Below are positions 1 to 51,276 of a stretch of 51,276 nucleotides of DNA, piece by piece. This DNA is from Parcubacteria group bacterium GW2011_GWA2_40_14. Lineage in GTDB: Bacteria > Patescibacteriota > Minisyncoccia > Phycocordibacterales > DATDWN01. Where the stretch lies: positions 1 to 51,276 of the forward strand of contig LBYF01000004.1 in the NCBI GenBank assembly GCA_000996025.1, read 5' to 3'. Position 1 is the first letter of the stretch. The number at the start of each line of letters is the position of its first letter. A program made the position numbers and the translations under genes. The notes under the pieces were generated by a model, which did no database searches, was not told the DNA's origin, and saw nothing but the letters and a program-made list of their open reading frames with translations.

Positions 1-1
1 T

Positions 2-1936
2 ATTACGCCAACGGGATATGTCGGACCAATCACAAGAGCCAAAATAAACGCACTTTGCGGAGATGTAACAAGTGGAGGTGGAGGTGGAGGCGGTGGAGGA
101 TCTGTCCCACAGCCTCCCTGTGTTAATGGTGTTTGTCCTCCAAAAACTGAGCCACCAAAACCTATTTATGGTTCTCCTGTTATCAGCGGAATAAGTGGGC
201 CACAGTCGTTAAAGGTAGGTGAACAAGGAACTTGGACAGTAACAGCTTCTGACCCAAACAACGGAACACTTAGCTACTCTGTTACCTGGGGAGATGAATA
301 TCAATACCAAAAACCATCAGTTCAAGGAATGTATGCTACTACTCCAACCACCAGTCAGCAATCAGCAATATTTACTCACACTTATTCACAAGTAGGAACA
401 TACACACCAGTATTTACCGTAACCAACAACAATGGCCAGAGCGCAAAAACAAGTTTGAGTGTGAATGTGGGGGAAGTAACTAGCACCAACCGTGCGCCAG
501 TAATCACTGACAATAGTGGTGATCATAGTACTCCGTCTGGACAAGCAGTAAATTTTTATTTTAAAGCTACCGATGCAGACAATGATGATCTTGCTTGGGG
601 AATTTCTGATTGGGGAGATGGTAGTCCGGGTTCAAATTCTACTTGTAGGGAAGGTGGTTCACAAAATGGAGCTAATCATAATTATTCTACCAGCCATACG
701 TGGAATAATCCTGGAAAATATTTAGTTACTGTATTTGTAAGTGACTGTCGTGGTGGCTCTGACTCAGAATCATTTAGTGTTTATGTGGGTGACACCCAAT
801 CTTCCAATTTTACTATCACTACTCCATCTCCACTGCCTAATGCAAAAGTTGGCACTCCTTTCAACACTCCCCTAACTGTTTCAGGGATTCCTACTGGTTA
901 CAATAGTAATTCTCTTGGTTGGGGAACCTCAAACGCTTCTCTCTTTCCTCCTGGTGTATATTTTGGGGCTGGTGAAGGTGGGCAGCAATATATGAATATA
1001 TATGGTACACCAACTGTAGCAGGTATTTATACTTTTTCCATTACTGTTTCTGCTGGTTCGCAATCTGTAAGTAAGCAGTTTACTTTGACCGTAGATCCAG
1101 CGACGACTGTCATCACACCAACCATTACGGTTATTTCTCCAAATGGGGGCGAAACTTTGACGACAGGAAATATTCAAAGGATAAGTTGGACTTCCACTGG
1201 CACCAGTTTGGTTAACTTGGTTAATTTATATATCGTTAATGGTAGCGTTAATACTGGTAGCGGTAATACCAATCTAATTGGTTCTTCTATTCCCACATCG
1301 CAAGGATACTATGATTGGACTATTCCACCAGTGGGACAATTGCCTGGTGGGGTGGGTGGCGGTAACTTCAAAGTTCGTATTGAAAATGCAAATAACTCAA
1401 CAGTGATTGATTACAGCAACGCGTCATTTAGTATCATCGCGCCAGTTACTACTGTACCCGGCTACCGCTATCTCAAAGTACAATCCACCAGTAATTCTTG
1501 GATAGCTTGGCATGAGATTCAGGCAATTGATAGTTCTGGTAATGTCCTCTCGCCAGTTAGTTGCACCCCACTTGCCAGTGGTAGTTACAATTCTTCTTGC
1601 GGGGATGTTTATCCTGGCAAGGGCGGATATTGGAATGCCGGAAGTTTGAGCGGAACTATCACTTTAGACTATGGTAGCGATAAAAATATTACCCAGGTTA
1701 AACTTTTACCCAGCAATAGCCCCACTCTTGCCAATGCCACGCATACGGTTTCTGCTTGGGCAGATGGGGCAAGTGAAGGTAGCGCCACTGTTCTAAAAAC
1801 TTTCAGCGGGCAAATTCAAGACCAAGTGTGGTTGACATATCAGAGTCCAATAGCCCAGTCTAACGCTTCTCAATTGGCAAGTATCTTAGATGCTCTCAAA
1901 TCTGCCCTAGCTTCTCTTAAAAAGTCTCTTCAATAA
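2..1936 (+). CDS. PKD/Ig-like surface protein, 5' end outside window
   Basis: The reading frame is open from the left edge, so the N-terminus is missing; about 644 codons are visible. The first residues (TPTGYVGPITRAKINALCGD) look like the end of a PG_binding_1 peptidoglycan-binding domain. A glycine-rich linker follows, then two PKD-like domains (WGDE and WGDGSPG motifs), an Ig-like domain, a domain opening with ISPNGGETLTTG (as in cell-surface Ser/Thr-rich repeats) and a discoidin-like beta domain (YRYLKVQS, AWHEIQAIDSSG). The last 25 residues form an amphipathic helix. Known family members are secreted, wall-attached adhesins or scaffolds; the role here is inferred. Rich in Thr, Ser, Asn and Gly, with few charges. 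The stop is followed closely by the promoter of the RRM gene. Confidence 0.8.
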   Translation: MTPTGYVGPITRAKINALCGDVTSGGGGGGGGGSVPQPPCVNGVCPPKTEPPKPIYGSPVISGISGPQSLKVGEQGTWTVTASDPNNGTLSYSVTWGDEYQYQKPSVQGMYATTPTTSQQSAIFTHTYSQVGTYTPVFTVTNNNGQSAKTSLSVNVGEVTSTNRAPVITDNSGDHSTPSGQAVNFYFKATDADNDDLAWGISDWGDGSPGSNSTCREGGSQNGANHNYSTSHTWNNPGKYLVTVFVSDCRGGSDSESFSVYVGDTQSSNFTITTPSPLPNAKVGTPFNTPLTVSGIPTGYNSNSLGWGTSNASLFPPGVYFGAGEGGQQYMNIYGTPTVAGIYTFSITVSAGSQSVSKQFTLTVDPATTVITPTITVISPNGGETLTTGNIQRISWTSTGTSLVNLVNLYIVNGSVNTGSGNTNLIGSSIPTSQGYYDWTIPPVGQLPGGVGGGNFKVRIENANNSTVIDYSNASFSIIAPVTTVPGYRYLKVQSTSNSWIAWHEIQAIDSSGNVLSPVSCTPLASGSYNSSCGDVYPGKGGYWNAGSLSGTITLDYGSDKNITQVKLLPSNSPTLANATHTVSAWADGASEGSATVLKTFSGQIQDQVWLTYQSPIAQSNASQLASILDALKSALASLKKSLQ

Positions 1937-1959
1937 TTTTAAAGAAGACATACTATTGA

Positions 1960-1988
1960 TTGACTTATTTTGTGGAGTAGAGTATACT
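1960..1988 (+). promoter_or_regulatory. Promoter of the RRM gene
   Basis: TTGACT (1960-1965) and TATACT (1983-1988) are separated by exactly 17 bp. The predicted transcript starts near 1995, giving a leader of about 107 nt before the RRM start. Long leaders are common on cold-regulated RNA-binding protein genes, but cold control here is only a guess. Confidence 0.7.
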
Positions 1989-2101
1989 GGAACCAATGTA
2001 AGTTTCTCGTATGTTTCTGGCGCAATTTATTTTGTTTGCTGTGAAAAAGAAGAGAGTTCGTCGCCTTACAGCTTAAAATAAAGACGAAGATAAAGAACAG
2101 T

Positions 2102-2419
2102 ATGGCAAAGAAGTTATACGTTGGCGGTATTTCATATACTACTAACGACAGTGCTCTGCGAGATGCGTTTGCGCAAGTAGGGGAAGTTACTTCCGCTACA
2201 ATTATCATGGACAGAATGACAGGCCGGTCAAAAGGATTTGGTTTCGTTGAAATGACCAATGATAGTGATGCAGATGCGGCAATCGCAAAGTGGAACGGTG
2301 TGGAACTTGATGGACGCAAGCTTACGGTAAATGAAGCTCGTCCAATGGAACCACGAGCGCCACGAACTGGTGGTGGTAGTTTTGATCGTGGGAACGATCG
2401 AGGTGGCCGAACTTGGTAA
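2102..2419 (+). CDS. RRM-domain RNA-binding protein
   Basis: A 105-residue protein made of one RNA recognition motif with a short Arg/Gly-rich tail. RNP2 (LYVGGI, residues 4-9) and RNP1 (KGFGFVEM, residues about 42-49) are both clear, and the tail carries RG-type repeats (GGGSFDRGNDRGGR). Bacterial single-RRM proteins of this kind bind single-stranded RNA and are often induced in the cold. It has its own promoter and a leader of about 107 nt, and is followed by a large hairpin and a weak terminator, so it is probably transcribed alone. There is only a weak Shine-Dalgarno before the ATG. Confidence 0.9.
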   Translation: MAKKLYVGGISYTTNDSALRDAFAQVGEVTSATIIMDRMTGRSKGFGFVEMTNDSDADAAIAKWNGVELDGRKLTVNEARPMEPRAPRTGGGSFDRGNDRGGRTW

Positions 2420-2441
2420 TATCAGAACTTCCAAATTTAGC

Positions 2442-2528
2442 GAAATTCTTTGTTGGAATGCAAAAAATAATTCTTCACCGTACTACCAGTACGCCTCGAA
2501 TTATTTTTCACATTCCGCCTCGAATTTC
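2442..2528 (+). repeat. Long bulged hairpin (TCAC/CCTC family, copy A)
   Basis: Nested inverted repeats: GAAATTC (2442-2448) with GAATTTC (2522-2528), GGAATG with CATTCC, AATAATTC with GAATTATT, and a tip of CGTAC-TACCA-GTACG. The internal loop just below the tip is TTCAC on the left and CCTC on the right. The same loop with differently sequenced stems occurs near 7650, 17850 and 45440. Confidence 0.6.
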
Positions 2529-2571
2529 ATCTAAATTATGAAAGTTTTGAAAAAATCAATTCAACAAAAAG

Positions 2572-2591
2572 CGCCCTCACGGGTGTTTTTT
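2572..2591 (+). terminator. Short rho-independent terminator after RRM gene
   Basis: CGCCC-TCAC-GGGTG stem-loop followed by six T residues, preceded by an A-run. The stem is only 5 bp with one G-T pair, so it may be weak. Confidence 0.5.
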
Positions 2592-2650
2592 GTTTGTTTG
2601 CGATATAATTAATACAGAATAGTTCTTAAAAAAATTTGGAGGACAAAATC

Positions 2651-3487
2651 ATGGAAAGTTCACAACTTGCCGAAAAACGTCCGTGGGAACTTCCATGGTG
2701 GAAACCTTCGGATGGTAACAGAAAAACGTTTACGTATATTGTTTCGATTCATGTTTTGGCACTGGTTGGAATATTTCTTTTTCCTATTCCAGGATGGGGA
2801 TTATTTCTTTTGGTGCTGGCAGTCATTTCTTGTGGCGGATTAGGTACCAGTTTGTGTTACCACCGCGCCCTAGCTCATCGGTCTGTCAAACTCCACCCGG
2901 TTGTTGAACAATCGCTCATTTTCTGCGCTGTTATAAACGGTTCGGGAACTCCGAGCACCTGGGTTCCAAATCACAGGAATCATCACGCAGATTCAGATAC
3001 AGTTGATGATGTTTCAAGTCCTCGTCACGGGGGATTTTGGTGGGCTCATCTACGCTGGGTTTATCAGTGGTCAGCTTCCAATTTGAAGAAATGGGCTCCC
3101 GACATCAATCAACCGAAGTATTTGATTTGGGCAAAACTTCAGCCAATTCTCATACTTCTTTCCATTTTCTCCGGCTATTTTGTGGCTGGTTGGAAAGGAT
3201 TTTTCTGGTTGGGGGCCATTCGGCTAGTTTACATTCTGCACATGCAGATGTTTGTAAACAGTCTGCTTCATATGACACCCGGACTTCCAGAGGGAGTTGA
3301 TTCAAGTCGAAACGTCTGGTGGCTCGGACCATTCCAAGCGACTGCTTGGGGAGAGAATTGGCACCGCAATCATCACTCCAAATCAGCTTCGGCCTGCTTT
3401 AGCCGAGAGTGGTGGCAGGTTGATGTACCTTGGTACGTCATTAAAATACTTTCGTTTGTTGGACTTGCTACAAACGTCAGAACTTGA
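2651..3487 (+). CDS. Membrane fatty-acid (acyl-CoA type) desaturase
   Basis: 278 residues from the ATG at 2651, chosen because GGAGG lies 8 nt upstream; an in-frame TTG at 2636 overlaps that ribosome site and is unlikely. All three histidine boxes of membrane di-iron desaturases are present: HRALAHR, NHRNHH and NWHRNHH. Hydrophobic stretches sit between the boxes (FTYIVSIHVLALVGIFLFPI; ILILLSIFSGYF). The family introduces a double bond, usually delta-9, into acyl chains with O2 and an electron donor. An O2-using lipid enzyme is notable in a lineage expected to be fermentative and to scavenge lipids; the host or environmental fatty acids may be the substrate (inference). Followed by a good terminator. 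Confidence 0.9.
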   Translation: MESSQLAEKRPWELPWWKPSDGNRKTFTYIVSIHVLALVGIFLFPIPGWGLFLLVLAVISCGGLGTSLCYHRALAHRSVKLHPVVEQSLIFCAVINGSGTPSTWVPNHRNHHADSDTVDDVSSPRHGGFWWAHLRWVYQWSASNLKKWAPDINQPKYLIWAKLQPILILLSIFSGYFVAGWKGFFWLGAIRLVYILHMQMFVNSLLHMTPGLPEGVDSSRNVWWLGPFQATAWGENWHRNHHSKSASACFSREWWQVDVPWYVIKILSFVGLATNVRT

Positions 3488-3503
3488 CAACAAATGTTGT
3501 CTC

Positions 3504-3536
3504 TCCGCTCCTGTCAAAGGGAGCGGATGATTTTTT
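3504..3536 (+). terminator. Terminator after desaturase
   Basis: TCCGCTCC pairs with GGAGCGGA around an 8-nt loop, followed by GATTTTTT. It would separate the desaturase from the DUF192 gene. Confidence 0.75.
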
Positions 3537-3553
3537 ATGATAAAATGATATTT

Positions 3554-4000
3554 ATGCTTTCAAATAATAAGATTTTAATTCTAATTATCACCATTCTTAT
3601 TTTTACTGTGATTTTTGGTTTCATTTACGGAAATAAAACTCAATCACAGATTATTTTAAATGGGAAAATTTTTCAGGCAGAGGTCGTTCGTAGTCAATCT
3701 GAACTTGGAAGGGGATTGTCTGGTCACAAAGGACTTTCGGATAACGAAGGAATGCTTTTTATCTTTGACAAGCCAGATAATTACGGTTTTTGGATGAAAG
3801 ACATGCGGTTTCCGATTGATATCATTTGGCTGGACCAAAATTTCAAAGTAGTTCATGTAGAAAAGTCGGTAGCTACTAGCACATACCCGAAAGTTTTCTA
3901 TCCAAGTGGTCCTGCCACATATGTTTTGGAGGTAAATTCAGGAATATCAGATTCGATTAATCTGCAAATTGGTGATGAAGCAAAATTTATAAAAAAGTAA
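3554..4000 (+). CDS. DUF192 family membrane-anchored protein
   Basis: 148 residues from the ATG at 3554; upstream in-frame codons lie inside the preceding terminator. Residues 1-25 form a signal anchor (ILILIITILIFTVIFGFIYG). The rest matches DUF192: GRGLSGHKGLSDNEGMLFIF, then FWMKDMRFPIDIIWLD and a small beta barrel ending in LQIGDEAKF. The family is widespread and extracytoplasmic, with no firm biochemical role. It is probably transcribed alone from an AT-rich promoter overlapping the end of the terminator. Confidence 0.85.
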   Translation: MLSNNKILILIITILIFTVIFGFIYGNKTQSQIILNGKIFQAEVVRSQSELGRGLSGHKGLSDNEGMLFIFDKPDNYGFWMKDMRFPIDIIWLDQNFKVVHVEKSVATSTYPKVFYPSGPATYVLEVNSGISDSINLQIGDEAKFIKK

Positions 4001-4143
4001 CTTAAAAAAGCCCTTACTTTCGGCCTCTGGTAGCGTTCTTTTTATGACCACTTTACACACAAGTCTTTTTATTTTATGAGTTTAAAAAAGATGAGTTATC
4101 CACTTTTTTATAATTGAAAAAAGAGTACAATAAACAGACCAAA

Positions 4144-4169
4144 AGCAAAATTTTTCAATAAATTTTGCT
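4144..4169 (+). other. Hairpin in the nrdJ leader
   Basis: A perfect 10-bp inverted repeat, AGCAAAATTT-TTCAAT-AAATTTTGCT, lies 37-62 nt before the nrdJ start, in an otherwise featureless AT-rich 205-bp gap. It could be a leader hairpin or an operator. I see neither the NrdR box pattern nor a cobalamin riboswitch core. Confidence 0.5.
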
Positions 4170-4205
4170 AATTTTAATCATAAAAAGTTAATTTATTGGA
4201 AAAAT

Positions 4206-6506
4206 ATGTCAAAAGTCACAAAAAAGAGCAAATTAATCAAAAGTGTTGAGAAAAGAAACGGTCAGGTCGTAGCTTTTGACATTGAACGCATCACAATTGC
4301 TATTAAAAAGGCCATGCTTGCCGCTAATGAGGGTTCTTTGGAGGAGGCAGGTATGGTGGCCAACAAGGTTTTTGCCGACCTTGTTCGGATTTCCAAAAAA
4401 CATCCTACTTTTGTGCCGACTGTGGAGGGTATTCAGAATTCCGTTGAAAAAGAATTGATGCTTTCTGAATATGTTGTTACAGCAAAAGCATATATTTTGT
4501 ATCGCGAAGAGCGTACCCGCCTACGTTACAAAGGAATTGAGGTTTCAGAAAAGGTAAAAAAGTTGGCGATGGACAGTAAAAAATATTTCAGAAATCCTCT
4601 GGGTGAATTTGTCTATTATAGAACATATTCAAAATGGATTCCGGAGGAAAATCGTCGGGAGACTTGGATAGAAACAGTGGACCGATACATGGATTTTATG
4701 AAAGAGAATCTCGGCAAGAAATTAAAAGATTTGGAGTACAAAGAAGTGCGTGAGGCCATTTTGAAACAAGAAGCTATGCCATCCATGCGACTCCTCCAGT
4801 TTGCTGGTAATGCTACTCGAGTCAATAACATCTGCGCTTACAACTGTTCATATATTGCTCCGGAAAAATGGCGAGACTTCTCTGAAATAATGTTTATATC
4901 AATGAGTGGCACTGGAGTTGGCTGGTCAGTGGAAAGTGATAACATTCAAAAACTTCCCCAAATAAAAAGACAAACTGGGAAAAAATTAGCAACGTTTGTT
5001 GTGCCGGATAGCAAGGAAGGTTGGGCCGAGGCGTTGACACTTGGAATGGAGACATGGGCATCGGGGCTTGATATTGATTTTGATTTTTCACAATTGCGAC
5101 CAGTAGGAGCTAGACTCAAAACTATGGGAGGAAAGTCGGCTGGACCAGAGCCTTTGCGAGACCTCCTTGCTTTCACCAGAAGAAAGATGCTCACTCGCCA
5201 GGGCAAGAGATTAGAGAATATTAATGCTCATGATATTATTTGTAAAATAGGAGAAAATGTTGTTGCTGGTGGAGTTCGTCGAAGTGCCATGATTTCTCTT
5301 TCCGATTTGGATGATGTTGCAGTTCGTGATGCAAAAAAAGGACAGTTCTGGAACACTGACCCGCAGAGAATGCTAGCCAATAACTCAGCGGTGTATGAGA
5401 GTAAGCCAACAAATGAGGAGTTTATGGACGAATGGATAGCTTTGATGAAGTCTAAATCAGGTGAAAGAGGAATTTATAATCGTGAAGGATTGAAGTACAC
5501 ACTACCAAAACGACGTTTAGACCAATTCGGTCCTGACCAGACTCCGAGATGGGGAGGCAATCCATGCGGAGAAATTATTTTACAGTCAAAGCAGTTCTGC
5601 AACTTGTCAGAAATCGTTGCTCGGGTAGATGATACGGAAAAGTCACTTTTGCGAAAGCTACGCATAGCAACTATTCTCGGCACATATCAAGCATCACTAA
5701 CTAATTTTCCATATCTTTCAGCCGAGTGGAAAGAAAATTGCGAGAAAGAAGCTCTTCTCGGAGTTTCCATCACGGGTCAGTTTGACTGCCCGGCTGTCAG
5801 GACGCCAGAAATGATGAGAAAACTTAAACTTGAATCTATTAAAGTAAATAAAATGTATGCAAGACGATTTGGCATTAATCAATCCACATGTATTACTTGT
5901 GTCAAACCATCTGGCAATCTTTCTCAGACAGTAGATTCATCATCAGGAATTCACCCTCGCAATTCCGCATACTATATTAGACGTGCTCGCATTGCCTCAA
6001 CTGATGCTCTATTCAAAATGTTGCGTGATCAAGGCGTGCCATTTCACCCAGAGGTTGGTCAAACATTGGCTTCCGCCACAACATTTGTTTTTGATTTTCC
6101 TGTGAAAGCTCCGGATAAATCAGTTTTCAAAGACGATCAGACAGCTATAGAACAACTGGAGTACTGGAAAATGGTCAAAGAAAATTTCACCGAACACAAT
6201 CCCTCAACCACTATCTCTATTGGCGACGATGAATGGATAGAAGTAGCCAACTGGATTTATAAAAATTGGAATATTGTCGGTGGGCTGGCATTCTTACCGC
6301 GAGACAATCATGTTTACCAGCTTGCGCCATATGAAGCTATTGACGAAACAACATATAAAGAAATGCTCAAACGCTTTGAACATATCGATTTTTCAAAGAT
6401 TGTAACCTACGAAGTGACAGACGAACTAAACCAGAAAGACGAGCTGGCATGTGTTGGAGGAGTTTGTACCATAGACGATATACCGGTTGAAGTGACTAAG
6501 GTCTAG
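4206..6506 (+). CDS. nrdJ: Adenosylcobalamin-dependent ribonucleotide reductase (class II)
   Basis: 766 residues. Makes deoxyribonucleotides from ribonucleotides using adenosylcobalamin to generate the thiyl radical. An N-terminal ATP-cone (residues about 10-95, KRNGQVVAFDIERITIAIKK) provides allosteric control. The barrel shows the active-site cysteines: NNICAYNCSY near residue 208, and NPCGEI and FCNLSEI near 451-466. The C-terminal CVGGVC (about 749-754) is the mobile redox pair re-reduced by thioredoxin-like partners. The length and motifs fit monomeric triphosphate-type NrdJ. No B12 synthesis genes are in the window, so cobalamin would have to be imported. It sits alone between two gaps, with its own terminator. 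Confidence 0.93.
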   Translation: MSKVTKKSKLIKSVEKRNGQVVAFDIERITIAIKKAMLAANEGSLEEAGMVANKVFADLVRISKKHPTFVPTVEGIQNSVEKELMLSEYVVTAKAYILYREERTRLRYKGIEVSEKVKKLAMDSKKYFRNPLGEFVYYRTYSKWIPEENRRETWIETVDRYMDFMKENLGKKLKDLEYKEVREAILKQEAMPSMRLLQFAGNATRVNNICAYNCSYIAPEKWRDFSEIMFISMSGTGVGWSVESDNIQKLPQIKRQTGKKLATFVVPDSKEGWAEALTLGMETWASGLDIDFDFSQLRPVGARLKTMGGKSAGPEPLRDLLAFTRRKMLTRQGKRLENINAHDIICKIGENVVAGGVRRSAMISLSDLDDVAVRDAKKGQFWNTDPQRMLANNSAVYESKPTNEEFMDEWIALMKSKSGERGIYNREGLKYTLPKRRLDQFGPDQTPRWGGNPCGEIILQSKQFCNLSEIVARVDDTEKSLLRKLRIATILGTYQASLTNFPYLSAEWKENCEKEALLGVSITGQFDCPAVRTPEMMRKLKLESIKVNKMYARRFGINQSTCITCVKPSGNLSQTVDSSSGIHPRNSAYYIRRARIASTDALFKMLRDQGVPFHPEVGQTLASATTFVFDFPVKAPDKSVFKDDQTAIEQLEYWKMVKENFTEHNPSTTISIGDDEWIEVANWIYKNWNIVGGLAFLPRDNHVYQLAPYEAIDETTYKEMLKRFEHIDFSKIVTYEVTDELNQKDELACVGGVCTIDDIPVEVTKV

Positions 6507-6509
6507 GAT

Positions 6510-6537
6510 AAAAGACGCACCGTCTGGTGCGTCTTTT
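6510..6537 (+). terminator. Terminator after nrdJ
   Basis: AAAAGACGCACC-GTCT-GGTGCGTCTTTT, a perfect 12-bp stem with a U-tract. It separates nrdJ from gap. Confidence 0.9.
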
Positions 6538-6561
6538 GATTTGTTTTGATACAATATATTA

Positions 6562-7602
6562 ATGAAAATAATCAAAGTTGCTATAAACGGTGTCGGACGG
6601 ATTGGACGGGCATTTCTTAGAGTTGCAATCCTGCGAGAAGATATAAATATTGTTGCCATAAACGACTTGGGCGATATAGACAATATTGCTTATCTTTTGA
6701 AATACGATACTGTCTACGGACAAAAGTTTTCTTCTGTGGTTGTTTCTCCAGACAAAAAGAAAATAATTATAGATGATAAAGAGATAACATTTTTCTCTGA
6801 AAAAGACCCTAGTCTTTTACCGTGGAAAGATTTAGACATAGATGTGGTAGTAGAGTCTACTGGATTTTTTACAACTTATGAAAAAGCTCGTGCGCATGTT
6901 ACTGCTGGAGCAAAAAAGGTAGTCATTACCGCTCCGGCTCACGATGATCCGGCTGGTAATGTTTGCGCTCCAGACGAGGGCACTATACTTACGGGTGTTA
7001 ATTGTGATTCACTGTCGGAAAAAGTTGTTACATCAAATGCTTCTTGCACTACAAATGCAGGCAGTCCTGTCCTGAAAATTCTAAATGATGCTATTGGCAT
7101 TGAAAAAGCGGTATTGAACACTGTCCACGGCTATACTGCCAGCCAGAATTTGGTAGATGGACCGAATGCAAAAGATTGGAAAGAAGGTCGAGCTGCCGCT
7201 GTCAATATTGTACCGACTAAAACTGGCGCAGCTCTGGCCACTACAAAAGCCATGACAGAACTTGCGGGGAAATTTGACGGCATTGCTATGCGTGTGCCTG
7301 TGGTCTGCGGTTCTATTGCGGATATTACTTTTATTGCCAAAAGAAATACAACAGTGGAAGAAGTAAATGACATACTGAAAAAAGCGGCAGAAGATAAACA
7401 CTGGGAGAAAATATTTTCTGTGACAGAAGATCCTATTGTTTCGTCGGATATTATTGGTAGTAAGTTTGCTTCTATCGCAGACCTTGGACTGACTCGCGTT
7501 GTTGATGGTAATTTAGTGAAAGTTATGGCGTGGTATGATAATGAAGTTGGGTATGCGCATGTTTTGGCTCTGCATGTTGTCAAAACCGCTTCATTTTTGT
7601 GA
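6562..7602 (+). CDS. gap: Glyceraldehyde-3-phosphate dehydrogenase
   Basis: 346 residues. Oxidises and phosphorylates glyceraldehyde 3-phosphate with NAD(P). The Rossmann motif NGVGRIGR is at residues 9-16, and the catalytic loop SNASCTTN, with its Cys near residue 161, is intact. NIVPTKTGAA and the C-terminal WYDNEVGYAHV also match the family. The -10 box TACAAT (6550-6555) ends 6 nt before the ATG, so the mRNA is probably leaderless. It opens the central-carbon gene block and is followed by a gap of about 250 bp filled with structured repeats. Confidence 0.97.
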   Translation: MKIIKVAINGVGRIGRAFLRVAILREDINIVAINDLGDIDNIAYLLKYDTVYGQKFSSVVVSPDKKKIIIDDKEITFFSEKDPSLLPWKDLDIDVVVESTGFFTTYEKARAHVTAGAKKVVITAPAHDDPAGNVCAPDEGTILTGVNCDSLSEKVVTSNASCTTNAGSPVLKILNDAIGIEKAVLNTVHGYTASQNLVDGPNAKDWKEGRAAAVNIVPTKTGAALATTKAMTELAGKFDGIAMRVPVVCGSIADITFIAKRNTTVEEVNDILKKAAEDKHWEKIFSVTEDPIVSSDIIGSKFASIADLGLTRVVDGNLVKVMAWYDNEVGYAHVLALHVVKTASFL

Positions 7603-7626
7603 TGCTCGGGTCTTTTTCACGAATCT

Positions 7627-7832
7627 CATCGTCTAAAATCTAAAACTTCCTCGTCACCTACCAACGAGGTAGGCTCCGAGTTAGTTCCAGATTTTATACG
7701 CGACCTTCGCGAAACCTCCTTACAGGAGCAGTATACCTTTTGGATTTTTTGTTTCGCAAATCTCACAAAAATTCTCAAAAGGTTTTACGAAGTCATAACA
7801 TGACTTCTCACCTCCGAGCTAGTTACAAATTT
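7627..7832 (+). repeat. Composite intergenic repeat (bulged hairpin copy B plus mosaic repeat)
   Basis: The left part (7627-7707) is framed by CATCGTCTAAAAT and ATTTTATACGCGACCTT, the same borders as at 45408-45488. Inside, CTCG-TCAC-CTACC-AACGA-GGTAG-GCTC-CGAG forms a bulged hairpin. The right part (about 7711-7832) holds TCCTTACAGGAGCAG and the hairpin AAGTCA-TAACA-TGACTT followed by CTCAC. Both recur in inverted orientation at 33662-33778, where the hairpin reads AAGTCG-TAACA-CGACTT, a compensatory change. No credible ORF lies here. Confidence 0.6.
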
Positions 7833-7856
7833 CTTGGATAGATGTAAAATAGGACA

Positions 7857-8318
7857 ATGAAACTATATATAGGATCGGATCATGCTGGGTTTGAAATGAA
7901 GCGGGAGTTAATCACTTTTCTTTCGGAAAGTGGTTTTGATGTTGTAGATTGCGGTCCAAATGTCTATGACCCAGAAGATGACTATCCGGATTATGTTTCT
8001 GTTGTGGCTAAAAATATTTCAGAGGATGTTTCAAAAGATATTGAGTCCTTTGGCATTGTCATCGGCAAGTCTGGGCAAGGCGAAGCTATGGTAGCCAATC
8101 GCTTTCCCAATGTTCGATGCACCGTTTTTTATGGTGGGTCAAAACACGTTTTGATGCTTTCTCGAGAACACAATAATGCAAACATGCTTTCGCTAGGTGC
8201 AAATTTTTTGACAAATGTGGAAGCACGACAAGCGATAGAATTGTGGCTTAACACCAAATTTTCCGGTGATGCAAGGCATGTTAGGAGAATACGGAAAATT
8301 GAAAATATCAAAATCTAA
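7857..8318 (+). CDS. rpiB: Ribose-5-phosphate isomerase B
   Basis: 153 residues of the RpiB/LacAB family, interconverting ribose 5-phosphate and ribulose 5-phosphate. The N-terminal GSDHAGFEMK motif holds the phosphate/ring-opening residues. The usual CGTGIG loop with its catalytic Cys is replaced by GKSGQGEAMVANR, resembling the mycobacterial type that uses Glu as the acid-base. REHNNANMLSLGA matches the conserved late motif. TAAAAT ends 6 nt before the ATG, suggesting a leaderless mRNA. It feeds the non-oxidative pentose phosphate genes just downstream. Confidence 0.93.
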   Translation: MKLYIGSDHAGFEMKRELITFLSESGFDVVDCGPNVYDPEDDYPDYVSVVAKNISEDVSKDIESFGIVIGKSGQGEAMVANRFPNVRCTVFYGGSKHVLMLSREHNNANMLSLGANFLTNVEARQAIELWLNTKFSGDARHVRRIRKIENIKI

Positions 8319-8329
8319 ACTTCCAATGT

Positions 8330-8415
8330 CAAATCAAATCCAAAATCCAAATATTAAAATTTTGAAATTTAATCATTTGATATTGATTGGAAATTTGGAT
8401 TTTGTGATTTGAAAT
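8330..8415 (+). repeat. AT-rich inverted repeat between rpiB and rpe
   Basis: Left arm AATCAAATCCAAAATCCAAA pairs imperfectly with ATTTGGATTTTGTGATTTGA on the right, forming a long weak hairpin. Such low-complexity hairpins also occur at 35780-35858. Confidence 0.5.
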
Positions 8416-8422
8416 TAAATAT

Positions 8423-9091
8423 ATGCAAGTCGTCCCAGCAATCATTCCTCAAACAAAAGAGCAGTTGGAAGAGGAAATAAATAAAGTAGCAAAATTTGCA
8501 AACCTGATTCAGGTAGATATCTCCGATGGTATTTTTACGGGAACTAAATCATGGCCTTACAACGGGCGTGACACTGATTTCTTTGATTCATTGACTAAAG
8601 AAACAGTTGGATGGCCTATGTGGGAGAAGTTGGATATAGAAGTTCATCTCATGGTTAAAAGTCCGGAAAATGTTCTTTCTGATTGGATACGTACTGGCGT
8701 ATCTGCCGTCGTCGCTCATATAGAAGCCACGGATAATTTTCAAAAAGTCATAGATATTTGTAGAGAACATACTGTGGCAGTAGGCGTTGCTATAAAGCCA
8801 TCAACTGACATCGCGCGACTTGAACCAGTTGTTTCCCAAGTTGATTTTATTCAAGTCATGGGTAACGACTTACTTGGAAAACATGGAGTAGAACTTGATC
8901 CAAAATCAGTAGAGCAAATAAAAAAATTGCACACGCTCTATCCAGAGCGTATAATTGCTATTGATATCGGTGTGTCTGAAGATACTGCGCAGACTCTGGT
9001 ATCTGCCGGCGCAAACAAACTGATTTCTGGTTCGGCTATTTTGGATTCAGAAAATCCAGAAGAAGTTTTTAAATATTTTGAATCTTTGTAA
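8423..9091 (+). CDS. rpe: Ribulose-phosphate 3-epimerase (divergent)
   Basis: 222-residue TIM-barrel protein. Family landmarks are PAIIP at the start, LIQVDISDGIF (metal/active-site Asp), EVHLMVKSPE, VAIKPSTD, FIQVMG and the C-terminal phosphate-binding GANKLISGSAIL. It would interconvert ribulose 5-phosphate and xylulose 5-phosphate. The sequence is divergent, with an extra segment after DGIF (TGTKSWPYNGRDTDFFDSL), so a related ketose-phosphate epimerase is possible. Position between rpiB and transketolase supports the assignment. Confidence 0.8.
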   Translation: MQVVPAIIPQTKEQLEEEINKVAKFANLIQVDISDGIFTGTKSWPYNGRDTDFFDSLTKETVGWPMWEKLDIEVHLMVKSPENVLSDWIRTGVSAVVAHIEATDNFQKVIDICREHTVAVGVAIKPSTDIARLEPVVSQVDFIQVMGNDLLGKHGVELDPKSVEQIKKLHTLYPERIIAIDIGVSEDTAQTLVSAGANKLISGSAILDSENPEEVFKYFESL

Positions 9092-9111
9092 TCATAAAAT
9101 TTCTTATTCAA

Positions 9112-9203
9112 CATATCTGTTTTTGAGAGACGCCGTATTTTTCTACTGAAAAATCGTCTCGCTCTCGCACCGTCGTGCTCCGAGACTCTCAAAAACAGAT
9201 ATG
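9112..9203 (+). repeat. Three-way hairpin element ending on the transketolase start codon
   Basis: A perfect 18-bp inverted repeat, CATATCTGTTTTTGAGAG (9112-9129) with its complement at 9186-9203, encloses two smaller hairpins: ATTTTTC-TACT-GAAAAAT, and a GTCTCG/CGAGAC stem capped by GCAC-CGTC-GTGC. The inner sequence resembles the inverted copy at 33662-33778 (TATTTTTCTGCTGAAAAAT, CGTCTCGC, GCTCCGA). The last bases ATG are the start codon at 9201. Confidence 0.7.
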
Positions 9204-10124
9204 ATTGAAACGAAATTTAATTTCATGCTCAATAACCTTACCAATGAAAAAACAAAGTTCTTGGAGGAAAAGGCCAAAGATATCCGTATTTCTATCATAG
9301 AAATGCTGGTTTCGGCTGGCTCTGGACATTCGGCAGGTCCCTTGGGTATGGCAGATATTTTTGCCACGCTCTATTTTTACATTTTACGCCATGACCCAAA
9401 GGTGCCCACATGGCCTAGTCGTGACCGACTTGTCCTTTCCAATGGTCACATTTGTCCAGTTTTGTATGCCACAATGGCTCATGCTGGATATTTTCCTATT
9501 ACCGAGCTTCTGACTTTGCGCAAGTTCAAATCGCGCTTGCAAGGTCATCCTCATCGGGATTTTTTGCCTGCTTTGGAGACAAGCTCGGGACCCTTGGGTG
9601 CGGGACTCTCTCAAGCTGTGGGTATGGCTCTTGCTGATAGAATGGACAATGGCAAAACATCCGGCAAATTTTTCTATTGTATGATGAGCGATGGTGAGCT
9701 AGACGAAGGACAGAGTTGGGAAGCAATACTGCTGGCCGGCAAGGAAAAACTGGGAAACTTAATTGTTATTGTTGACCGTAACAACATTCAAATAGATGGC
9801 TATACCGAAGATATTATGCCGTTGGAAAATCTCTCGCATAAATTTGAAAGTTTTAATTTTCACGTGGAGGAAATCAATGGACATGATTTTAACGAAATAG
9901 TTTCCAGTGTCGGTCGAGCTCAAGCGGTCTTTGATGGGCCGTCTGTTATTATTGCCAGGACTATTCCTGGTAAAGGTGTTTCTTTTATGGAGCGCGATTA
10001 CAAATGGCATGGCTTGCCGCCAGGAACGGATATAGCAGGCGAACCACCAAAAGAGGAGCAAGCCAAAATCGCTCTTCACGAGTTACGAACATTAGGTGGG
10101 CAAATAAAAAGCGAACATGAATAA
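9201..10124 (+). CDS. tktA: Transketolase, N-terminal (thiamine-binding) subunit
   Basis: 307 residues, matching the pyrophosphate-binding half of transketolase. Visible are GSGHSAGPLGMADIFATLYF, SNGHICPVLYA, a GPLGAGLSQAVGMAL segment, and the thiamine-diphosphate/metal motif SDGELDEGQSWEA...NNIQIDG. The enzyme moves two-carbon units between sugar phosphates. Split transketolases are normal in archaea and many CPR bacteria; the second half overlaps directly downstream. The start codon lies in the 3' arm of a strong hairpin with no evident Shine-Dalgarno; the next in-frame ATG is at 9225 and cannot be excluded. Confidence 0.93.
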   Translation: MIETKFNFMLNNLTNEKTKFLEEKAKDIRISIIEMLVSAGSGHSAGPLGMADIFATLYFYILRHDPKVPTWPSRDRLVLSNGHICPVLYATMAHAGYFPITELLTLRKFKSRLQGHPHRDFLPALETSSGPLGAGLSQAVGMALADRMDNGKTSGKFFYCMMSDGELDEGQSWEAILLAGKEKLGNLIVIVDRNNIQIDGYTEDIMPLENLSHKFESFNFHVEEINGHDFNEIVSSVGRAQAVFDGPSVIIARTIPGKGVSFMERDYKWHGLPPGTDIAGEPPKEEQAKIALHELRTLGGQIKSEHE

Positions 10125-11127
10125 AATGCTAAACCAATCACAAAAATTAAATCCGAAATTGTGGGACAAGAAAGTGGATGCAGTAGCCATCCGCAAGGGC
10201 TTTGGAGAGGGGCTTGTTTTGATAGGAGAAAAAAATCGCCATGTGGTTGGACTGTGCGCAGATTTGACTGAATCCACTCAAATGCACTTGTTTCGGAATA
10301 AATTTCCCGAGCGTTTTATAGAAATGGGTGTGGCCGAACAAAACTTGGCCAGTGTGGCTTCTGGTTTATCCGCTATGGGTAAAATCCCTTTCATTTCAAG
10401 CTACGCCATGTTTTCTCCCGGGCGAAACTGGGAGCAGATTCGTACAACTATTTGTTACAACAATCGTGCGGTAATAATTGCCGGTTCACACGCTGGCATC
10501 TCTGTCGGTCCAGATGGGGGAACTCATCAAGCGATTGAAGACATTGCAATAACTAGAGTGATTCCTCGGATGGTGGTTATCTCTCCATGCGACCATATAG
10601 AAGCACGCAAGGCAACCTTAGCTTCGGCAGAGCTTGGTGTGCCAGTCTATATTCGTCTTGCCCGCGAAAAAACTCCAGTCATTACCACAGAAGACACTCC
10701 TTTTGAAGTGGGGAAGGCGCAACTTTATTATGGTGATGAGGAAACTAAAGCTGATGTTGGGATTATTGCCACAGGGGCGCTTGTTTACAAAGCTTTGAAA
10801 GTTGCCGAAACTCTGAAAAAAGAAAACGTTTCGGTAAAAGTTTTAAATATTTCTACGATAAAACCGCTTGATACTGAAGCTGTTATTGCTCTTGCAAAAA
10901 CTTGCGGAGCAATTGTTACGGTAGAAGAACACCAGATTGCCGGAGGTCTCGGCTCTGCAGTTGCAGAAACTATCACACAGGGTTACCCTGTGCCGATTGA
11001 ATTCATCGGCGTCCGAGACCAATTTGGCCAGTCTGGAACTCCGGACGAACTACTTGAACACTATGGTATGGGGCAGTCGCACATTTTGGCTGCCTGTAAA
11101 AAAGTAATTGATCGTAAAAATCAATAG
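10117..11127 (+). CDS. tktB: Transketolase, C-terminal subunit
   Basis: 336 residues, the pyrimidine-binding and C-terminal domains. It has FIEMGVAEQNLASVASGLSA (catalytic Glu in the GVAEQ motif), FISSYAMF, SVGPDGGTHQAIEDIA and the C-terminal VTVEEHQIAGGLGSAV. The ATG overlaps the end of the N-terminal subunit gene by 8 nt (ATGAATAA), so translation is probably coupled and the two products form one enzyme. With rpiB, rpe and aldolase it gives a near-complete non-oxidative pentose phosphate route; no transaldolase is seen here. Confidence 0.94.
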   Translation: MNKMLNQSQKLNPKLWDKKVDAVAIRKGFGEGLVLIGEKNRHVVGLCADLTESTQMHLFRNKFPERFIEMGVAEQNLASVASGLSAMGKIPFISSYAMFSPGRNWEQIRTTICYNNRAVIIAGSHAGISVGPDGGTHQAIEDIAITRVIPRMVVISPCDHIEARKATLASAELGVPVYIRLAREKTPVITTEDTPFEVGKAQLYYGDEETKADVGIIATGALVYKALKVAETLKKENVSVKVLNISTIKPLDTEAVIALAKTCGAIVTVEEHQIAGGLGSAVAETITQGYPVPIEFIGVRDQFGQSGTPDELLEHYGMGQSHILAACKKVIDRKNQ

Positions 11128-11140
11128 AATAACATTTTTT

Positions 11141-11190
11141 AAAATCATACCAGATCTTTGCGATCGCAAGAATCTGGTATGATTTTAATT
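11141..11190 (+). terminator. Terminator after transketolase
   Basis: A 15-bp stem, AAAATCATACCAGAT with ATCTGGTATGATTTT, with a second small palindrome (GCGATCGC) in the loop. The flanking A and T runs would let it act in both directions. Confidence 0.85.
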
Positions 11191-11231
11191 TTCAATATAT
11201 TTTTAAAAAATAAAATGATAAAATAAATACA

Positions 11232-11432
11232 ATGGAGCAAGAAACATTTTGGACACTGTTCTATAGTTTGCCTCATTGGGAATTTGAAATATTTCTGATG
11301 ATAATATTTGATGTGCTCATAGGTGTTCTTATCTGGCCGAAGATTAAAAAATTTACAAAGCATCACAAAAGCGATGACGAACGAATGGCAGATTTGGAAA
11401 GGGAGGTGGACAAACTCAAATCAAAACTATAA
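11232..11432 (+). CDS. Small membrane protein with C-terminal coiled coil
   Basis: 66 residues. One transmembrane segment (FEIFLMIIFDVLIGVLIWP, about residues 18-36) is followed by a basic patch and a short charged helix (DDERMADLEREVDKLKSKL) with heptad-like spacing. I do not recognise a family. The -10-like TAAAAT close upstream and the lack of a Shine-Dalgarno suggest a short or absent leader. It stands between two terminated units. Confidence 0.65.
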   Translation: MEQETFWTLFYSLPHWEFEIFLMIIFDVLIGVLIWPKIKKFTKHHKSDDERMADLEREVDKLKSKL

Positions 11433-11480
11433 TTTGTAAAATTATTGTTTTATGCTAGTCTGTTGACAGGGAGGTTCTAT

Positions 11481-11930
11481 ATGAAAACTGAAACAGTGAA
11501 TACGATTGTACCCGGCATTTACCGACATTTCAAAGGCAATTTGTACTTTGTTTTGGGATTAGCCTGGTCTCGTGATGATTGGGCTAATCCTGAAAAAGCT
11601 GAGGTGATATATCACCCGCTCTATCCAGTAGAGAACCTTGGATGGAGGAGGGACATCACTTTGGAAAAGTTTTTTGGGCCAGCGGGAGCTCCAGAACCAA
11701 GTTCCTCGACACCTCGATTTCTCAAAGTCATTGATTGGGAGTTGCCCAACATTCTTCCCGGAAAAACTTTTGTTGAAAAGGGTCGGTCTGATCTTGGAGT
11801 TTTTACCATCAAACAAGTCATTCAGGTTTCAACTAGAGAAGTTCTAGTTGAAGCGACTGGAGTGAATGTTGGTCCGGTCAAAATTGGTGTCGAAGCCTTT
11901 AGGGCTTCGAAATACCAAATAATCAACTGA
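11481..11930 (+). CDS. DUF1653 domain protein
   Basis: 149 residues from the ATG at 11481, chosen because GGGAGG lies 7 nt upstream. The first half matches DUF1653: PGIYRHFKGNLYFVLGLA, then EVIYHPLYPVENLGWRRDITLEKFF, a small beta-barrel fold of unknown function. The rest (about residues 70-149) is not recognised. A short leader with a TATGCT -10 box (near 11451) is likely. It converges on the PfkB gene, sharing a bidirectional terminator. Confidence 0.7.
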   Translation: MKTETVNTIVPGIYRHFKGNLYFVLGLAWSRDDWANPEKAEVIYHPLYPVENLGWRRDITLEKFFGPAGAPEPSSSTPRFLKVIDWELPNILPGKTFVEKGRSDLGVFTIKQVIQVSTREVLVEATGVNVGPVKIGVEAFRASKYQIIN

Positions 11931-11932
11931 AA

Positions 11933-11956
11933 AAAGCGCGGAGAAATCCGCGCTTT
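11933..11956. terminator. Bidirectional terminator
   Basis: AAAGCGCGGA-GAAA-TCCGCGCTTT, with A-rich and T-rich sides. It lies between the converging DUF1653 and PfkB genes and can serve both. Confidence 0.85.
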
Positions 11957-11962
11957 CTATTT

Positions 11963-12958
11963 TCATAACTTTTGGGGTTTGTAGTTGTCTGGGGCTTTTG
12001 CCAAATACTCTTCTATTTTTTCTATTGACAGGAGACCTTTTTGAGCGCCGACATATTGGGTAACGGACATGGAGTTAATCCCAGCCCACCGCAGGCCTTC
12101 TTCGAGAGTTTTGCCGAGAGCAAGAGCGGAGACTATTGTGGAAGCATAGGCATCTCCTGCGCCGGTGCGCTCTATAGGTGTATGCGGATAAATTGGCATA
12201 AACCAAGAATTGCTGTTGTCGTCTCTGATGTCATAGGCATAAGCTCCATTATATCCGTCAGTAATAATTACTATTTTGGGTCCAAGTATGGCAATATCAC
12301 GAAGAAGCACAGCAAGGTCGCGACTTTTTTTCCCAAGTATTAACTGCGCTTCTTCAACATTACAGATGAATATTTCCGTTCTTTTGTAAATTTTTTCTAA
12401 CTTTTGTACTCCCGATTTTATTTGGAATGTGCCGGGTTGAAATGCCAGTTTTACTTCTGGATTTTTCTCCAAATATTCGGCAATTTGCACATGGAAATCT
12501 AAAGAATTTTCACCAAGAGATGACAAGTATATCCATTTTGGAGCAGTTATGGTTCCAAGGTTGTATGTAAAAGTTTCATGTTTTACCAGTATAGTGCGGT
12601 CAACGTCGTACCACAAAACATAATGATAATTTGTTTGCTTGCCGGCTTCTGTCCTGACATACTCTATGTCAACATTATTTTTTTGCAATTCTTCCAGGCA
12701 CTCTTTACCATTTTGGTCATCTCCAATGTATGTAAGCAGTGACGAGGAGAGACCCAATCGTGATGCAGAGACAGAAGCATTGGCGCTGTTGCCGACCGCT
12801 CTCACTACTTCTACCGATTCATAGGGAATTTTACTGCCAAAATCCATGCAGAGTTTATAGTTTTCTTTGCCTATATCGCAATGCACTTCTGCTTTGCCGA
12901 GCTTGATAAAAGCATCTGTCGTAATATCGCCAATGGCGAGAATGTCTGTAGGTTTCAT
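11963..12958 (-). CDS. PfkB-family carbohydrate kinase
   Basis: 331 residues of the ribokinase/PfkB fold. The opening motif DILAIGDITTDAFIKL, GNSANASVSASRLGL (sugar site) and the C-terminal ERTGAGDAYASTIVSALALG (anion hole and catalytic Asp) are all present. It phosphorylates a sugar, sugar phosphate or nucleoside with ATP. Its place beside class II aldolase makes a 6-phosphofructokinase-like role attractive, but ribokinase or nucleoside kinase activity is equally possible from sequence alone. It is divergent from fba with only a 30-bp shared promoter region. Confidence 0.85.
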   Translation of the reverse strand: MKPTDILAIGDITTDAFIKLGKAEVHCDIGKENYKLCMDFGSKIPYESVEVVRAVGNSANASVSASRLGLSSSLLTYIGDDQNGKECLEELQKNNVDIEYVRTEAGKQTNYHYVLWYDVDRTILVKHETFTYNLGTITAPKWIYLSSLGENSLDFHVQIAEYLEKNPEVKLAFQPGTFQIKSGVQKLEKIYKRTEIFICNVEEAQLILGKKSRDLAVLLRDIAILGPKIVIITDGYNGAYAYDIRDDNSNSWFMPIYPHTPIERTGAGDAYASTIVSALALGKTLEEGLRWAGINSMSVTQYVGAQKGLLSIEKIEEYLAKAPDNYKPQKL

Positions 12959-12962
12959 AACA

Positions 12963-12988
12963 ATATTATATCATGTTATACTTTTTAG
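12963..12988. promoter_or_regulatory. Overlapping divergent promoters pfkB/fba
   Basis: TATACT (12977-12982) ends 6 nt before the fba ATG, so fba is likely leaderless. On the other strand TATAAT faces the kinase gene within the same 30 bp. The two promoters overlap and should compete or be co-regulated. Confidence 0.65.
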
Positions 12989-13855
12989 ATGAAAACACTA
13001 CGGGAATGCGTACAGGAAGCTGGGGAGAAGAAAGTTGCTATTGGACATTTTAATATTTCCAATACGGAAGGACTGTGGGGTGTCTTTCGTGCGGCCCAGG
13101 GTCTCGGTGTACCGGTTATTATTGGCGTGTCGGAAGGTGAGAGGGATTTTATAGGTGTTCGTCAGGCGGTGGCTTTGGTCAAAAGTCTGCGTGACGAGTA
13201 CGATTATCCGATTTTTATAAATGCAGACCACACTTATTCATTTGAAAAAGTAAAAGAAACTGTAGATGCTGGTTTTGATTCTGTTATTTTTGATGGAGCA
13301 AAACTTTCATTTGAAGAAAATGTAAAAATTACTAAGCAGTGTGTGGAATACGCAAGAAGTGTTAATCCGGAAATTATAGTGGAAGGTGAACTAGGGTTTA
13401 TTGGCACTTCCTCAAAAGTTTTTGATAAAATTCCTGAAGGAGTTAGTCTAGATGAGAAATCTTTGACCGACCCTGTCAAAGCAAAAGAGTTTGTCACAGA
13501 AACAGGAGTGGATATGCTTGCGCCTGCTGTCGGCAACTTTCACGGTATGCTTCGCGGGGGAGTTGACCCACGGCTAAACATTGACAGAATCAAAGAAATT
13601 TCCGGAGCTGTCGGTATTCCACTTGTATTACATGGTGGCTCGGGCAATAGTGAAGAGGATTTTAAAGAAGCTATCGCAAATGGTGTCGCAATCGTTCATA
13701 TCAATACCGAAATTCGTGTCGCCTACAAACAAGGTCTTCAAATTGGCCTGTCCGAAAACCCGGACGAAGTTGCACCATATAAATTCCTCCGTCCAGCAGT
13801 CCAAGCAATTTCTGATGTGGTAGAAAAGAAATTAAAATTATTTAATAACTTATAA
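12989..13855 (+). CDS. fba: Class II fructose-bisphosphate aldolase
   Basis: 288 residues, a zinc-dependent TIM-barrel aldolase that cleaves fructose 1,6-bisphosphate to the two triose phosphates. Motifs: IGHFNISNTEG near the start, NADHTYSFE (zinc-ligand His), EGELGFIGT, the glycine loop LHGGSGNSEEDF and IVHINTEIR (phosphate-binding Asn). A tagatose-type substrate cannot be excluded. It is followed after 6 nt by the dehydrogenase gene, so the two form an operon. Confidence 0.93.
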   Translation: MKTLRECVQEAGEKKVAIGHFNISNTEGLWGVFRAAQGLGVPVIIGVSEGERDFIGVRQAVALVKSLRDEYDYPIFINADHTYSFEKVKETVDAGFDSVIFDGAKLSFEENVKITKQCVEYARSVNPEIIVEGELGFIGTSSKVFDKIPEGVSLDEKSLTDPVKAKEFVTETGVDMLAPAVGNFHGMLRGGVDPRLNIDRIKEISGAVGIPLVLHGGSGNSEEDFKEAIANGVAIVHINTEIRVAYKQGLQIGLSENPDEVAPYKFLRPAVQAISDVVEKKLKLFNNL

Positions 13856-13861
13856 ATCAGA

Positions 13862-14830
13862 ATGAAAGTATACATAACACAGCAGATTCCGGAAATTACG
13901 GAAAAGATGTTACGGGAATTAGGACATGAGGTAGATGTGAATCAACAGAATAAAATTCTTTCTAAACAGGAATTAATCACAGTGCTTAAAGCGAAACCAT
14001 ATGACGGAGTTGTTTGTTTGCTGACAAATACTATTGACGGAGAAGTTTTTGATGCAGTACCGACAGCCAAAATATTTGCAAACTACGCGGTGGGGTACAA
14101 CAATATTGACGTGGTGGAAGCAAACAAGCGGGGGATTATTGTGACCAACACTCCGGGAGCTTTGACGGATGCGGTGGCCGAACACACTGTTGCGCTGATT
14201 ATGTCAGTCGCACGGCGGGTTGTTGAATCAGACAAATATTTGCGTGAAGGGAAATTCAAAGGGTGGGAGCCACTTGGTTTTCTCGGGTTGGATATGAAAG
14301 GCAAAACAGTCGGTATTCTTGGCGCTGGACGTATTGGTTTTAGAGTTGGGCAGATTTTGCACAAAGGTTTTGATATGAATGTTATTTACTACGATGTTAA
14401 AAGAAATGAGATGTTTGAAAAAGATTTAGATGCAAAATATTTTGAAAGTCTGGAAGAACTTCTGAAAGTTTCTGACATTGTTTCGGTCCATGTTCCACTT
14501 TTGGATTCAACAAAACATTTAATAAACAAAGAAAGACTGCAAATGATGAAAAAGACTGCATATCTAGTGAACACATCGCGTGGTCCAGTGGTGGATGAAA
14601 CAGCACTGGTGGAAGCTTTGAAAAATGGTGTTATTGCCGGAGCTGGTCTTGATGTTTTTGAAAATGAACCTGCTCTCGCACCCGATCTTGCCGACCTATC
14701 AAACATTGTCATCACTCCGCATATCGCTTCCGCTACAGTCCATGCCCGCAACGAAATGGCAACTCTGGTTGCCCAAAATATAATCGATTTTCTAGAAGGT
14801 AAAGTCCCAGCTAACAAGGTTATAGCATAA
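13862..14830 (+). CDS. D-2-hydroxyacid dehydrogenase (glyoxylate/hydroxypyruvate reductase type)
   Basis: 322 residues. The NAD-binding motif GILGAGRIGFRVG is near residue 155, and the catalytic Arg/Glu/His appear in NTSRGPVVDE, AGLDVFENEP and TPHIASAT. This pattern fits glyoxylate/hydroxypyruvate reductase or D-glycerate dehydrogenase better than PGDH, because no ACT domain follows. It likely interconverts a 2-keto acid and a D-2-hydroxy acid, balancing NADH. Co-transcribed with fba (6-bp spacing). Confidence 0.88.
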   Translation: MKVYITQQIPEITEKMLRELGHEVDVNQQNKILSKQELITVLKAKPYDGVVCLLTNTIDGEVFDAVPTAKIFANYAVGYNNIDVVEANKRGIIVTNTPGALTDAVAEHTVALIMSVARRVVESDKYLREGKFKGWEPLGFLGLDMKGKTVGILGAGRIGFRVGQILHKGFDMNVIYYDVKRNEMFEKDLDAKYFESLEELLKVSDIVSVHVPLLDSTKHLINKERLQMMKKTAYLVNTSRGPVVDETALVEALKNGVIAGAGLDVFENEPALAPDLADLSNIVITPHIASATVHARNEMATLVAQNIIDFLEGKVPANKVIA

Positions 14831-14933
14831 TTTATTCTCATTCTAAAATATCCTCAAGAGTGGTGGTCAACTCTAGTCCGGTGTCGCAAGATTCCGGGCT
14901 TTTCTTTTGCAAAATAATCTAAAAAATGATTAT

Positions 14934-15038
14934 CAATTACCACCAGTATACTGGTACTAATTATATTTTGGTACAGTATATTGTACCAAAATGAAAAAAG
15001 ACAATTTTGAATTAGCCACAGTATACTGGTGGTAATTG
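14934..15038. repeat. MITE-like element with CAGTATACTG ends
   Basis: A perfect 20-bp terminal inverted repeat: CAATTACCACCAGTATACTG at 14934-14953 and its complement at 15019-15038. In the centre is a second palindrome, TTTTGGTACA (14966-14975) with TGTACCAAAA (14982-14991). Each end is itself nearly palindromic around GTATAC. A lone related end is found at 19405-19434. There is no ORF inside. Confidence 0.65.
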
Positions 15039-15053
15039 TTAGTAAAATCACTA

Positions 15054-15233
15054 GCAAAATCTCGTCGAGATAAAATCTTTTCAGAGCATCCACAGGTCTT
15101 GAGCATGGTTTTTGTCAACGACCATGAGGTAATCCGAATGGCTCATTGACAAAATCAAGGCCGAGGACAGAGTAAACTTTTAGCTGGAAAAGTTTACGTC
15201 TCTGGAAAGGTTTTGATGAGAAAGAGATTTTGC
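15054..15233 (+). ncRNA. Candidate structured RNA upstream of rplY (copy 1)
   Basis: The outer stem GCAAAATCTC (15054-15063) pairs with GAGATTTTGC (15224-15233). Inside is a second stem (15070-15080 with 15206-15217), a distal hairpin opened by GTCAACGACC and closed by GGCTCATTGAC (15114-15150), and a hairpin at 15168-15204: CAGAG-TAAACTTTT-AGCTGG-AAAAGTTTA-CGT-CTCTG. Copies near rpsB and nusB keep the structure with changed bases. The rplY promoter lies downstream of the element, so it may be a separate RNA or a DNA element rather than a leader. Confidence 0.55.
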
Positions 15234-15244
15234 GAATATGGAAG

Positions 15245-15273
15245 TTGATTTTTTGTGACCTTTTCTATATACT
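15245..15273 (+). promoter_or_regulatory. rplY promoter
   Basis: TTGATT (15245-15250), a 17-bp spacer and TATACT (15268-15273), with the ATG 6 nt further on. It predicts transcription from the A of the start codon. Confidence 0.7.
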
Positions 15274-15279
15274 GGCGCA

Positions 15280-15963
15280 ATGATTACTTTGGACGTACAA
15301 GTGCGGGACAAGTCGGCGAAACTTGCTGATTTGCGAAAGGTGGGCAAAATGCCGGCGGTTTTTTACGGCAAGAAAACGGCAAGCACTCCTATTTCTGTCT
15401 TGCAAAAAGATTTTCTGAAAGTGTGGAAAATAGCCGGCGAGTCCAGCGTGGTTACGCTGAAAGATGCCACAGCAGAAGTGGATGTTTTGATTCATGATGT
15501 TGATGTAGACCCTGTATCTGACATACCTCGCCATGCCGACTTTTACGTATTTGAAAAAGGAAAGAAACTTGAAATCTCCGTACCGCTCACATTTGTCGGC
15601 GTTGCTCCAGTTGTAAAAGACCTTGGTGGAAGTCTGGTTAAAGCTTTACACGAACTGAAAATTTCAGCAGACCCTCAGCATATTCCGCACAGTATTGAAG
15701 TAGATGTTTCGTCACTTGTTGATTTTGATAGTCAGATTTTGGCAGAGCAAATCAAACTTCCAGAAGGTGTGGATTTGGTTGAACTACCTGCTGAAGTCGT
15801 GGCTTCAGGGGCAAGGCCAAAAGAAGAAGAGGTAGAAGAAACCACTCCCGTAGACCTCTCTAGTATAGAAGTTGAAAAGAAGGGTAAGAAGGAAGAGGAG
15901 GGTGTTCCAGAGGCTCCTGAAAAAGCTGAAAAGGAAAAAGATTCAGAAAATAAAGCAAAATAA
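15280..15963 (+). CDS. rplY: 50S ribosomal protein bL25 (Ctc-type)
   Basis: 227 residues. The N-terminal half is the 5S-rRNA-binding L25 domain (KLADLRKVGKMPAVFYGKK...DVLIHDVDVDP); the second half is the TL5/Ctc beta domain (KLEISVPLTFVGVAP...IPHSIEVDVSSL). A Lys/Glu-rich tail of about 40 residues follows, as also seen on bS16 here. The mRNA appears leaderless, and a strong terminator follows. Confidence 0.93.
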   Translation: MITLDVQVRDKSAKLADLRKVGKMPAVFYGKKTASTPISVLQKDFLKVWKIAGESSVVTLKDATAEVDVLIHDVDVDPVSDIPRHADFYVFEKGKKLEISVPLTFVGVAPVVKDLGGSLVKALHELKISADPQHIPHSIEVDVSSLVDFDSQILAEQIKLPEGVDLVELPAEVVASGARPKEEEVEETTPVDLSSIEVEKKGKKEEEGVPEAPEKAEKEKDSENKAK

Positions 15964-15967
15964 CCCT

Positions 15968-15996
15968 AAAACCGAGGATTCCTCCTCGGTTTTTTG
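15968..15996 (+). terminator. Terminator after rplY
   Basis: AAAACCGAGGA-TTCC-TCCTCGGTTTT followed by further T residues. Confidence 0.9.
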
Positions 15997-16016
15997 TATG
16001 TGATATAATAGAGGTC

Positions 16017-17363
16017 ATGTACAAACGGTTTTTCTTATTGATTTTTCTTATTTTTTGCTTATTTTCCGGAGTATCGGGAAGTGTTTTTGCCTTGACAGAA
16101 GAAGAGCAGGAGGCCGAATGGCGTGCAGAGCTAGCCCAGACCGAGCTAGACATTGCCAAGTGGCAGGGCATATTGGATAGTACCAAGGCAAATACGGCTT
16201 CCTTGAAACAAGAAGCCGCGGTTCTAAATGCCAAAATTCAAAAAGCTAAAGCTTTTATAAAACAAAAAAATGTTGCCATTTCCAAGCTTGAAAAAGATAT
16301 TGTCCAAAAAAATGTCCACATTAAAACCTTGGAAGAGGATATCCGCGATGGCCATGAATCGCTCTCTCAAATCCTGCGCAAGACAAATGAGCTGGATGAA
16401 TTTAGTTTGCCTGAAGTTATTCTAGCAAACAAAGATATTTCTGATTTTTGGAGTGACTTGGACACATTTCAACAAGTCAATCGTTCTCTGGAGGACATGT
16501 TCAATCAAATTCGGGCAATGAAAGATTTGACCCTAAAGGAAAAAGTCGCCTTGGATGTCCAGAAAGATAAAGAGGCAGATATAAAAGCGGCTGCCCAAAT
16601 AGAGCAGAAAAAAGTTGAGGTAAATGAAAAAGAGAAAGAATATCTCATAAAAATAAACAAAACCCAGGAGAAAACATACACACAAGTTATCGCCGACAGA
16701 CAAGCCAAAGCTGCCGAAATCAGAGCAAAACTCTTCAAACTTGCTGGTGGTAGCGCGGCTATTCCGTTTGGCACCGCTCTTATATATGCTCAAAGCGCTT
16801 CCAGCCAAACAGGAGTCTCTCCGGCATTTGTCTTAGCTATCCTTACTCAAGAGAGCAATCTGGGTTCAAATGTCGGTAAATGTTATTTGACTGATGCTGT
16901 AACTGGAACTGGTGTCAATGTTAATAGTGGAAAAGTGTGGTCCAATTTGATGAAAGCGCCGAGAGATGTTGTACCTTTCCTGGATATCACTAACAAACTT
17001 GGGTTTAACGCCTTAAACACAGTTGTTTCTTGTCCAATAGCGCCTACTGGTGGCTATGGTGGAGCCATGGGACCTGCCCAATTTATTGCTTCAACATGGA
17101 AAATATTTGAAGACCGTCTTAGAGATGTATTGGGACATGATGCCAGTCCTTGGAACGCCCAAGATGCATTTATGGCTTCGGCTATGTATCTCGACGACCT
17201 CGGCGCGGGAAAAGGTACATATAGTGGGGAGATAAGAGCGGCATGCAGATATTATGGTAGTGGCGGTTCCACTTGCTCATATGGCAGGAGCGTCATGAAA
17301 CTTAAAGAGAGCATTCAAGCCGATATTGATTATCTGATTCAGTATGGAGTATCAAGAAGATAA
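16017..17363 (+). CDS. Secreted coiled-coil lytic transglycosylase-like protein
   Basis: 448 residues. A signal peptide (FFLLIFLIFCLFSGVSGSVFA) precedes about 210 residues of coiled coil rich in Lys, Glu and Ala, similar in layout to EnvC/PcsB regulators of cell-wall hydrolases. The C-terminal part (about 245-448) resembles a soluble lytic transglycosylase or MltB-like fold: SPAFVLAILTQESNLGSN, with the Glu of QES a likely catalytic residue, and GAMGPAQFIASTWKIF. It probably cuts peptidoglycan during division or at surface structures (inference). TATAAT ends 7 nt upstream of the ATG, so its leader is minimal. Confidence 0.8.
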   Translation: MYKRFFLLIFLIFCLFSGVSGSVFALTEEEQEAEWRAELAQTELDIAKWQGILDSTKANTASLKQEAAVLNAKIQKAKAFIKQKNVAISKLEKDIVQKNVHIKTLEEDIRDGHESLSQILRKTNELDEFSLPEVILANKDISDFWSDLDTFQQVNRSLEDMFNQIRAMKDLTLKEKVALDVQKDKEADIKAAAQIEQKKVEVNEKEKEYLIKINKTQEKTYTQVIADRQAKAAEIRAKLFKLAGGSAAIPFGTALIYAQSASSQTGVSPAFVLAILTQESNLGSNVGKCYLTDAVTGTGVNVNSGKVWSNLMKAPRDVVPFLDITNKLGFNALNTVVSCPIAPTGGYGGAMGPAQFIASTWKIFEDRLRDVLGHDASPWNAQDAFMASAMYLDDLGAGKGTYSGEIRAACRYYGSGGSTCSYGRSVMKLKESIQADIDYLIQYGVSRR

Positions 17364-17401
17364 AATTTTAAAGCCGGAGTAGTTTGTGGTATACTTTATC
17401 C

Positions 17402-17458
17402 ATGGCAAAAGGCGAGACTCACAGAAAAGAAAAAAAGAAACCAAAGAAGAAGAAATAG
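17402..17458 (+). CDS. Tiny Lys-rich protein, 18 residues
   Basis: TATACT (17390-17395) ends exactly 6 nt before an ATG that opens 18 codons, MAKGETHRKEKKKPKKKK, then TAG. The promoter spacing matches the other leaderless genes here. The peptide is extremely basic and would bind RNA or the ribosome; very similar short MAxG.xHRKEKKKPK peptides are, as I recall, annotated in related genomes. It lies just ahead of bL31. Confidence 0.55.
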   Translation: MAKGETHRKEKKKPKKKK

Positions 17459-17501
17459 GTTTGTTGCAAAGACAGTGGTATTTTGGTAGAGTATTTTGGC
17501 A

Positions 17502-17807
17502 ATGAAAACAGCAACAAAAATAGAACAAATTCTTCCGGAATACAGACCAGTACTTTTTATAGACGACTCTAACGGAGCCGAGTTTATTATCTCGTCAACA
17601 GTTGCTACTAAAGAAACTGCAAAAGCCAAGGATAAGAAAGAATATCCAGTTTTCCACCTAGAAATTTCAAGTAGCTCTCATCCATTCTATACAGGCAATG
17701 AAAAGATTTTGGATACTGCCGGACGCGTAGAGAAATTTAAAGCTCGACAAGCTGTAGCAAAAGAATCAAAATCTAAAGTTAAAAAAGTAAAAAAATCAGT
17801 AAAATAA
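17502..17807 (+). CDS. rpmE: 50S ribosomal protein bL31
   Basis: 101 residues from the ATG at 17502. The core [22 protein letters not shown] and the family ending [24 protein letters not shown] are typical of bL31 without the zinc cysteines (type-B-like). A basic Lys/Ser tail of about 20 residues is added. It lies at the intersubunit bridge in the ribosome. Preceded by the 18-residue ORF and followed by a structured intergenic hairpin. Confidence 0.88.
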
Positions 17808-17818
17808 CCCCATCTGCG

Positions 17819-17905
17819 TTGTTGCGTTTCAATTTTGCGAGCTCATCTGCGCAGCGAGGCAGGCTCACTCACAAAATCTCACGCGCCCAACATCCGGAGC
17901 TATTT
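17819..17905 (+). repeat. Bulged hairpin family, copy D, before prfA
   Basis: Nested stems GTTG/CAAC, GCG/CGC, ATTTTG/CAAAAT and GAGC/GCTC end in a tip CTGC-GCAGCGAG-GCAG. The segment TCATCTGC...CGAGGCAGGCTC closely matches TCACCTACC...CGAGGTAGGCTC at about 7653-7677, with a compensatory A-T to G-C change in the tip stem. Confidence 0.5.
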
Positions 17906-17936
17906 TGCTGATTTTTTGTTACCATATTTAAACACT

Positions 17937-18893
17937 ATGGAAGACTTAGAAAAATATTTACAAAATCAAAAGACGTCATATCTGGCCGAAAGTTATAAAA
18001 AACTGGAGAAAGAGGAGAAGGCGACGGAAGAGATGATAGCGGGAGACAATTCTCTTGCCGATTTGGCGCAGACGGAACTTTCGGAAATTAAAATACAAAA
18101 GGATGCTTTGCTGAAACAGATGGAAGAGATTTTAGTGGAGGATGAAAAGGAATCTCTTGACGAATTCGGGACAAACGAAGTCATACTAGAAGTCCGAGCA
18201 GGCGCTGGTGGGGAAGAAGCGTCACTTTTTGCCGAAGAGTTGGCTCATATGTATACGAGGTATGCAGAAAACCAAGGTTGGAGTGTGGCGAAAATAAATG
18301 AGTCACTCTCTCCTATTGGTGGTTACAAAGAAGCCTCATTTGAAATCCGAGGCAGGGATGTCTACAAAAATTTGCGTTTTGAAACAGGGGTTCATCGTGT
18401 TCAACGAGTGCCAGCTACAGAAAAAATCGGTCGTGTGCATACATCCACTGCGACTATCGCTGTCCTACCTGTGCGCAAGAAAACAAATATTGTCATAAAT
18501 CCAGCAGATATAGAAATAGAAACAAGTCGTTCTGGTGGCGCAGGCGGACAAAATGTTAATAAGGTGGAAACTGCAGTACGCATAATACATAAACCTAGTG
18601 GTATAGACGTTCGCTCTACCTCACAGCGAAGTCAGCTCAAAAACAAAGAGATGGCAATGTCGATTCTTATCGCTAAACTGGAAGCAAAAAAAGAAGAGGA
18701 GGAATCTTCCAAATATTCGGCAGATAGAAAGTCCCAGATAGGCACCGCCGACCGTTCCGAGAAAATACGGACATACAATATTTTACAGGATCGAATAACC
18801 GACCACCGCATCAAACAATCCTGGCACAACATTGAAAAAATAATGGAAGGAGGTATCGAGCCAATCCTTGAAGCAATGGCCAATAATTTTTAA
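17937..18893 (+). CDS. prfA: Peptide chain release factor 1
   Basis: 318 residues from the ATG at 17937; the longer frame upstream runs through a repeat hairpin and is not protein-like. The GGQ motif that triggers peptidyl-tRNA hydrolysis is in [17 protein letters not shown], and the codon-recognition region reads [26 protein letters not shown], as in RF1 (UAA/UAG). It is about 40 residues shorter than E. coli RF1, at the N-terminal domain. TATTTA ends 6 nt before the ATG. Confidence 0.93.
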
Positions 18894-18965
18894 ATTCTTT
18901 ACTTTTTAAGAGTTTGTGATATATTCATAGAAGGTCTTCGTTGTCTTAACCGAAAGGAAAAGGCG

Positions 18966-19346
18966 ATGAGAAAAATATTCAAAATCTTTGCCGGGAACAA
19001 AGTTTCCCCACAAGATATTTCAGATAAAAAAGTGGAAAGGATAAAGAAACCGCGAGCGCCGAAAGTGGCCCGCACGGGAGAGAAACTTTCTTCGAAGCAA
19101 TGGGAGTACTTGGAGAATCTTCCGTGTTGGAATTTCTTTGAATGGAAAAAATTGTATGTGATGAAGAAGCATTACCCCAGACCAGTTACCCCAGACCAGT
19201 TTCGAGAGGAGTTTGGGAGTGAAGGGTTGTGGGTACAGAGCAGTTTTATAAACATTAATCAAAAGCTCAAAGACCTGCGCCTTCCATACCGAATCTCGGC
19301 TGTGGACGGAAGTTTTCAAGTTTTCGTAGTAGCTCCTGTTTCGTAG
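18966..19346 (+). CDS. Hypothetical basic protein
   Basis: 126 residues, not recognised. The first 45 are basic and low-complexity; the rest (SSKQWEYLENLPCWNFFEWKKLYVMKKHYPRP...) is aromatic-rich and globular, ending in beta-like strands (YRISAVDGSFQVFVVAPV). It has a GAAAGGA ribosome site and ends before a strong terminator. Its GC is higher than that of its neighbours, as with the other Shine-Dalgarno-led orphans in the window. Confidence 0.65.
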   Translation: MRKIFKIFAGNKVSPQDISDKKVERIKKPRAPKVARTGEKLSSKQWEYLENLPCWNFFEWKKLYVMKKHYPRPVTPDQFREEFGSEGLWVQSSFININQKLKDLRLPYRISAVDGSFQVFVVAPVS

Positions 19347-19351
19347 TACAA

Positions 19352-19389
19352 ATCGGGCTGTGCGTCACACGCGCAACCCGATTTATTTT
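19352..19389 (+). terminator. Terminator after the orphan gene
   Basis: ATCGGGCTGTGCG pairs with CGCGCAACCCGAT with one mismatch, followed by a T-rich run (TTATTTTTTT). Confidence 0.8.
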
Positions 19390-19396
19390 TTTACAT

Positions 19397-19434
19397 GGAA
19401 AATATAATTACCCACAGTATACTGGTGGTAATTA
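19397..19434. repeat. Lone CAGTATACTG near-palindrome
   Basis: TAATTACCCACAGTA and TACTGGTGGTAATTA form a 30-bp dyad with two mismatches (19405-19434), the same core as the ends of the 14934-15038 element. The left flank GGAAAATATAATTACCCACAG (19397-19417) recurs with one change at 20658-20678. Confidence 0.55.
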
Positions 19435-19514
19435 AAAATTATAGTCAAACTGTAGTGGAGATGATTTTGAATAATTTTGTTTGAAAATAGGTGATATGAT
19501 ACACTATATTAGTA

Positions 19515-19736
19515 ATGATATATTACACGGGACATGTCAGGGGGAGAATGCTTTTACGAGGAATTACGGAGGAAATGATACAGAAAGCTTTGGTCAATCC
19601 TGATAAAGTAGGTGTGGGTTATGATGTCAGAGATTTAGTTTTTAAAAAGTTTCCAAGAGGGATAATTAAAATTGTTTTTATAAAAAAGAAAACATCTTAC
19701 ATCATAATTTCTGCCATCTGGCACACAAAAATATGA
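19515..19736 (+). CDS. DUF4258-like small protein
   Basis: 73 residues. YTGHVRGRMLLRGITEEMIQKALVNPDKV and the closing YIIISAIWHTKI resemble DUF4258, a compact RelE/BrnT-like fold often paired with a second small gene. The next gene overlaps it by 4 nt (ATGA). A toxin-like RNase role is possible by fold analogy, but catalytic residues cannot be assigned from the sequence. Confidence 0.7.
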   Translation: MIYYTGHVRGRMLLRGITEEMIQKALVNPDKVGVGYDVRDLVFKKFPRGIIKIVFIKKKTSYIIISAIWHTKI

Positions 19737-19948
19737 AAATAACATACGATAAAAAAATAGACGCAATGTATCTCCACTTTCAAGAGGGAACTTTCTCGCG
19801 CAACAAGGAAGTTGAAGATGGTATTATTTTAGATATTGGAAAGGGCAACAAAATCCTCGGTATTGAGATTTTGAACGCAAGTAAACGAATAAAACCAAAA
19901 GGTTTGGATTATTTGGATTTCCAAATTCCTATCAAAACACTAGCATAA
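19733..19948 (+). CDS. DUF2283 family protein
   Basis: 71 residues. ITYDKKIDAMYLHF and GIILDIGKGNKILGIEILNASKRI match DUF2283. It overlaps the DUF4258-like gene by 4 nt, so the two are translationally coupled. Such pairs are common in mobile and CPR genomes and behave like toxin-antitoxin modules in layout; function unproven. Confidence 0.75.
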   Translation: MKITYDKKIDAMYLHFQEGTFSRNKEVEDGIILDIGKGNKILGIEILNASKRIKPKGLDYLDFQIPIKTLA

Positions 19949-20010
19949 GCTCAAAAACCCTTTATTTTCAGGGCTACTTTGACATTTCTATTTACAAAAT
20001 AGTAAAAGTA

Positions 20011-20039
20011 TTGACAAATAACACTGAGTTTGCTATACT
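20011..20039 (+). promoter_or_regulatory. Strong promoter of orphan gene 20170-20499
   Basis: TTGACA (20011-20016), a 17-bp spacer and TATACT (20034-20039): the best sigma-70 promoter in the window. The leader of about 125 nt contains a CCCAA-TTTT-TTGGG hairpin and ends in a strong Shine-Dalgarno (GAGGAGG). Confidence 0.8.
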
Positions 20040-20169
20040 TACAGCAGATAAAAGGTTCCTCGTTCTGCTAAAGCGTCCCAATTTTTTGGGATTCTCCATC
20101 AGAACCGGGAATAAATACTTGCATGGTGCGAGTAAACTCCTGAAGGTTCTTTGAGATGAGGAGGTGTCT

Positions 20170-20499
20170 ATGAGTAAAGAAGTTGCTGAAATCGTTGGTG
20201 CCATGTCTGCTGGAGTTGCCAGTCGTCATGTCGCCGCCGAAATTCTTCAGAAAGTTGCAGAGCATGGAAGCTTCGGAAGCTTTCCAAGCGATGTGACTTG
20301 TGAAGAAGTTGGCCGGGCACTCTTTCGGATCGCGATGAACTCGCCTTCGAGAGACCCTCTCATGGACATTATGAGTGGGTATCGTGCCGCTGAAGCGGAA
20401 TACCAGCGACGCGCGGAAGAAAGCCACAATGAGTCCGTTGCAGAATTGCATCGGGATCTCAGAAGGCTCAATCCACGCTGGCCTAACCCGCCCAGATAA
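20170..20499 (+). CDS. Hypothetical alpha-helical protein
   Basis: 109 residues from the ATG at 20170; the in-frame GTG at 20164 falls inside the GAGGAGG ribosome site. The product is helical, with conserved-looking stretches AEIVGAMSAGVASRHVAAEIL and YRAAEAEYQRRAEESHNESVAEL. No family recognised. It is GC-rich compared with neighbours and carries its own strong promoter and terminator, so it is an autonomous, probably well-expressed gene. Confidence 0.7.
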   Translation: MSKEVAEIVGAMSAGVASRHVAAEILQKVAEHGSFGSFPSDVTCEEVGRALFRIAMNSPSRDPLMDIMSGYRAAEAEYQRRAEESHNESVAELHRDLRRLNPRWPNPPR

Positions 20500-20526
20500 A
20501 ATACTGGATGTATTTCTTATCTTGGC

Positions 20527-20560
20527 AAAGCCCGACGTAATTCGTCTGGCTTTTTCTTTT
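20527..20560 (+). terminator. Terminator after 20170-20499
   Basis: AAAGCC-C-GACG-TAATT-CGTC-T-GGCTTTTT: a 10-bp stem with one internal mismatch and a U-tract. Confidence 0.85.
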
Positions 20561-20705
20561 CCCGGTAGTAGAAGTTGGCATTGCATGGAATATCGTGCAA
20601 GAAAAATAAATGCCAACTTCACTACGGGGTTTGTCTAAATAATTTATAAATTTATACGGAAACTATAATTACCCACAGAATTCTATACAAGATTCCACCT
20701 TGTAT

Positions 20706-20749
20706 CACATACACCTATCATACGCTATAGCGTATGATAGGTGTATGTG
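20706..20749. repeat. Perfect 44-bp palindrome, GCTATAGC family copy 1
   Basis: The 22-bp arms match completely with no loop. Layout: ACATACAC, CTATCA, TACGCTATAGCGTA, TGATAG, GTGTATGT. The outer octamer and central 14 bp are identical in the copy at 39889-39930, while the middle six bases differ on both sides in a paired way. It lies in the 500-bp gap between an orphan gene and rpsB. Confidence 0.8.
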
Positions 20750-20808
20750 TAGTTTGAAAGTATTGAAACATTTTAACATTGAAAATTGATTAAAAAAGAT
20801 GGCACTGA

Positions 20809-20947
20809 GCAAAATCTTCCACATACACTTTTTCGGAACATCCACATCCCTCCCCAGTTTTTGAAAAAACTGGGGAGGGAGAGGACAGAGCAAACTTTTG
20901 GCTGGAAAAGTTTGAGTTTCTGAAGAAGTGTGTGTGGGAGATTTTGC
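20809..20947 (+). ncRNA. Candidate structured RNA upstream of rpsB (copy 2)
   Basis: The outer stem GCAAAATCT (20809-20817) with AGATTTTGC (20939-20947) is the same as in copy 1. The second stem CCACATACACTT with AAGTGTGTGTGG is fully paired but wholly different in sequence from copy 1. A perfect apical hairpin (20847-20880) follows, then the conserved hairpin 20886-20922, CAGAG-CAAACTTTT-GGCTGG-AAAAGTTTG-AGT-TTCTG. The T-A to C-G swap versus copy 1 supports a selected fold. Confidence 0.6.
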
Positions 20948-21001
20948 GACGGTCTAACCATTTGCGGATAATGCCAAGTTCTGCTAGGATATACCCTACA
21001 T

Positions 21002-21727
21002 ATGTCAAAGACACAGGAAACTTCAAATACGGAAAATAGCGTTGTGGACGCCCTTTTTTCTGTCGGGGCGCACTTTGGATTTGTAAAATCTAGACGACAT
21101 CCGTCGGCAAAACCCTTTATTTTTGGGGTTAAAAACAAGATTGAGATATTTGACCTAGAAAAGACCTCCGAAGCTCTCCACAGTGCCCTGGAATTTGTGG
21201 AGACTTTGGGTTCCAAAAATGCTATGATTCTATTTGTCAGTGGCAAAGAAGAGGCAAAAAAAGCCATCGTCTCTACGGCAGAAAGTATCACTGCCCCTTA
21301 TGTCGCTGGACGATTCATTGGAGGAACACTAACCAACTTCCCTGAAATCCGCAAACGAGTGGAAAAAATGGAGCGTCTCGTTTCAGAAAGGGATAAAGGT
21401 GAACTTGCAAAGTACACAAAGAAAGAACGGCTCTTGATTGACCGTGATATTGCCAAATTAAAGGAATTTTTCTTTGGCATAAGCATAATGAAAAATCTGC
21501 CCCAAGCTCTTTTTGTGATAGATGCCAAAGCAGAATCAATTGCAGTCAAAGAAGCCAAAAAAATAGGTATTCCTGTAGTTGCCCTCTGTGGCACAGACAA
21601 CGATTTAAGCCAAATTGATTATCCTATTCCAGGAAACGATTCATCAAAAGCAAGCATTGAATTTTTTCTCCAAAAAGTTGCAAATAGTTACAAAATTGGC
21701 CAACTAAAGAAAGAGGAAGTTAAATAA
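21002..21727 (+). CDS. rpsB: 30S ribosomal protein uS2
   Basis: 241 residues. Typical S2 motifs: VGAHFGFVKSRRHPSAKPFIFG, MILFVSGKEEAKKAI, APYVAGRFIGGTLTNFPEI and VVALCGTDNDLSQIDYPIPGND. TATACC ends 6 nt before the ATG and there is no ribosome site, so a leaderless start is likely despite the structured element upstream. Followed by tsf after 42 bp, the usual bacterial order. Confidence 0.96.
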   Translation: MSKTQETSNTENSVVDALFSVGAHFGFVKSRRHPSAKPFIFGVKNKIEIFDLEKTSEALHSALEFVETLGSKNAMILFVSGKEEAKKAIVSTAESITAPYVAGRFIGGTLTNFPEIRKRVEKMERLVSERDKGELAKYTKKERLLIDRDIAKLKEFFFGISIMKNLPQALFVIDAKAESIAVKEAKKIGIPVVALCGTDNDLSQIDYPIPGNDSSKASIEFFLQKVANSYKIGQLKKEEVK

Positions 21728-21769
21728 GTATTTATTCGTAGCCATTCGTGTATTAATTCGTTATTTCGT

Positions 21770-22228
21770 ATGACTATAACAACAGAACTTGTCAAAAAGT
21801 TGCGTGACGAAACCGGCATCTCTGTCATGCAGTGTAAAAAGGCCCTAGAAGAAGTTGGGGGAGATATGGAAAAAGCCAAAGTTTTTTTACAGCAGAAAAG
21901 CGCTGAAATTAGTCAAAAGAAAGGCGACCGTACTCTCGGGGCTGGTGTTATTTCTTCTTATATTCACGCTACCGGCAATGTTGGCACTATGATAGAGCTT
22001 CTGTGTGAGACTGATTTTGTGGCTAAAAATGAGGAATTCAAAAGTTTGGCTCGTGACATAGCTATGCATGCCACAGCCATGAATCCGGAGAACGAACAAG
22101 CTCTTCTTGTTCAGCCATTTATCAAAAATCCTGAAGTGACAATAACGAACTTGCTCCAGTTGGCAGTGCAGAAATTTGGTGAAAAAATAGAAATTTCACG
22201 CTTTATTCGATATTCTGTTTCGCAATAA
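21770..22228 (+). CDS. tsf: Elongation factor Ts, short form
   Basis: 152 residues, about half the usual length. It retains the UBA-like N-terminus (ELVKKLRDETGISVMQCKKALEEVGGDMEKA) and the nucleotide-exchange motif ETDFVAKNEEFK, plus one core subdomain ending in KFGEKIEISRF. The second core subdomain and coiled coil of E. coli EF-Ts are missing. Short EF-Ts forms are common in CPR bacteria and some other lineages, so this need not be a truncation. Confidence 0.92.
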   Translation: MTITTELVKKLRDETGISVMQCKKALEEVGGDMEKAKVFLQQKSAEISQKKGDRTLGAGVISSYIHATGNVGTMIELLCETDFVAKNEEFKSLARDIAMHATAMNPENEQALLVQPFIKNPEVTITNLLQLAVQKFGEKIEISRFIRYSVSQ

Positions 22229-22245
22229 TTTTTATTTGAAATCAT

Positions 22246-22626
22246 ATGATCACAATAATATTTTCATTATCTTGTTTATTTTTGTCTTTTATGCTTCTCT
22301 CAAAGATTTTTGAGATAAAAGTCAGAAAAATACACTTTCTATCAAATTTATTTAAAAAAGGTGACCACAAAATTCACGATTTTATAGAGCGCATACATAT
22401 AGTGATTTTCCGCTACAAAAAAATCGCTCGTATTTTCATTTTTGATTTTGTCCCTGCCTATTGTTACGAGCTTCTTGTTCGGATGAAAGATTATGTTTCA
22501 AAGAAATACTACGAGGCCGGCGACAACTTTCGTGGCCGACGGATACTGAAAAGTCGCGGTTCGGTATCGTTTTTTCTGGAAAAGCTCGCTGAAGAAAAAC
22601 CAAGCACGAATTCTCGTAAGGTTTAG
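22246..22626 (+). CDS. Membrane-anchored hypothetical protein
   Basis: 126 residues. An N-terminal transmembrane helix (IIFSLSCLFLSFMLLSKIF) is followed by a basic cytoplasmic or surface helix region. It follows tsf by 18 nt and may be cotranscribed. No family recognised; the C-terminus is charged (SRGSVSFFLEKLAEEKP). Confidence 0.65.
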   Translation: MITIIFSLSCLFLSFMLLSKIFEIKVRKIHFLSNLFKKGDHKIHDFIERIHIVIFRYKKIARIFIFDFVPAYCYELLVRMKDYVSKKYYEAGDNFRGRRILKSRGSVSFFLEKLAEEKPSTNSRKV

Positions 22627-22710
22627 ATTTGAATAAAGTCTCCAATGATGCTAGATTGATTGTGTTTCTTTTGTTTAGAAATTAGAAATTGAAAATTAAA
22701 AATTTCATCC

Positions 22711-22783
22711 GCCGCCTTAGCTCAGTTGGCAGAGCGTTACTTTTGTAAAGTAAATGTCCCCAGTTCGATCCTGGGAGGCGGCT
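22711..22783 (+). tRNA. trnT: tRNA-Thr (TGT anticodon)
   Basis: Full cloverleaf: acceptor GCCGCCT/AGGCGGC with discriminator T, D-arm AGCTCAGTTGGCAGAGC, anticodon stem TTACT/AGTAA around TTTGTAA (anticodon TGT), and T-arm with GTTCGATC. The 3' CCA is not encoded. Confidence 0.96.
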
Positions 22784-22819
22784 CTACAATGTTTTTCTTG
22801 ATAAGTCAATATGTTGTAT

Positions 22820-23953
22820 TTAGCGAACAGTCGCCTCGTAATTTTTTTTAGTAGCTTCTTCCAGCTTTTTGTGAATATTATCTATTTCGTTAGATGTTAG
22901 TGTACGGTCAAGTGAGCGGTAGGTGATACGAAAAGCATAACTTATCATACCGCTTCCAAATTTTTCTACATTCTCATATTTGTCCAGAAGTTCTACTTGC
23001 TCAACGATCTCCGGCGCAGTTTCGCGCACGATATCAAAATAATCATTAGGAACGAATGAATTTTTTACTACAAAAGAAATATCGCGGACAATCGGAGGAT
23101 ACTTGGAAACTTCCACAAATTTTGTTCCCAGTTTGAGCTGTTTTGTTACCCGCTCGTCAGATGACCAGAGGAGCCGGATGTCCGGGAGCTCCATGGAAAT
23201 AATCGCAAGTCGCTCCAAACCGAAGCCGAAGGCCCAACCATTGTATCCTTCAATGCCCATTTTTGAAAGCGAACTCTTTTTGGGCATCCCGCCGCCGAGA
23301 ATCTCAATCCATTCTCCATTGACTTCCACTTCCACCTGAAGCGATGGGTCAGTGTACGGAAATGTGTCATCCAAAAAGCGATATTTCACATTTTCACCGA
23401 AGAGACTTTTGACAATCTGCGAGAGGACTTTTCGCAGTTCTTCAATGGGTACAATGCCCATGCTGTCGGGTTGCAAATACAATCCGCCGAACTGGTGGAA
23501 AATATTCATGTGCTTTCTGTCAATTTCATCCTTGCGGAACACTTTGCCATAGCAGACGACACCCACAGCTTCCCCTTGTCCGATTTTTTCTTTGACCTCG
23601 GGAAGATTCAAATAGTAATACCACATGACGGTATCATGTGTGCGCAGGACATGCGTATCATCCGCATAATACGTATCCGACTTGCTTCGGGCCGGATGGT
23701 CGGCGGGGAAATCAAACAAATCAAAGAGTATTCGAGTGTCAATTATTTCCGGAATGTCGATATCGTCAAAGTCTTTGAGTGAAGGCGTGCTTTTGGCCTT
23801 TTCCACAATGTCGCGCAGCGGATTTCCTGGTGTGCGAGAAAGGTCCGGCATGGCCAAATAGCGCTTGATGCGCGCCGTCTCGGCATTCTGCCGCATCTCA
23901 AGCTTTTTCAATATCTCTTTCTCCTCGTCTTTCGAGGCGATGTAGTAGGCCAT
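22820..23953 (-). CDS. pheS: Phenylalanyl-tRNA synthetase, single-chain (mitochondrial-like) type
   Basis: 377 residues from the ATG whose complement is at 23951-23953; the longer frame upstream runs through the promoter. The class II core has FRKDEIDRKHMNIFHQFGGL (motif 2) and NGWAFGFGLERLAIISMELP (motif 3), the latter followed by DIRLLWSSDER, very close to mitochondrial FARS2. A C-terminal FDX-ACB anticodon-binding domain follows (KYPPIVRDISFVVK...YRSLDRTLTSNEID), which in most bacteria sits on the PheT chain. The protein should therefore work alone as a monomer. TATTCT ends 6 nt before the start. Confidence 0.88.
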   Translation of the reverse strand: MAYYIASKDEEKEILKKLEMRQNAETARIKRYLAMPDLSRTPGNPLRDIVEKAKSTPSLKDFDDIDIPEIIDTRILFDLFDFPADHPARSKSDTYYADDTHVLRTHDTVMWYYYLNLPEVKEKIGQGEAVGVVCYGKVFRKDEIDRKHMNIFHQFGGLYLQPDSMGIVPIEELRKVLSQIVKSLFGENVKYRFLDDTFPYTDPSLQVEVEVNGEWIEILGGGMPKKSSLSKMGIEGYNGWAFGFGLERLAIISMELPDIRLLWSSDERVTKQLKLGTKFVEVSKYPPIVRDISFVVKNSFVPNDYFDIVRETAPEIVEQVELLDKYENVEKFGSGMISYAFRITYRSLDRTLTSNEIDNIHKKLEEATKKNYEATVR

Positions 23954-23989
23954 ACATTTAGAATACCGAAAATGAAGAAAAATAAGAAC

Positions 23990-24018
23990 TTGACAAGTAA
24001 GTCGTAAGTATGTTAGCA
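23990..24018 (+). promoter_or_regulatory. Promoter of 24078-24761
   Basis: TTGACA (23990-23995), 17 bp, TTAGCA (24013-24018), giving a leader of about 50 nt. Divergent from pheS, with the two promoters within 40 bp. Confidence 0.65.
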
Positions 24019-24077
24019 TGTGAGCTAGAAATCCTGACCGTATTTGGCAGGTGTATTGAAAAGGAAGGATGATACCG

Positions 24078-24761
24078 ATGTCACCATTGGCTACGTCTAC
24101 AACCGTCACAGATCGCGACCCGAAAGGCCTCCACTTCATGCAGAAGTGTGCGGCAGTCTACAACAAGGCTGGTCTCGATGAAGATCAGGCTCAGCAACTC
24201 AATGAGGATCCCGAGTTCGCAAAGGAACTGGCGATGCTCATCGACAAACGTTCACAACCGGACAATCGTTTCGAACTGATCAACAGCTTCGAGATTACGG
24301 TCCCGGCTGACTACGTTCACGCCACTCGCCTGACCAGCTTCGGCAAAGCGCACAAAAAGAAGTTTTACTACTACAATCCTGAATTGACCGACGCCAACTT
24401 CGCTAAGACACCTGCACTCGTTCCCGGCAAGAAATTTCTCGTCAAGGCGTTCCAAATCAAAGGACGCGTCACGTCGGATGACTGTCTGACTCAGCTCAAG
24501 CGTGTCAAAGCAACACTCATCGGCGCTCAAGGCGCCAGTCTGGCCTACGAACAGAAGAAAGACGAATTGACGGTTTCCCAGTGGTCACTCTCTTTTGATG
24601 AGAAGGACAACCTTCCTTTCGTTGACGGCTACCACAGGGTGCCGAGCGTGTACCGGGTCTCCGGTGGCGGTTTCGGGTTCGACCTCGACGGCTTCGAGTA
24701 TGATTGGAGCGACCGCTACGTTCTCCTGGCCTTCTGCGACTTGCCCGCCGGCGAGGCGTAG
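24078..24761 (+). CDS. Hypothetical protein, GC-rich orphan
   Basis: 227 residues from the ATG at 24078; the ATG at 24069 touches the AAGGAAGG ribosome site and is less likely. An acidic N-terminal helical half is followed by a beta-rich C-terminus with conserved-looking VDGYHRVPSVYRVSGGGFGFDLDGFEYDWSD (given in part). No signal peptide or membrane segment. Not recognised. Base use is clearly richer in C and G at third positions than in most neighbours, and it has its own promoter and terminator, suggesting either transfer or high expression. Confidence 0.7.
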   Translation: MSPLATSTTVTDRDPKGLHFMQKCAAVYNKAGLDEDQAQQLNEDPEFAKELAMLIDKRSQPDNRFELINSFEITVPADYVHATRLTSFGKAHKKKFYYYNPELTDANFAKTPALVPGKKFLVKAFQIKGRVTSDDCLTQLKRVKATLIGAQGASLAYEQKKDELTVSQWSLSFDEKDNLPFVDGYHRVPSVYRVSGGGFGFDLDGFEYDWSDRYVLLAFCDLPAGEA

Positions 24762-24819
24762 ACCTTGGACGCTTGGTCACTCTGACATTGTTCTTGTATT
24801 TCTTTGGCTCTTTGAGCCC

Positions 24820-24848
24820 GGCCCCTGCTTCACCGCGGGGGTCTTTCT
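24820..24848 (+). terminator. Terminator after 24078-24761
   Basis: GGCCCCTGC pairs with GCGGGGGTC (G-T pairs included) around TTCACC, followed by TTTCTTT. Confidence 0.75.
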
Positions 24849-24969
24849 TTATCCAAAAATTTTATATACAATGACTCCGGATTTTCGATCGACATGCGAC
24901 AACAGGTTTTTCTGAAATCTCATGACTCGGAATCTCGTTTTAGGAATTTTGCCAGTAGTCTGTCGGTTA

Positions 24970-25695
24970 CGTACTTACGGATGTGTGCAATCCTTTGCGA
25001 AAAAATAAATAAGTCGGTGCATCATACTATCGAGCGAATCAGTTTTTACACACAAGGCTCTCGATCGGTTCAAAGTCTTTGCTGGGAAAGTTTCAAAAAA
25101 TTATACGCGCACATGTTATGTCCTGAAATGTGATATACGAAAATTCTTTGCCTCGATTGATCAAGAAGTAATGATAAAAGTGCTTGATAGACATGTTGAA
25201 GATCCGGAAATTAAGTGGCTTATTGGACAAGTGTTAAAAAGTTTTCACACAACAAAAGAAGGAATAGGTTTGCCTCTTGGCAACTTAACATCGCAGCTTT
25301 TGGTAAACGCGTATATGCACGAATTTGATGCGTTTGTAAAACAAAAGCTTCGAGTAAAATATTATATCCGCTATGCGGATGATTTCGTTTTTCTTTCGCC
25401 AGATAAAGGATATCTTGAAGAATTATTGCCAAAGATTGATTTATTTCTTCGAGACAAACTCCATCTCTCGCTACATCCCGACAAGGTGTACATACAGTCA
25501 TATACTTCCGGTATTGACTTCCTGGGTTGGACTCACTTTCCACATCATCGAACCATAAGGACGAGTACAAAAAGAAAAGTGCTCAAATCTCTTAAAGGAT
25601 ATCCCCGACCTGAAACTCTTAATTCATATCGAGGACTATTGAGTCATGGCAATACGTACGAAATCCAAAAGAAGACAGGAATCAATGTGCGGTAA
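24970..25695 (+). pseudogene. Reverse transcriptase remnant (DGR-like lineage), 5' part decayed
   Basis: From 25048 one frame reads HKALDRFKVFAGKVSKNYTR, then CYVLKCDIRKFFASIDQE, GLPLGNLTSQLLVN (GxxxSQ, typical of diversity-generating-retroelement-type enzymes), YYIRYADDF (catalytic YADD), and KVYIQSYTSGIDFLGW. The frame is open only from 25009, with no plausible start before 25171, past the first catalytic Asp. Upstream, another frame holds a collapsed match, EKINKSVHHTIERI, where intact proteins have about 15-40 more residues. Frameshifts and deletions therefore removed the N-terminal third. No template repeat, variable repeat or accessory gene is recognisable nearby. Confidence 0.75.
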
Positions 25696-25749
25696 TTTTT
25701 GTCAATTTAAGCTTGTTTTGAATAGGTATTTTTGATATACTGGAAGTTC

Positions 25750-27855
25750 ATGGCAAAGGTAAAAGAAGACAAAAAGGCAGAGAAAACAAGTAGCTATGGA
25801 GCCGAACAAATCACCATATTGGAGGGCCTAGCGCCGGTGCGAAAGCGTCCCGGAATGTACATTGGTACTACTGGACTTGATGGCCTCCAACATCTCATAA
25901 CAGAGATTTTTGATAACGCTCGGGACGAAGCTATGGGTGGTTTTGCAAACGATATTGAGGTCACACTCCTTCCGAACAATCGTGTGCGAGTAACGGACAA
26001 TGGTCGCGGTATTCCGATAGACATTCATAAGCAATCAAAAGTTTCGGCTCTAGAAACTATTATGACCACTCTCCACGCTGGAGGAAAGTTCGGCGAAGAT
26101 AGTTCCGGCTACAAAGTTTCTGGAGGATTGCACGGTGTGGGAGCATCGGTTGTCAATGCCCTTTCTATATATTGTAAAGTGACAGTTCACAAAGATGGTG
26201 GAGTTTATATGCAGGAATACTCTCAAGGAAAGAAAAAAGCTAGTGTTAAAAAAGTTGGCACAACAAAACAGCATGGTACTATCGTCGTTTTTGAGCCAGA
26301 CCCAGCTATTTTTCCAGAAATTGCTTTTGATTTCCAAAAAGTTGTTGACCATTTGCGCCAGCAAGCATATTTGGTCAAAGGTTTGCGTATTACGGTCAAC
26401 GACGCGCGTGAGACACAAGAGAAAATCAAGGAGGATGAGGTTTTCAAGATAAGCGAACTCGGACTAGAAATCCCTAGTATGTCATTTTATTTTGAAGGGG
26501 GACTCTTGTCGCTTGTAAAGTTTTATAACAGTACTCAAAAGCCGATTCACAAAAATATTTTTTATGTGGAAAAGAAGACAAATGAATACGAGTCGGTGGA
26601 AGTGGCTCTCCAATATGTAGATGATATTTCTTCTCGAGTTTTGCCATTTGCAAACAACATTTATACTGCTGAAGGTGGTACGCATGTTACTGGTTTTAAA
26701 ACTGCACTGACTAGAACTTTGAATACATACGGTCGTAAAAATAATCTGATAAAAGAGAGCGAGGATAATTTCACTGGCGAAGATGTCTTGGAAGGATTAA
26801 CTGCGGTTATATCTGTAAAACTTCGGGAGATTCAATTTGAAGGACAGACTAAATCCAAACTCGGCTCCGTAGAAGCCCAGAGTTCGGTCAATACTGTTTT
26901 TTCGGAAAGTTTCTCGTATTTCTTGGAGGAAAATCCGGACGATGCCAGAGCTATTATTATGAAAGTAATTTTGGCCTTGAGAGCACGAAAGGCCGCAAAG
27001 GCGGCAAAAGATTCCATACTTCGCAAAGGGGCATTGGAGGGAATGACACTTCCCGGAAAACTTGCAGACTGTCAAAGTGGCACCACACCTGAAGATGCAG
27101 AACTTTTTGTGGTAGAGGGGGATTCTGCAGGCGGTACGGCTAAAACTGGTCGCGACAGACGAACACAGGCCATATTGCCTTTGCGTGGAAAGATTTTAAA
27201 CATTGAACGTGCTCGTTTGGACAGAATGCTTGAGTCAGAACAAATAAAAAACTTGGTTATCGCTCTCGGCACGGCTATCGGCGATACATTTGATATTTCC
27301 AAATTGCGTTATCACAAAGTCATTATTGCCACAGATGCTGATGTGGACGGCGCGCACATCCGCACACTCATTCTGACGCTCTTGTACAGATTTTTCAAAC
27401 CGCTTATAGACGGAGGATTTATTTACATTGCTCAACCGCCACTTTATAAAATAAAAAAGGGCAAAGAGATTCATTACGCGTACTCTGATGATGAAAAAAT
27501 GGCAGTGGTGGGCGACCTGCCCGCAGACATCGCAGACGAAACGCAGAATGACGCAGAAGTAGAAGTGGAATCTGAAATCGAGAAAGAACAAGCCGAAGGC
27601 AAATTAACATTAGGCGAAGCTACGACTGTAAAAAAATCGAAAATCTCAATCCAGCGTTACAAAGGTCTCGGTGAAATGAATGCCGAAGAGCTATGGGAAA
27701 CAACCATGGACCCCGCTCGTCGCATCCTAAAACAAGTAACCATCGCCGATGCTGTCCTAGCCGACAAAGTTTTTGATATCCTCATGGGCTCTGACGTCCC
27801 ATCCCGCAAGTCGTTCATCCAATCCAACGCCACCAAAGCTACTCTGGATATTTAG
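25750..27855 (+). CDS. gyrB: DNA gyrase subunit B
   Basis: 701 residues from the ATG at 25750; an upstream TTG lies in the promoter. GHKL ATPase: ITEIFDNARDEAMGGFA, VRVTDNGRGIPID, HAGGKFGEDSSGYKVSGGLHGVGASVVNALS. The TOPRIM domain has FVVEGDSAGGTAKTGRD and the DADVDGAHI metal motif, and the C-terminus ends in QRYKGLGEMNAEELWETTMDP. An acidic insertion of about 45 residues (ADIADETQNDAEVEVESEIE...) lies just before the QRYKGLG segment. With GyrA it supercoils DNA. TATACT ends 8 nt before the start, so the leader is minimal. Confidence 0.96.
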   Translation: MAKVKEDKKAEKTSSYGAEQITILEGLAPVRKRPGMYIGTTGLDGLQHLITEIFDNARDEAMGGFANDIEVTLLPNNRVRVTDNGRGIPIDIHKQSKVSALETIMTTLHAGGKFGEDSSGYKVSGGLHGVGASVVNALSIYCKVTVHKDGGVYMQEYSQGKKKASVKKVGTTKQHGTIVVFEPDPAIFPEIAFDFQKVVDHLRQQAYLVKGLRITVNDARETQEKIKEDEVFKISELGLEIPSMSFYFEGGLLSLVKFYNSTQKPIHKNIFYVEKKTNEYESVEVALQYVDDISSRVLPFANNIYTAEGGTHVTGFKTALTRTLNTYGRKNNLIKESEDNFTGEDVLEGLTAVISVKLREIQFEGQTKSKLGSVEAQSSVNTVFSESFSYFLEENPDDARAIIMKVILALRARKAAKAAKDSILRKGALEGMTLPGKLADCQSGTTPEDAELFVVEGDSAGGTAKTGRDRRTQAILPLRGKILNIERARLDRMLESEQIKNLVIALGTAIGDTFDISKLRYHKVIIATDADVDGAHIRTLILTLLYRFFKPLIDGGFIYIAQPPLYKIKKGKEIHYAYSDDEKMAVVGDLPADIADETQNDAEVEVESEIEKEQAEGKLTLGEATTVKKSKISIQRYKGLGEMNAEELWETTMDPARRILKQVTIADAVLADKVFDILMGSDVPSRKSFIQSNATKATLDI

Positions 27856-27858
27856 TTT

Positions 27859-28038
27859 ATGAAAACAGTTTTAATTACAGGAGTGAGTCGGGGGATAGGC
27901 AAAGCATTAGCCCAGAGATTTTTGATATACAGGTTAGTAGCGTACGGAATTTTTTGTGATATTATTATGAAGGAGGTGTTTTATGAAAACAAGTCGCAAA
28001 ATTCTTCAAACGGAGTCCTGTCGATGTCTTTATTGTAA
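27859..28038 (+). pseudogene. N-terminal fragment of a short-chain dehydrogenase
   Basis: The ATG 3 nt after the gyrB stop opens with MKTVLITGVSRGIGKALAQR, an exact SDR Rossmann start with the TGxxxGIG glycine motif. The resemblance stops after about 22 codons (near 27924); the frame then runs as non-homologous sequence through the next gene's ribosome site to a TAA at 28036-28038. No C-terminal part is found downstream, so this is a deletion remnant rather than a functional enzyme. Confidence 0.7.
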
Positions 28039-28195
28039 CTTTTTTGTCCATCATACCGTAAAGGGGCAAAAAATAAATAAAGATATGCTTATGGCTTTCC
28101 ATTCTGGAAATGCTGAAAAAGGAGAGGTGCTTTTTGGTCTCTTGGAAACAATGCATAAAGAAACTGTGATAGAGGCATTAATGAGAGGAGGTTAA
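27983..28195 (+). CDS. Small Cys-containing hypothetical protein
   Basis: 70 residues with a strong AAGGAGG ribosome site. The N-terminal half has CRCLYC, a possible metal knuckle lacking a second Cys pair, and the second half is helical (EVLFGLLETMHKETVIEALM). Not recognised. Own terminator. Confidence 0.6.
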   Translation: MKTSRKILQTESCRCLYCNFFVHHTVKGQKINKDMLMAFHSGNAEKGEVLFGLLETMHKETVIEALMRGG

Positions 28196-28225
28196 AGTCC
28201 AGCAAAGAATTTCTTTGCTGGACTT
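28195..28225. terminator. Hairpin terminator after 27983-28195
   Basis: AAGTCCAGCAAAGAA pairs with TTCTTTGCTGGACTT, a 15-bp stem. The T-tract is poor (CTCTGTTCTT), but the hairpin lies between converging genes. Confidence 0.65.
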
Positions 28226-28243
28226 CTCTGTTCTTGCTTGATT

Positions 28244-28804
28244 TTATTGTATTCCTGCTTGCCAGTGTTTAAGAGATTCAATGGGATGAATAAGCATTAT
28301 GATATTAATTGTCAGGTTGTCGCGGATGAAATACAAAAGCAAAAGTTCTATTAGCACTACAATTCCGAAGCTTACTTTTTTGGGAAATTTCCATGCAGCA
28401 AAAAATCCAACTGCCATGGCTATAATATCACCCACGCTATTGAATATACTATCACCGTAATAATCTAGAGAAATTGTTGCCTCACGGTAGCGGTTTATAA
28501 CATAGTCTGTGTTTTCCAAAATCTCCCAGGCGCTTTCCATGCCAATAGCTAGTACAAATCTCTGCAAGGTGTTTAAACGTCTTCCAAAAGCAAGCCAAAG
28601 TAGAAAGTAAAGTGCAATGCCATGAATGATATGTGTAAATGTGTATGGGTCGGCAAACTGCTGTGACTGTTCGCTACTCATCACGTCCGATGACCATATA
28701 GAAATCACTTCGCATTTGCAAAAAGGAAGCCGTCCCATGGAAAAGAGTATGGCGATTGAAATCAGGATAATCACAATCGATATCAAAATATATTTTCTAT
28801 ACAT
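28244..28804 (-). CDS. DUF2585 (UPF0314) membrane protein
   Basis: 186 residues with four or five transmembrane segments. Family signatures: SQQFADPYTFTHIIHGIALYF, ESAWEILENTDYVINRYREA, LDYYGDSIFNSVGDIIAM and IRDNLTINIIMLIHPIESLKHWQ. This polytopic family has no established function. It lies 18 nt after thrS on the same strand and may be cotranscribed. Confidence 0.85.
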   Translation of the reverse strand: MYRKYILISIVIILISIAILFSMGRLPFCKCEVISIWSSDVMSSEQSQQFADPYTFTHIIHGIALYFLLWLAFGRRLNTLQRFVLAIGMESAWEILENTDYVINRYREATISLDYYGDSIFNSVGDIIAMAVGFFAAWKFPKKVSFGIVVLIELLLLYFIRDNLTINIIMLIHPIESLKHWQAGIQ

Positions 28805-28822
28805 CTATTATATTATCAAGGA

Positions 28823-30070
28823 TTATTTTTTGTTTTTAATTTCGCTAGTAAGTTTTTCTAAAACTTCTTCTTTTGAAAATGCTCCGATTTGGCCGTTATC
28901 GCGGGATTCCAAAGTTACTTTATCCGCCTCAATTTCTTTATCGCCGATAACTATCCAGTACGGGATTTTGTTATTTTTTGCATCACGGACTTTTGAACCG
29001 AGGTTCTCATCAGCGAGATCTAGTTCTGCGCGAATATTATTTTCTCGTAACATGTCAAAGACGGTCTTTGACATTGTGTTGTGATTTTCCCGCACCGGAA
29101 TAACTTTAACTTGAACAGGTGACATCCATAGTGGCAAGTTACCTTCATAATGTTCCAGAAGGACGGCCACACAGCGTTCAATAGAGCCGGTAATGGCGGA
29201 ATGAATCATAACAATGCGTTCTTTTTCACCTTTTTCATTTACACAAGTTAGATCAAATTTTTCTGGCATATTCATATCGAGTTGGATTGTAGCCACTTGC
29301 CATTCACGCCCAGCAGAATTTTTTGCCATGAAATCTAATTTTGGTCCGTATAGAGCGGCTTCTCCTGGACCTTCAAAATAATCCGCGCCACGGGATTTAG
29401 CAATTTCTCGCAACTCACTTTCTGCAGTATCCCAGATCTCTTTTGTTCCAATATATTTATTCATATCTTTTGGATCTCGGAAAGAAAGGCGAACCTGAAG
29501 TGTAAATCCAAATATTTTATAAAATGTATCAACAATATCCCAAATTTTTAGAAATTCTTCCTTTATTTGGCTCGTGCGGCAGAAAACATGAGAATCATCT
29601 TGAGTAATAGACAAAACGCGAGTTAGTCCTCCGAGCTCTCCTGACTGTTCATCTCGATAGACCATTGTAGTCTCGGCATAGCGTTGCGGCATTTCCCGAT
29701 ATGAATGTGGTTTGCGGGCAAAAATCTGCGTATGATGCGGACAGTTCATCGGCTTCAAGGCATATTCTTTGCCTTCACGTGAGGTAATCCGGAAAAGCTC
29801 CTCGGAAAATTTATCCCAATGTCCGCTTGTTTCGTACAAGTCCTTTTTTGTGATGTGGGGAATAGTTACTTTACCGTAGTCATTTTCGGAACGTAATTCC
29901 CAGACGAATTTATCAAGTTCTTCGCGCAAAATATTTCCTTTTGGTGTCCACAGGGGTAGTCCTGAACCAACAAGATCTGAAAAAGTAAAGAGATCAAGCT
30001 CCTTACCTATTTTTCGGTGGTCATTCTTCTGCATCTCGCTTTCTTTCTCTTTTGCTTCGTCATTTTCCAT
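28823..30070 (-). CDS. thrS: Threonyl-tRNA synthetase without TGS and editing domains
   Basis: 415 residues against about 640 in E. coli. It begins almost directly with the class II catalytic core (LVGSGLPLWTPKGNILREEL; KPMNCPHHTQIF with the zinc Cys; MVYRDEQSGELGGLTRVLSITQDDSHVFC; AITGSIERCVAVLLEHYEG) and ends in the anticodon-binding domain. The N-terminal TGS and editing (N2) domains are absent, so mischarged Ser-tRNA-Thr would need another editor. The anticodon domain contains MSKTVFDM, encoded by a 23-bp palindrome also found in rnhB and rnr. Confidence 0.94.
   Translation of the reverse strand: MENDEAKEKESEMQKNDHRKIGKELDLFTFSDLVGSGLPLWTPKGNILREELDKFVWELRSENDYGKVTIPHITKKDLYETSGHWDKFSEELFRITSREGKEYALKPMNCPHHTQIFARKPHSYREMPQRYAETTMVYRDEQSGELGGLTRVLSITQDDSHVFCRTSQIKEEFLKIWDIVDTFYKIFGFTLQVRLSFRDPKDMNKYIGTKEIWDTAESELREIAKSRGADYFEGPGEAALYGPKLDFMAKNSAGREWQVATIQLDMNMPEKFDLTCVNEKGEKERIVMIHSAITGSIERCVAVLLEHYEGNLPLWMSPVQVKVIPVRENHNTMSKTVFDMLRENNIRAELDLADENLGSKVRDAKNNKIPYWIVIGDKEIEADKVTLESRDNGQIGAFSKEEVLEKLTSEIKNKK
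29052..29074. repeat. Coding palindrome inside thrS
   Basis: ATGTCAAAGAC-G-GTCTTTGACAT, perfect 11-bp arms. In the gene it encodes MSKTVFDM at the start of the anticodon-binding domain helix. Same family as 34000-34055 and 44094-44120. Confidence 0.75.
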
Positions 30071-30140
30071 GCTATTTAGAGTATCAGATTTATTTCAAAA
30101 AATCTAATTACTTTGACTTTATTGGGTGTTCATAATTAGC

Positions 30141-30353
30141 TTGACATAGAGATTTTGTGGCAGTACCATTAAATCAATCTCCGTAGTCTTTCCTTACTCC
30201 TCGGTTGGAGCTTCTTTTCTCCTTTCGAAGTCGTGTGGATACTAAGGAGACATCAACGAGGGTGTGCCGTGAGGGGGGTCTTGCGGCACATGCCTTCCAT
30301 TTTGAGATATGTTCTCATCCAATCCGTCCGAGATCTGCACTCGGCGGTTTTTT
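30141..30353 (+). ncRNA. Free-standing small RNA with promoter and terminator
   Basis: TTGACA (30141-30146), a 17-bp spacer and TACCAT (30164-30169) predict a start near 30176. A clean terminator (CCG-T-CCGAG/CTCGG-CGG then six T) ends at 30353, giving about 178 nt. Internal stems include CCTCG-G-TTG with CAACGAGG, TCTCCTT with AAGGAGA, and TGTGCCG with CGGCACA around a G-run. No ORF or downstream gene lies on this strand, since both neighbours, thrS and dnaE, are on the other. It does not match tmRNA, SRP RNA or RNase P landmarks. A 6S-like RNA is conceivable but not shown. The terminator T-run overlaps the dnaE stop codon. Confidence 0.65.
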
Positions 30354-33300
30354 ACTCCATTGATTTGACTTTATCAATCAAAATGGACTTTCCGCTGTTG
30401 CGCGTGGAAAAAGCGCCTTTGACCACGATGCAACTTTCCTGGATAAGAATGTCTCGAAACTCCTCATAAACTTTTGGGAAAGCCACGGCCTCAATAGAGT
30501 CGGATAAGTCGGCAAGCTTTAAAAATATCATTCTGTCTCCATTTTTGGTAGTAACAGCTCGTATTTCTTCAATGATACCACCCAGAACAACAGAGTCTTT
30601 TTCTTTTGCCGTTTCTTTTATTTTTTTAATATCATTTTTTTTATCTTCAAGTTTACGCTTGAAACTGTCCAAAGGATGTCCGGAAATATAAAGGCCGAGA
30701 AGTTCCTTTTCCCAGACCAATTTATCTGCCGGATTTGATTTGGGGGCAGGTTCAAGATGTATTTCGTTAGCCTGCGATGTAGCTCCTCTCATGATAGAGA
30801 ATAATGAATCTTGATCACTCTCTTTTTTCTGTTCTTCTTTATGAAATTCAAGTAAGCGGTCTAAATTGAAAAGAAGTAGGGCTCTATAGGTTACATTACC
30901 GGAAGCAAAAGAATCCAAAGCCCCAGTTTTTATTAGTGATTCAAGAGATTTTTTATTTAAATTTTTGTCTTTGACACGGCTCAAGAAATCAGAAAATGAA
31001 GAGAAAGGTCCATTTGCTTTTCTCTCGGTAATGATTGTTTGACTGATACCTTCGCCGAAATTTTTAATGGTAGTCAGTCCAAAACGAATGATATTATCGA
31101 CTGGTGCCACAGGCGTCCCGACAACATCAGGCACCGGGACGGTGAAGCCTCCAAAAGACTGATTGACATCAGGGGGAAGGATTGCAATACCCATTCTTTT
31201 ACATTCGTTCACAATTTCGGCAATCATTACAATATCACCGGATTCTGCCGTCAGCACTGCTGACATATATATGGCAGGGAAGTTAGCTTTCATATAGGCA
31301 GTTTGATAAGCCACCTTTCCGTAGCTTGCGGCATGGGCTTTGTTGAAACCGTATCCTTGGAATGGCTCAAATAAATTCCATAACTCCTCGGCCTTTTTTG
31401 CAGTAGTCCCTCCGTGTTTCTGACATCCCATAACAAAGGTGACGTGTTGTTTAGCCATCTCTTCACGTATTTTTTTTCCAACTGCCTTGCGAAATTTATC
31501 AATTTCACCCCAACTATATCCAGCAACTTCTATAGCCGTCATAAGAAGGTCATCTTGGTAAACTAGCACCCCGTATGTCTTGTCCAAAAACTTTTTCATA
31601 TTTGGATGAGGATAAGTGATAGGTTTTGTTCCGTGTTTTCTGGCGATATATTCGTTTATGTTGTCCATAGGTCCAGGACGATATAGCGCGACCATCACAT
31701 TTATATCGTAAATAGTTGTAGGTTTAAGTTCCTTCAGCCAGCGCGTCATACCGTCCCCGTTTAGCTGAAATAGTCCTATAGTTTCACCACGAGCTAACAT
31801 TTCAAAAGTTTTTTTATCGTCCAGTGGAATTTTATCTAGGTTAATTTTTATTCCTTTTAGTTTTTCCGTGATTTTGACAGCATCTGCCAGAATAGAAAGG
31901 TTGCGTATTCCAAGAAAATCAAATTTCAACAAACCAACACCATCGTATTCGTCTGTCAGAGAGTACATATCATACTGTGTAATAATTTTTCCTTCTCCTT
32001 TTGGGTCGTATTGAATAGGACTGTAATCCGTTATTGGTGTAGGTGGGATAACTACTCCCGCGGCGTGCACCGAGATATGCCTAGCACAACCTTCTATTTT
32101 CCTCCCCATATCGATTATTTTTTTCGTTTCCGCGTCCTCATTATAAAGTTTTTTCAGTTCGGGATTTTCTTTCATTGCTCGCTCTAATGTCATCGGAAAG
32201 CCTTGCGCGCCCAAGGGTATCATTTTGGCGATGTTATCACCAACACCATACGGAAATCCAAGCGCACGCGTGACGTCTCTGACGGCGCCACGAGCTGCCA
32301 TAGTACCGAATGTACCTATCTGTACCACCTTATCTCCTCCGTGTTTTTTCTTTGCATACTCAATCATTTCATCACGACGGTTGTCTGCAATATCCATATC
32401 AATATCAGGGGCTTTTGGCCGTTCAGGATTTAGAAATCGTTCAAAAGGAAGATTAAATACGATAGGGTCAATTGTTGTGATGTAATTTAGATATGAAACC
32501 ATTGACCCGCCAGCTGATCCACGAGTAGTAGTCAGGATTCCATGCTCTCTTGCATAATGTAAAAGGTCGGAGACCACTAGAAAATACGGCGAGTATCCTT
32601 TATCGCGTATGATTTTCAGTTCGTACTCAATACGCTCTACTATTTCTCTAGTTTCTTTTAAATCGTGTCCGGCAAGTCCTTCGTATGTCAGACGTTTCAA
32701 CTCCTCATCGTGAGACAGACCGTTTTCTACAGTGTAAGTAGGCAAAATCCATTTTCCCAAATCAAGCGTGAGGTTGCATCTGTTAGATATTTTGAGGCAA
32801 TTCTCCAGTGCCTCTGGCATGTCTTTGAAATATTTTTCTGCTTGCGACGGAGTAATAAAAGAAAAATCTTCATCGCTAACTTCTATTTTTTCGTCGTTTT
32901 GAGATTGGATTGCAAGAAGAGTTTGTCTGGCCACACGGTCTTCTGGAGCAATATAATAAACATCGTGTGTGGCGACAATAGGTGTCGCAGTTTGTCTTGC
33001 AAACTGCAACAATATTGCCATATTTTCTTCGTGACCCTTGATTTCTGGATGATGAGTTATTTCCAAATAAAAATGGGACTCGCTGTCATAAGACCCCGCA
33101 ATATCGGCAGCGGGACGAAAAGTTTTTTTGTACCAATCCAGTCGTTCTTGAGCTTGTTCCATATTTCCCATTTTGAGCGATTGCAGTATATCACTTGAAA
33201 ACGAGGGGGCGATAGCGATAAGTCCCTCGTGATATTTTTCCAGAAGCTCGTGGTCAATGCGCGGTTTGTAATAAAAACCCTCCATATGAGCCAGTGTTAC

Positions 33301-33630
33301 AAGTTGAATCAAATTTTTGTATCCAACCTCATTTTCTACAAGCAAGACCAAACGATAACGTTCTTTATCAATGCCAGTTTGTTTGTCCTTTCGCGAACGA
33401 TAGGCGACATAAGCATCAATACCGAGAATTGGTTTTATATTAGCTTTTTTGCATGCTTGGTAAAACTCAATAGCTCCGTACAAGTTGGCGTTGTCAGTCA
33501 GAGCCAGAGCTTTCATACCATTTTTCTTTGCAGTGTCCACAAGCTCGTCAATTTTCGGCAAAGCGTTGAGCAGGGAGTAGTGAGAGTGGGTATGGAGATG
33601 GACGAATTTTGCTATTCTATCTTCTTGCAT
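30352..33630 (-). CDS. dnaE: DNA polymerase III alpha subunit
   Basis: 1092 residues, the replicative polymerase of the DnaE1 type. The PHP domain is N-terminal (HTHSHYSLLNALPKIDELV). The catalytic palm shows PDIDMDIADNRRDEMI with the acidic residues, TTRGSAGGSMVSYLN and GTFGTMAARGAVRDVTRALGFP. The fingers contain GPMDNINEYIARK and YQDDLLMTAIEVAGY, and the OB fold follows at the C-terminus (VVLGGIIEEIRAVTTKNGDRMIFLKL). TATAAT ends 6 nt before the ATG, so the mRNA is probably leaderless. The stop overlaps the terminator of the small RNA on the other strand. Confidence 0.96.
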   Translation of the reverse strand: MQEDRIAKFVHLHTHSHYSLLNALPKIDELVDTAKKNGMKALALTDNANLYGAIEFYQACKKANIKPILGIDAYVAYRSRKDKQTGIDKERYRLVLLVENEVGYKNLIQLVTLAHMEGFYYKPRIDHELLEKYHEGLIAIAPSFSSDILQSLKMGNMEQAQERLDWYKKTFRPAADIAGSYDSESHFYLEITHHPEIKGHEENMAILLQFARQTATPIVATHDVYYIAPEDRVARQTLLAIQSQNDEKIEVSDEDFSFITPSQAEKYFKDMPEALENCLKISNRCNLTLDLGKWILPTYTVENGLSHDEELKRLTYEGLAGHDLKETREIVERIEYELKIIRDKGYSPYFLVVSDLLHYAREHGILTTTRGSAGGSMVSYLNYITTIDPIVFNLPFERFLNPERPKAPDIDMDIADNRRDEMIEYAKKKHGGDKVVQIGTFGTMAARGAVRDVTRALGFPYGVGDNIAKMIPLGAQGFPMTLERAMKENPELKKLYNEDAETKKIIDMGRKIEGCARHISVHAAGVVIPPTPITDYSPIQYDPKGEGKIITQYDMYSLTDEYDGVGLLKFDFLGIRNLSILADAVKITEKLKGIKINLDKIPLDDKKTFEMLARGETIGLFQLNGDGMTRWLKELKPTTIYDINVMVALYRPGPMDNINEYIARKHGTKPITYPHPNMKKFLDKTYGVLVYQDDLLMTAIEVAGYSWGEIDKFRKAVGKKIREEMAKQHVTFVMGCQKHGGTTAKKAEELWNLFEPFQGYGFNKAHAASYGKVAYQTAYMKANFPAIYMSAVLTAESGDIVMIAEIVNECKRMGIAILPPDVNQSFGGFTVPVPDVVGTPVAPVDNIIRFGLTTIKNFGEGISQTIITERKANGPFSSFSDFLSRVKDKNLNKKSLESLIKTGALDSFASGNVTYRALLLFNLDRLLEFHKEEQKKESDQDSLFSIMRGATSQANEIHLEPAPKSNPADKLVWEKELLGLYISGHPLDSFKRKLEDKKNDIKKIKETAKEKDSVVLGGIIEEIRAVTTKNGDRMIFLKLADLSDSIEAVAFPKVYEEFRDILIQESCIVVKGAFSTRNSGKSILIDKVKSME

Positions 33631-33661
33631 GAGATGATTATAACATGAAACAAATTGTCGG

Positions 33662-33778
33662 AATTGAAGTGAGAAGTCGTGTTACGACTTCGCAAGTCGG
33701 AGCGTGACGACGCGAGACGGGGTAGCAGAATTTTTCAGCAGAAAAATATCTATGACCTGCTCCTGTAAGGATGTGGTA
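33662..33778 (-). repeat. Mosaic intergenic repeat, inverted copy
   Basis: Read on the minus strand it contains TCCTTACAGGAGCAG, then TATTTTTCTGCTGAAAAAT, CGTCTCGC, GCTCCGA and the hairpin AAGTCG-TAACA-CGACTT followed by CTCAC. The first and last modules match 7711-7832; the middle ones match 9130-9185. It fills the dnaE-rnhB gap. Confidence 0.6.
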
Positions 33779-33804
33779 ACATTAACTTTTAATATAAATA
33801 TGGC

Positions 33805-34521
33805 ATGAAATTTATAGTTGGTATAGATGAAGTGGGAAGGGGACCTTTGGCTGGGCCAGTGACGGTTTGCGTCGTGGCTTGCGAAGAAAAAATGTACAAC
33901 AAATTGAAACGTGACAGACGACTTCCGCCTACAGGAAAAGATAGTAAAAAACTTTCCCCGCTTGCTCGGGAAAAGTACGCAACATATTTAAAATTATTAG
34001 TGTCAAAGACTGCCTTTGACATGCGGAGCCAAATGTCAAAGGCAGTCTTTGACACGGCAATAGTCCATATTTCAAATAAAGTCATTGATGCGAAGGGAAT
34101 TTCTTTTGCAATAAAAAAAGCAATTACCGAAGGGATTAAAAAGTTAAAACTCAATCCAAGAAATTGTCGGGTTTTACTAGACGGGGGACTAAAAGCTCCA
34201 AAACAATTTAAAAATCAGAGGACTATTAGAAAAGGTGATGAGAAAGAAAAAATCATTGCTTGGGCCTCAATTCTAGCAAAAGTTTCGCGAGATGAACTTA
34301 TGCACAGAGCCGCAAAAAAGTTTCCGCGTTATGGGTTTGAAAATCATAAAGGATATGGAACTCTGAAACACAGATTAGCTATTTCAAAGTATGGAATATC
34401 AGTTGTCCACAGGGTAAGCTATTGCAGAAATCTTTCCTTCCACATTTTCTTACAGTTACAGCTTGAACAAGGTGCCGGGAGAGTTATCCCGGTGCCTTTT
34501 ATTTTTGAGTGTAGTAGTTGA
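33805..34521 (+). CDS. rnhB: Ribonuclease HII with in-frame insertion and C-terminal run-on
   Basis: 238 residues. The catalytic start IVGIDEVGRGPLAGPV (DEVGRG), the TGKDSKKLSPLAREKY motif, the second acidic motif LLDGGLKAP, and SILAKVSRDELMHRAAKKFP are intact. It cleaves RNA in RNA-DNA hybrids at single ribonucleotides. Between REKYATYLKLL and AIVHISNKVID lies a 19-residue insertion encoded by two inverted palindromes. The normal end is near YGISVVHRVSYC; about 32 further residues read through a rho-independent terminator before the stop. TATAAA ends 6 nt upstream of the ATG. Confidence 0.9.
   Translation: MKFIVGIDEVGRGPLAGPVTVCVVACEEKMYNKLKRDRRLPPTGKDSKKLSPLAREKYATYLKLLVSKTAFDMRSQMSKAVFDTAIVHISNKVIDAKGISFAIKKAITEGIKKLKLNPRNCRVLLDGGLKAPKQFKNQRTIRKGDEKEKIIAWASILAKVSRDELMHRAAKKFPRYGFENHKGYGTLKHRLAISKYGISVVHRVSYCRNLSFHIFLQLQLEQGAGRVIPVPFIFECSS
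34000..34055. repeat. Paired coding palindromes inside rnhB
   Basis: GTGTCAAAGACTGCC... (34000-34022) and its exact reverse complement (34033-34055), 10 bp apart, form a 23-bp stem; each copy is also nearly palindromic. They encode VSKTAFDM and MSKAVFDT in the same frame as the thrS and rnr copies. Confidence 0.8.
34471..34506 (+). terminator. Terminator located before the rnhB stop codon
   Basis: GGTGCCGGGA-GAGTTA-TCCCGGTGCC then TTTTATTTTT. It ends 12 nt before the in-frame TGA at 34519-34521. Confidence 0.75.
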
Positions 34522-34720
34522 TTATTCTAAACTAATGTGATAATGTTCCAAATTATGGTTGTACGAATGCGTAGCACAAAAAGCCACCGCAACAACAGGC
34601 GTTCACACGACAGCTTGTCTTTTCCCGCTGTGACTATGGATAAAAATACAAATGTGCCACATTTGCGTCACAGAGCCAGTTTGGTTACCGGTCAGTACAA
34701 AGGAAGGGTAGTCATTGATT

Positions 34721-34824
34721 GTCAACGACCGAGCACCATTGAGCCCCTATGGTGCTTCGGCTCATTGACAAAATCGCGGGCGAAGCCAGAGTGAGCCTTT
34801 CGCTGGAAAGGTGAGCGTCTCTGG
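34721..34824 (+). ncRNA. Candidate structured RNA upstream of nusB (copy 3)
   Basis: GTCAACGACC and GGCTCATTGACAAAATC (34721-34774) are identical to copy 1 and form the same distal hairpin with a different apical loop (GAGCACCAT/ATGGTGCTT). The hairpin 34786-34824 is CCAGAG...CCTTT-CGCTGG-AAAGG...CTCTGG, keeping the GCTGGAAA loop. The outer stems of copies 1 and 2 are not clearly seen here, so the borders are uncertain. The rest of the gap 34522-34880 shows no credible gene. Confidence 0.5.
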
Positions 34825-34828
34825 AAAG

Positions 34829-34858
34829 TTGTTTTCTGGAGATTACCTATAGTATACT
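34829..34858 (+). promoter_or_regulatory. nusB promoter
   Basis: TTGTTT (34829-34834), 18 bp, TATACT (34853-34858), with a leader of about 15 nt. The -35 box overlaps the 3' edge of the structured element. Confidence 0.5.
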
Positions 34859-34880
34859 TAAAGAGTAGTTATTTACACAT

Positions 34881-35777
34881 ATGGCAAACAGGCACCTTTC
34901 CAGGTCAATAGTTCTCCAGTCACTTTTTGAGTGGGACTTTGGTTCCAAAAGTTCTTTTGATGCCATTTCTATTTTCAAACGCAACGCCGAAGAATTCGCT
35001 CCTGGTTTGTCGGATTTTTCTTTTATGGATACCTTGCTCAAAGGTGTTTTGGAAAAACAAAAAGACGTAGACCTAATCATAGAAAAAGCCGCTCCAGATT
35101 GGCCTATAGATAAAATAAGTGTCATAGACCGAAACATTTTGCGCATAGGACTTTATGAGCTTTTGTTTTCTGACCGTTCTCAAGTGCCACCAAAAGTGGC
35201 GATAAACGAAGCAATAGAGTTGTCTAAAACATTTGGCGGAGATACATCCTCAAAGTTCGTAAATGGCGTTTTGGGCGCAGTCTACAAAGAACTCGGCGAG
35301 CCAGGCAAGGATGAAACTGGAAAAGACAAGAAAAATAATGGAAGCGGAAATCTGCCTGTACCAGTGTTCTATTTGGGGGGAGCGGTAGTTTATGCAAAGG
35401 ATGGTGATGATATTTATCTTGCTCTTGTCCACGATGTTTTTGGTAGATGGACTTTATCAAAAGGTAAAATTGAAGAGAACGAAGATGTGGAGGTAGGCAC
35501 TATACGCGAGATAAAAGAGGAGCTAGGGCTAGATATAAAAATCAAAGAAAAACTCGGTGAAAATGAATATGTTGCTTACAATCCTGAAAAAGGAAAAATA
35601 AAAAAGCATGTCGTCTATTTTTTGGCAGAATCAAAATTTGTAGACCTCACTCCGGAAGCCAAAGGCGGGTTGGACGATGCCAAATGGTTCAAAATGGGGG
35701 ATATACTTGATTTAAATTTTTATAATGATATATTGCCGTTGGTAACAAAGGCCATTAATATACTCTTGAAGAAGTAG
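34881..35777 (+). CDS. nusB: NusB-Nudix fusion protein
   Basis: 298 residues. Residues 1-140 match the helical NusB antitermination factor (RHLSRSIVLQSLFEWDFGS; IDKISVIDRNILRIGLYELL; VPPKVAINEAIELSKTFGG; KFVNGVLGAVY), which binds boxA RNA with NusE. A charged linker with Gly/Lys/Asn follows, and residues about 158-298 are a Nudix hydrolase with a perfect Nudix box, GX5EX7REUXEEXGU (GKIEENEDVEVGTIREIKEE then LGLD). The Nudix part is closest to Ap4A/8-oxo-dGTP-type enzymes by general form; the substrate is unknown. No stop or frameshift separates the halves. Confidence 0.9.
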   Translation: MANRHLSRSIVLQSLFEWDFGSKSSFDAISIFKRNAEEFAPGLSDFSFMDTLLKGVLEKQKDVDLIIEKAAPDWPIDKISVIDRNILRIGLYELLFSDRSQVPPKVAINEAIELSKTFGGDTSSKFVNGVLGAVYKELGEPGKDETGKDKKNNGSGNLPVPVFYLGGAVVYAKDGDDIYLALVHDVFGRWTLSKGKIEENEDVEVGTIREIKEELGLDIKIKEKLGENEYVAYNPEKGKIKKHVVYFLAESKFVDLTPEAKGGLDDAKWFKMGDILDLNFYNDILPLVTKAINILLKK

Positions 35778-35779
35778 AA

Positions 35780-35858
35780 AGTTCTTAAAGTTATAAAGTT
35801 CATAAAGTAAAAATGCAAATGCATCATACTTTACAAACTTTAAGAACTTTATAACTTT
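35780..35858 (+). repeat. Alternative hairpins just before rnc
   Basis: AGTTCTTAAAGTT (35780-35792) can pair with AACTTTAAGAACT (35836-35848), or AAAGTTATAAAGTTC (35787-35801) with GAACTTTATAACTTT (35844-35858). The two stems share bases and exclude each other. They end 14 nt before the rnc start. Confidence 0.6.
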
Positions 35859-35871
35859 ATAAACTAATACT

Positions 35872-36558
35872 ATGGATTTTAATGAATTTGAAAAAAATAC
35901 AGGATTGAATTTTAGCGACAAGAGTTTGTTACAACAAGCTTTTGTTCACCGTTCATATATAAATGAAAACAAGGTCTCTGGATTAAATCATAACGAGCGT
36001 TTGGAGTTTTTAGGGGATGCCGTGCTGGAACTTGTTATTACGGACTTTTTATACAAAAAATATACAGATAAAGCGGAGGGGGACTTGACCGCATACCGTT
36101 CTAGTCTAGTTAACGCTGATACATGTGCCGGTATAGCTAACCAACTTGGAATGGGAGACTACTTGCTTCTTTCAAAAGGGGAGAGCAAAGATGTCGGTCG
36201 CGCGCGTCAGTACATACTAGCAAACGCCCTAGAGGCGCTCATTGGTGCGATTTATATTGATCAAGGACTAGATAGCTCAAAAGATTTTATTGAACGAAAC
36301 TTTACTCCACTTATTGAAAAAATAATTTCCGCTGGAAGTTTCATAGATGCCAAGTCACTTTTTCAGGAAAAAGCTCAAGAGTTTGACGGCATTACTCCGT
36401 CATATAAAACGATGAAAGAAACTGGTCCCGACCATGAAAAGAAATTCACTGTCGGTGTTTACGTTGGTCGTGACCTCATCGCAACAGGTGAAGGCGAATC
36501 CAAACAAGACGCCGAGCAATCCGCCGCCCGTTCAGCTCTTTCAGCTCGTGGCTGGTAG
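35872..36558 (+). CDS. rnc: Ribonuclease III
   Basis: 228 residues. The catalytic signature NERLEFLGDAVLELVITDFLY and the second metal motif ALEALIGAIYIDQG (E/D ligands) are intact; the C-terminal dsRNA-binding domain spans about residues 155-228 (DAKSLFQEKAQEFDG...GEGESKQDAEQSAARSAL). It processes rRNA and structured mRNA. It probably shares a transcript with nusB, separated by AT-rich hairpins that could be its own substrate. Confidence 0.96.
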   Translation: MDFNEFEKNTGLNFSDKSLLQQAFVHRSYINENKVSGLNHNERLEFLGDAVLELVITDFLYKKYTDKAEGDLTAYRSSLVNADTCAGIANQLGMGDYLLLSKGESKDVGRARQYILANALEALIGAIYIDQGLDSSKDFIERNFTPLIEKIISAGSFIDAKSLFQEKAQEFDGITPSYKTMKETGPDHEKKFTVGVYVGRDLIATGEGESKQDAEQSAARSALSARGW

Positions 36559-36678
36559 TAATTTTGATAGACACTTATTTAATACTAAATAATAGAATAA
36601 TTATAGTGTCAACTTGACAATATATATATGCTAGCTTGATTTTGGAGCGTTATTTAAAAAAAGGAGGTAGTGATAAGT

Positions 36679-37437
36679 ATGGAAGAGAAAAAAGAAGTGC
36701 TTAGGGAACATCTTGAAGATTGCCTGAAGCATTTCGGCAAATGGTTCAATTCCAAAGTGCCCCGTCGTTCTCGTGGTCGGACCGAAGCCATGAAGCCGAT
36801 GGCCGAATTCCTTGGTGTTACGCCTGGCACTGTTCAGCGCATGCTTGACGATATGTCCCCTTTACCTAGAGGGGAAACTCATATCAAGCTTCTGTGTTAT
36901 CTGGACTTGCACGGTTACAAAATCATTGAATTTGAGAGAATGCCGAAAATTCGACGAAACTTCTCGGAGCTCATCGGATTCGAGCTTCTCTCTCCTGTCG
37001 AAGCGTCTAATCTGGTTGGGTATCACGATACTCAACAGATTTATCAAGCGATCTTCGGTAGAGAAGGAGTAAACAAGAAGAGAGAAAACTTGATGTGGAC
37101 TATCTGGAAGGAAAAAAGGGTAGAGCTTGAACGTAGGAAAAAAGATGCCTACGACACTCTCCGACTCGAAGTTCTTTTCAGTGTTCCGTTAGAAGTTGGC
37201 TCGGTTTCCGTCGCGGTTCAACAACTTGTCTTGTCAGCCAGTCAGCCGGTTATAACAAATGCCGGAATGCGGCTAGCTGTTTTGAACATACTGGAAAATT
37301 CAGTTCTCTTGTTTGAAGATAGTCTGTTTGACAGTCTTTCGGACAGTGAGCTATGTGAGTTTTCTCAACCAATTCTTCGACTATCGTCCCATTTGAGTAC
37401 CTTGAGTTCGAAGATTTTAACAAGGAAAGTTGGTTGA
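36679..37437 (+). CDS. Putative DNA-binding (HTH) protein of a ParB-like operon
   Basis: 252 residues from the ATG at 36679; AAGGAGG lies 10 nt upstream and overlaps the in-frame GTG at 36670. MKPMAEFLGVTPGTVQRMLDD looks like a helix-turn-helix, preceded by a basic segment (KVPRRSRGRTEA). The C-terminal 110 residues are helical. No named family recognised. It is the first of three tightly packed genes ending in a ParB-domain protein, with higher GC than the flanking rnc and smc regions. Confidence 0.65.
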   Translation: MEEKKEVLREHLEDCLKHFGKWFNSKVPRRSRGRTEAMKPMAEFLGVTPGTVQRMLDDMSPLPRGETHIKLLCYLDLHGYKIIEFERMPKIRRNFSELIGFELLSPVEASNLVGYHDTQQIYQAIFGREGVNKKRENLMWTIWKEKRVELERRKKDAYDTLRLEVLFSVPLEVGSVSVAVQQLVLSASQPVITNAGMRLAVLNILENSVLLFEDSLFDSLSDSELCEFSQPILRLSSHLSTLSSKILTRKVG

Positions 37438-37440
37438 CGT

Positions 37441-37713
37441 ATGGAAAATGAGAGCTACACGGCTGTTGTCCAAAAAGTTATGGACAACGGCAAACATGGG
37501 CCGTACGTAGTAGCAACGAATGAAAAAATCGGGACAATCACTTTTTCTCTCGAACCGCTGGTTTGGCAGGAAAAAGGTAGGCCTGAAAGAGGAAACATCG
37601 TTGTTCTCTCCGAGATTCGCAAAAAGCGCGCCGGTTGGCGTGCCAACAGTGGGCGGTTCTTTCGACCGTCCGACGAGCAATCAGAAACCAAACATAGCAA
37701 GGAGTTAAAATGA
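37441..37713 (+). CDS. Small hypothetical protein, middle gene of ParB-like operon
   Basis: 90 residues starting 3 nt after the previous stop and overlapping the next start by 4 nt. The first 60 residues may form a small beta barrel (YTAVVQKVMDNGKHGPYVVA; IGTITFSLEPLVWQEKGRPERGNIVVLSEI); the tail is basic and disordered. An OB-like nucleic-acid-binding fold is a guess. Confidence 0.6.
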   Translation: MENESYTAVVQKVMDNGKHGPYVVATNEKIGTITFSLEPLVWQEKGRPERGNIVVLSEIRKKRAGWRANSGRFFRPSDEQSETKHSKELK

Positions 37714-38519
37714 GAGTGAAGAAAACCCAGAAGATTAAACTGACGGACATCAAGCCGAACTTGTTTGTCCGTCAGGAACTGGATACCGACCATGTCATCT
37801 ATCTCGCTCAACTGATTGAGGGCGGAACAGAGATGAGGGACCGAATCAAGGTCACGGAAGATTTGATCATTGTCGACGGTCGTCATCGCAAGGAAGCTTT
37901 TGACCTTGTCGGCACAAAGGAAATTGAAGTTGATGTTGTTCATAACATGGACGAGGTCACTCTGATTTCCGAGGCCTACAAAGCCAATACCGGTGGCTCC
38001 AAACCGCCCACTCCAGCCGACACTGAACATACCGTCATGCTCTTGCTTCAGCGTAGTCAGGGTATGAAGCTTATCGGAGAACTTCTTGCCTTGCCGACCA
38101 GTATGGCCCGCAAATATGTCAACGAAGTGAAGTCGCGAATGAATCGCGCTCAGCTTCAGCGGGCCACGGAGGCTGTGACTGAGGGTGGACTGAACATCAA
38201 ACAAGCTGCCGAGCAGTACCAAGTGGATGCGGAGAAATTGAAGGAAGTTCTTTCTGGACACAAACGTAAGACCAAAAACGGTGTTGCCGAAGTTCAGAAG
38301 CATCTCTCCAGGTTTTACAACAGCATCGGGACAAAGAATGCTCGCATGATCAGGTCTCTCATCGAGAAGTTTCAGGACGGCGACGTGACTGAAAAACAAA
38401 TGAAGGAGCTTTTCGCGCACATCGAACGTCTGCAGAAAAAGTCTGCGCGGGTCACCGCCGACTGGAAGAGTCGTTTTGAAGCGGTAACAACCAAGTCCAA
38501 GGATTCTCCCGCCGCCTAG
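37710..38519 (+). CDS. ParB/sulfiredoxin-fold protein
   Basis: 269 residues. The N-terminal ParB-like nuclease fold is visible (IKLTDIKPNLFVRQELDTDHVIYLAQLIEGG; LIIVDGRHRKEAFDLVG, the catalytic or CTP-binding GRHR box). A helical middle has an HTH-like element (LNIKQAAEQYQVDAEKLKEVL), and the C-terminus is a basic coiled coil. It lacks an adjacent ParA, so it is unlikely to be the chromosomal partition ParB. It may be a plasmid- or phage-derived regulator. Translation is coupled to the preceding gene by ATGA. Confidence 0.8.
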   Translation: MRVKKTQKIKLTDIKPNLFVRQELDTDHVIYLAQLIEGGTEMRDRIKVTEDLIIVDGRHRKEAFDLVGTKEIEVDVVHNMDEVTLISEAYKANTGGSKPPTPADTEHTVMLLLQRSQGMKLIGELLALPTSMARKYVNEVKSRMNRAQLQRATEAVTEGGLNIKQAAEQYQVDAEKLKEVLSGHKRKTKNGVAEVQKHLSRFYNSIGTKNARMIRSLIEKFQDGDVTEKQMKELFAHIERLQKKSARVTADWKSRFEAVTTKSKDSPAA

Positions 38520-38528
38520 TTCTGTCTC

Positions 38529-38566
38529 AAACCCCTATCGCAGGAAGCGATAGGGGTTTCTTTTTA
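38529..38566 (+). terminator. Terminator of the ParB-like operon
   Basis: AAACCCCTATCGC-AGGAA-GCGATAGGGGTTT then CTTTTT, a perfect 13-bp stem. Confidence 0.9.
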
Positions 38567-38599
38567 TATTTTCTTAAAAAATTTTGATATACTATATTG

Positions 38600-38875
38600 G
38601 TGAAAAAAATAGACACTGTTTCAAAAAATCAGCAGGAAATTGTCATTTATAAAAGCGGGCGGGGGAATGTAACGCTTCGGGCTGATATAAGTAAAGATAC
38701 GATTTGGGCAACACTTAATCAGATTGCCGAGCTTTTTGGTGTTCAAAAAGCGGCTGTTTCCAAGCATATAAGTAACATATTTGACTCTGGAGAACTAGCT
38801 AAAAAAGCAACTGTTTCCATTTTAGAAACAGTTCAAAAAGAAGGAAACAGAGAGGTTTTACGTAAAATCAGATAG
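38600..38875 (+). pseudogene. RhuM-family protein, truncated
   Basis: 91 residues from a GTG at 38600; TATACT ends exactly 6 nt upstream. IVIYKSGRGNVTLRADISKDTIWATLNQIAELF and AAVSKHISNIFDSGELAKKATVS (given in part) match the N-terminal wing of RhuM/virulence-type proteins, and QKEGNREVLRKI is the lead-in to the YNLDxIISVGYRV motif, which is missing. The frame stops right there, and a peptide deformylase remnant follows, so the rest was deleted. The promoter spacing is still intact. Confidence 0.7.
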
Positions 38876-38884
38876 GATATTTAA

Positions 38885-39160
38885 AAAGAATTATTGTGCT
38901 TAGAAAAAGTAAAAATGAATATGAGACGATGATTAATCCAGTAATCTTACAAAGAAAATTTCCATTTTTATATTTAGAGAGATGTTATAGTATAAAAGGG
39001 TTAATATATTGTTAAAAGATATTTGTGGGTTATGGTGAGATATCAAAATTTGGATGGTGTTTGGCAGACGAGAATTTTGAGAGGACTGAGCGGAATATAT
39101 CATGAAATTGACCATATTAACGGCATTACAGTTTCGAAAATTGGATTTCGTATTTTATAG
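38885..39160 (+). pseudogene. Peptide deformylase remnant
   Basis: One frame reads LKRIIVLRKSKNEYETMINP then VILQ...YLERCYSIKG, matching the INPxI and ExCLSI region with the metal Cys. It hits a stop near 39018. A neighbouring frame continues VKRYLWVMVRYQNLDGVWQT and LRGLSGIYHEIDHINGI, with the HExDH zinc motif, to a TAG at 39158-39160. The N-terminal GLAAxQVG motif is absent. So this is a 5'-truncated, frameshifted gene joined to the RhuM fragment. Confidence 0.75.
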
Positions 39161-39194
39161 TTTTTTACTATTTTTGCATAATAATAATTTTCTC

Positions 39195-39234
39195 CATACA
39201 TTTAACAAACGCTATAGCGTTTGTTAAGTGTATG
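39195..39234. repeat. 40-bp palindrome, GCTATAGC family copy 2
   Basis: 20-bp arms around GCTATAGC with one G-T pair (39201/39228). The outer CATACA/TGTATG is shared with copies 1 and 3. It lies 30 bp beyond the stop of the PaaX/Cas2-like gene. Confidence 0.75.
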
Positions 39235-39264
39235 AAGAAATATACGTAAATTGTTAAATAAAAG

Positions 39265-39840
39265 TTAGTTATCTAACAATAGATTGAAGTATTTTTTGTA
39301 ACTTTTATCATATTCAATGGAATCAACAATTAAATATAAAAGATCTTTGCCGATTTTAAAATCAGCCTTTAGTAGAGTCACAAAGTCTTCACAGTCGTAA
39401 GGATATATCCACACGCTGTCTTGAATTCGAAGGAAGCCGATATGTAATAGGGTGTGACGGACTTTATCCCGAAGTGATTTTCTGGTTTCTGGTATGTCAA
39501 ATATAAGCATGCGCCATTTACCATCCCATTTTTTTGGCTTATCTATTTTCCAATCTTTTAGTTCTAGAGATTCTAGTACAGTTTGCCCTTTATCTGTTAG
39601 TTTAACAAATTTACCATCATATTTTAGCAACCCATCTTTGACCAACCTATCTCTGGACCGAGCCATGATTTCCTTTTGCCTTTTTCCTGGAGTAATTCCA
39701 AACGATTTTAGATATTGAAGTGAATTTGGTGCTACCATAGCAAGAGTTAAAAAACCACCTATCTTAACAGCAGTGAGTACGGCTTTTCGTATGTCATTTT
39801 TCGATTTTCTTTTACGGTATCTTTCTTCGATTGTTCCCAT
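39265..39840 (-). CDS. PaaX-like / Cas2-like fusion regulator
   Basis: 191 residues. The N-terminal half is a winged-helix-like region with a hydrophobic helix (AVLTAVKIGGFLTLAMVAPN) and the strand-turn pattern RLVKDGLLKYDGKFVKLTDKG. The C-terminal half (about 105-191) resembles Cas2/PaaX ferredoxin folds: KWRMLIFDIPETRKSLRDKV, RHTLLHIGFLRIQDSVWIYP and LLYLIVDSIEYD. No CRISPR array or cas1 is in the window, so a CRISPR adaptation role is unlikely; a PaaX-type repressor or a lone nuclease is more plausible. It lies between two palindromes of the GCTATAGC family, one about 50 bp upstream of its start. Confidence 0.75.
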   Translation of the reverse strand: MGTIEERYRKRKSKNDIRKAVLTAVKIGGFLTLAMVAPNSLQYLKSFGITPGKRQKEIMARSRDRLVKDGLLKYDGKFVKLTDKGQTVLESLELKDWKIDKPKKWDGKWRMLIFDIPETRKSLRDKVRHTLLHIGFLRIQDSVWIYPYDCEDFVTLLKADFKIGKDLLYLIVDSIEYDKSYKKYFNLLLDN

Positions 39841-39888
39841 ATATTTTAGAGATATTTTGGATAATTATTTCTTCAAACACATTTTATC

Positions 39889-39930
39889 ACATACACTTAT
39901 AATACGCTATAGCGTATTATAAGTGTATGT
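39889..39930. repeat. Perfect 42-bp palindrome, GCTATAGC family copy 3
   Basis: 21-bp arms, no loop: ACATACAC, TTATAA, TACGCTATAGCGTA, TTATAA, GTGTATGT. It shares the left flank TATC with copy 1 and differs only in the paired middle bases. It sits 49 bp upstream of the PaaX/Cas2-like start. Confidence 0.8.
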
Positions 39931-40011
39931 CTATATGTATATTAAATATGTGAATTGTTTCTATTTTGGAACAAGTTTAGTTAGTGCAATATCTTTGCAT
40001 ACTGAAGCTGA

Positions 40012-40044
40012 ATGAGCAATGTGCAAAAAATGCACATTGCTCAT
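40012..40044. terminator. Hairpin before smc
   Basis: ATGAGCAATGTGCA-AAAAA-TGCACATTGCTCAT, a perfect 14-bp stem followed by GTTTTG and then by TATACT (40053-40058). It may end transcripts entering from the left. Confidence 0.6.
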
Positions 40045-40079
40045 GTTTTGATATACTAATGAGAACTTTAATTTATATT

Positions 40080-42347
40080 ATGTATCTTAAATCTATTGAA
40101 CTAACTGGGTTTAAATCTTTTGCCAAGAAGAGCGAGTTGACTTTTTCGTCGCCGATTTCGGCTATTGTCGGGCCGAATGGTTCGGGCAAGAGTAATATTG
40201 CCGAAGCTTTTAGTTTTGTTTTAGGTGAGCAATCCATTAAGTCATTGCGGGGTAAAAAAGGTGAGGATTTGATTTGGAATGGTTCGACTGACTCACCACG
40301 AGCGGGGAGGGCTTCAGTTAAAGTTGTTTTTGACAACAGTACATATTTTCTTCCGTTGGATTATGAAACAGTTACAGTGGAGCGGGTAGTGCATCGCGAT
40401 TCTGTAAACGAGTACATAATAAACAGCTCGCAAGTGCGGCTGCGAGATGTGGTGGAACTTTTGGCCAGCGCCCATATTGGCTCATCCGGACACCATATTA
40501 TTTCACAAGGCGAAGCGGATAGGATTCTGAACTCTAGTGGGAAAGAGCGCAAGAGCATGATAGAGGACGCATTAGGATTGAAAATGTATCAATATAAAAA
40601 GCAGGAGAGTGAAAGGAAATTAGAAAAGACTCGGGAAAATATTGTACAGGTAGAATCTTTGCGACGAGAAATCTCGCCTCATATAAAATTTTTGAAAAAA
40701 CAAGTTGAGAAAGTTGAGAAATCTTTGCAAATGAAACAAGAGCTGGAAGCCAAAGCTCTGGAGTATTGCAATCGTGAAGACAAATATGTCAAACGGACAG
40801 AAGAAAGACTAACAAGAGAAAAAAATCCGCTTATACAAAAAGAAAGAGAATTACATTACGAGTTGGAAAAAGCAAAAGCAGTTTTGGAAATGGCAAAACA
40901 CAAGGACGAAAAGAGTTCCAAACTGATTGAACTTGAAAAAAGCTTACATGAATTGCGGGATGAAAAAGATAATCTGTTTCGCGAAGCTGGGCGTTTGGAC
41001 GGAGAAATTACGGCGTTTGTGAGGATGGTTAAAAAGCAGGAGGAAGTAGAGCATTTGGATGCTCATAAGACAGTAACACTTGCTTCAGTGGAAATATTAA
41101 GAGAGCAAATTACTGCTAAAATCCAATCCGCAAAGAATTTAGACGATATATCGTCTATTTTGAAAATCTTTGATGAAGTCACAGGGCTTCTTTCGGACTT
41201 TGTAGACAACAACAAAAACAAAATAGACAATTCTCTTATTGCCGATGTGCAAAAAGATATTGAAAACCTAAAATCGGAGAAAAAGAGAATTGAAAAGTCG
41301 CTCCAAGAAGTCAAGAGAAAAGAAGGGGAATTGTCGCATCAATACAGCCAATTAAAAAGCGCAATTGAAAAAGAAAAAGATTCAAATCGAGATGCAGAGA
41401 AAGCTGTTTTTCGGATAATGGCAGAATCGCAAGAGGTGCGGTCAGGGTTGCAAATAATTAGGAGAGAAGAAGAAACATTGCATCTGGTCCGAGAGGATTT
41501 CAAAAGAGAACTTTCGGAGCTTGGTATGATGCTCGGAGCTCATTTTTTGCAGTTTAATAATTTGTCGTTTGATTATGATGAACCACGTATTAACCAGGAG
41601 GAGCGTCGGCGGGCAATAGAGAAAATAAAAATCCGTTTGGAAGAGGTCGGCGGAGCAGGTGGAGCTGATGTTTTGAAAGAATACACAGAGGCAAGCGAGA
41701 GAGATACCTTTTTAGAAAAAGAGCTGGCAGATTTGGAACAATCGGCAAATTCTTTGACAGAACTTATTCTAGATTTGGATACGCGACTTTCTACAGAATT
41801 TAAATTGGGAATAGAAAAAATCAACACTCAATTCAAAGAATTTTTTGCACTTATGTTTGGTGGTGGCGAGGCAAAATTGTCTGTTACAGTACCAGTAAAG
41901 CGAAAGAAAAAAGATACAGACGATTTATTTGAAAAATCAGAAGATGAAATTGAGGAGGAGCTTGCCCTGCGTAATCTTGATGAAGCAGGGGAGGAAGGGA
42001 TTGATATTGAGGTTAATTTGCCCAAGAAAAAGGTTAAAGGGCTTATGATGCTCTCTGGTGGTGAAAGAGCTCTTACATCAATCGCCCTTCTTTTTGCTCT
42101 GTCTCAAGTCAATCCGCCACCTTTTATTATTTTGGATGAAACAGACGCCGCTTTGGATGAAGCCAATTCTAAAAAATACGCTGACATGGTGGAAAATCTC
42201 TCAAAATTTTCACAGCTCATCGTTATCACTCACAATCGCGAAACAATGTCTCGCGCTGGTATTCTCTACGGTGTGACAATGGGTATGGGTGGTGGCTCAA
42301 AACTTCTCTCGGTTTCTTTTGATACTGCAGTAGCTGTTGCAAAATAA
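40080..42347 (+). CDS. smc: Short SMC-type chromosome segregation ATPase
   Basis: 755 residues from the ATG at 40080 (MYLKSIELTGFKSFAKKSEL, the standard SMC start); usual SMC is 1100-1200. Walker A is GPNGSGKSN; the C-terminal head has the signature LMMLSGGERALTSIALLFAL and Walker B FIILDETDAALDEAN. The middle is coiled coil with a weakly structured bend near residues 350-390 (LDDISSILKIFDEVTGLLSDF) and no recognisable hinge domain of the usual size and glycine pattern. It should still bind and organise DNA, but dimerisation must differ. Hinge-less short SMCs would also fit an SbcC/RecN-like role. Confidence 0.85.
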   Translation: MYLKSIELTGFKSFAKKSELTFSSPISAIVGPNGSGKSNIAEAFSFVLGEQSIKSLRGKKGEDLIWNGSTDSPRAGRASVKVVFDNSTYFLPLDYETVTVERVVHRDSVNEYIINSSQVRLRDVVELLASAHIGSSGHHIISQGEADRILNSSGKERKSMIEDALGLKMYQYKKQESERKLEKTRENIVQVESLRREISPHIKFLKKQVEKVEKSLQMKQELEAKALEYCNREDKYVKRTEERLTREKNPLIQKERELHYELEKAKAVLEMAKHKDEKSSKLIELEKSLHELRDEKDNLFREAGRLDGEITAFVRMVKKQEEVEHLDAHKTVTLASVEILREQITAKIQSAKNLDDISSILKIFDEVTGLLSDFVDNNKNKIDNSLIADVQKDIENLKSEKKRIEKSLQEVKRKEGELSHQYSQLKSAIEKEKDSNRDAEKAVFRIMAESQEVRSGLQIIRREEETLHLVREDFKRELSELGMMLGAHFLQFNNLSFDYDEPRINQEERRRAIEKIKIRLEEVGGAGGADVLKEYTEASERDTFLEKELADLEQSANSLTELILDLDTRLSTEFKLGIEKINTQFKEFFALMFGGGEAKLSVTVPVKRKKKDTDDLFEKSEDEIEEELALRNLDEAGEEGIDIEVNLPKKKVKGLMMLSGGERALTSIALLFALSQVNPPPFIILDETDAALDEANSKKYADMVENLSKFSQLIVITHNRETMSRAGILYGVTMGMGGGSKLLSVSFDTAVAVAK

Positions 42348-42374
42348 CAGGTGATGGTGTAGCAATAAACACTC

Positions 42375-42405
42375 TTCCCCTAGGTTACACCTAGGGGAAA
42401 TTCTT
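42375..42405. terminator. Terminator between smc and rnr
   Basis: TTCCCCTAGGT-TAC-ACCTAGGGGAA followed by ATTCTTTT. It lies between converging genes. Confidence 0.8.
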
Positions 42406-44358
42406 TTATACCAACGCGTAATCCAAAACTCGTTTTTCTAAATCTGCTGAAACAACTTTAAATCGGACGGTGTCGCCAAGGGTGAATTTCTTTCCAGTTT
42501 TTTCGCCCTTGATTGTGTAGTTTTTCTCATCCAATGTGTAGAAATCATTTCCGAGGTCGCGTAGTTTTATCATACCCTCGCATTTTGTTTCTTTTTCTTC
42601 TATATAGATACCCCATTCAACCACGCCGGTTATTGTTCCATCAAACTCTTTACCAATGTGGTCTTGCATGTATTCAACCTGTTTGTACTTTATGGACGCC
42701 CGTTCTGCATCAGAGGCTTTTTTCTCCAGCTCGGACGATGCCAGGCAAATCCGTTCAAACTTTTCGTATTCGTTCTGTTCTATTTTTCCGCCTTTTAATT
42801 CTCGTTCAAGAAAACGATGTACGATGAGGTCTGGATATCTGCGAATAGGGGAGGTGAAGTGTGTGTAATATGTAAAGGCCAATCCGAAATGACCGATATT
42901 TTTTGTTGAATAGGCTGCCTTTGCCATACTACGGATTGTGGCTGTTTTTATAAGCTCCTCGTTTGGAGTTCCTTCAACTTCCTTTAAGAGTGTATTGATG
43001 TCTTTTGACATGACAGCACCTTCTTTGTTTTTCAAATTAAAACCAAGGGCCTTTAGAAATGTTACAAGATTTTCTATCCGCTCTTTGTCAGGTTTTGCAT
43101 GGATACGGTACACAGATTGCTTTCCTTTTCCCATCAAATTTTTATTTTGTGACATGAAAATAAATTTGGCCACAGCACGGTTGGCAAGGAGCATGAATTC
43201 TTCCACCAGTTTGTGTGTATCTAGACGGCTTTTTTTGTACACTCGTAAGGGTTTACCAGCACTATCTAATTCAAATTTTACTTCGTCTTTTTCAAAATTG
43301 ACTGCGCCGTTTATTGAGTTTGCTTTCTGTAGTTTTTTGGCAATCTCATTTAGTTTTAGCAGTTCTATTTTGTGAGGACCTGTCTGTTTTCCGATTATCA
43401 CATCATTTGCCTCTTCGTATGTAAATCGTTTATCGGAATGTATAACAGTACGACCAAACCACTCATCCAAAACTTTTCCTTGATTATCCATTTTGAAAAC
43501 TGCAGAAAATGTAAATTTATCTTCGTTTGCGTTCAGGGAACACAGGTCGTTTGAAAGAATCTCTGGCAACATCGGTATAGTACGGTCCACTAGGTAAACC
43601 GAAAGTCCGCGTTTCTCCGACTCATGGTCAAGTGGAGTGTTTGGTGTGACAAAGTATGACACGTCGGCAATGTGTACACCTATTTCAAATGTATTGTTTC
43701 CAAGGTCTACAAAAGAAATAGCATCGTCAAAATCTTTTGCATCAAACGGGTCTATTGTCATGGTTGTGACATTTCTCATGTCCCTACGCTTTGCAATTTC
43801 TGTCGTAGCTGTCGCCTTATAAGCTCCGCGAATTTTCTCCGCTTCACGTTCCACTTCGGCAGGGAATTCAATTCTGAAGCCCTTTTCCAAGACAATAGCT
43901 TCCATTTCGGTATTATTCTCGCCCGCTTTGCCTATGACCTTTATCACTTCGCCTTCCAGCGTGTCCCATTTTTTTATTTTAACGAGCACCTTATCATCTT
44001 CAGAGACTTCGCCAACACTCTGGTGTATGGCGGAAAGAAAAATATCCACATATAGCCGCTTATCGTCTGGCACCACAAAAACTTTTTCCTCACCTGTGTC
44101 AAGGACAGTCCTTGACACAGTGCCGACAAACTCATCGCGGGCGCGAGTGATTATTTTTATCACTTTGCCTTGCTCACGGTTTTTAATTTTCTCCCCGGTC
44201 AGTTCAATCTCCACAATGTCACCGTGAAAAGCTCGATTGATATTTTCTGGCTGTATTTCAACTGAATTCTCCCTGTCTTTTTTTTCCGGCTCTCTATCAA
44301 AAAAACCAACACCTTTTGTGTTGATGCTTATTGGACCAATAAAAACCTCTTTATTCAT
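42406..44358 (-). CDS. rnr: Ribonuclease R (RNB family exoribonuclease)
   Basis: 650 residues. A cold-shock OB domain (residues about 1-130) is followed by the RNB catalytic domain with TIDPFDAKDFDDAISF (the metal Asp cluster), VHIADVSYFV and RTIPMLPEILSNDLCSLN, then HFTSPIRRYPDLIVHR and a C-terminal S1 domain (FDGTITGVVEWGIYIEE). It degrades structured RNA 3' to 5'. The OB part contains VSRTVLDT, encoded by a 27-bp palindrome of the thrS/rnhB family. A TATACT box sits 9 nt before the ATG. Confidence 0.95.
   Translation of the reverse strand: MNKEVFIGPISINTKGVGFFDREPEKKDRENSVEIQPENINRAFHGDIVEIELTGEKIKNREQGKVIKIITRARDEFVGTVSRTVLDTGEEKVFVVPDDKRLYVDIFLSAIHQSVGEVSEDDKVLVKIKKWDTLEGEVIKVIGKAGENNTEMEAIVLEKGFRIEFPAEVEREAEKIRGAYKATATTEIAKRRDMRNVTTMTIDPFDAKDFDDAISFVDLGNNTFEIGVHIADVSYFVTPNTPLDHESEKRGLSVYLVDRTIPMLPEILSNDLCSLNANEDKFTFSAVFKMDNQGKVLDEWFGRTVIHSDKRFTYEEANDVIIGKQTGPHKIELLKLNEIAKKLQKANSINGAVNFEKDEVKFELDSAGKPLRVYKKSRLDTHKLVEEFMLLANRAVAKFIFMSQNKNLMGKGKQSVYRIHAKPDKERIENLVTFLKALGFNLKNKEGAVMSKDINTLLKEVEGTPNEELIKTATIRSMAKAAYSTKNIGHFGLAFTYYTHFTSPIRRYPDLIVHRFLERELKGGKIEQNEYEKFERICLASSELEKKASDAERASIKYKQVEYMQDHIGKEFDGTITGVVEWGIYIEEKETKCEGMIKLRDLGNDFYTLDEKNYTIKGEKTGKKFTLGDTVRFKVVSADLEKRVLDYALV
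44094..44120. repeat. Coding palindrome inside rnr
   Basis: CTGTGTCAAGGAC-A-GTCCTTGACACAG, perfect 13-bp arms. It encodes VSRTVLDT between two strands of the OB domain. Confidence 0.75.
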
Positions 44359-44381
44359 TTGATGATGAGTATAACAGATTA

Positions 44382-44410
44382 TTGACCTTAATCCAATCTT
44401 TTGCTACTAT
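44382..44410 (+). promoter_or_regulatory. rpsP promoter
   Basis: TTGACC (44382-44387), 17 bp, TACTAT (44405-44410), start predicted near 44417. It is divergent from rnr, whose start is 24 bp away. Confidence 0.65.
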
Positions 44411-44425
44411 CACAGAACCTCGAAC

Positions 44426-44575
44426 AATAAATAATGAGTAAGTATAAACGGCAGAATTCTGAGGAAAAAATAGAGGATGAGACAGGAAGCCTAGTTCAAG
44501 CTAAGCTGAGTGGCGAAACTCTATTTTTTACCAGAATTCTGATGTTTAGACACTCAAGCGCATCTCATATTTATT
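44426..44575 (+). ncRNA. Folded leader RNA of rpsP
   Basis: Outer stem AATAAATA(A)TGAG (44426-44438) with CTCATATTTATT (44564-44575); next CAGAATTCTG (44452-44461) with CAGAATTCTG (44532-44541); next AAAAAATAGAG (44465-44475) with CTCTATTTTTT (44519-44529); apical AGCCTAG-TTCAAG-CTAAGCT. The predicted transcript begins just upstream and continues to rpsP with GAGAGG before the ATG. It is probably a cis-regulatory leader. I do not recognise the class. Confidence 0.65.
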
Positions 44576-44604
44576 ACTAGCGTTTATTTTTGAGAGAGGT
44601 TCTT

Positions 44605-45012
44605 ATGTTAAAAATACGACTACAAAGAGTTGGTAGGAAGCACGAGCCGGCTTTTCGCTTGGTTTTGACTGATTCAAAAAACTCCACCAAAAGCGGAAAA
44701 TTTCTAGAAATTTTGGGTAACTATGATTCTCGCAGAGGAGAAAATGCCGCTTTTAAAGCAGACCGAATCACACACTGGATATCCAAAGGGGCTCAAGTTT
44801 CAGGAACAGTTCACAACCTGCTTGTTAGTAAAAAAATTATAGAAGGTAAAAAGATAAATGTTTTGCCTTTGAAAAAACCTATAATAAAAATTAAAGAAGA
44901 AGAAAAAGCACCAGAGGTAAAGGAAGAAAAAATAGAAGAAATTATAGAAGAAACGACCATTGAAACTCCTATAAATGAAGTTCAAACTGAAGTGGCAGAA
45001 CCCGTTGCCTAG
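44605..45012 (+). CDS. rpsP: 30S ribosomal protein bS16
   Basis: 135 residues from the ATG at 44605; GAGAGG lies 7 nt upstream, and an in-frame TTG at 44590 is part of the leader. MLKIRLQRVGRKHEPAFRLVLTD and LEILGNYDSRRGE define bS16. A Glu/Lys-rich tail of about 45 residues is added. It is followed by khpA, as in many bacteria (rpsP-khpA-trmD order, with an insertion here). Confidence 0.95.
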   Translation: MLKIRLQRVGRKHEPAFRLVLTDSKNSTKSGKFLEILGNYDSRRGENAAFKADRITHWISKGAQVSGTVHNLLVSKKIIEGKKINVLPLKKPIIKIKEEEKAPEVKEEKIEEIIEETTIETPINEVQTEVAEPVA

Positions 45013-45072
45013 TTTACCCCCGATTGTTATAATTATACTGTACGATTATAAATATTTAACCGATTGACCATT

Positions 45073-45387
45073 ATGGAAAATGATGTAAAATTTCTTGATT
45101 TTGTTATAAAAGCTTTGGTTGAAAATCCACAAGATGTAAAAATAAATCGCACTGTAGATGAGATGGGTGTGCTTATGACTTTGGATGTAAACTCGGCAGA
45201 TATGGGCAAGATTATTGGAAGGGAAGGCAACACGGCAAAGGCTATTCGCACACTTCTGCGTGTTGTCGGAATGAAAAACAACGCTCGAGTAAATCTGAAA
45301 ATCAACGAGCCAGCCGGAGGAATAAAGGAGACAAAAACAACTGCGACGAAGTCACTGGACGATGCCATGTCCGACCTGAAGTTATAA
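45073..45387 (+). CDS. khpA: KH-domain RNA-binding protein KhpA
   Basis: 104 residues from the ATG at 45073. A single type II KH domain with the GxxG loop IIGREGNTAKAIRTLLRV. The usual size is about 75-80, and the extra residues are a Lys/Thr-rich tail. KhpA proteins bind sRNAs and mRNAs and influence cell size in other bacteria. The position after rpsP supports the call. Confidence 0.9.
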   Translation: MENDVKFLDFVIKALVENPQDVKINRTVDEMGVLMTLDVNSADMGKIIGREGNTAKAIRTLLRVVGMKNNARVNLKINEPAGGIKETKTTATKSLDDAMSDLKL

Positions 45388-45407
45388 TCCGCATCTTTGG
45401 GTAATTT

Positions 45408-45488
45408 CATCGTCTAAAATACAAAACCGCATCGTCACCGTACCCATGTACGCCTTCCGATGCGGTTTTGTATTTTATACGCGACCTT
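45408..45488 (+). repeat. Bulged hairpin family, copy C, after khpA
   Basis: Bordered by CATCGTCTAAAAT and ATTTTATACGCGACCTT, exactly as at 7627-7707. A 19-bp-class stem (AAAATACAAAACCGCATCG with its complement) holds the loop TCAC / CCTTC and the tip CGTAC-CCAT-GTACG. It may also act as a khpA terminator. Confidence 0.7.
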
Positions 45489-45537
45489 ACCTCAAATCTG
45501 CGAATTCTAAACACCATATCAACTATCACGTTGACGC

Positions 45538-45566
45538 TTGACTTTTTGTGTAGAGTCCTATATGAT
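45538..45566 (+). promoter_or_regulatory. Promoter of 45602-46252
   Basis: TTGACT (45538-45543), 17 bp, TATGAT (45561-45566), with a leader of about 30 nt ending in AAAGGAG. Confidence 0.75.
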
Positions 45567-45601
45567 TATATTCAGAAAATAGTTTTGAAAGGAGCTCAAT
45601 A

Positions 45602-46252
45602 ATGAGAAAACTTTTGTTGGCTACCAATCTTGCCTTATCGGCTTTTTTGGCGATATTGCTTTACGAAAATGCGCCAAAACCTGTTACAGAAATAACTATC
45701 GCAGAAGCTTCTGGAGAAAGTGTTAGAGACCTGCAAAAGGAATACAAGGAACTGAAAGCAGAGTCGGAAAGTGTACTTTTGAAAGCCCAAATACGACCAT
45801 CACAGCGTCCTTGTTTCGCATATGAGCAGTATCTTGAAATGACTTATTTGCGAGAACAATATATTCAGGTCAAGGGGCTTAGCGTTCCTGACGACCTGCC
45901 GATGGTCCTTGAAAATCTTGCCATATCCGCAGCGGAGCAAGTGTACGAAAAAATAAAAAAGGAAGAACTCCTTAATTGTGGCGGCAACGATAGCAATATC
46001 GTGGAAATGTCCGCGCGTATTATGGACGAATACCGGAAGGGTTTTATCCGAGAGGATGTCATTCGTGAGGCCTATCTGCGTGAAGTTAGGCGAGAGATCA
46101 AAGCGGTTTTGAACGCATTCAAGGAAGACCGCACGGAAGACACGCGAGAGTATGCCATGCTACTTATTGGCCACGCCGAGAATGTCTGGCAGTTTACACT
46201 GCTAGAACTTGGTGTTTCAAGGGCAGTGTACAAAGAGCTTTTCCTAGAGTAA
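45602..46252 (+). CDS. Secreted or membrane-anchored helical protein
   Basis: 216 residues. An N-terminal signal anchor (LLATNLALSAFLAILLYENA) is followed by an all-helical charged domain with two cysteines (RPCFAYEQYL, LLNCGGND). No family recognised. It has its own strong promoter, ribosome site and terminator, like the other orphan genes, and interrupts the usual khpA-trmD neighbourhood. Confidence 0.7.
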   Translation: MRKLLLATNLALSAFLAILLYENAPKPVTEITIAEASGESVRDLQKEYKELKAESESVLLKAQIRPSQRPCFAYEQYLEMTYLREQYIQVKGLSVPDDLPMVLENLAISAAEQVYEKIKKEELLNCGGNDSNIVEMSARIMDEYRKGFIREDVIREAYLREVRREIKAVLNAFKEDRTEDTREYAMLLIGHAENVWQFTLLELGVSRAVYKELFLE

Positions 46253-46268
46253 CCATAGGCGGAAGCCG

Positions 46269-46304
46269 CCGGCAGGTGAGACAACAATCTCGTCTGCCGG
46301 TTTT
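46269..46304 (+). terminator. Terminator after 45602-46252
   Basis: CCGGCAG-GT-GAG with CTC-GT-CTGCCGG, then TTTTCATTTT. Confidence 0.8.
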
Positions 46305-46345
46305 CATTTTACTTAATTTAAATTTTGTTGTATTATACTTACGCA

Positions 46346-47074
46346 ATGAATTTTCATATAATTACTTTATTTCCTGACTCCTTCAGCTCGTACCTCGGCG
46401 AGTCTATTATTGCGCGGGCGATTGCCGATAAGAAAATTTCTGTAAGGTTTTATAATCCGCGCGATTTTACAAAAGATAAATGGAGGAGGATTGACCAAAA
46501 GCCGTACAGTGGGGGTCCAGGTATGGTCATCCAAGCCCTTCCAGTTATCAAAGCTATTGAAGCAGCTTTGAAACGAGTTAAGAGTAACGAGTTAAGAGTA
46601 ACGAAAAGGAAAAATAAAAAACTCAAATCTCGTGACTCTAAACTCGTATCTCGTACCTCTATTATATTTCTCTCGCCGGGTGGCAAACAATTTGATACGG
46701 CGTATGCAAAAAAATCTGCAAAAAAGTACACAGACATTATTTTAATTTCTGGACGATATGAGGGGATAGATGCACGAGTAAAAAAAGTCTTATTAAGATA
46801 TAAGGCGAAAGCTACGACAGAGGATATTTCCGTTGGACCTTTTGTGTTGACCGGTGGGGAATTGCCAGCCATGATTATGATTGACTGTATAGCCCGCCAA
46901 GTGGAAGGTGTTCTAGGTAATTTTGATTCCCTGGAGGAATCTAGAATTTCAAGTTCTGAAGTCTATACCCGTCCAGAAGTTTTTACATACAAAGGCAAAA
47001 AATATCGTGTGCCAAAGGTATTACTTTCGGGGAATCATGCTGAAATTGAAGATTGGAAGAAAAAACAAAAGTAG
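46346..47074 (+). CDS. trmD: tRNA (guanine-N1)-methyltransferase with repeat insertion
   Basis: 242 residues from the ATG at 46346, where TATACT ends 6 nt upstream (leaderless). Methylates G37 of tRNAs using S-adenosylmethionine through the SPOUT trefoil knot: IITLFPDSFSSYLGESIIARA, KPYSGGPGMVIQ, IILISGRYEGIDARV, ISVGPFVLTGGELPAMIMID and the C-terminal RPEVFTYKGKKYRVPKVLLSGNH (given in part). About 27 basic residues (KSNELRVTKRKNKKLKSRDS...) between ALKRV and IIFLSPGGKQFD are encoded by an inverted-repeat insertion; the catalytic parts are intact. Confidence 0.93.
   Translation: MNFHIITLFPDSFSSYLGESIIARAIADKKISVRFYNPRDFTKDKWRRIDQKPYSGGPGMVIQALPVIKAIEAALKRVKSNELRVTKRKNKKLKSRDSKLVSRTSIIFLSPGGKQFDTAYAKKSAKKYTDIILISGRYEGIDARVKKVLLRYKAKATTEDISVGPFVLTGGELPAMIMIDCIARQVEGVLGNFDSLEESRISSSEVYTRPEVFTYKGKKYRVPKVLLSGNHAEIEDWKKKQK
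46574..46660 (+). repeat. In-frame inverted/tandem repeat inside trmD
   Basis: Two tandem copies of CGAGTTAAGAGTAA (46574-46587 and 46588-46601) face an inverted, slightly diverged copy on the other side (CTCGTGACTCTAAACTCGT, about 46630-46648). It keeps the frame open. Confidence 0.7.
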
Positions 47075-47089
47075 TGCTAAACTGTAACG

Positions 47090-48808
47090 ATGCTACAATC
47101 AGAAGCTTTGGACATTTTGAAAATGGGAAAGAATGTTTTTCTGACTGGCCCTGCTGGGAGTGGAAAGACTCATGTGGTAAATGAATATGTAAAATATTTG
47201 AAATCCATGGCTGTGGATGTGGCGGTGACGGCTTCCACTGGCATTGCCGCCACGCACATTGGCGGAATGACCATACACTCGTGGTCTGGGCTTGGTATTC
47301 GCGACAGACTGACAGACTATGACATTGACGACTTGATGCAGAGACAGTATTTGTACAAAAGATTTGAGAGAACAAAAGTTTTAATAATTGACGAGGTTTC
47401 AATGTTGCATCATTATCGCTTGGATTTGATTGAGTGGATTTGTCGGCAGATGAAACGGAGCGACAGGCCGTTTGGCGGAATGCAAGTTGTTTTGTGTGGC
47501 GATTTTTTCCAACTACCTCCCGTAACTCGTGGTGATATTGTGGAATCCGAGTTTGCCTACAAAGCTGAGGTTTGGGGTAGTTCCAAATTGACTATTTGTT
47601 ATCTGTCGGAACAACATCGCCAAAAGGATAATATTTATCTTTCCATATTAAGTCAGATTAGAGAAAATAAAGTAACGGAAAAAACAATTGATTTGCTGAA
47701 GAGTCGGCTCAACGCACAGGACAATCTCGGCACGGGGACGACCAAACTTTACACCCACAATATAGATGTAGATGTTATAAACAATCGCCATTTGGATTTG
47801 ATAAAAGTGGCAGGAAAAAGTTACGTTATGTCTCACAAAGGTTCGCCAAACCTGACGGCTACGCTCCGAAAAAGTTGCCTGTCACCGGAAACGTTGGTAC
47901 TGAAAGTTGGGGCGCGGGTGATGTTTACCAAAAACCACATGGATGGCGGATTTGTTAACGGCACCTTGGGCGTTGTAAAGGATTTCAACCAGTTTGGCGA
48001 TCCTGTGGTGCGGACGACAACGGGTATGTTGTTTACAGTTTTGCCAGGGTCATGGAAAATAGAAGAGGAAGGCAAAGTCAAAGCTGAAATAACTCAACTG
48101 CCTCTGCGTTTGGCATGGGCTATCACCGTGCACAAGAGCCAGGGAATGTCTTTAGACGCTATGGAAGTTGATTTATCAAACGCTTTTGTTCGTGGTATGG
48201 GATATGTAGCGCTTTCCCGTGTGCGTTCTCTCGGCGGGATGAAACTCTTGGGATTTAACGAAATGTCTCTTCAAGTTGATCCGGAGGTTCTAGAACGCGA
48301 CCTTGAGTTTCGCCGTATGTCAGACTCCGCTAGGCAAGACCTAGCGGAGATGTCCCGAGCGGAGATTGCAGAGATTCAAAAAGGATATTTGAAAAAGATT
48401 GAGCCGAGTTCAGCCGAACGGCAATTAAAAAATAAGGCCAAGCTACGACAGAAAGAGAAACAAGAAAATCAGATAGCGAAAAAAAGCACAGTAGAGATAA
48501 CATCTGACATGATAGCGAAGGAGATGCCGCTTGCCGAAATTGCAGATGCGCGCAAAGTCAAACCGGAAACTATCGTTTCACATATTGAAGATATGGTCAT
48601 GGCTGACAAACTGGAGAAGACAAATCGCTGTCCGGATATTACGTATCTCAAGCGCGAGCTCAAGCGTTCAGAGATAGACGACATCCTCTCGGCATTTGCA
48701 AAAGCCGGAACCACAACACTTTCCCCAGTCTACAATCTCCTAGCAAAGCAAAAAAAGAAACCAAGTTATCTGAAAATCCGCCTCGCCCGATTGTTTTTAG
48801 ACAAGTAG
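47090..48808 (+). CDS. PIF1/RecD-like helicase with C-terminal helix-turn-helix domain
   Basis: 572 residues. Superfamily 1B helicase motifs: Walker A FLTGPAGSGKTHVV, TASTGIAATHIGG, Walker B VLIIDEVSMLHH, LCGDFFQLPPV, and late motifs ITVHKSQGMSLDAMEVDL and GYVALSRVRSLGGM. The C-terminal 110 residues contain a helicase-associated HTH (EMPLAEIADARKVKPETIVSHIEDM), as in RecQ/PIF1 relatives. It unwinds DNA 5' to 3'; the exact role is unknown. TAAACT ends 6 nt before the ATG (leaderless). Confidence 0.9.
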   Translation: MLQSEALDILKMGKNVFLTGPAGSGKTHVVNEYVKYLKSMAVDVAVTASTGIAATHIGGMTIHSWSGLGIRDRLTDYDIDDLMQRQYLYKRFERTKVLIIDEVSMLHHYRLDLIEWICRQMKRSDRPFGGMQVVLCGDFFQLPPVTRGDIVESEFAYKAEVWGSSKLTICYLSEQHRQKDNIYLSILSQIRENKVTEKTIDLLKSRLNAQDNLGTGTTKLYTHNIDVDVINNRHLDLIKVAGKSYVMSHKGSPNLTATLRKSCLSPETLVLKVGARVMFTKNHMDGGFVNGTLGVVKDFNQFGDPVVRTTTGMLFTVLPGSWKIEEEGKVKAEITQLPLRLAWAITVHKSQGMSLDAMEVDLSNAFVRGMGYVALSRVRSLGGMKLLGFNEMSLQVDPEVLERDLEFRRMSDSARQDLAEMSRAEIAEIQKGYLKKIEPSSAERQLKNKAKLRQKEKQENQIAKKSTVEITSDMIAKEMPLAEIADARKVKPETIVSHIEDMVMADKLEKTNRCPDITYLKRELKRSEIDDILSAFAKAGTTTLSPVYNLLAKQKKKPSYLKIRLARLFLDK

Positions 48809-48832
48809 TCACATGGTATTATAATTATTATC

Positions 48833-49258
48833 ATGAATTTACATCCTGCTTTGGTCCACTTTCCCATAGCACTGCTCACTCTCTACGCAGTCTGTGAATT
48901 GGTGTGGTCGCAGAAGCTCTCGGAAAACATTTCCTGGTTTTGGTGGAAGTTTGGACTTCTCTTTTTTGGTGTACTTTCTTCCATTCCAACTATTTTGACC
49001 GGAATTTTGGCACGTGACCTTATTGGTAATTCTGAATTGATTAATCTGCACAAAAACTTTGCCTTTTCCACTATTGCCGTTTTTTCTATTATTTTGATTC
49101 TGTATTTCAAGCGGCTTTTGATTAATTCCACATCAATACGTCTGTATGCTCTCCTCGGCCTCGCTCTCATCACTATCACAGGGGCTTTGGGCGGAGCTGT
49201 TGCCTTTGGTCCAGATGTGGATCCTCTGGTTAGTTTTATTTATCACACATTCTTTTAA
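48833..49258 (+). CDS. DUF2231 four-helix membrane protein
   Basis: 141 residues with four transmembrane segments. LHPALVHFPIALLTLYAVCEL and INLHKNFAFSTIAVFSIILIL, with conserved His residues, match DUF2231, a family of predicted membrane proteins, some haem-linked by proposal. TATAAT ends 7 nt before the ATG. A strong hairpin begins at the stop codon. Confidence 0.8.
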   Translation: MNLHPALVHFPIALLTLYAVCELVWSQKLSENISWFWWKFGLLFFGVLSSIPTILTGILARDLIGNSELINLHKNFAFSTIAVFSIILILYFKRLLINSTSIRLYALLGLALITITGALGGAVAFGPDVDPLVSFIYHTFF

Positions 49259-49289
49259 ATCCTACAGACACTCCGTGTCTGTAGGATTT
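49257..49289 (+). terminator. Terminator-like hairpin after DUF2231 gene
   Basis: AAATCCTACAGACAC-TCC-GTGTCTGTAGGATTT, a perfect 15-bp stem. The T-tract is short. Confidence 0.7.
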
Positions 49290-49318
49290 AGGTTTACTCA
49301 TACCTGTCCCTTAGCAAG

Positions 49319-49356
49319 ATACGTTAGAATCCTGCTATAGCAAGATTCTAACGTAT
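49319..49356. repeat. 38-bp palindrome, GCTATAGC family copy 4
   Basis: Arms ATACGTTAGAATC around a TGCTATAGCA centre with one mismatch (49332/49343). The central GCTATAGC is shared; the arms are unrelated to the other copies. It lies 85 bp upstream of the hydrolase start. Confidence 0.65.
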
Positions 49357-49440
49357 GTGAGTAAAATTATGTTATTAAGGAATATGCGTGGATTTATTCA
49401 TAGTGATTTATAATAGTAAGTGCTACAATAATATGTAGTA

Positions 49441-51276
49441 TGAAATTTTCTGGCATCGTATTGCGTCTTGGATTTTTGTTTTCTTTCGCGTTTCTTCTAT
49501 TTTTTGGTGGAACAAAATACACATTTGCATATATTATTTTTGACCAATCACCTGTAGATGAAACATTCAATGCGGCTATTTTGAATACTCCGCAGTTTGT
49601 AAGTTTTGGTTGTACCGCCGAGCTCAATTGCAAGGTTTCCGGACAAACTGTCTATGATGTTGGTGTTTGGATTAAAAAAGTGGGCAATCCAGCTGCTATC
49701 CGTCTGCAAGTGGCCAACACATGGAATGACCCGACAGGAGGAACTTCTATATTTTCCGATTCCATTTCCGTCAGTTCAATTTCTGACACGACATATAATC
49801 TAGTCTGGTTTCATTTTCCGCTCGGTGTGATTATCGGCAATCAGTCCAGTTACAGTCAGTTTTTTCAGTTCCAATTTACCAATGCAAATGGCACATACAA
49901 TGCGGTGGATTATTACAGAGTTCTTCAGCGTGATAACGACTACTCGGCTCCACAGCAATGGTGCAAAACTGGCTCTGGATGCGCCTCGTCAGATTTTTTC
50001 TGGCAAATGGACAATGGTATTGTGGACACACCCATACCACAAGAACAAATTGGCGACCCGAACAATCTACCTGTCACTATTTCTCCTGCAGGCGATGTGT
50101 CCAGTGTTGCAATAAATTGTACTATCGGGCGTAACTATACGACTACATTAGTTCACAGAGATGGAAATATTGTTTCTCACGGTTATGGAGTGGTAGCCCG
50201 CAAGTATTGCACTAACGGCACACTTTCTTTTGACGGGTTTAATATAAACAGTCTTTTGACGACTGGTGTTGACCCAGAGTGGTGGCGCTTTGTTCACACA
50301 CCGCTGGAGTACATTATAAAAGACACCACGGGTCTGTACTTTTCTGAATGTGACAGAAATGTCTGTACACTTATAAATTTGGTAAGAGATTATAATACAT
50401 ATGACCCTGATATTTATCTGGCCTCGTCCACATACTGGACGACGGTCGGCAAGGGTCCTATTTTTGATAGCACTGACCATGTCACATGGTTTGACACCAG
50501 ACCCACTACACCACCTCCGCCACCACTACCGACATGTTGTTCCAGCATTTTGTTTCTTCCTGGTTTTGAAGCTTCGCGACTTTACAAGACAAGTGTTACA
50601 AGTTGTACAGTAAATTGCGAAGATACTTTATGGGAGCCAAACGGAAACAGTGATGTGGAAGCTCTTTTTATGACAGTTCTTGGTGAAAGTGTGGATGATA
50701 GTATTTACACTCGGGATGTTTTGGATGAAGCTTATTCTGTTTTAAATATTTACAAATCGTTTCTAGAAAAGATGCAAGATATGAAATCGGATGGTGATAT
50801 CACGGATTTTTCGGCCGTTCCATACGATTGGCGACTGCCCTTGAGTGATATTTTGGAAAGTGGAAAGAAAATAGATGCAAATAATATTTCGTATCTTGCC
50901 GCGACTTCTTCACCTTACATTTTGCAAGAATTGCGCAGGTTGGTCTCCAGTTCGCAAAACGGAAAAGTGACTATCGTGGCGCACAGTAACGGCGGACTTT
51001 TGGCAAAAGCACTTCTGAAAAAACTAGCAGATGAAAATGACCCACTTCTCGGGAAGGTTCTCAAACTGATTCTTGTTGCTGTGCCACAACTTGGTACACC
51101 CTCTGCTGTTACCAGTCTGCTTCACGGATACGACCAAGGGATACCTACGACTATGGGACCATTTCTCTCCTCTAGGACAGCGCGAACATTTGGACACAAC
51201 GTTTCGTCTGCTTACAATTTCCTGCCAAGCGATGAATATTTTGACCAAGTAGACACACCAATCGTAACTTTTGACG
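49441..51276 (+). CDS. Secreted LCAT-like alpha/beta hydrolase, 3' end outside window
   Basis: The frame from the ATG at 49441 stays open for 612 codons to the right edge. A signal peptide (IVLRLGFLFSFAFLLFFGG...FA) is followed by about 330 residues of beta-rich, Cys-containing ectodomain, then a proline stretch (TPPPPPLPTCC) and an alpha/beta hydrolase. The hydrolase opens with ILFLPGFEASRLY and LWEPNGNSDVEALF, as in lecithin:cholesterol acyltransferase-like and PGAP1-like lipases. The nucleophile elbow is VTIVAHSNGGLLAKALL (Ser in HSNGG), followed by VAVPQLGTPSAV. The Asp and His of the triad may lie beyond the window. It probably acts on lipids at the cell surface or of a host (inference). 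Confidence 0.8.

Follow-up and report, generated by a model that had tools for sequence, protein, structure and literature searches.

The window, that is, the whole 51,276-nucleotide stretch of Parcubacteria group bacterium GW2011_GWA2_40_14 analysed here, carries a gene that very probably encodes the sole housekeeping phenylalanyl-tRNA synthetase (PheRS) of its host, an enzyme of single-chain, mitochondrial-type architecture (PheRS-M) replacing the PheS2-PheT2 form. In standard teaching, PheRS counts as the most complex synthetase, and its monomeric form is treated as something peculiar to mitochondria. PheRS-M constitutes one clade within the Paceibacteria (Parcubacteria), where it and pheST have switched repeatedly.

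The PheRS-M kind already goes by that name in AARS Online, where FARS2 serves as its example (PMC11580382), and some of the present finding may be implicit in existing database annotations. In the open-licence literature, which leaves subscription journals and preprints mostly outside, no description of a PheRS-M enzyme in Patescibacteria was found, nor of its use as sole PheRS by bacteria, the exclusion of PheT, the shared gyrB locus or the B2 companion described below. The single-chain PheRS is likewise not treated in the accessible part of PMC6744442.

Domain organisation and sequence motifs

The gene and the domains of its product are as follows.

22820..23953, minus strand: single-chain (mitochondrial-type, PheRS-M) phenylalanyl-tRNA synthetase gene, 377 aa
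23852..23929, minus strand: N-terminal helices, residues 9-34 (structural alignment)
23138..23824, minus strand: class II catalytic core, PF01409, residues 44-272 (Pfam)
22823..23107, minus strand: FDX-ACB anticodon-binding domain, PF03147, residues 283-377 (Pfam)

By ORF translation, the reading frame starts with an ATG at 23953 and stops at 22820-22822, while a possible in-frame 5' extension to 24139 collides with a plus-strand ORF. Pfam recovered both halves of the fusion described in the initial annotation in the window protein (P0001), the catalytic core as tRNA-synt_2d (E=2.1e-50) and the second domain as FDX-ACB (E=2.5e-22). In bacterial PheST, by contrast, FDX-ACB is the C-terminal domain of PheT. 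The two motifs that had been attributed to mitochondrial FARS2, GWAFGxGLERLA and PDIRLxW, are also present, as GWAFGFGLERLA at residues 239-250 and PDIRLLW at residues 257-263, and both are conserved in two alignments of relatives (A1, A2).

The closest PDB sequences to the window protein are six human mitochondrial PheRS entries (204-208 bits), while the top bacterial PheS reaches 114 bits at most. Among NCBIfam models, TIGR00469 pheS_mito ranks first (223.4 bits, curated cut-off 258.35), followed by SrmL NF051887 (214.9 bits, cut-off 300) and pheS (157 bits, cut-off 237), and the protein thus falls under the curated cut-off of all three, which in the case of pheS_mito counts against the assignment. 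TIGR00469 was presumably built on eukaryotic sequences, and its cut-off is a naming threshold, not a feature of the enzyme itself; automatic naming may therefore miss PheRS-M.

Predicted structure

The AlphaFold model of the window protein, built from 40 aligned sequences (the protein itself and 39 of the 80 loci fetched from a contig collection, the best 80 of at least 553), has a mean pLDDT of 93 and a pTM of 0.89. The first seven Foldseek matches to the model are all human mitochondrial PheRS, including 3cmq, and the closed human forms align along its whole chain (TM 0.78-0.81). In VIA, whose listing is dominated by closed-state rows and whose scope is the families listed there, the closed human forms gave Z 37.7-38.3 over 349-352 residues with an rmsd of 2.4-2.6 Å, the alignment beginning at model residues 9-12 and ending at 377, whereas bacterial PheS aligned with residues 42-274 only (Z 20-24). 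This whole-chain match supports the mitochondrial-type assignment made at the outset. Against the open, tRNA-bound human form (3tup), Z was 27.5 and the rmsd 19 Å because the FDX-ACB domain has moved, which fits two structures that differ solely in how their domains are arranged. Judging from the model, the window enzyme would have to open to bind tRNA, as human mitochondrial PheRS does.

Residue A241 of the window protein, A294 of E. coli PheS and an Ala in human FARS2 align with one another. This is at odds with a review that describes the critical Ala as missing from mitochondrial enzymes (PMC7373986).

Absence of PheT

The host genome is a MAG of 637,511 bases in 26 contigs, 97.8% complete with 3.14% contamination. 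Profile searches of this genome gave no match to B5 or to the editing domain B3_4 (controls positive in 14/14 genomes for each) and no second FDX-ACB beyond that of the PheRS-M gene (controls positive in 11/14). The search for a pheT elsewhere in the genome, which the initial annotation had proposed as a check on its claim of PheT loss, thus found none. PF01409 also matches two other products of the host, namely SrmL, discussed below, and a LysRS-like frame.

The same pattern was seen across 286 Patescibacteria genomes, the host included. A strong PheRS-M match was present in 25 of them (51-100% identity), although the match of G089 is truncated where its contig stops, that of G201 lies in two contig pieces and that of G253 in two overlapping frames. 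B5 was absent from all 25 carriers and present in 248 of the 261 other genomes, 18 of the B5-negative genomes having been identified by subtraction from the list. With a completeness of at least 90% required, B5 occurred in 0/25 carriers vs 226/229 others (Fisher p=1e-31). Both B5 and PheRS-M were missing from 13 more genomes, ten of which are <90% complete.

Two readings would deny the window protein its role as single-chain housekeeping enzyme. The first concerns a second PheS-like protein of the host, P0002 (C3:39652-40725; L002 1156-2271, minus strand), which matches SrmL, the 'PheS-related mystery ligase' (NF051887), with 396 bits and is the only protein over the SrmL cut-off among 116 Patescibacteria searched. 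That the window protein is itself an SrmL-like ligase with another substrate is very improbable: it shares the two-domain layout and scores 215 bits to NF051887, yet this is below 300, the genome offers no PheRS candidate besides SrmL, the eight other genomes with an SrmL match are all PheRS-M carriers and none of them exceeds the cut-off, and P0002, unlike PheRS-M, has not retained the anticodon residues of FDX-ACB. The second reading, an ordinary PheS whose pheT was missed in an incomplete or contaminated MAG, has a negligible chance of being right, since despite the 26 contigs and 97.8% completeness PheRS-M has its own FDX-ACB fusion, B5 is missing from 25/25 carriers that are each at least 90% complete, and mutual exclusion across the 286 genomes rules out an assembly gap as the cause of the missing PheT.

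Several further observations were made on SrmL. In the 0.64-Mb host genome, P0002 adjoins an ORF resembling a PP-loop ATPase. SrmL-like genes also occur on plasmids of Glutamicibacter and Azotobacter, and a 634,780-bp record labelled uncultured phage (L175, LR745206.1) holds a 362-aa SrmL-like frame with its match at 1501-2367.

Distribution

A scan of the contig collection returned at least 553 relatives of PheRS-M, of which the best 80 were kept. The titles among these 80 name Zambryskibacteria, Kaiserbacteria, Nomurabacteria, Colwellbacteria, Parcubacteria or Paceibacterota, or read 'bacterium' only, and among the matches listed the relatives are ~55-72% identical to the window protein. One scan of viral contigs found no PheRS-M relative. 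Sixteen phage records matched the window protein, comprising the SrmL-like L175 and 15 partial matches, and no match among plasmid records spanned >80% of the query.

The gyrB locus

The conserved neighbour of PheRS-M is gyrB, and the genes on its other side were named from their sequences.

25732..27855, plus strand: gyrB
21002-21727, plus strand: rpsB
21770-22228, plus strand: tsf

Conservation was assessed over 104 loci, 24 from phylum genomes and 80 from the contig collection (the best 80 of at least 553). The fetched flank contained gyrB at 77 of them (20/24 and 57/80), while on the opposite flank rpsB matched at 7, tsf at 23 and prfA at 8 of the 104. In the window, PheRS-M and gyrB are divergent and separated by a reverse-transcriptase-like fragment and another ORF. 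From its sequence, the fragment (25171-25695), with YADD, appears to be related to reverse transcriptases. A tRNA beside the PheRS gene was considered as a linked tRNAPhe and rejected, as it is tRNA-Thr(TGT) and tRNAPhe lies on another contig. A scan of 24 PheRS-M loci (L006-L029) showed 23 to be free of tRNA genes, while L026 has three other tRNAs.

The same neighbour is found in relatives with the two-chain enzyme. It was detected in 19 of 20 PheST-bearing relatives. Ten of the 19 have pheT on the gyrB strand, ending at most 1.5 kb upstream of gyrB. In six more (G185, G191, G279, G223, G231, G248), pheS or B5 lies ~8 kb or nearer to gyrB on the same contig and strand, while gyrB and pheST are on different contigs in G281 and G118, and G103 was not placed. 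PheT adjoins gyrB in other families as well (L035, L165, L168). With gyrB nearby in both states, the single-chain gene occupies the pheS-pheT position of relatives.

Elsewhere in the window, a 21-nt palindrome, TGTCAAAGRCNGYCTTTGACA, was noticed at 29052-29073, 34000-34021 and 34033-34054. It is in frame in a thrS-like ORF (once) and an rnhB-like ORF (twice), where it codes SK(T/A)(V/A)FD on either strand, and it occurs at four places in the host genome, the reversed control pattern at none.

A companion gene and reduced PheST

At some loci, PheRS-M is accompanied by a same-strand ORF of 122-184 aa matching E. coli PheT residues ~42-150, which correspond to the B2 tRNA-binding OB fold. Many CPR PheRS beta chains lack B2 according to PMC5370408. 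The companion was found at 14 of the 24 phylum-genome and 2 of the 80 contig-collection loci (the best 80 of at least 553), namely L008, L010-L015, L017, L018, L020, L021, L023, L025, L029, L127 and L140, and it mostly abuts PheRS-M, upstream in nine and downstream in seven. Three companions tested match Pfam tRNA_bind, with the N-terminal part of pheT_bact as best NCBIfam model, then YtpR and TapR. On the basis of these matches, the companion is proposed to act as a tRNA-binding helper in trans. No PheT-B2-like companion was found in the window locus or the host genome, whose sole PF01588 protein looks CsaA/Trbp111-like.

Reduced forms were also observed among PheST relatives. In L161, L162 and L167, PheS is ~235-250 aa without the N-terminal coiled coil, and in L161, L162, L167, L173 and L174, PheT is 616-679 aa and lacks the first ~145-160 residues, yet it retains B3/B4, B5 and FDX-ACB where scanned (L161, L167, L173).

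Phylogeny and switching

The catalytic-core tree comprised 76 rows: 41 PheRS-M, 30 PheS (including E. coli, Legionella, Enterococcus, Fusobacterium, Aminobacter and Tsukamurella), four SrmL and human FARS2. PheRS-M (100/97), PheS (99/99) and SrmL (100/100) each form one supported clade, so the window protein falls outside the sampled PheS, and it does so without a paired pheT. When PheS and PheRS-M were analysed alone, two sister positions for PheRS-M were tested and not rejected, one beside the short PheS of G163 and G256 (p-AU 0.40), the other beside five PheS from the class (p-AU 0.26).

The position of FARS2, represented by one partial human row on a long branch, so that membership with it is not statistically secure, varies between domains. 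Free catalytic-core trees place FARS2 with PheS (89/46 and 87/57) without significant support, which counts against its kinship with PheRS-M, and neither FARS2 with PheRS-M (p-AU 0.34) nor FARS2 with SrmL (p-AU 0.48) is rejected. In the FDX-ACB tree (48 rows, 104 columns, several very long PheT branches), FARS2 groups with PheRS-M with support (95/96), and the best tree sets it among the PheRS-M rows (71/70). Next to PheRS-M and FARS2 stands the PheT of G163 and G256, weakly (89/57), and the data also tolerate a clade of PheT and FARS2 (p-AU 0.27). The concatenated tree joins FARS2 to PheRS-M at 83/28, with PheST-FARS2 being as likely (p-AU 0.48). The phylogenetic check suggested with the initial annotation therefore came out in two parts: PheRS-M lies outside all 30 PheS with strong support, while for FARS2 the core admits alternatives at p-AU 0.34-0.48. 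PheRS-M is likely the sister of FARS2, a relationship backed by the FDX-ACB tree and the structure and not by the catalytic core.

To trace switching, an RpoB tree was built for 29 genomes (13 PheRS-M, 16 PheST) picked to include mixed families; a 30th, G191, had no RpoB match. The PheRS-M/PheST label changes seven times on this tree, at least six of the changes being forced by well-supported branches, and four families (f2, f3, f36, f61) hold both states. G000 and G214 are supported RpoB sisters (100/99), yet their PheRS-M fall in two different supported clades. For this conflict between PheRS-M branching and RpoB, gene exchange at the PheRS-M locus is the best explanation.

Origin of the single-chain enzyme

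The account we tentatively place first, by a narrow margin, is that an old single-chain PheRS lineage entered the Patescibacteria, displaced pheST at gyrB and moved by homologous recombination, with FARS2 and possibly SrmL as cousins. It agrees with the PheRS-M clade outside PheS, with the shared architecture of FARS2 and its grouping on the FDX-ACB tree, and with the switches, at least six, that RpoB implies for an enzyme forming a single clade, and the different clades of the G000 and G214 enzymes imply transfer. Yet unless its flanks were homologous, the first copy is unlikely to have landed at precisely the pheST locus by chance, and the placements of FARS2 and SrmL are sensitive to long branches.

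A serious contender, tentative in its turn, is in-situ deletion and fusion, in which an ancestral Patescibacterium lost most of pheT from pheS-pheT-gyrB, so that the pheS core became continuous with the FDX-ACB-coding 3' end of pheT upstream of gyrB, and the product then spread by recombination. PheRS-M and pheST indeed share their place beside gyrB (in the ten and the six PheST relatives above), relatives of the same order have a short PheS without the N-terminal coiled coil and a PheT without the first ~150 residues, and the FDX-ACB of PheRS-M branches, weakly, beside the PheT of two such relatives, with a sister position to their PheS not rejected either. Against this, the PheRS-M cores are distant from every sampled PheS (~2.1 changes per site between groups), their N-terminal helices and linker are closer to FARS2, and the companion B2 gene, found on either side of PheRS-M, is no clean remnant. 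A fuller scenario combining deletion-fusion at the Patescibacterial pheS-pheT-gyrB, B2 kept separately in some lineages, spread in situ, and this enzyme as the source of eukaryotic FARS2 is unlikely as a whole.

Less probable still is the capture of a mitochondrial FARS2 gene by Patescibacteria. While FARS2 does fall among PheRS-M rows on the FDX-ACB tree, it does so at only 71/70 and with the direction open. Among the matches listed, PheRS-M is diverse (the ~55-72% identity given above) and is spread over many Parcubacteria lineages, where its locus is bacterial and conserved, and the segment between the two matched pieces comprises 12 residues (160-171) in the window protein and 43 (155-197) in human FARS2.

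Proposed function

The catalytic core would make Phe-AMP and charge tRNAPhe, with the enzyme presumably acting as a monomer. The C-terminal FDX-ACB would bind the anticodon (G34), probably swinging out of the modelled closed state as in human mitochondrial PheRS. The host tRNAPhe(GAA), encoded on another contig, has G1-C72, A73 and an encoded CCA, and G1-C72 and A73 belong to the element set reviewed for human mitochondrial PheRS in the available part of PMC9976931. The same part lists Asp729, Tyr731, Ser742 and Arg780 as anticodon contacts of T. thermophilus PheT. Residues D324, Y326, S338 and R377 of the window protein have the same letters in the aligned E. coli PheT, through which they match the T. 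thermophilus contacts by eye. Among 40 sequences from the best 80 of at least 553, D324, S338 and R377 are invariant and Y326 is at least 90% conserved.

Because the B3/B4 domain is missing with PheT, post-transfer editing has presumably been lost. Mischarged Tyr- or m-Tyr-tRNAPhe would then not be edited after transfer, and accuracy would have to rest on the active site. In mitochondrial PheRS, which lacks editing, the loss goes with higher active-site specificity, as stated in the portions available of PMC7373986 and PMC11415595.

A bacterial PheRS-M clade at the pheST locus of close relatives provides natural before-and-after pairs. Such pairs make it possible to ask how a synthetase comes to dispense with a partner of 600-850 residues along with proofreading, how tiny episymbionts bear mistranslation at Phe codons, and whether FARS2 has a bacterial ancestor. 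For annotation, PheRS-M genomes can look short of an essential gene, pheT.

Comparison with known systems

Mitochondrial PheRS (FARS2; PDB 3cmq, 3tup; TIGR00469) is the closest known system, being likewise a single chain with a class II core and a C-terminal FDX-ACB. It shares with PheRS-M the N-terminal helices and linker, the closed-state fold over 350 residues and the lack of an editing domain. The window enzyme differs in being bacterial, in being the sole PheRS of its host and in adjoining gyrB in relatives. The human and window proteins are ~35% identical over the structural alignment, and the extra residues of FARS2, absent from the window protein, fall between motif 2 and the next helix.

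Bacterial PheS2-PheT2 (PheRS-B) has a homologous core and FDX-ACB and lies beside gyrB in Patescibacteria, whereas PheRS-M is one gene instead of two and lacks B1, B3/B4, B5, B6/B7 and the N-terminal coiled coil. SrmL has the same two-part layout as PheRS-M but is a separate clade, and the DxY anticodon contact is not kept in P0002. The stand-alone PheT-N-like tRNA-binding proteins YtpR and TapR (NF045760, NF045867) resemble the companion gene of 16/104 loci (80 of these being the best 80 of at least 553). The companion differs in being paired with a single-chain PheRS, and all three companions tested fall under both cut-offs, one of them narrowly under that of YtpR (98.9 vs 100). Finally, the editing-deficient PheRS of Mycoplasma likewise represents a small-genome bacterium without PheRS proofreading, as described in the accessible parts of PMC7373986 and PMC11415595. 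While Mycoplasma keeps a degenerate editing domain, in the window organism the whole subunit is gone.

Follow-up and report, generated by a model that had tools for sequence, protein, structure and literature searches.

The window, by which we mean the whole 51,276-bp stretch of DNA analysed here, is contig 4 of a 637-kb genome of Parcubacteria group bacterium GW2011_GWA2_40_14 (labelled G000). It carries a gene and two flanking palindromes, at the positions that an earlier note on this DNA had given, which together form a palindrome-gene-palindrome unit of ~735 bp:

39265 to 39840, minus strand: PaaX_M/Cas2-like gene encoding a 191-aa protein with a winged helix-turn-helix (residues ~1-95) and a Cas2-like ferredoxin fold (residues ~105-175)
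39890 to 39929: 5' bracketing site, a perfect 40-bp palindrome (20/20 arm bases complementary), 49 bp before the start codon
39195 to 39234: 3' bracketing site, 40 bp (19/20 arm bases complementary), 30 bp downstream of the stop codon

The 5' site is made up of an outer arm TACACTTA, a spacer, and a core GCTATAGC, and the same outer arm and core are found in the 3' site. The two palindromes are 83% identical to one another, and where they differ both arms mostly change together. The core GCTATAGC occurs four times in the window, against an expectation of 0.28. Just upstream of the unit lies a short ORF (38597-38875) that we take to resemble the N-terminus of RhuM-family proteins and that looks truncated.

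The assignment of the protein as PaaX/Cas2-like in the earlier note was borne out by Pfam, which returned the PaaX_M domain (PF20803; E=1.4e-21) together with weak Cas2 and HTH matches only, and no match to the N- and C-terminal domains of PaaX. The AlphaFold2 model (mean pLDDT 79) places a winged helix ahead of a beta-alpha-beta-beta-alpha-beta Cas2 fold, and its top structural matches in Foldseek were E. coli PaaX, Rv0674, and Cas2 proteins (e.g. 5zyf and 6jhz). Like E. coli PaaX (PF20803/TIGR02277), the protein has a Cas2-like domain after a winged helix and is associated with dyad sites; unlike PaaX, it is 191 rather than about 310 residues long, retains only PF20803 of the three PaaX domains, and scores 37.9 bits against TIGR02277, for which the cut-off is 264.55. 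With CRISPR Cas2 it shares the ferredoxin-like fold and the conserved aspartate (D115), but it is fused to a winged helix and falls below the TIGR01573 cut-off (23.1 versus 24.5 bits). The earlier note had reported that no cas1 lies nearby; none is present anywhere in the genome. No paa genes adjoin the window gene.

The gene had also been described as solitary, which proved to be wrong. G000 encodes seven PaaX_M paralogues, on contigs C1, C4 (the window), C6, C7, C8, C14, and C17, and those outside the window are 29-65% identical to the window protein. Within the genus, relatives are present in 6 of 12 genomes at one to seven copies each and absent from the others; across the order, PaaX_M genes occur in 95 of 247 genomes, at up to 11 copies, and across the phylum a profile of the window family matched 122 of 380 genomes, about a third of the Patescibacteria sampled, with copy numbers reaching eight or more. 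No relatives were found among 50,697 phage records, 72,556 plasmid records, and the viral contigs scanned. Several PaaX_M genes occupy syntenic places in congeners, suggesting that the gene itself is mostly inherited and does not jump, and no near-identical full copies were found at different sites, the paralogues being diverged and in part syntenic. At base level, comparison with congeners revealed neither insertion polymorphisms nor empty sites; these congeners are only ~70% identical, and their intergenic flanks are too distant to align. Diverged repeats do occur on both sides of the unit at three homologous loci (a 72-bp ligA fragment at L056, a tRNA-Leu segment at L066, and a short stretch at L078); considered as target duplications, all of these are too diverged to serve as proof of insertion. 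Separately, the PaaX-like genes of loci L056, L115, and L126 each contain one in-frame stop and are perhaps decaying copies.

The bracketing of the gene by palindromes is widespread among its relatives. At 80 homologous loci, taken from named genomes of Patescibacteria and analysed with a cross-locus control, the regions before the start codon and after the stop codon carry a common quasi-palindrome. By a score threshold, matching sites were present on both sides of 69 of 79 PaaX loci versus 10 of 537 other ORFs from the same loci (p=5e-69), so that the check proposed in the earlier note, whether homologues lie near such dyads, came out in favour of its reading. These loci are the best-scoring relatives and the frequency is lower in distant ones, with bracketing found at 17 of 25 loci in wider sampling of the rest of the order and at 18 of 27 in the phylum. 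The paaX gene of E. coli is not bracketed by palindromes and scored at background. A strict search for palindromes with mostly perfect arms recovered both sites in just 19 of 80 loci, a threshold effect, since many bracket sites keep their arms and core yet have asymmetric spacers. All seven paralogues of G000 adjoin quasi-palindromes, convincingly on both sides except for C6, where one side is clear, and each has its own family or families:

C1: TAAGATT..GCATATGC
C4 (window): TACACTTA
C6: TACACCTA
C7: TACACTTATTACTTCC and TACATTATTTTTGTAC
C8: TACGTTA
C14: CTATAAAAC..CGATCG
C17: TACCA..GCGATCGC

Dyads beside the homologues are thus the rule, whereas the sequence GCTATAGC is just one core among several, so that the rule becomes one of each gene with its own palindrome. 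We regard both the bracketing and the pairing of gene with palindrome as practically certain.

Comparison of the sites over 66 loci revealed that symmetry is high at outer positions 3-10 (0.86-0.98), low in the spacer (0.62-0.73), and high again in the core (0.94-0.99, except for the central pair), and the site is therefore tripartite, consisting of outer arms, spacer, and core. The cores found were CTATAG, CGGTCG/CGACCG, CGGCCG, CGATCG, and, more rarely, CATATG. The outer arms covary with the identity of the winged helix (Mantel r=0.38, versus 0.18 for the Cas2-like domain), while the core covaries with the identity of the Cas2-like domain (Mantel r=0.28, versus a non-significant 0.09 for the winged helix). 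Residue 141, in the QxS beta-hairpin of the Cas2-like domain, is D in 35 of 36 CTATAG elements. Over 76 elements, D, K or R, and Q, H or N at this position went with the cores CTATAG, CGATCG, and CG[GC]NCG in 35/41, 12/19, and 14/16 cases, respectively (p=8e-15, uncorrected for phylogeny). The tree requires a minimum of 17 changes in the residue-141 class and of 22 in the core class, and supported independent pairs changed in the expected direction almost without exception, although they are too few for significance. Judged from these sequence patterns, the protein very probably recognizes its palindromes specifically. At 23 of 66 loci the distance from the centre of the 5' site to the downstream start codon is exactly 17 bp, which places the ATG inside the site, and for this reason autoregulation through the 5' site is plausible. 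The proposal of the earlier note that the protein binds the dyads and forms one unit with them is thus strongly supported by the bracketing, the matched families of solo palindromes described below, and the co-variation of domains with sites, and the part that cast the protein as an autoregulator is plausible. A mobile or DNA-processing role, the other possibility raised there, may exist.

The same palindromes are dispersed through the genome. In G000, 48 palindromes reach 18/20 arm matches or more, against none in a first-order Markov shuffle. About 40 solo palindromes are scattered between genes, in families matched to individual paralogues. Those in the window include:

20708 to 20747: solo palindrome of the TACACCTA family, which brackets the C6 paralogue; identical or near-identical copies occur elsewhere with unrelated flanks
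49318 to 49357: solo palindrome of the TACGTTA family, which brackets the C8 paralogue (18/20)
11144 to 11183: solo palindrome of the GCGATCGC family, which brackets the C17 paralogue (18/20)

Among 53 solos of any kind, 22 matched the bracket sites of G000 better (p<=0.05) than they matched equally many bracket sites from other genomes. The TACGTTA family failed this test, one reason being that its arms are also present in congeners included in the comparison. Agreement between copies extends over 40 bp and no further in the TACACCTA family and over about 46 bp in the GCGATCGC family, and some TACGTTA copies have ~105 bp in common; the dispersed unit is the palindrome alone. The solos are intergenic and lie in any orientation and at any distance, including between convergent genes, without promoter-like spacing. 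A search that ignored the spacer found 54 sites in G000, of which 40 (about five of them bracket sites) have fully symmetric spacers, compared with 28 of 112 bracket sites in the 80 loci. That copies are more symmetric than their sources suggests either templating by a foldback (hairpin) or selection that favours symmetric solos. Palindromes of different families are in places clustered within 20-240 bp, resembling BIME mosaics (G000 C5:7989-8225, C6:14040-14095, C17:3030-3082, and C12:2120-2246).

Genomes without the gene are also without the sites, contrary to the possibility, raised in the earlier note, of dyads abounding in genomes that lack it. The congener G001, which is PaaX_M-free, has none, its ten palindromes all being of the A/T-tract terminator type with no shared core, while the congener G003, with six PaaX_M genes, has roughly twelve solos and bracket sites that correspond to its own genes. 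Among the 247 genomes examined in the order, the site pattern accompanies PaaX_M in 14 of 16 cases (OR 13, p=4.5e-5), and the reversed pattern gave 0. No solo of G000 was found in the corresponding intergenic regions of G001 (19 regions) or G003 (15 regions), where the sole similar sites belong to PaaX genes of G003. As copies have only the palindrome in common and no tested solo is shared with a congener, turnover appears to be quick.

A second gene family of G000 has the same layout. Two TrpR-like genes (PF01371) are each bracketed by their own palindromes:

C18, 427 to 864: TrpR-like gene
C23, 5090 to 5503: TrpR-like gene

Palindrome families with the cores CGATATATCG and CAGTATACTG each bracket one of these genes and have dozens of dispersed copies, with CAGTATACTG cores in the window at 14944-14953, 15019-15028, and 19415-19424. 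In G003 a TrpR-like relative is bracketed by CAGTATACTG, G001 has neither gene nor sites, and matching palindromes stand on both sides of 21 of the 22 TrpR-like relatives that were examined in the order. Although they resemble the PaaX_M genes in the gene-between-palindromes layout and in their dispersed solos, the TrpR-like proteins have an unrelated fold (Trp_repressor) and their sites have the cores CGATATATCG, CAGTATACTG, and CAGTTAACTG. As this family lacks a nuclease-like domain, the Cas2-like fold is not needed for the layout, which strengthens a selfish, REPtron-like reading of the layout and weakens the case for the Cas2-like domain as mover.

RAYT genes have been described as flanked in all cases by two REPs, which are found genome-wide; they are mostly single and not mobile, and the arms of their REPs change in a complementary way (PMC2817692, PMC8266576). 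The system described here resembles this REPtron (RAYT/TnpA_REP plus REP) in having a gene between its own short palindromes, many mostly intergenic solos elsewhere, arms that change yet stay complementary, and a gene that is mostly inherited while palindromes spread. It differs in that the bracketed protein is a winged helix with a Cas2-like fold and no Y1/HUH transposase (PF01797), in that the sites are not asymmetric looped hairpins with a GTAG/CGTC tag at the foot but loopless, symmetric 40-bp dyads with a conserved core and unrelated flanks, and in having several paralogues per genome. The layout is the same while protein, site type, and tag differ, and we conclude that the system works like a REPtron without being one. 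By the scores, domains, cas1, tag, and Y1 features that were tested, it is not canonical PaaX, CRISPR Cas2, or RAYT/REP.

Our preferred interpretation, to which we assign a probability of about 60%, is a REPtron-like selfish system in which a DNA-binding protein that is neither a transposase nor an HUH enzyme takes part in the spread of palindromes. A dimer would bind the 40-bp site, with the two winged helices reading the outer 8-bp arms and the Cas2-like domains sitting on the 6-bp core, whose sequence would be set by residue 141 of the QxS beta-hairpin. The gene would be repressed by binding at the 5' site, within which the start codon lies in many relatives, and each paralogue would have its own site specificity. 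Site-only copies with perfectly symmetric arms would spread to intergenic places genome-wide, with fast gain and loss, and the protein may itself move or copy palindromes, possibly by way of a hairpin or cruciform. A stronger version, in which the Cas2-like domain itself processes DNA enzymatically (as a hairpin, cruciform or palindrome resolvase) and the palindrome is copied through a foldback intermediate, would explain why dispersed palindromes are perfect while bracket sites are often imperfect; we consider it possible but doubtful. If true, this would be a mobiliser with a Cas2 fold that acts without Cas1, and would extend REP-like systems beyond the HUH enzymes.

Under a rival explanation, the protein would be a conventional transcription factor that regulates itself, or a nucleoid protein; the solos would be its regulon or chromosome-organising sites, and no mobility would be involved. 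This could account for the position of the 5' site, which at many loci overlaps the start codon or the promoter region, for a fold nearest to the PaaX repressor, and for the TrpR-like analogue being a pure DNA-binding protein. We think this rather unlikely, as the placement of the solos is not operator-like, no tested solo is common to congeners, the gene is patchy (zero to seven copies within the genus), and a repressor needs no matching second site behind the stop codon, yet such a site was found at 69 of 79 loci. It is improbable, too, that the whole ~735-bp unit is an active insertion sequence, transposed by the Cas2-like protein and leaving the solos as remnants of end-end recombination: the multicopy, patchy distribution and matching ends would fit, but the diverged paralogues are not recent copies, several are syntenic across species, the gene is absent from the phage, plasmid, and viral sequences scanned, and the perfect symmetry of solos is unexpected for remnants of imperfect bracket sites.

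Mobilisation of the palindromes as REPs by Y1 transposases (RAYTs) of the same genome, with PaaX-like proteins merely binding, has to be weighed because Y1 genes are present in G000 and G003 and absent from G001, and because Y1 and PaaX_M occur together in 76 genomes. G000 has three RAYT-like Y1 genes:

C5, 3705 to 4334: Y1 gene
C5, 20090 to 20716: Y1 gene
C6, 9803 to 10507: Y1 gene

No PaaX-type site lies within 2 kb of any Y1 gene in G000 or G003. Directly behind the stop codons of the two C5 genes are looped hairpins (TGTCAAAGG..CCTTTGACA or similar) that are unlike PaaX-type sites. The site pattern is associated with Y1 at an OR of 5 (p=0.018), compared with 13 for PaaX_M; among Y1-positive genomes it still follows PaaX_M (13/76 versus 1/70, p=0.001), whereas among PaaX_M-positive genomes Y1 had no significant effect. 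We consider this explanation very improbable, although Y1 may have a helper role. Chance palindromes or bidirectional terminators are hardly credible as the origin of the family as a whole and are refuted by the empty shuffles, the different terminator palindromes of G001 (long A/T tracts, no common core), and the bracketing of specific genes. Solos of the GCGATCGC family (e.g. 11144-11183 in the window) are often found 20-66 bp downstream of a stop codon, flanked on either side by A/T tracts, and copies of this family may have been adopted as bidirectional terminators.

Among open-licence papers, where a lack of hits is weak evidence, we found none linking PaaX/Cas2-like or TrpR-like genes to such palindromes, nor any that brings together PaaX and Cas2, or palindromes and Patescibacteria, in the way meant here. 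Apparently, this is a new counterpart, without a transposase, to the repetitive palindrome systems described in other bacteria. It occurs in organisms whose genomes are among the smallest known, and about a third of those sampled carry the genes. If the REPtron-like interpretation is right, the REPtron layout evolved anew in at least two protein families that are unrelated to each other and are not transposases. A Cas2-fold protein would then read a specific DNA site without Cas1, a possible link between Cas2, PaaX, and mobile DNA, and a simple residue-to-core recognition rule would be suggested.
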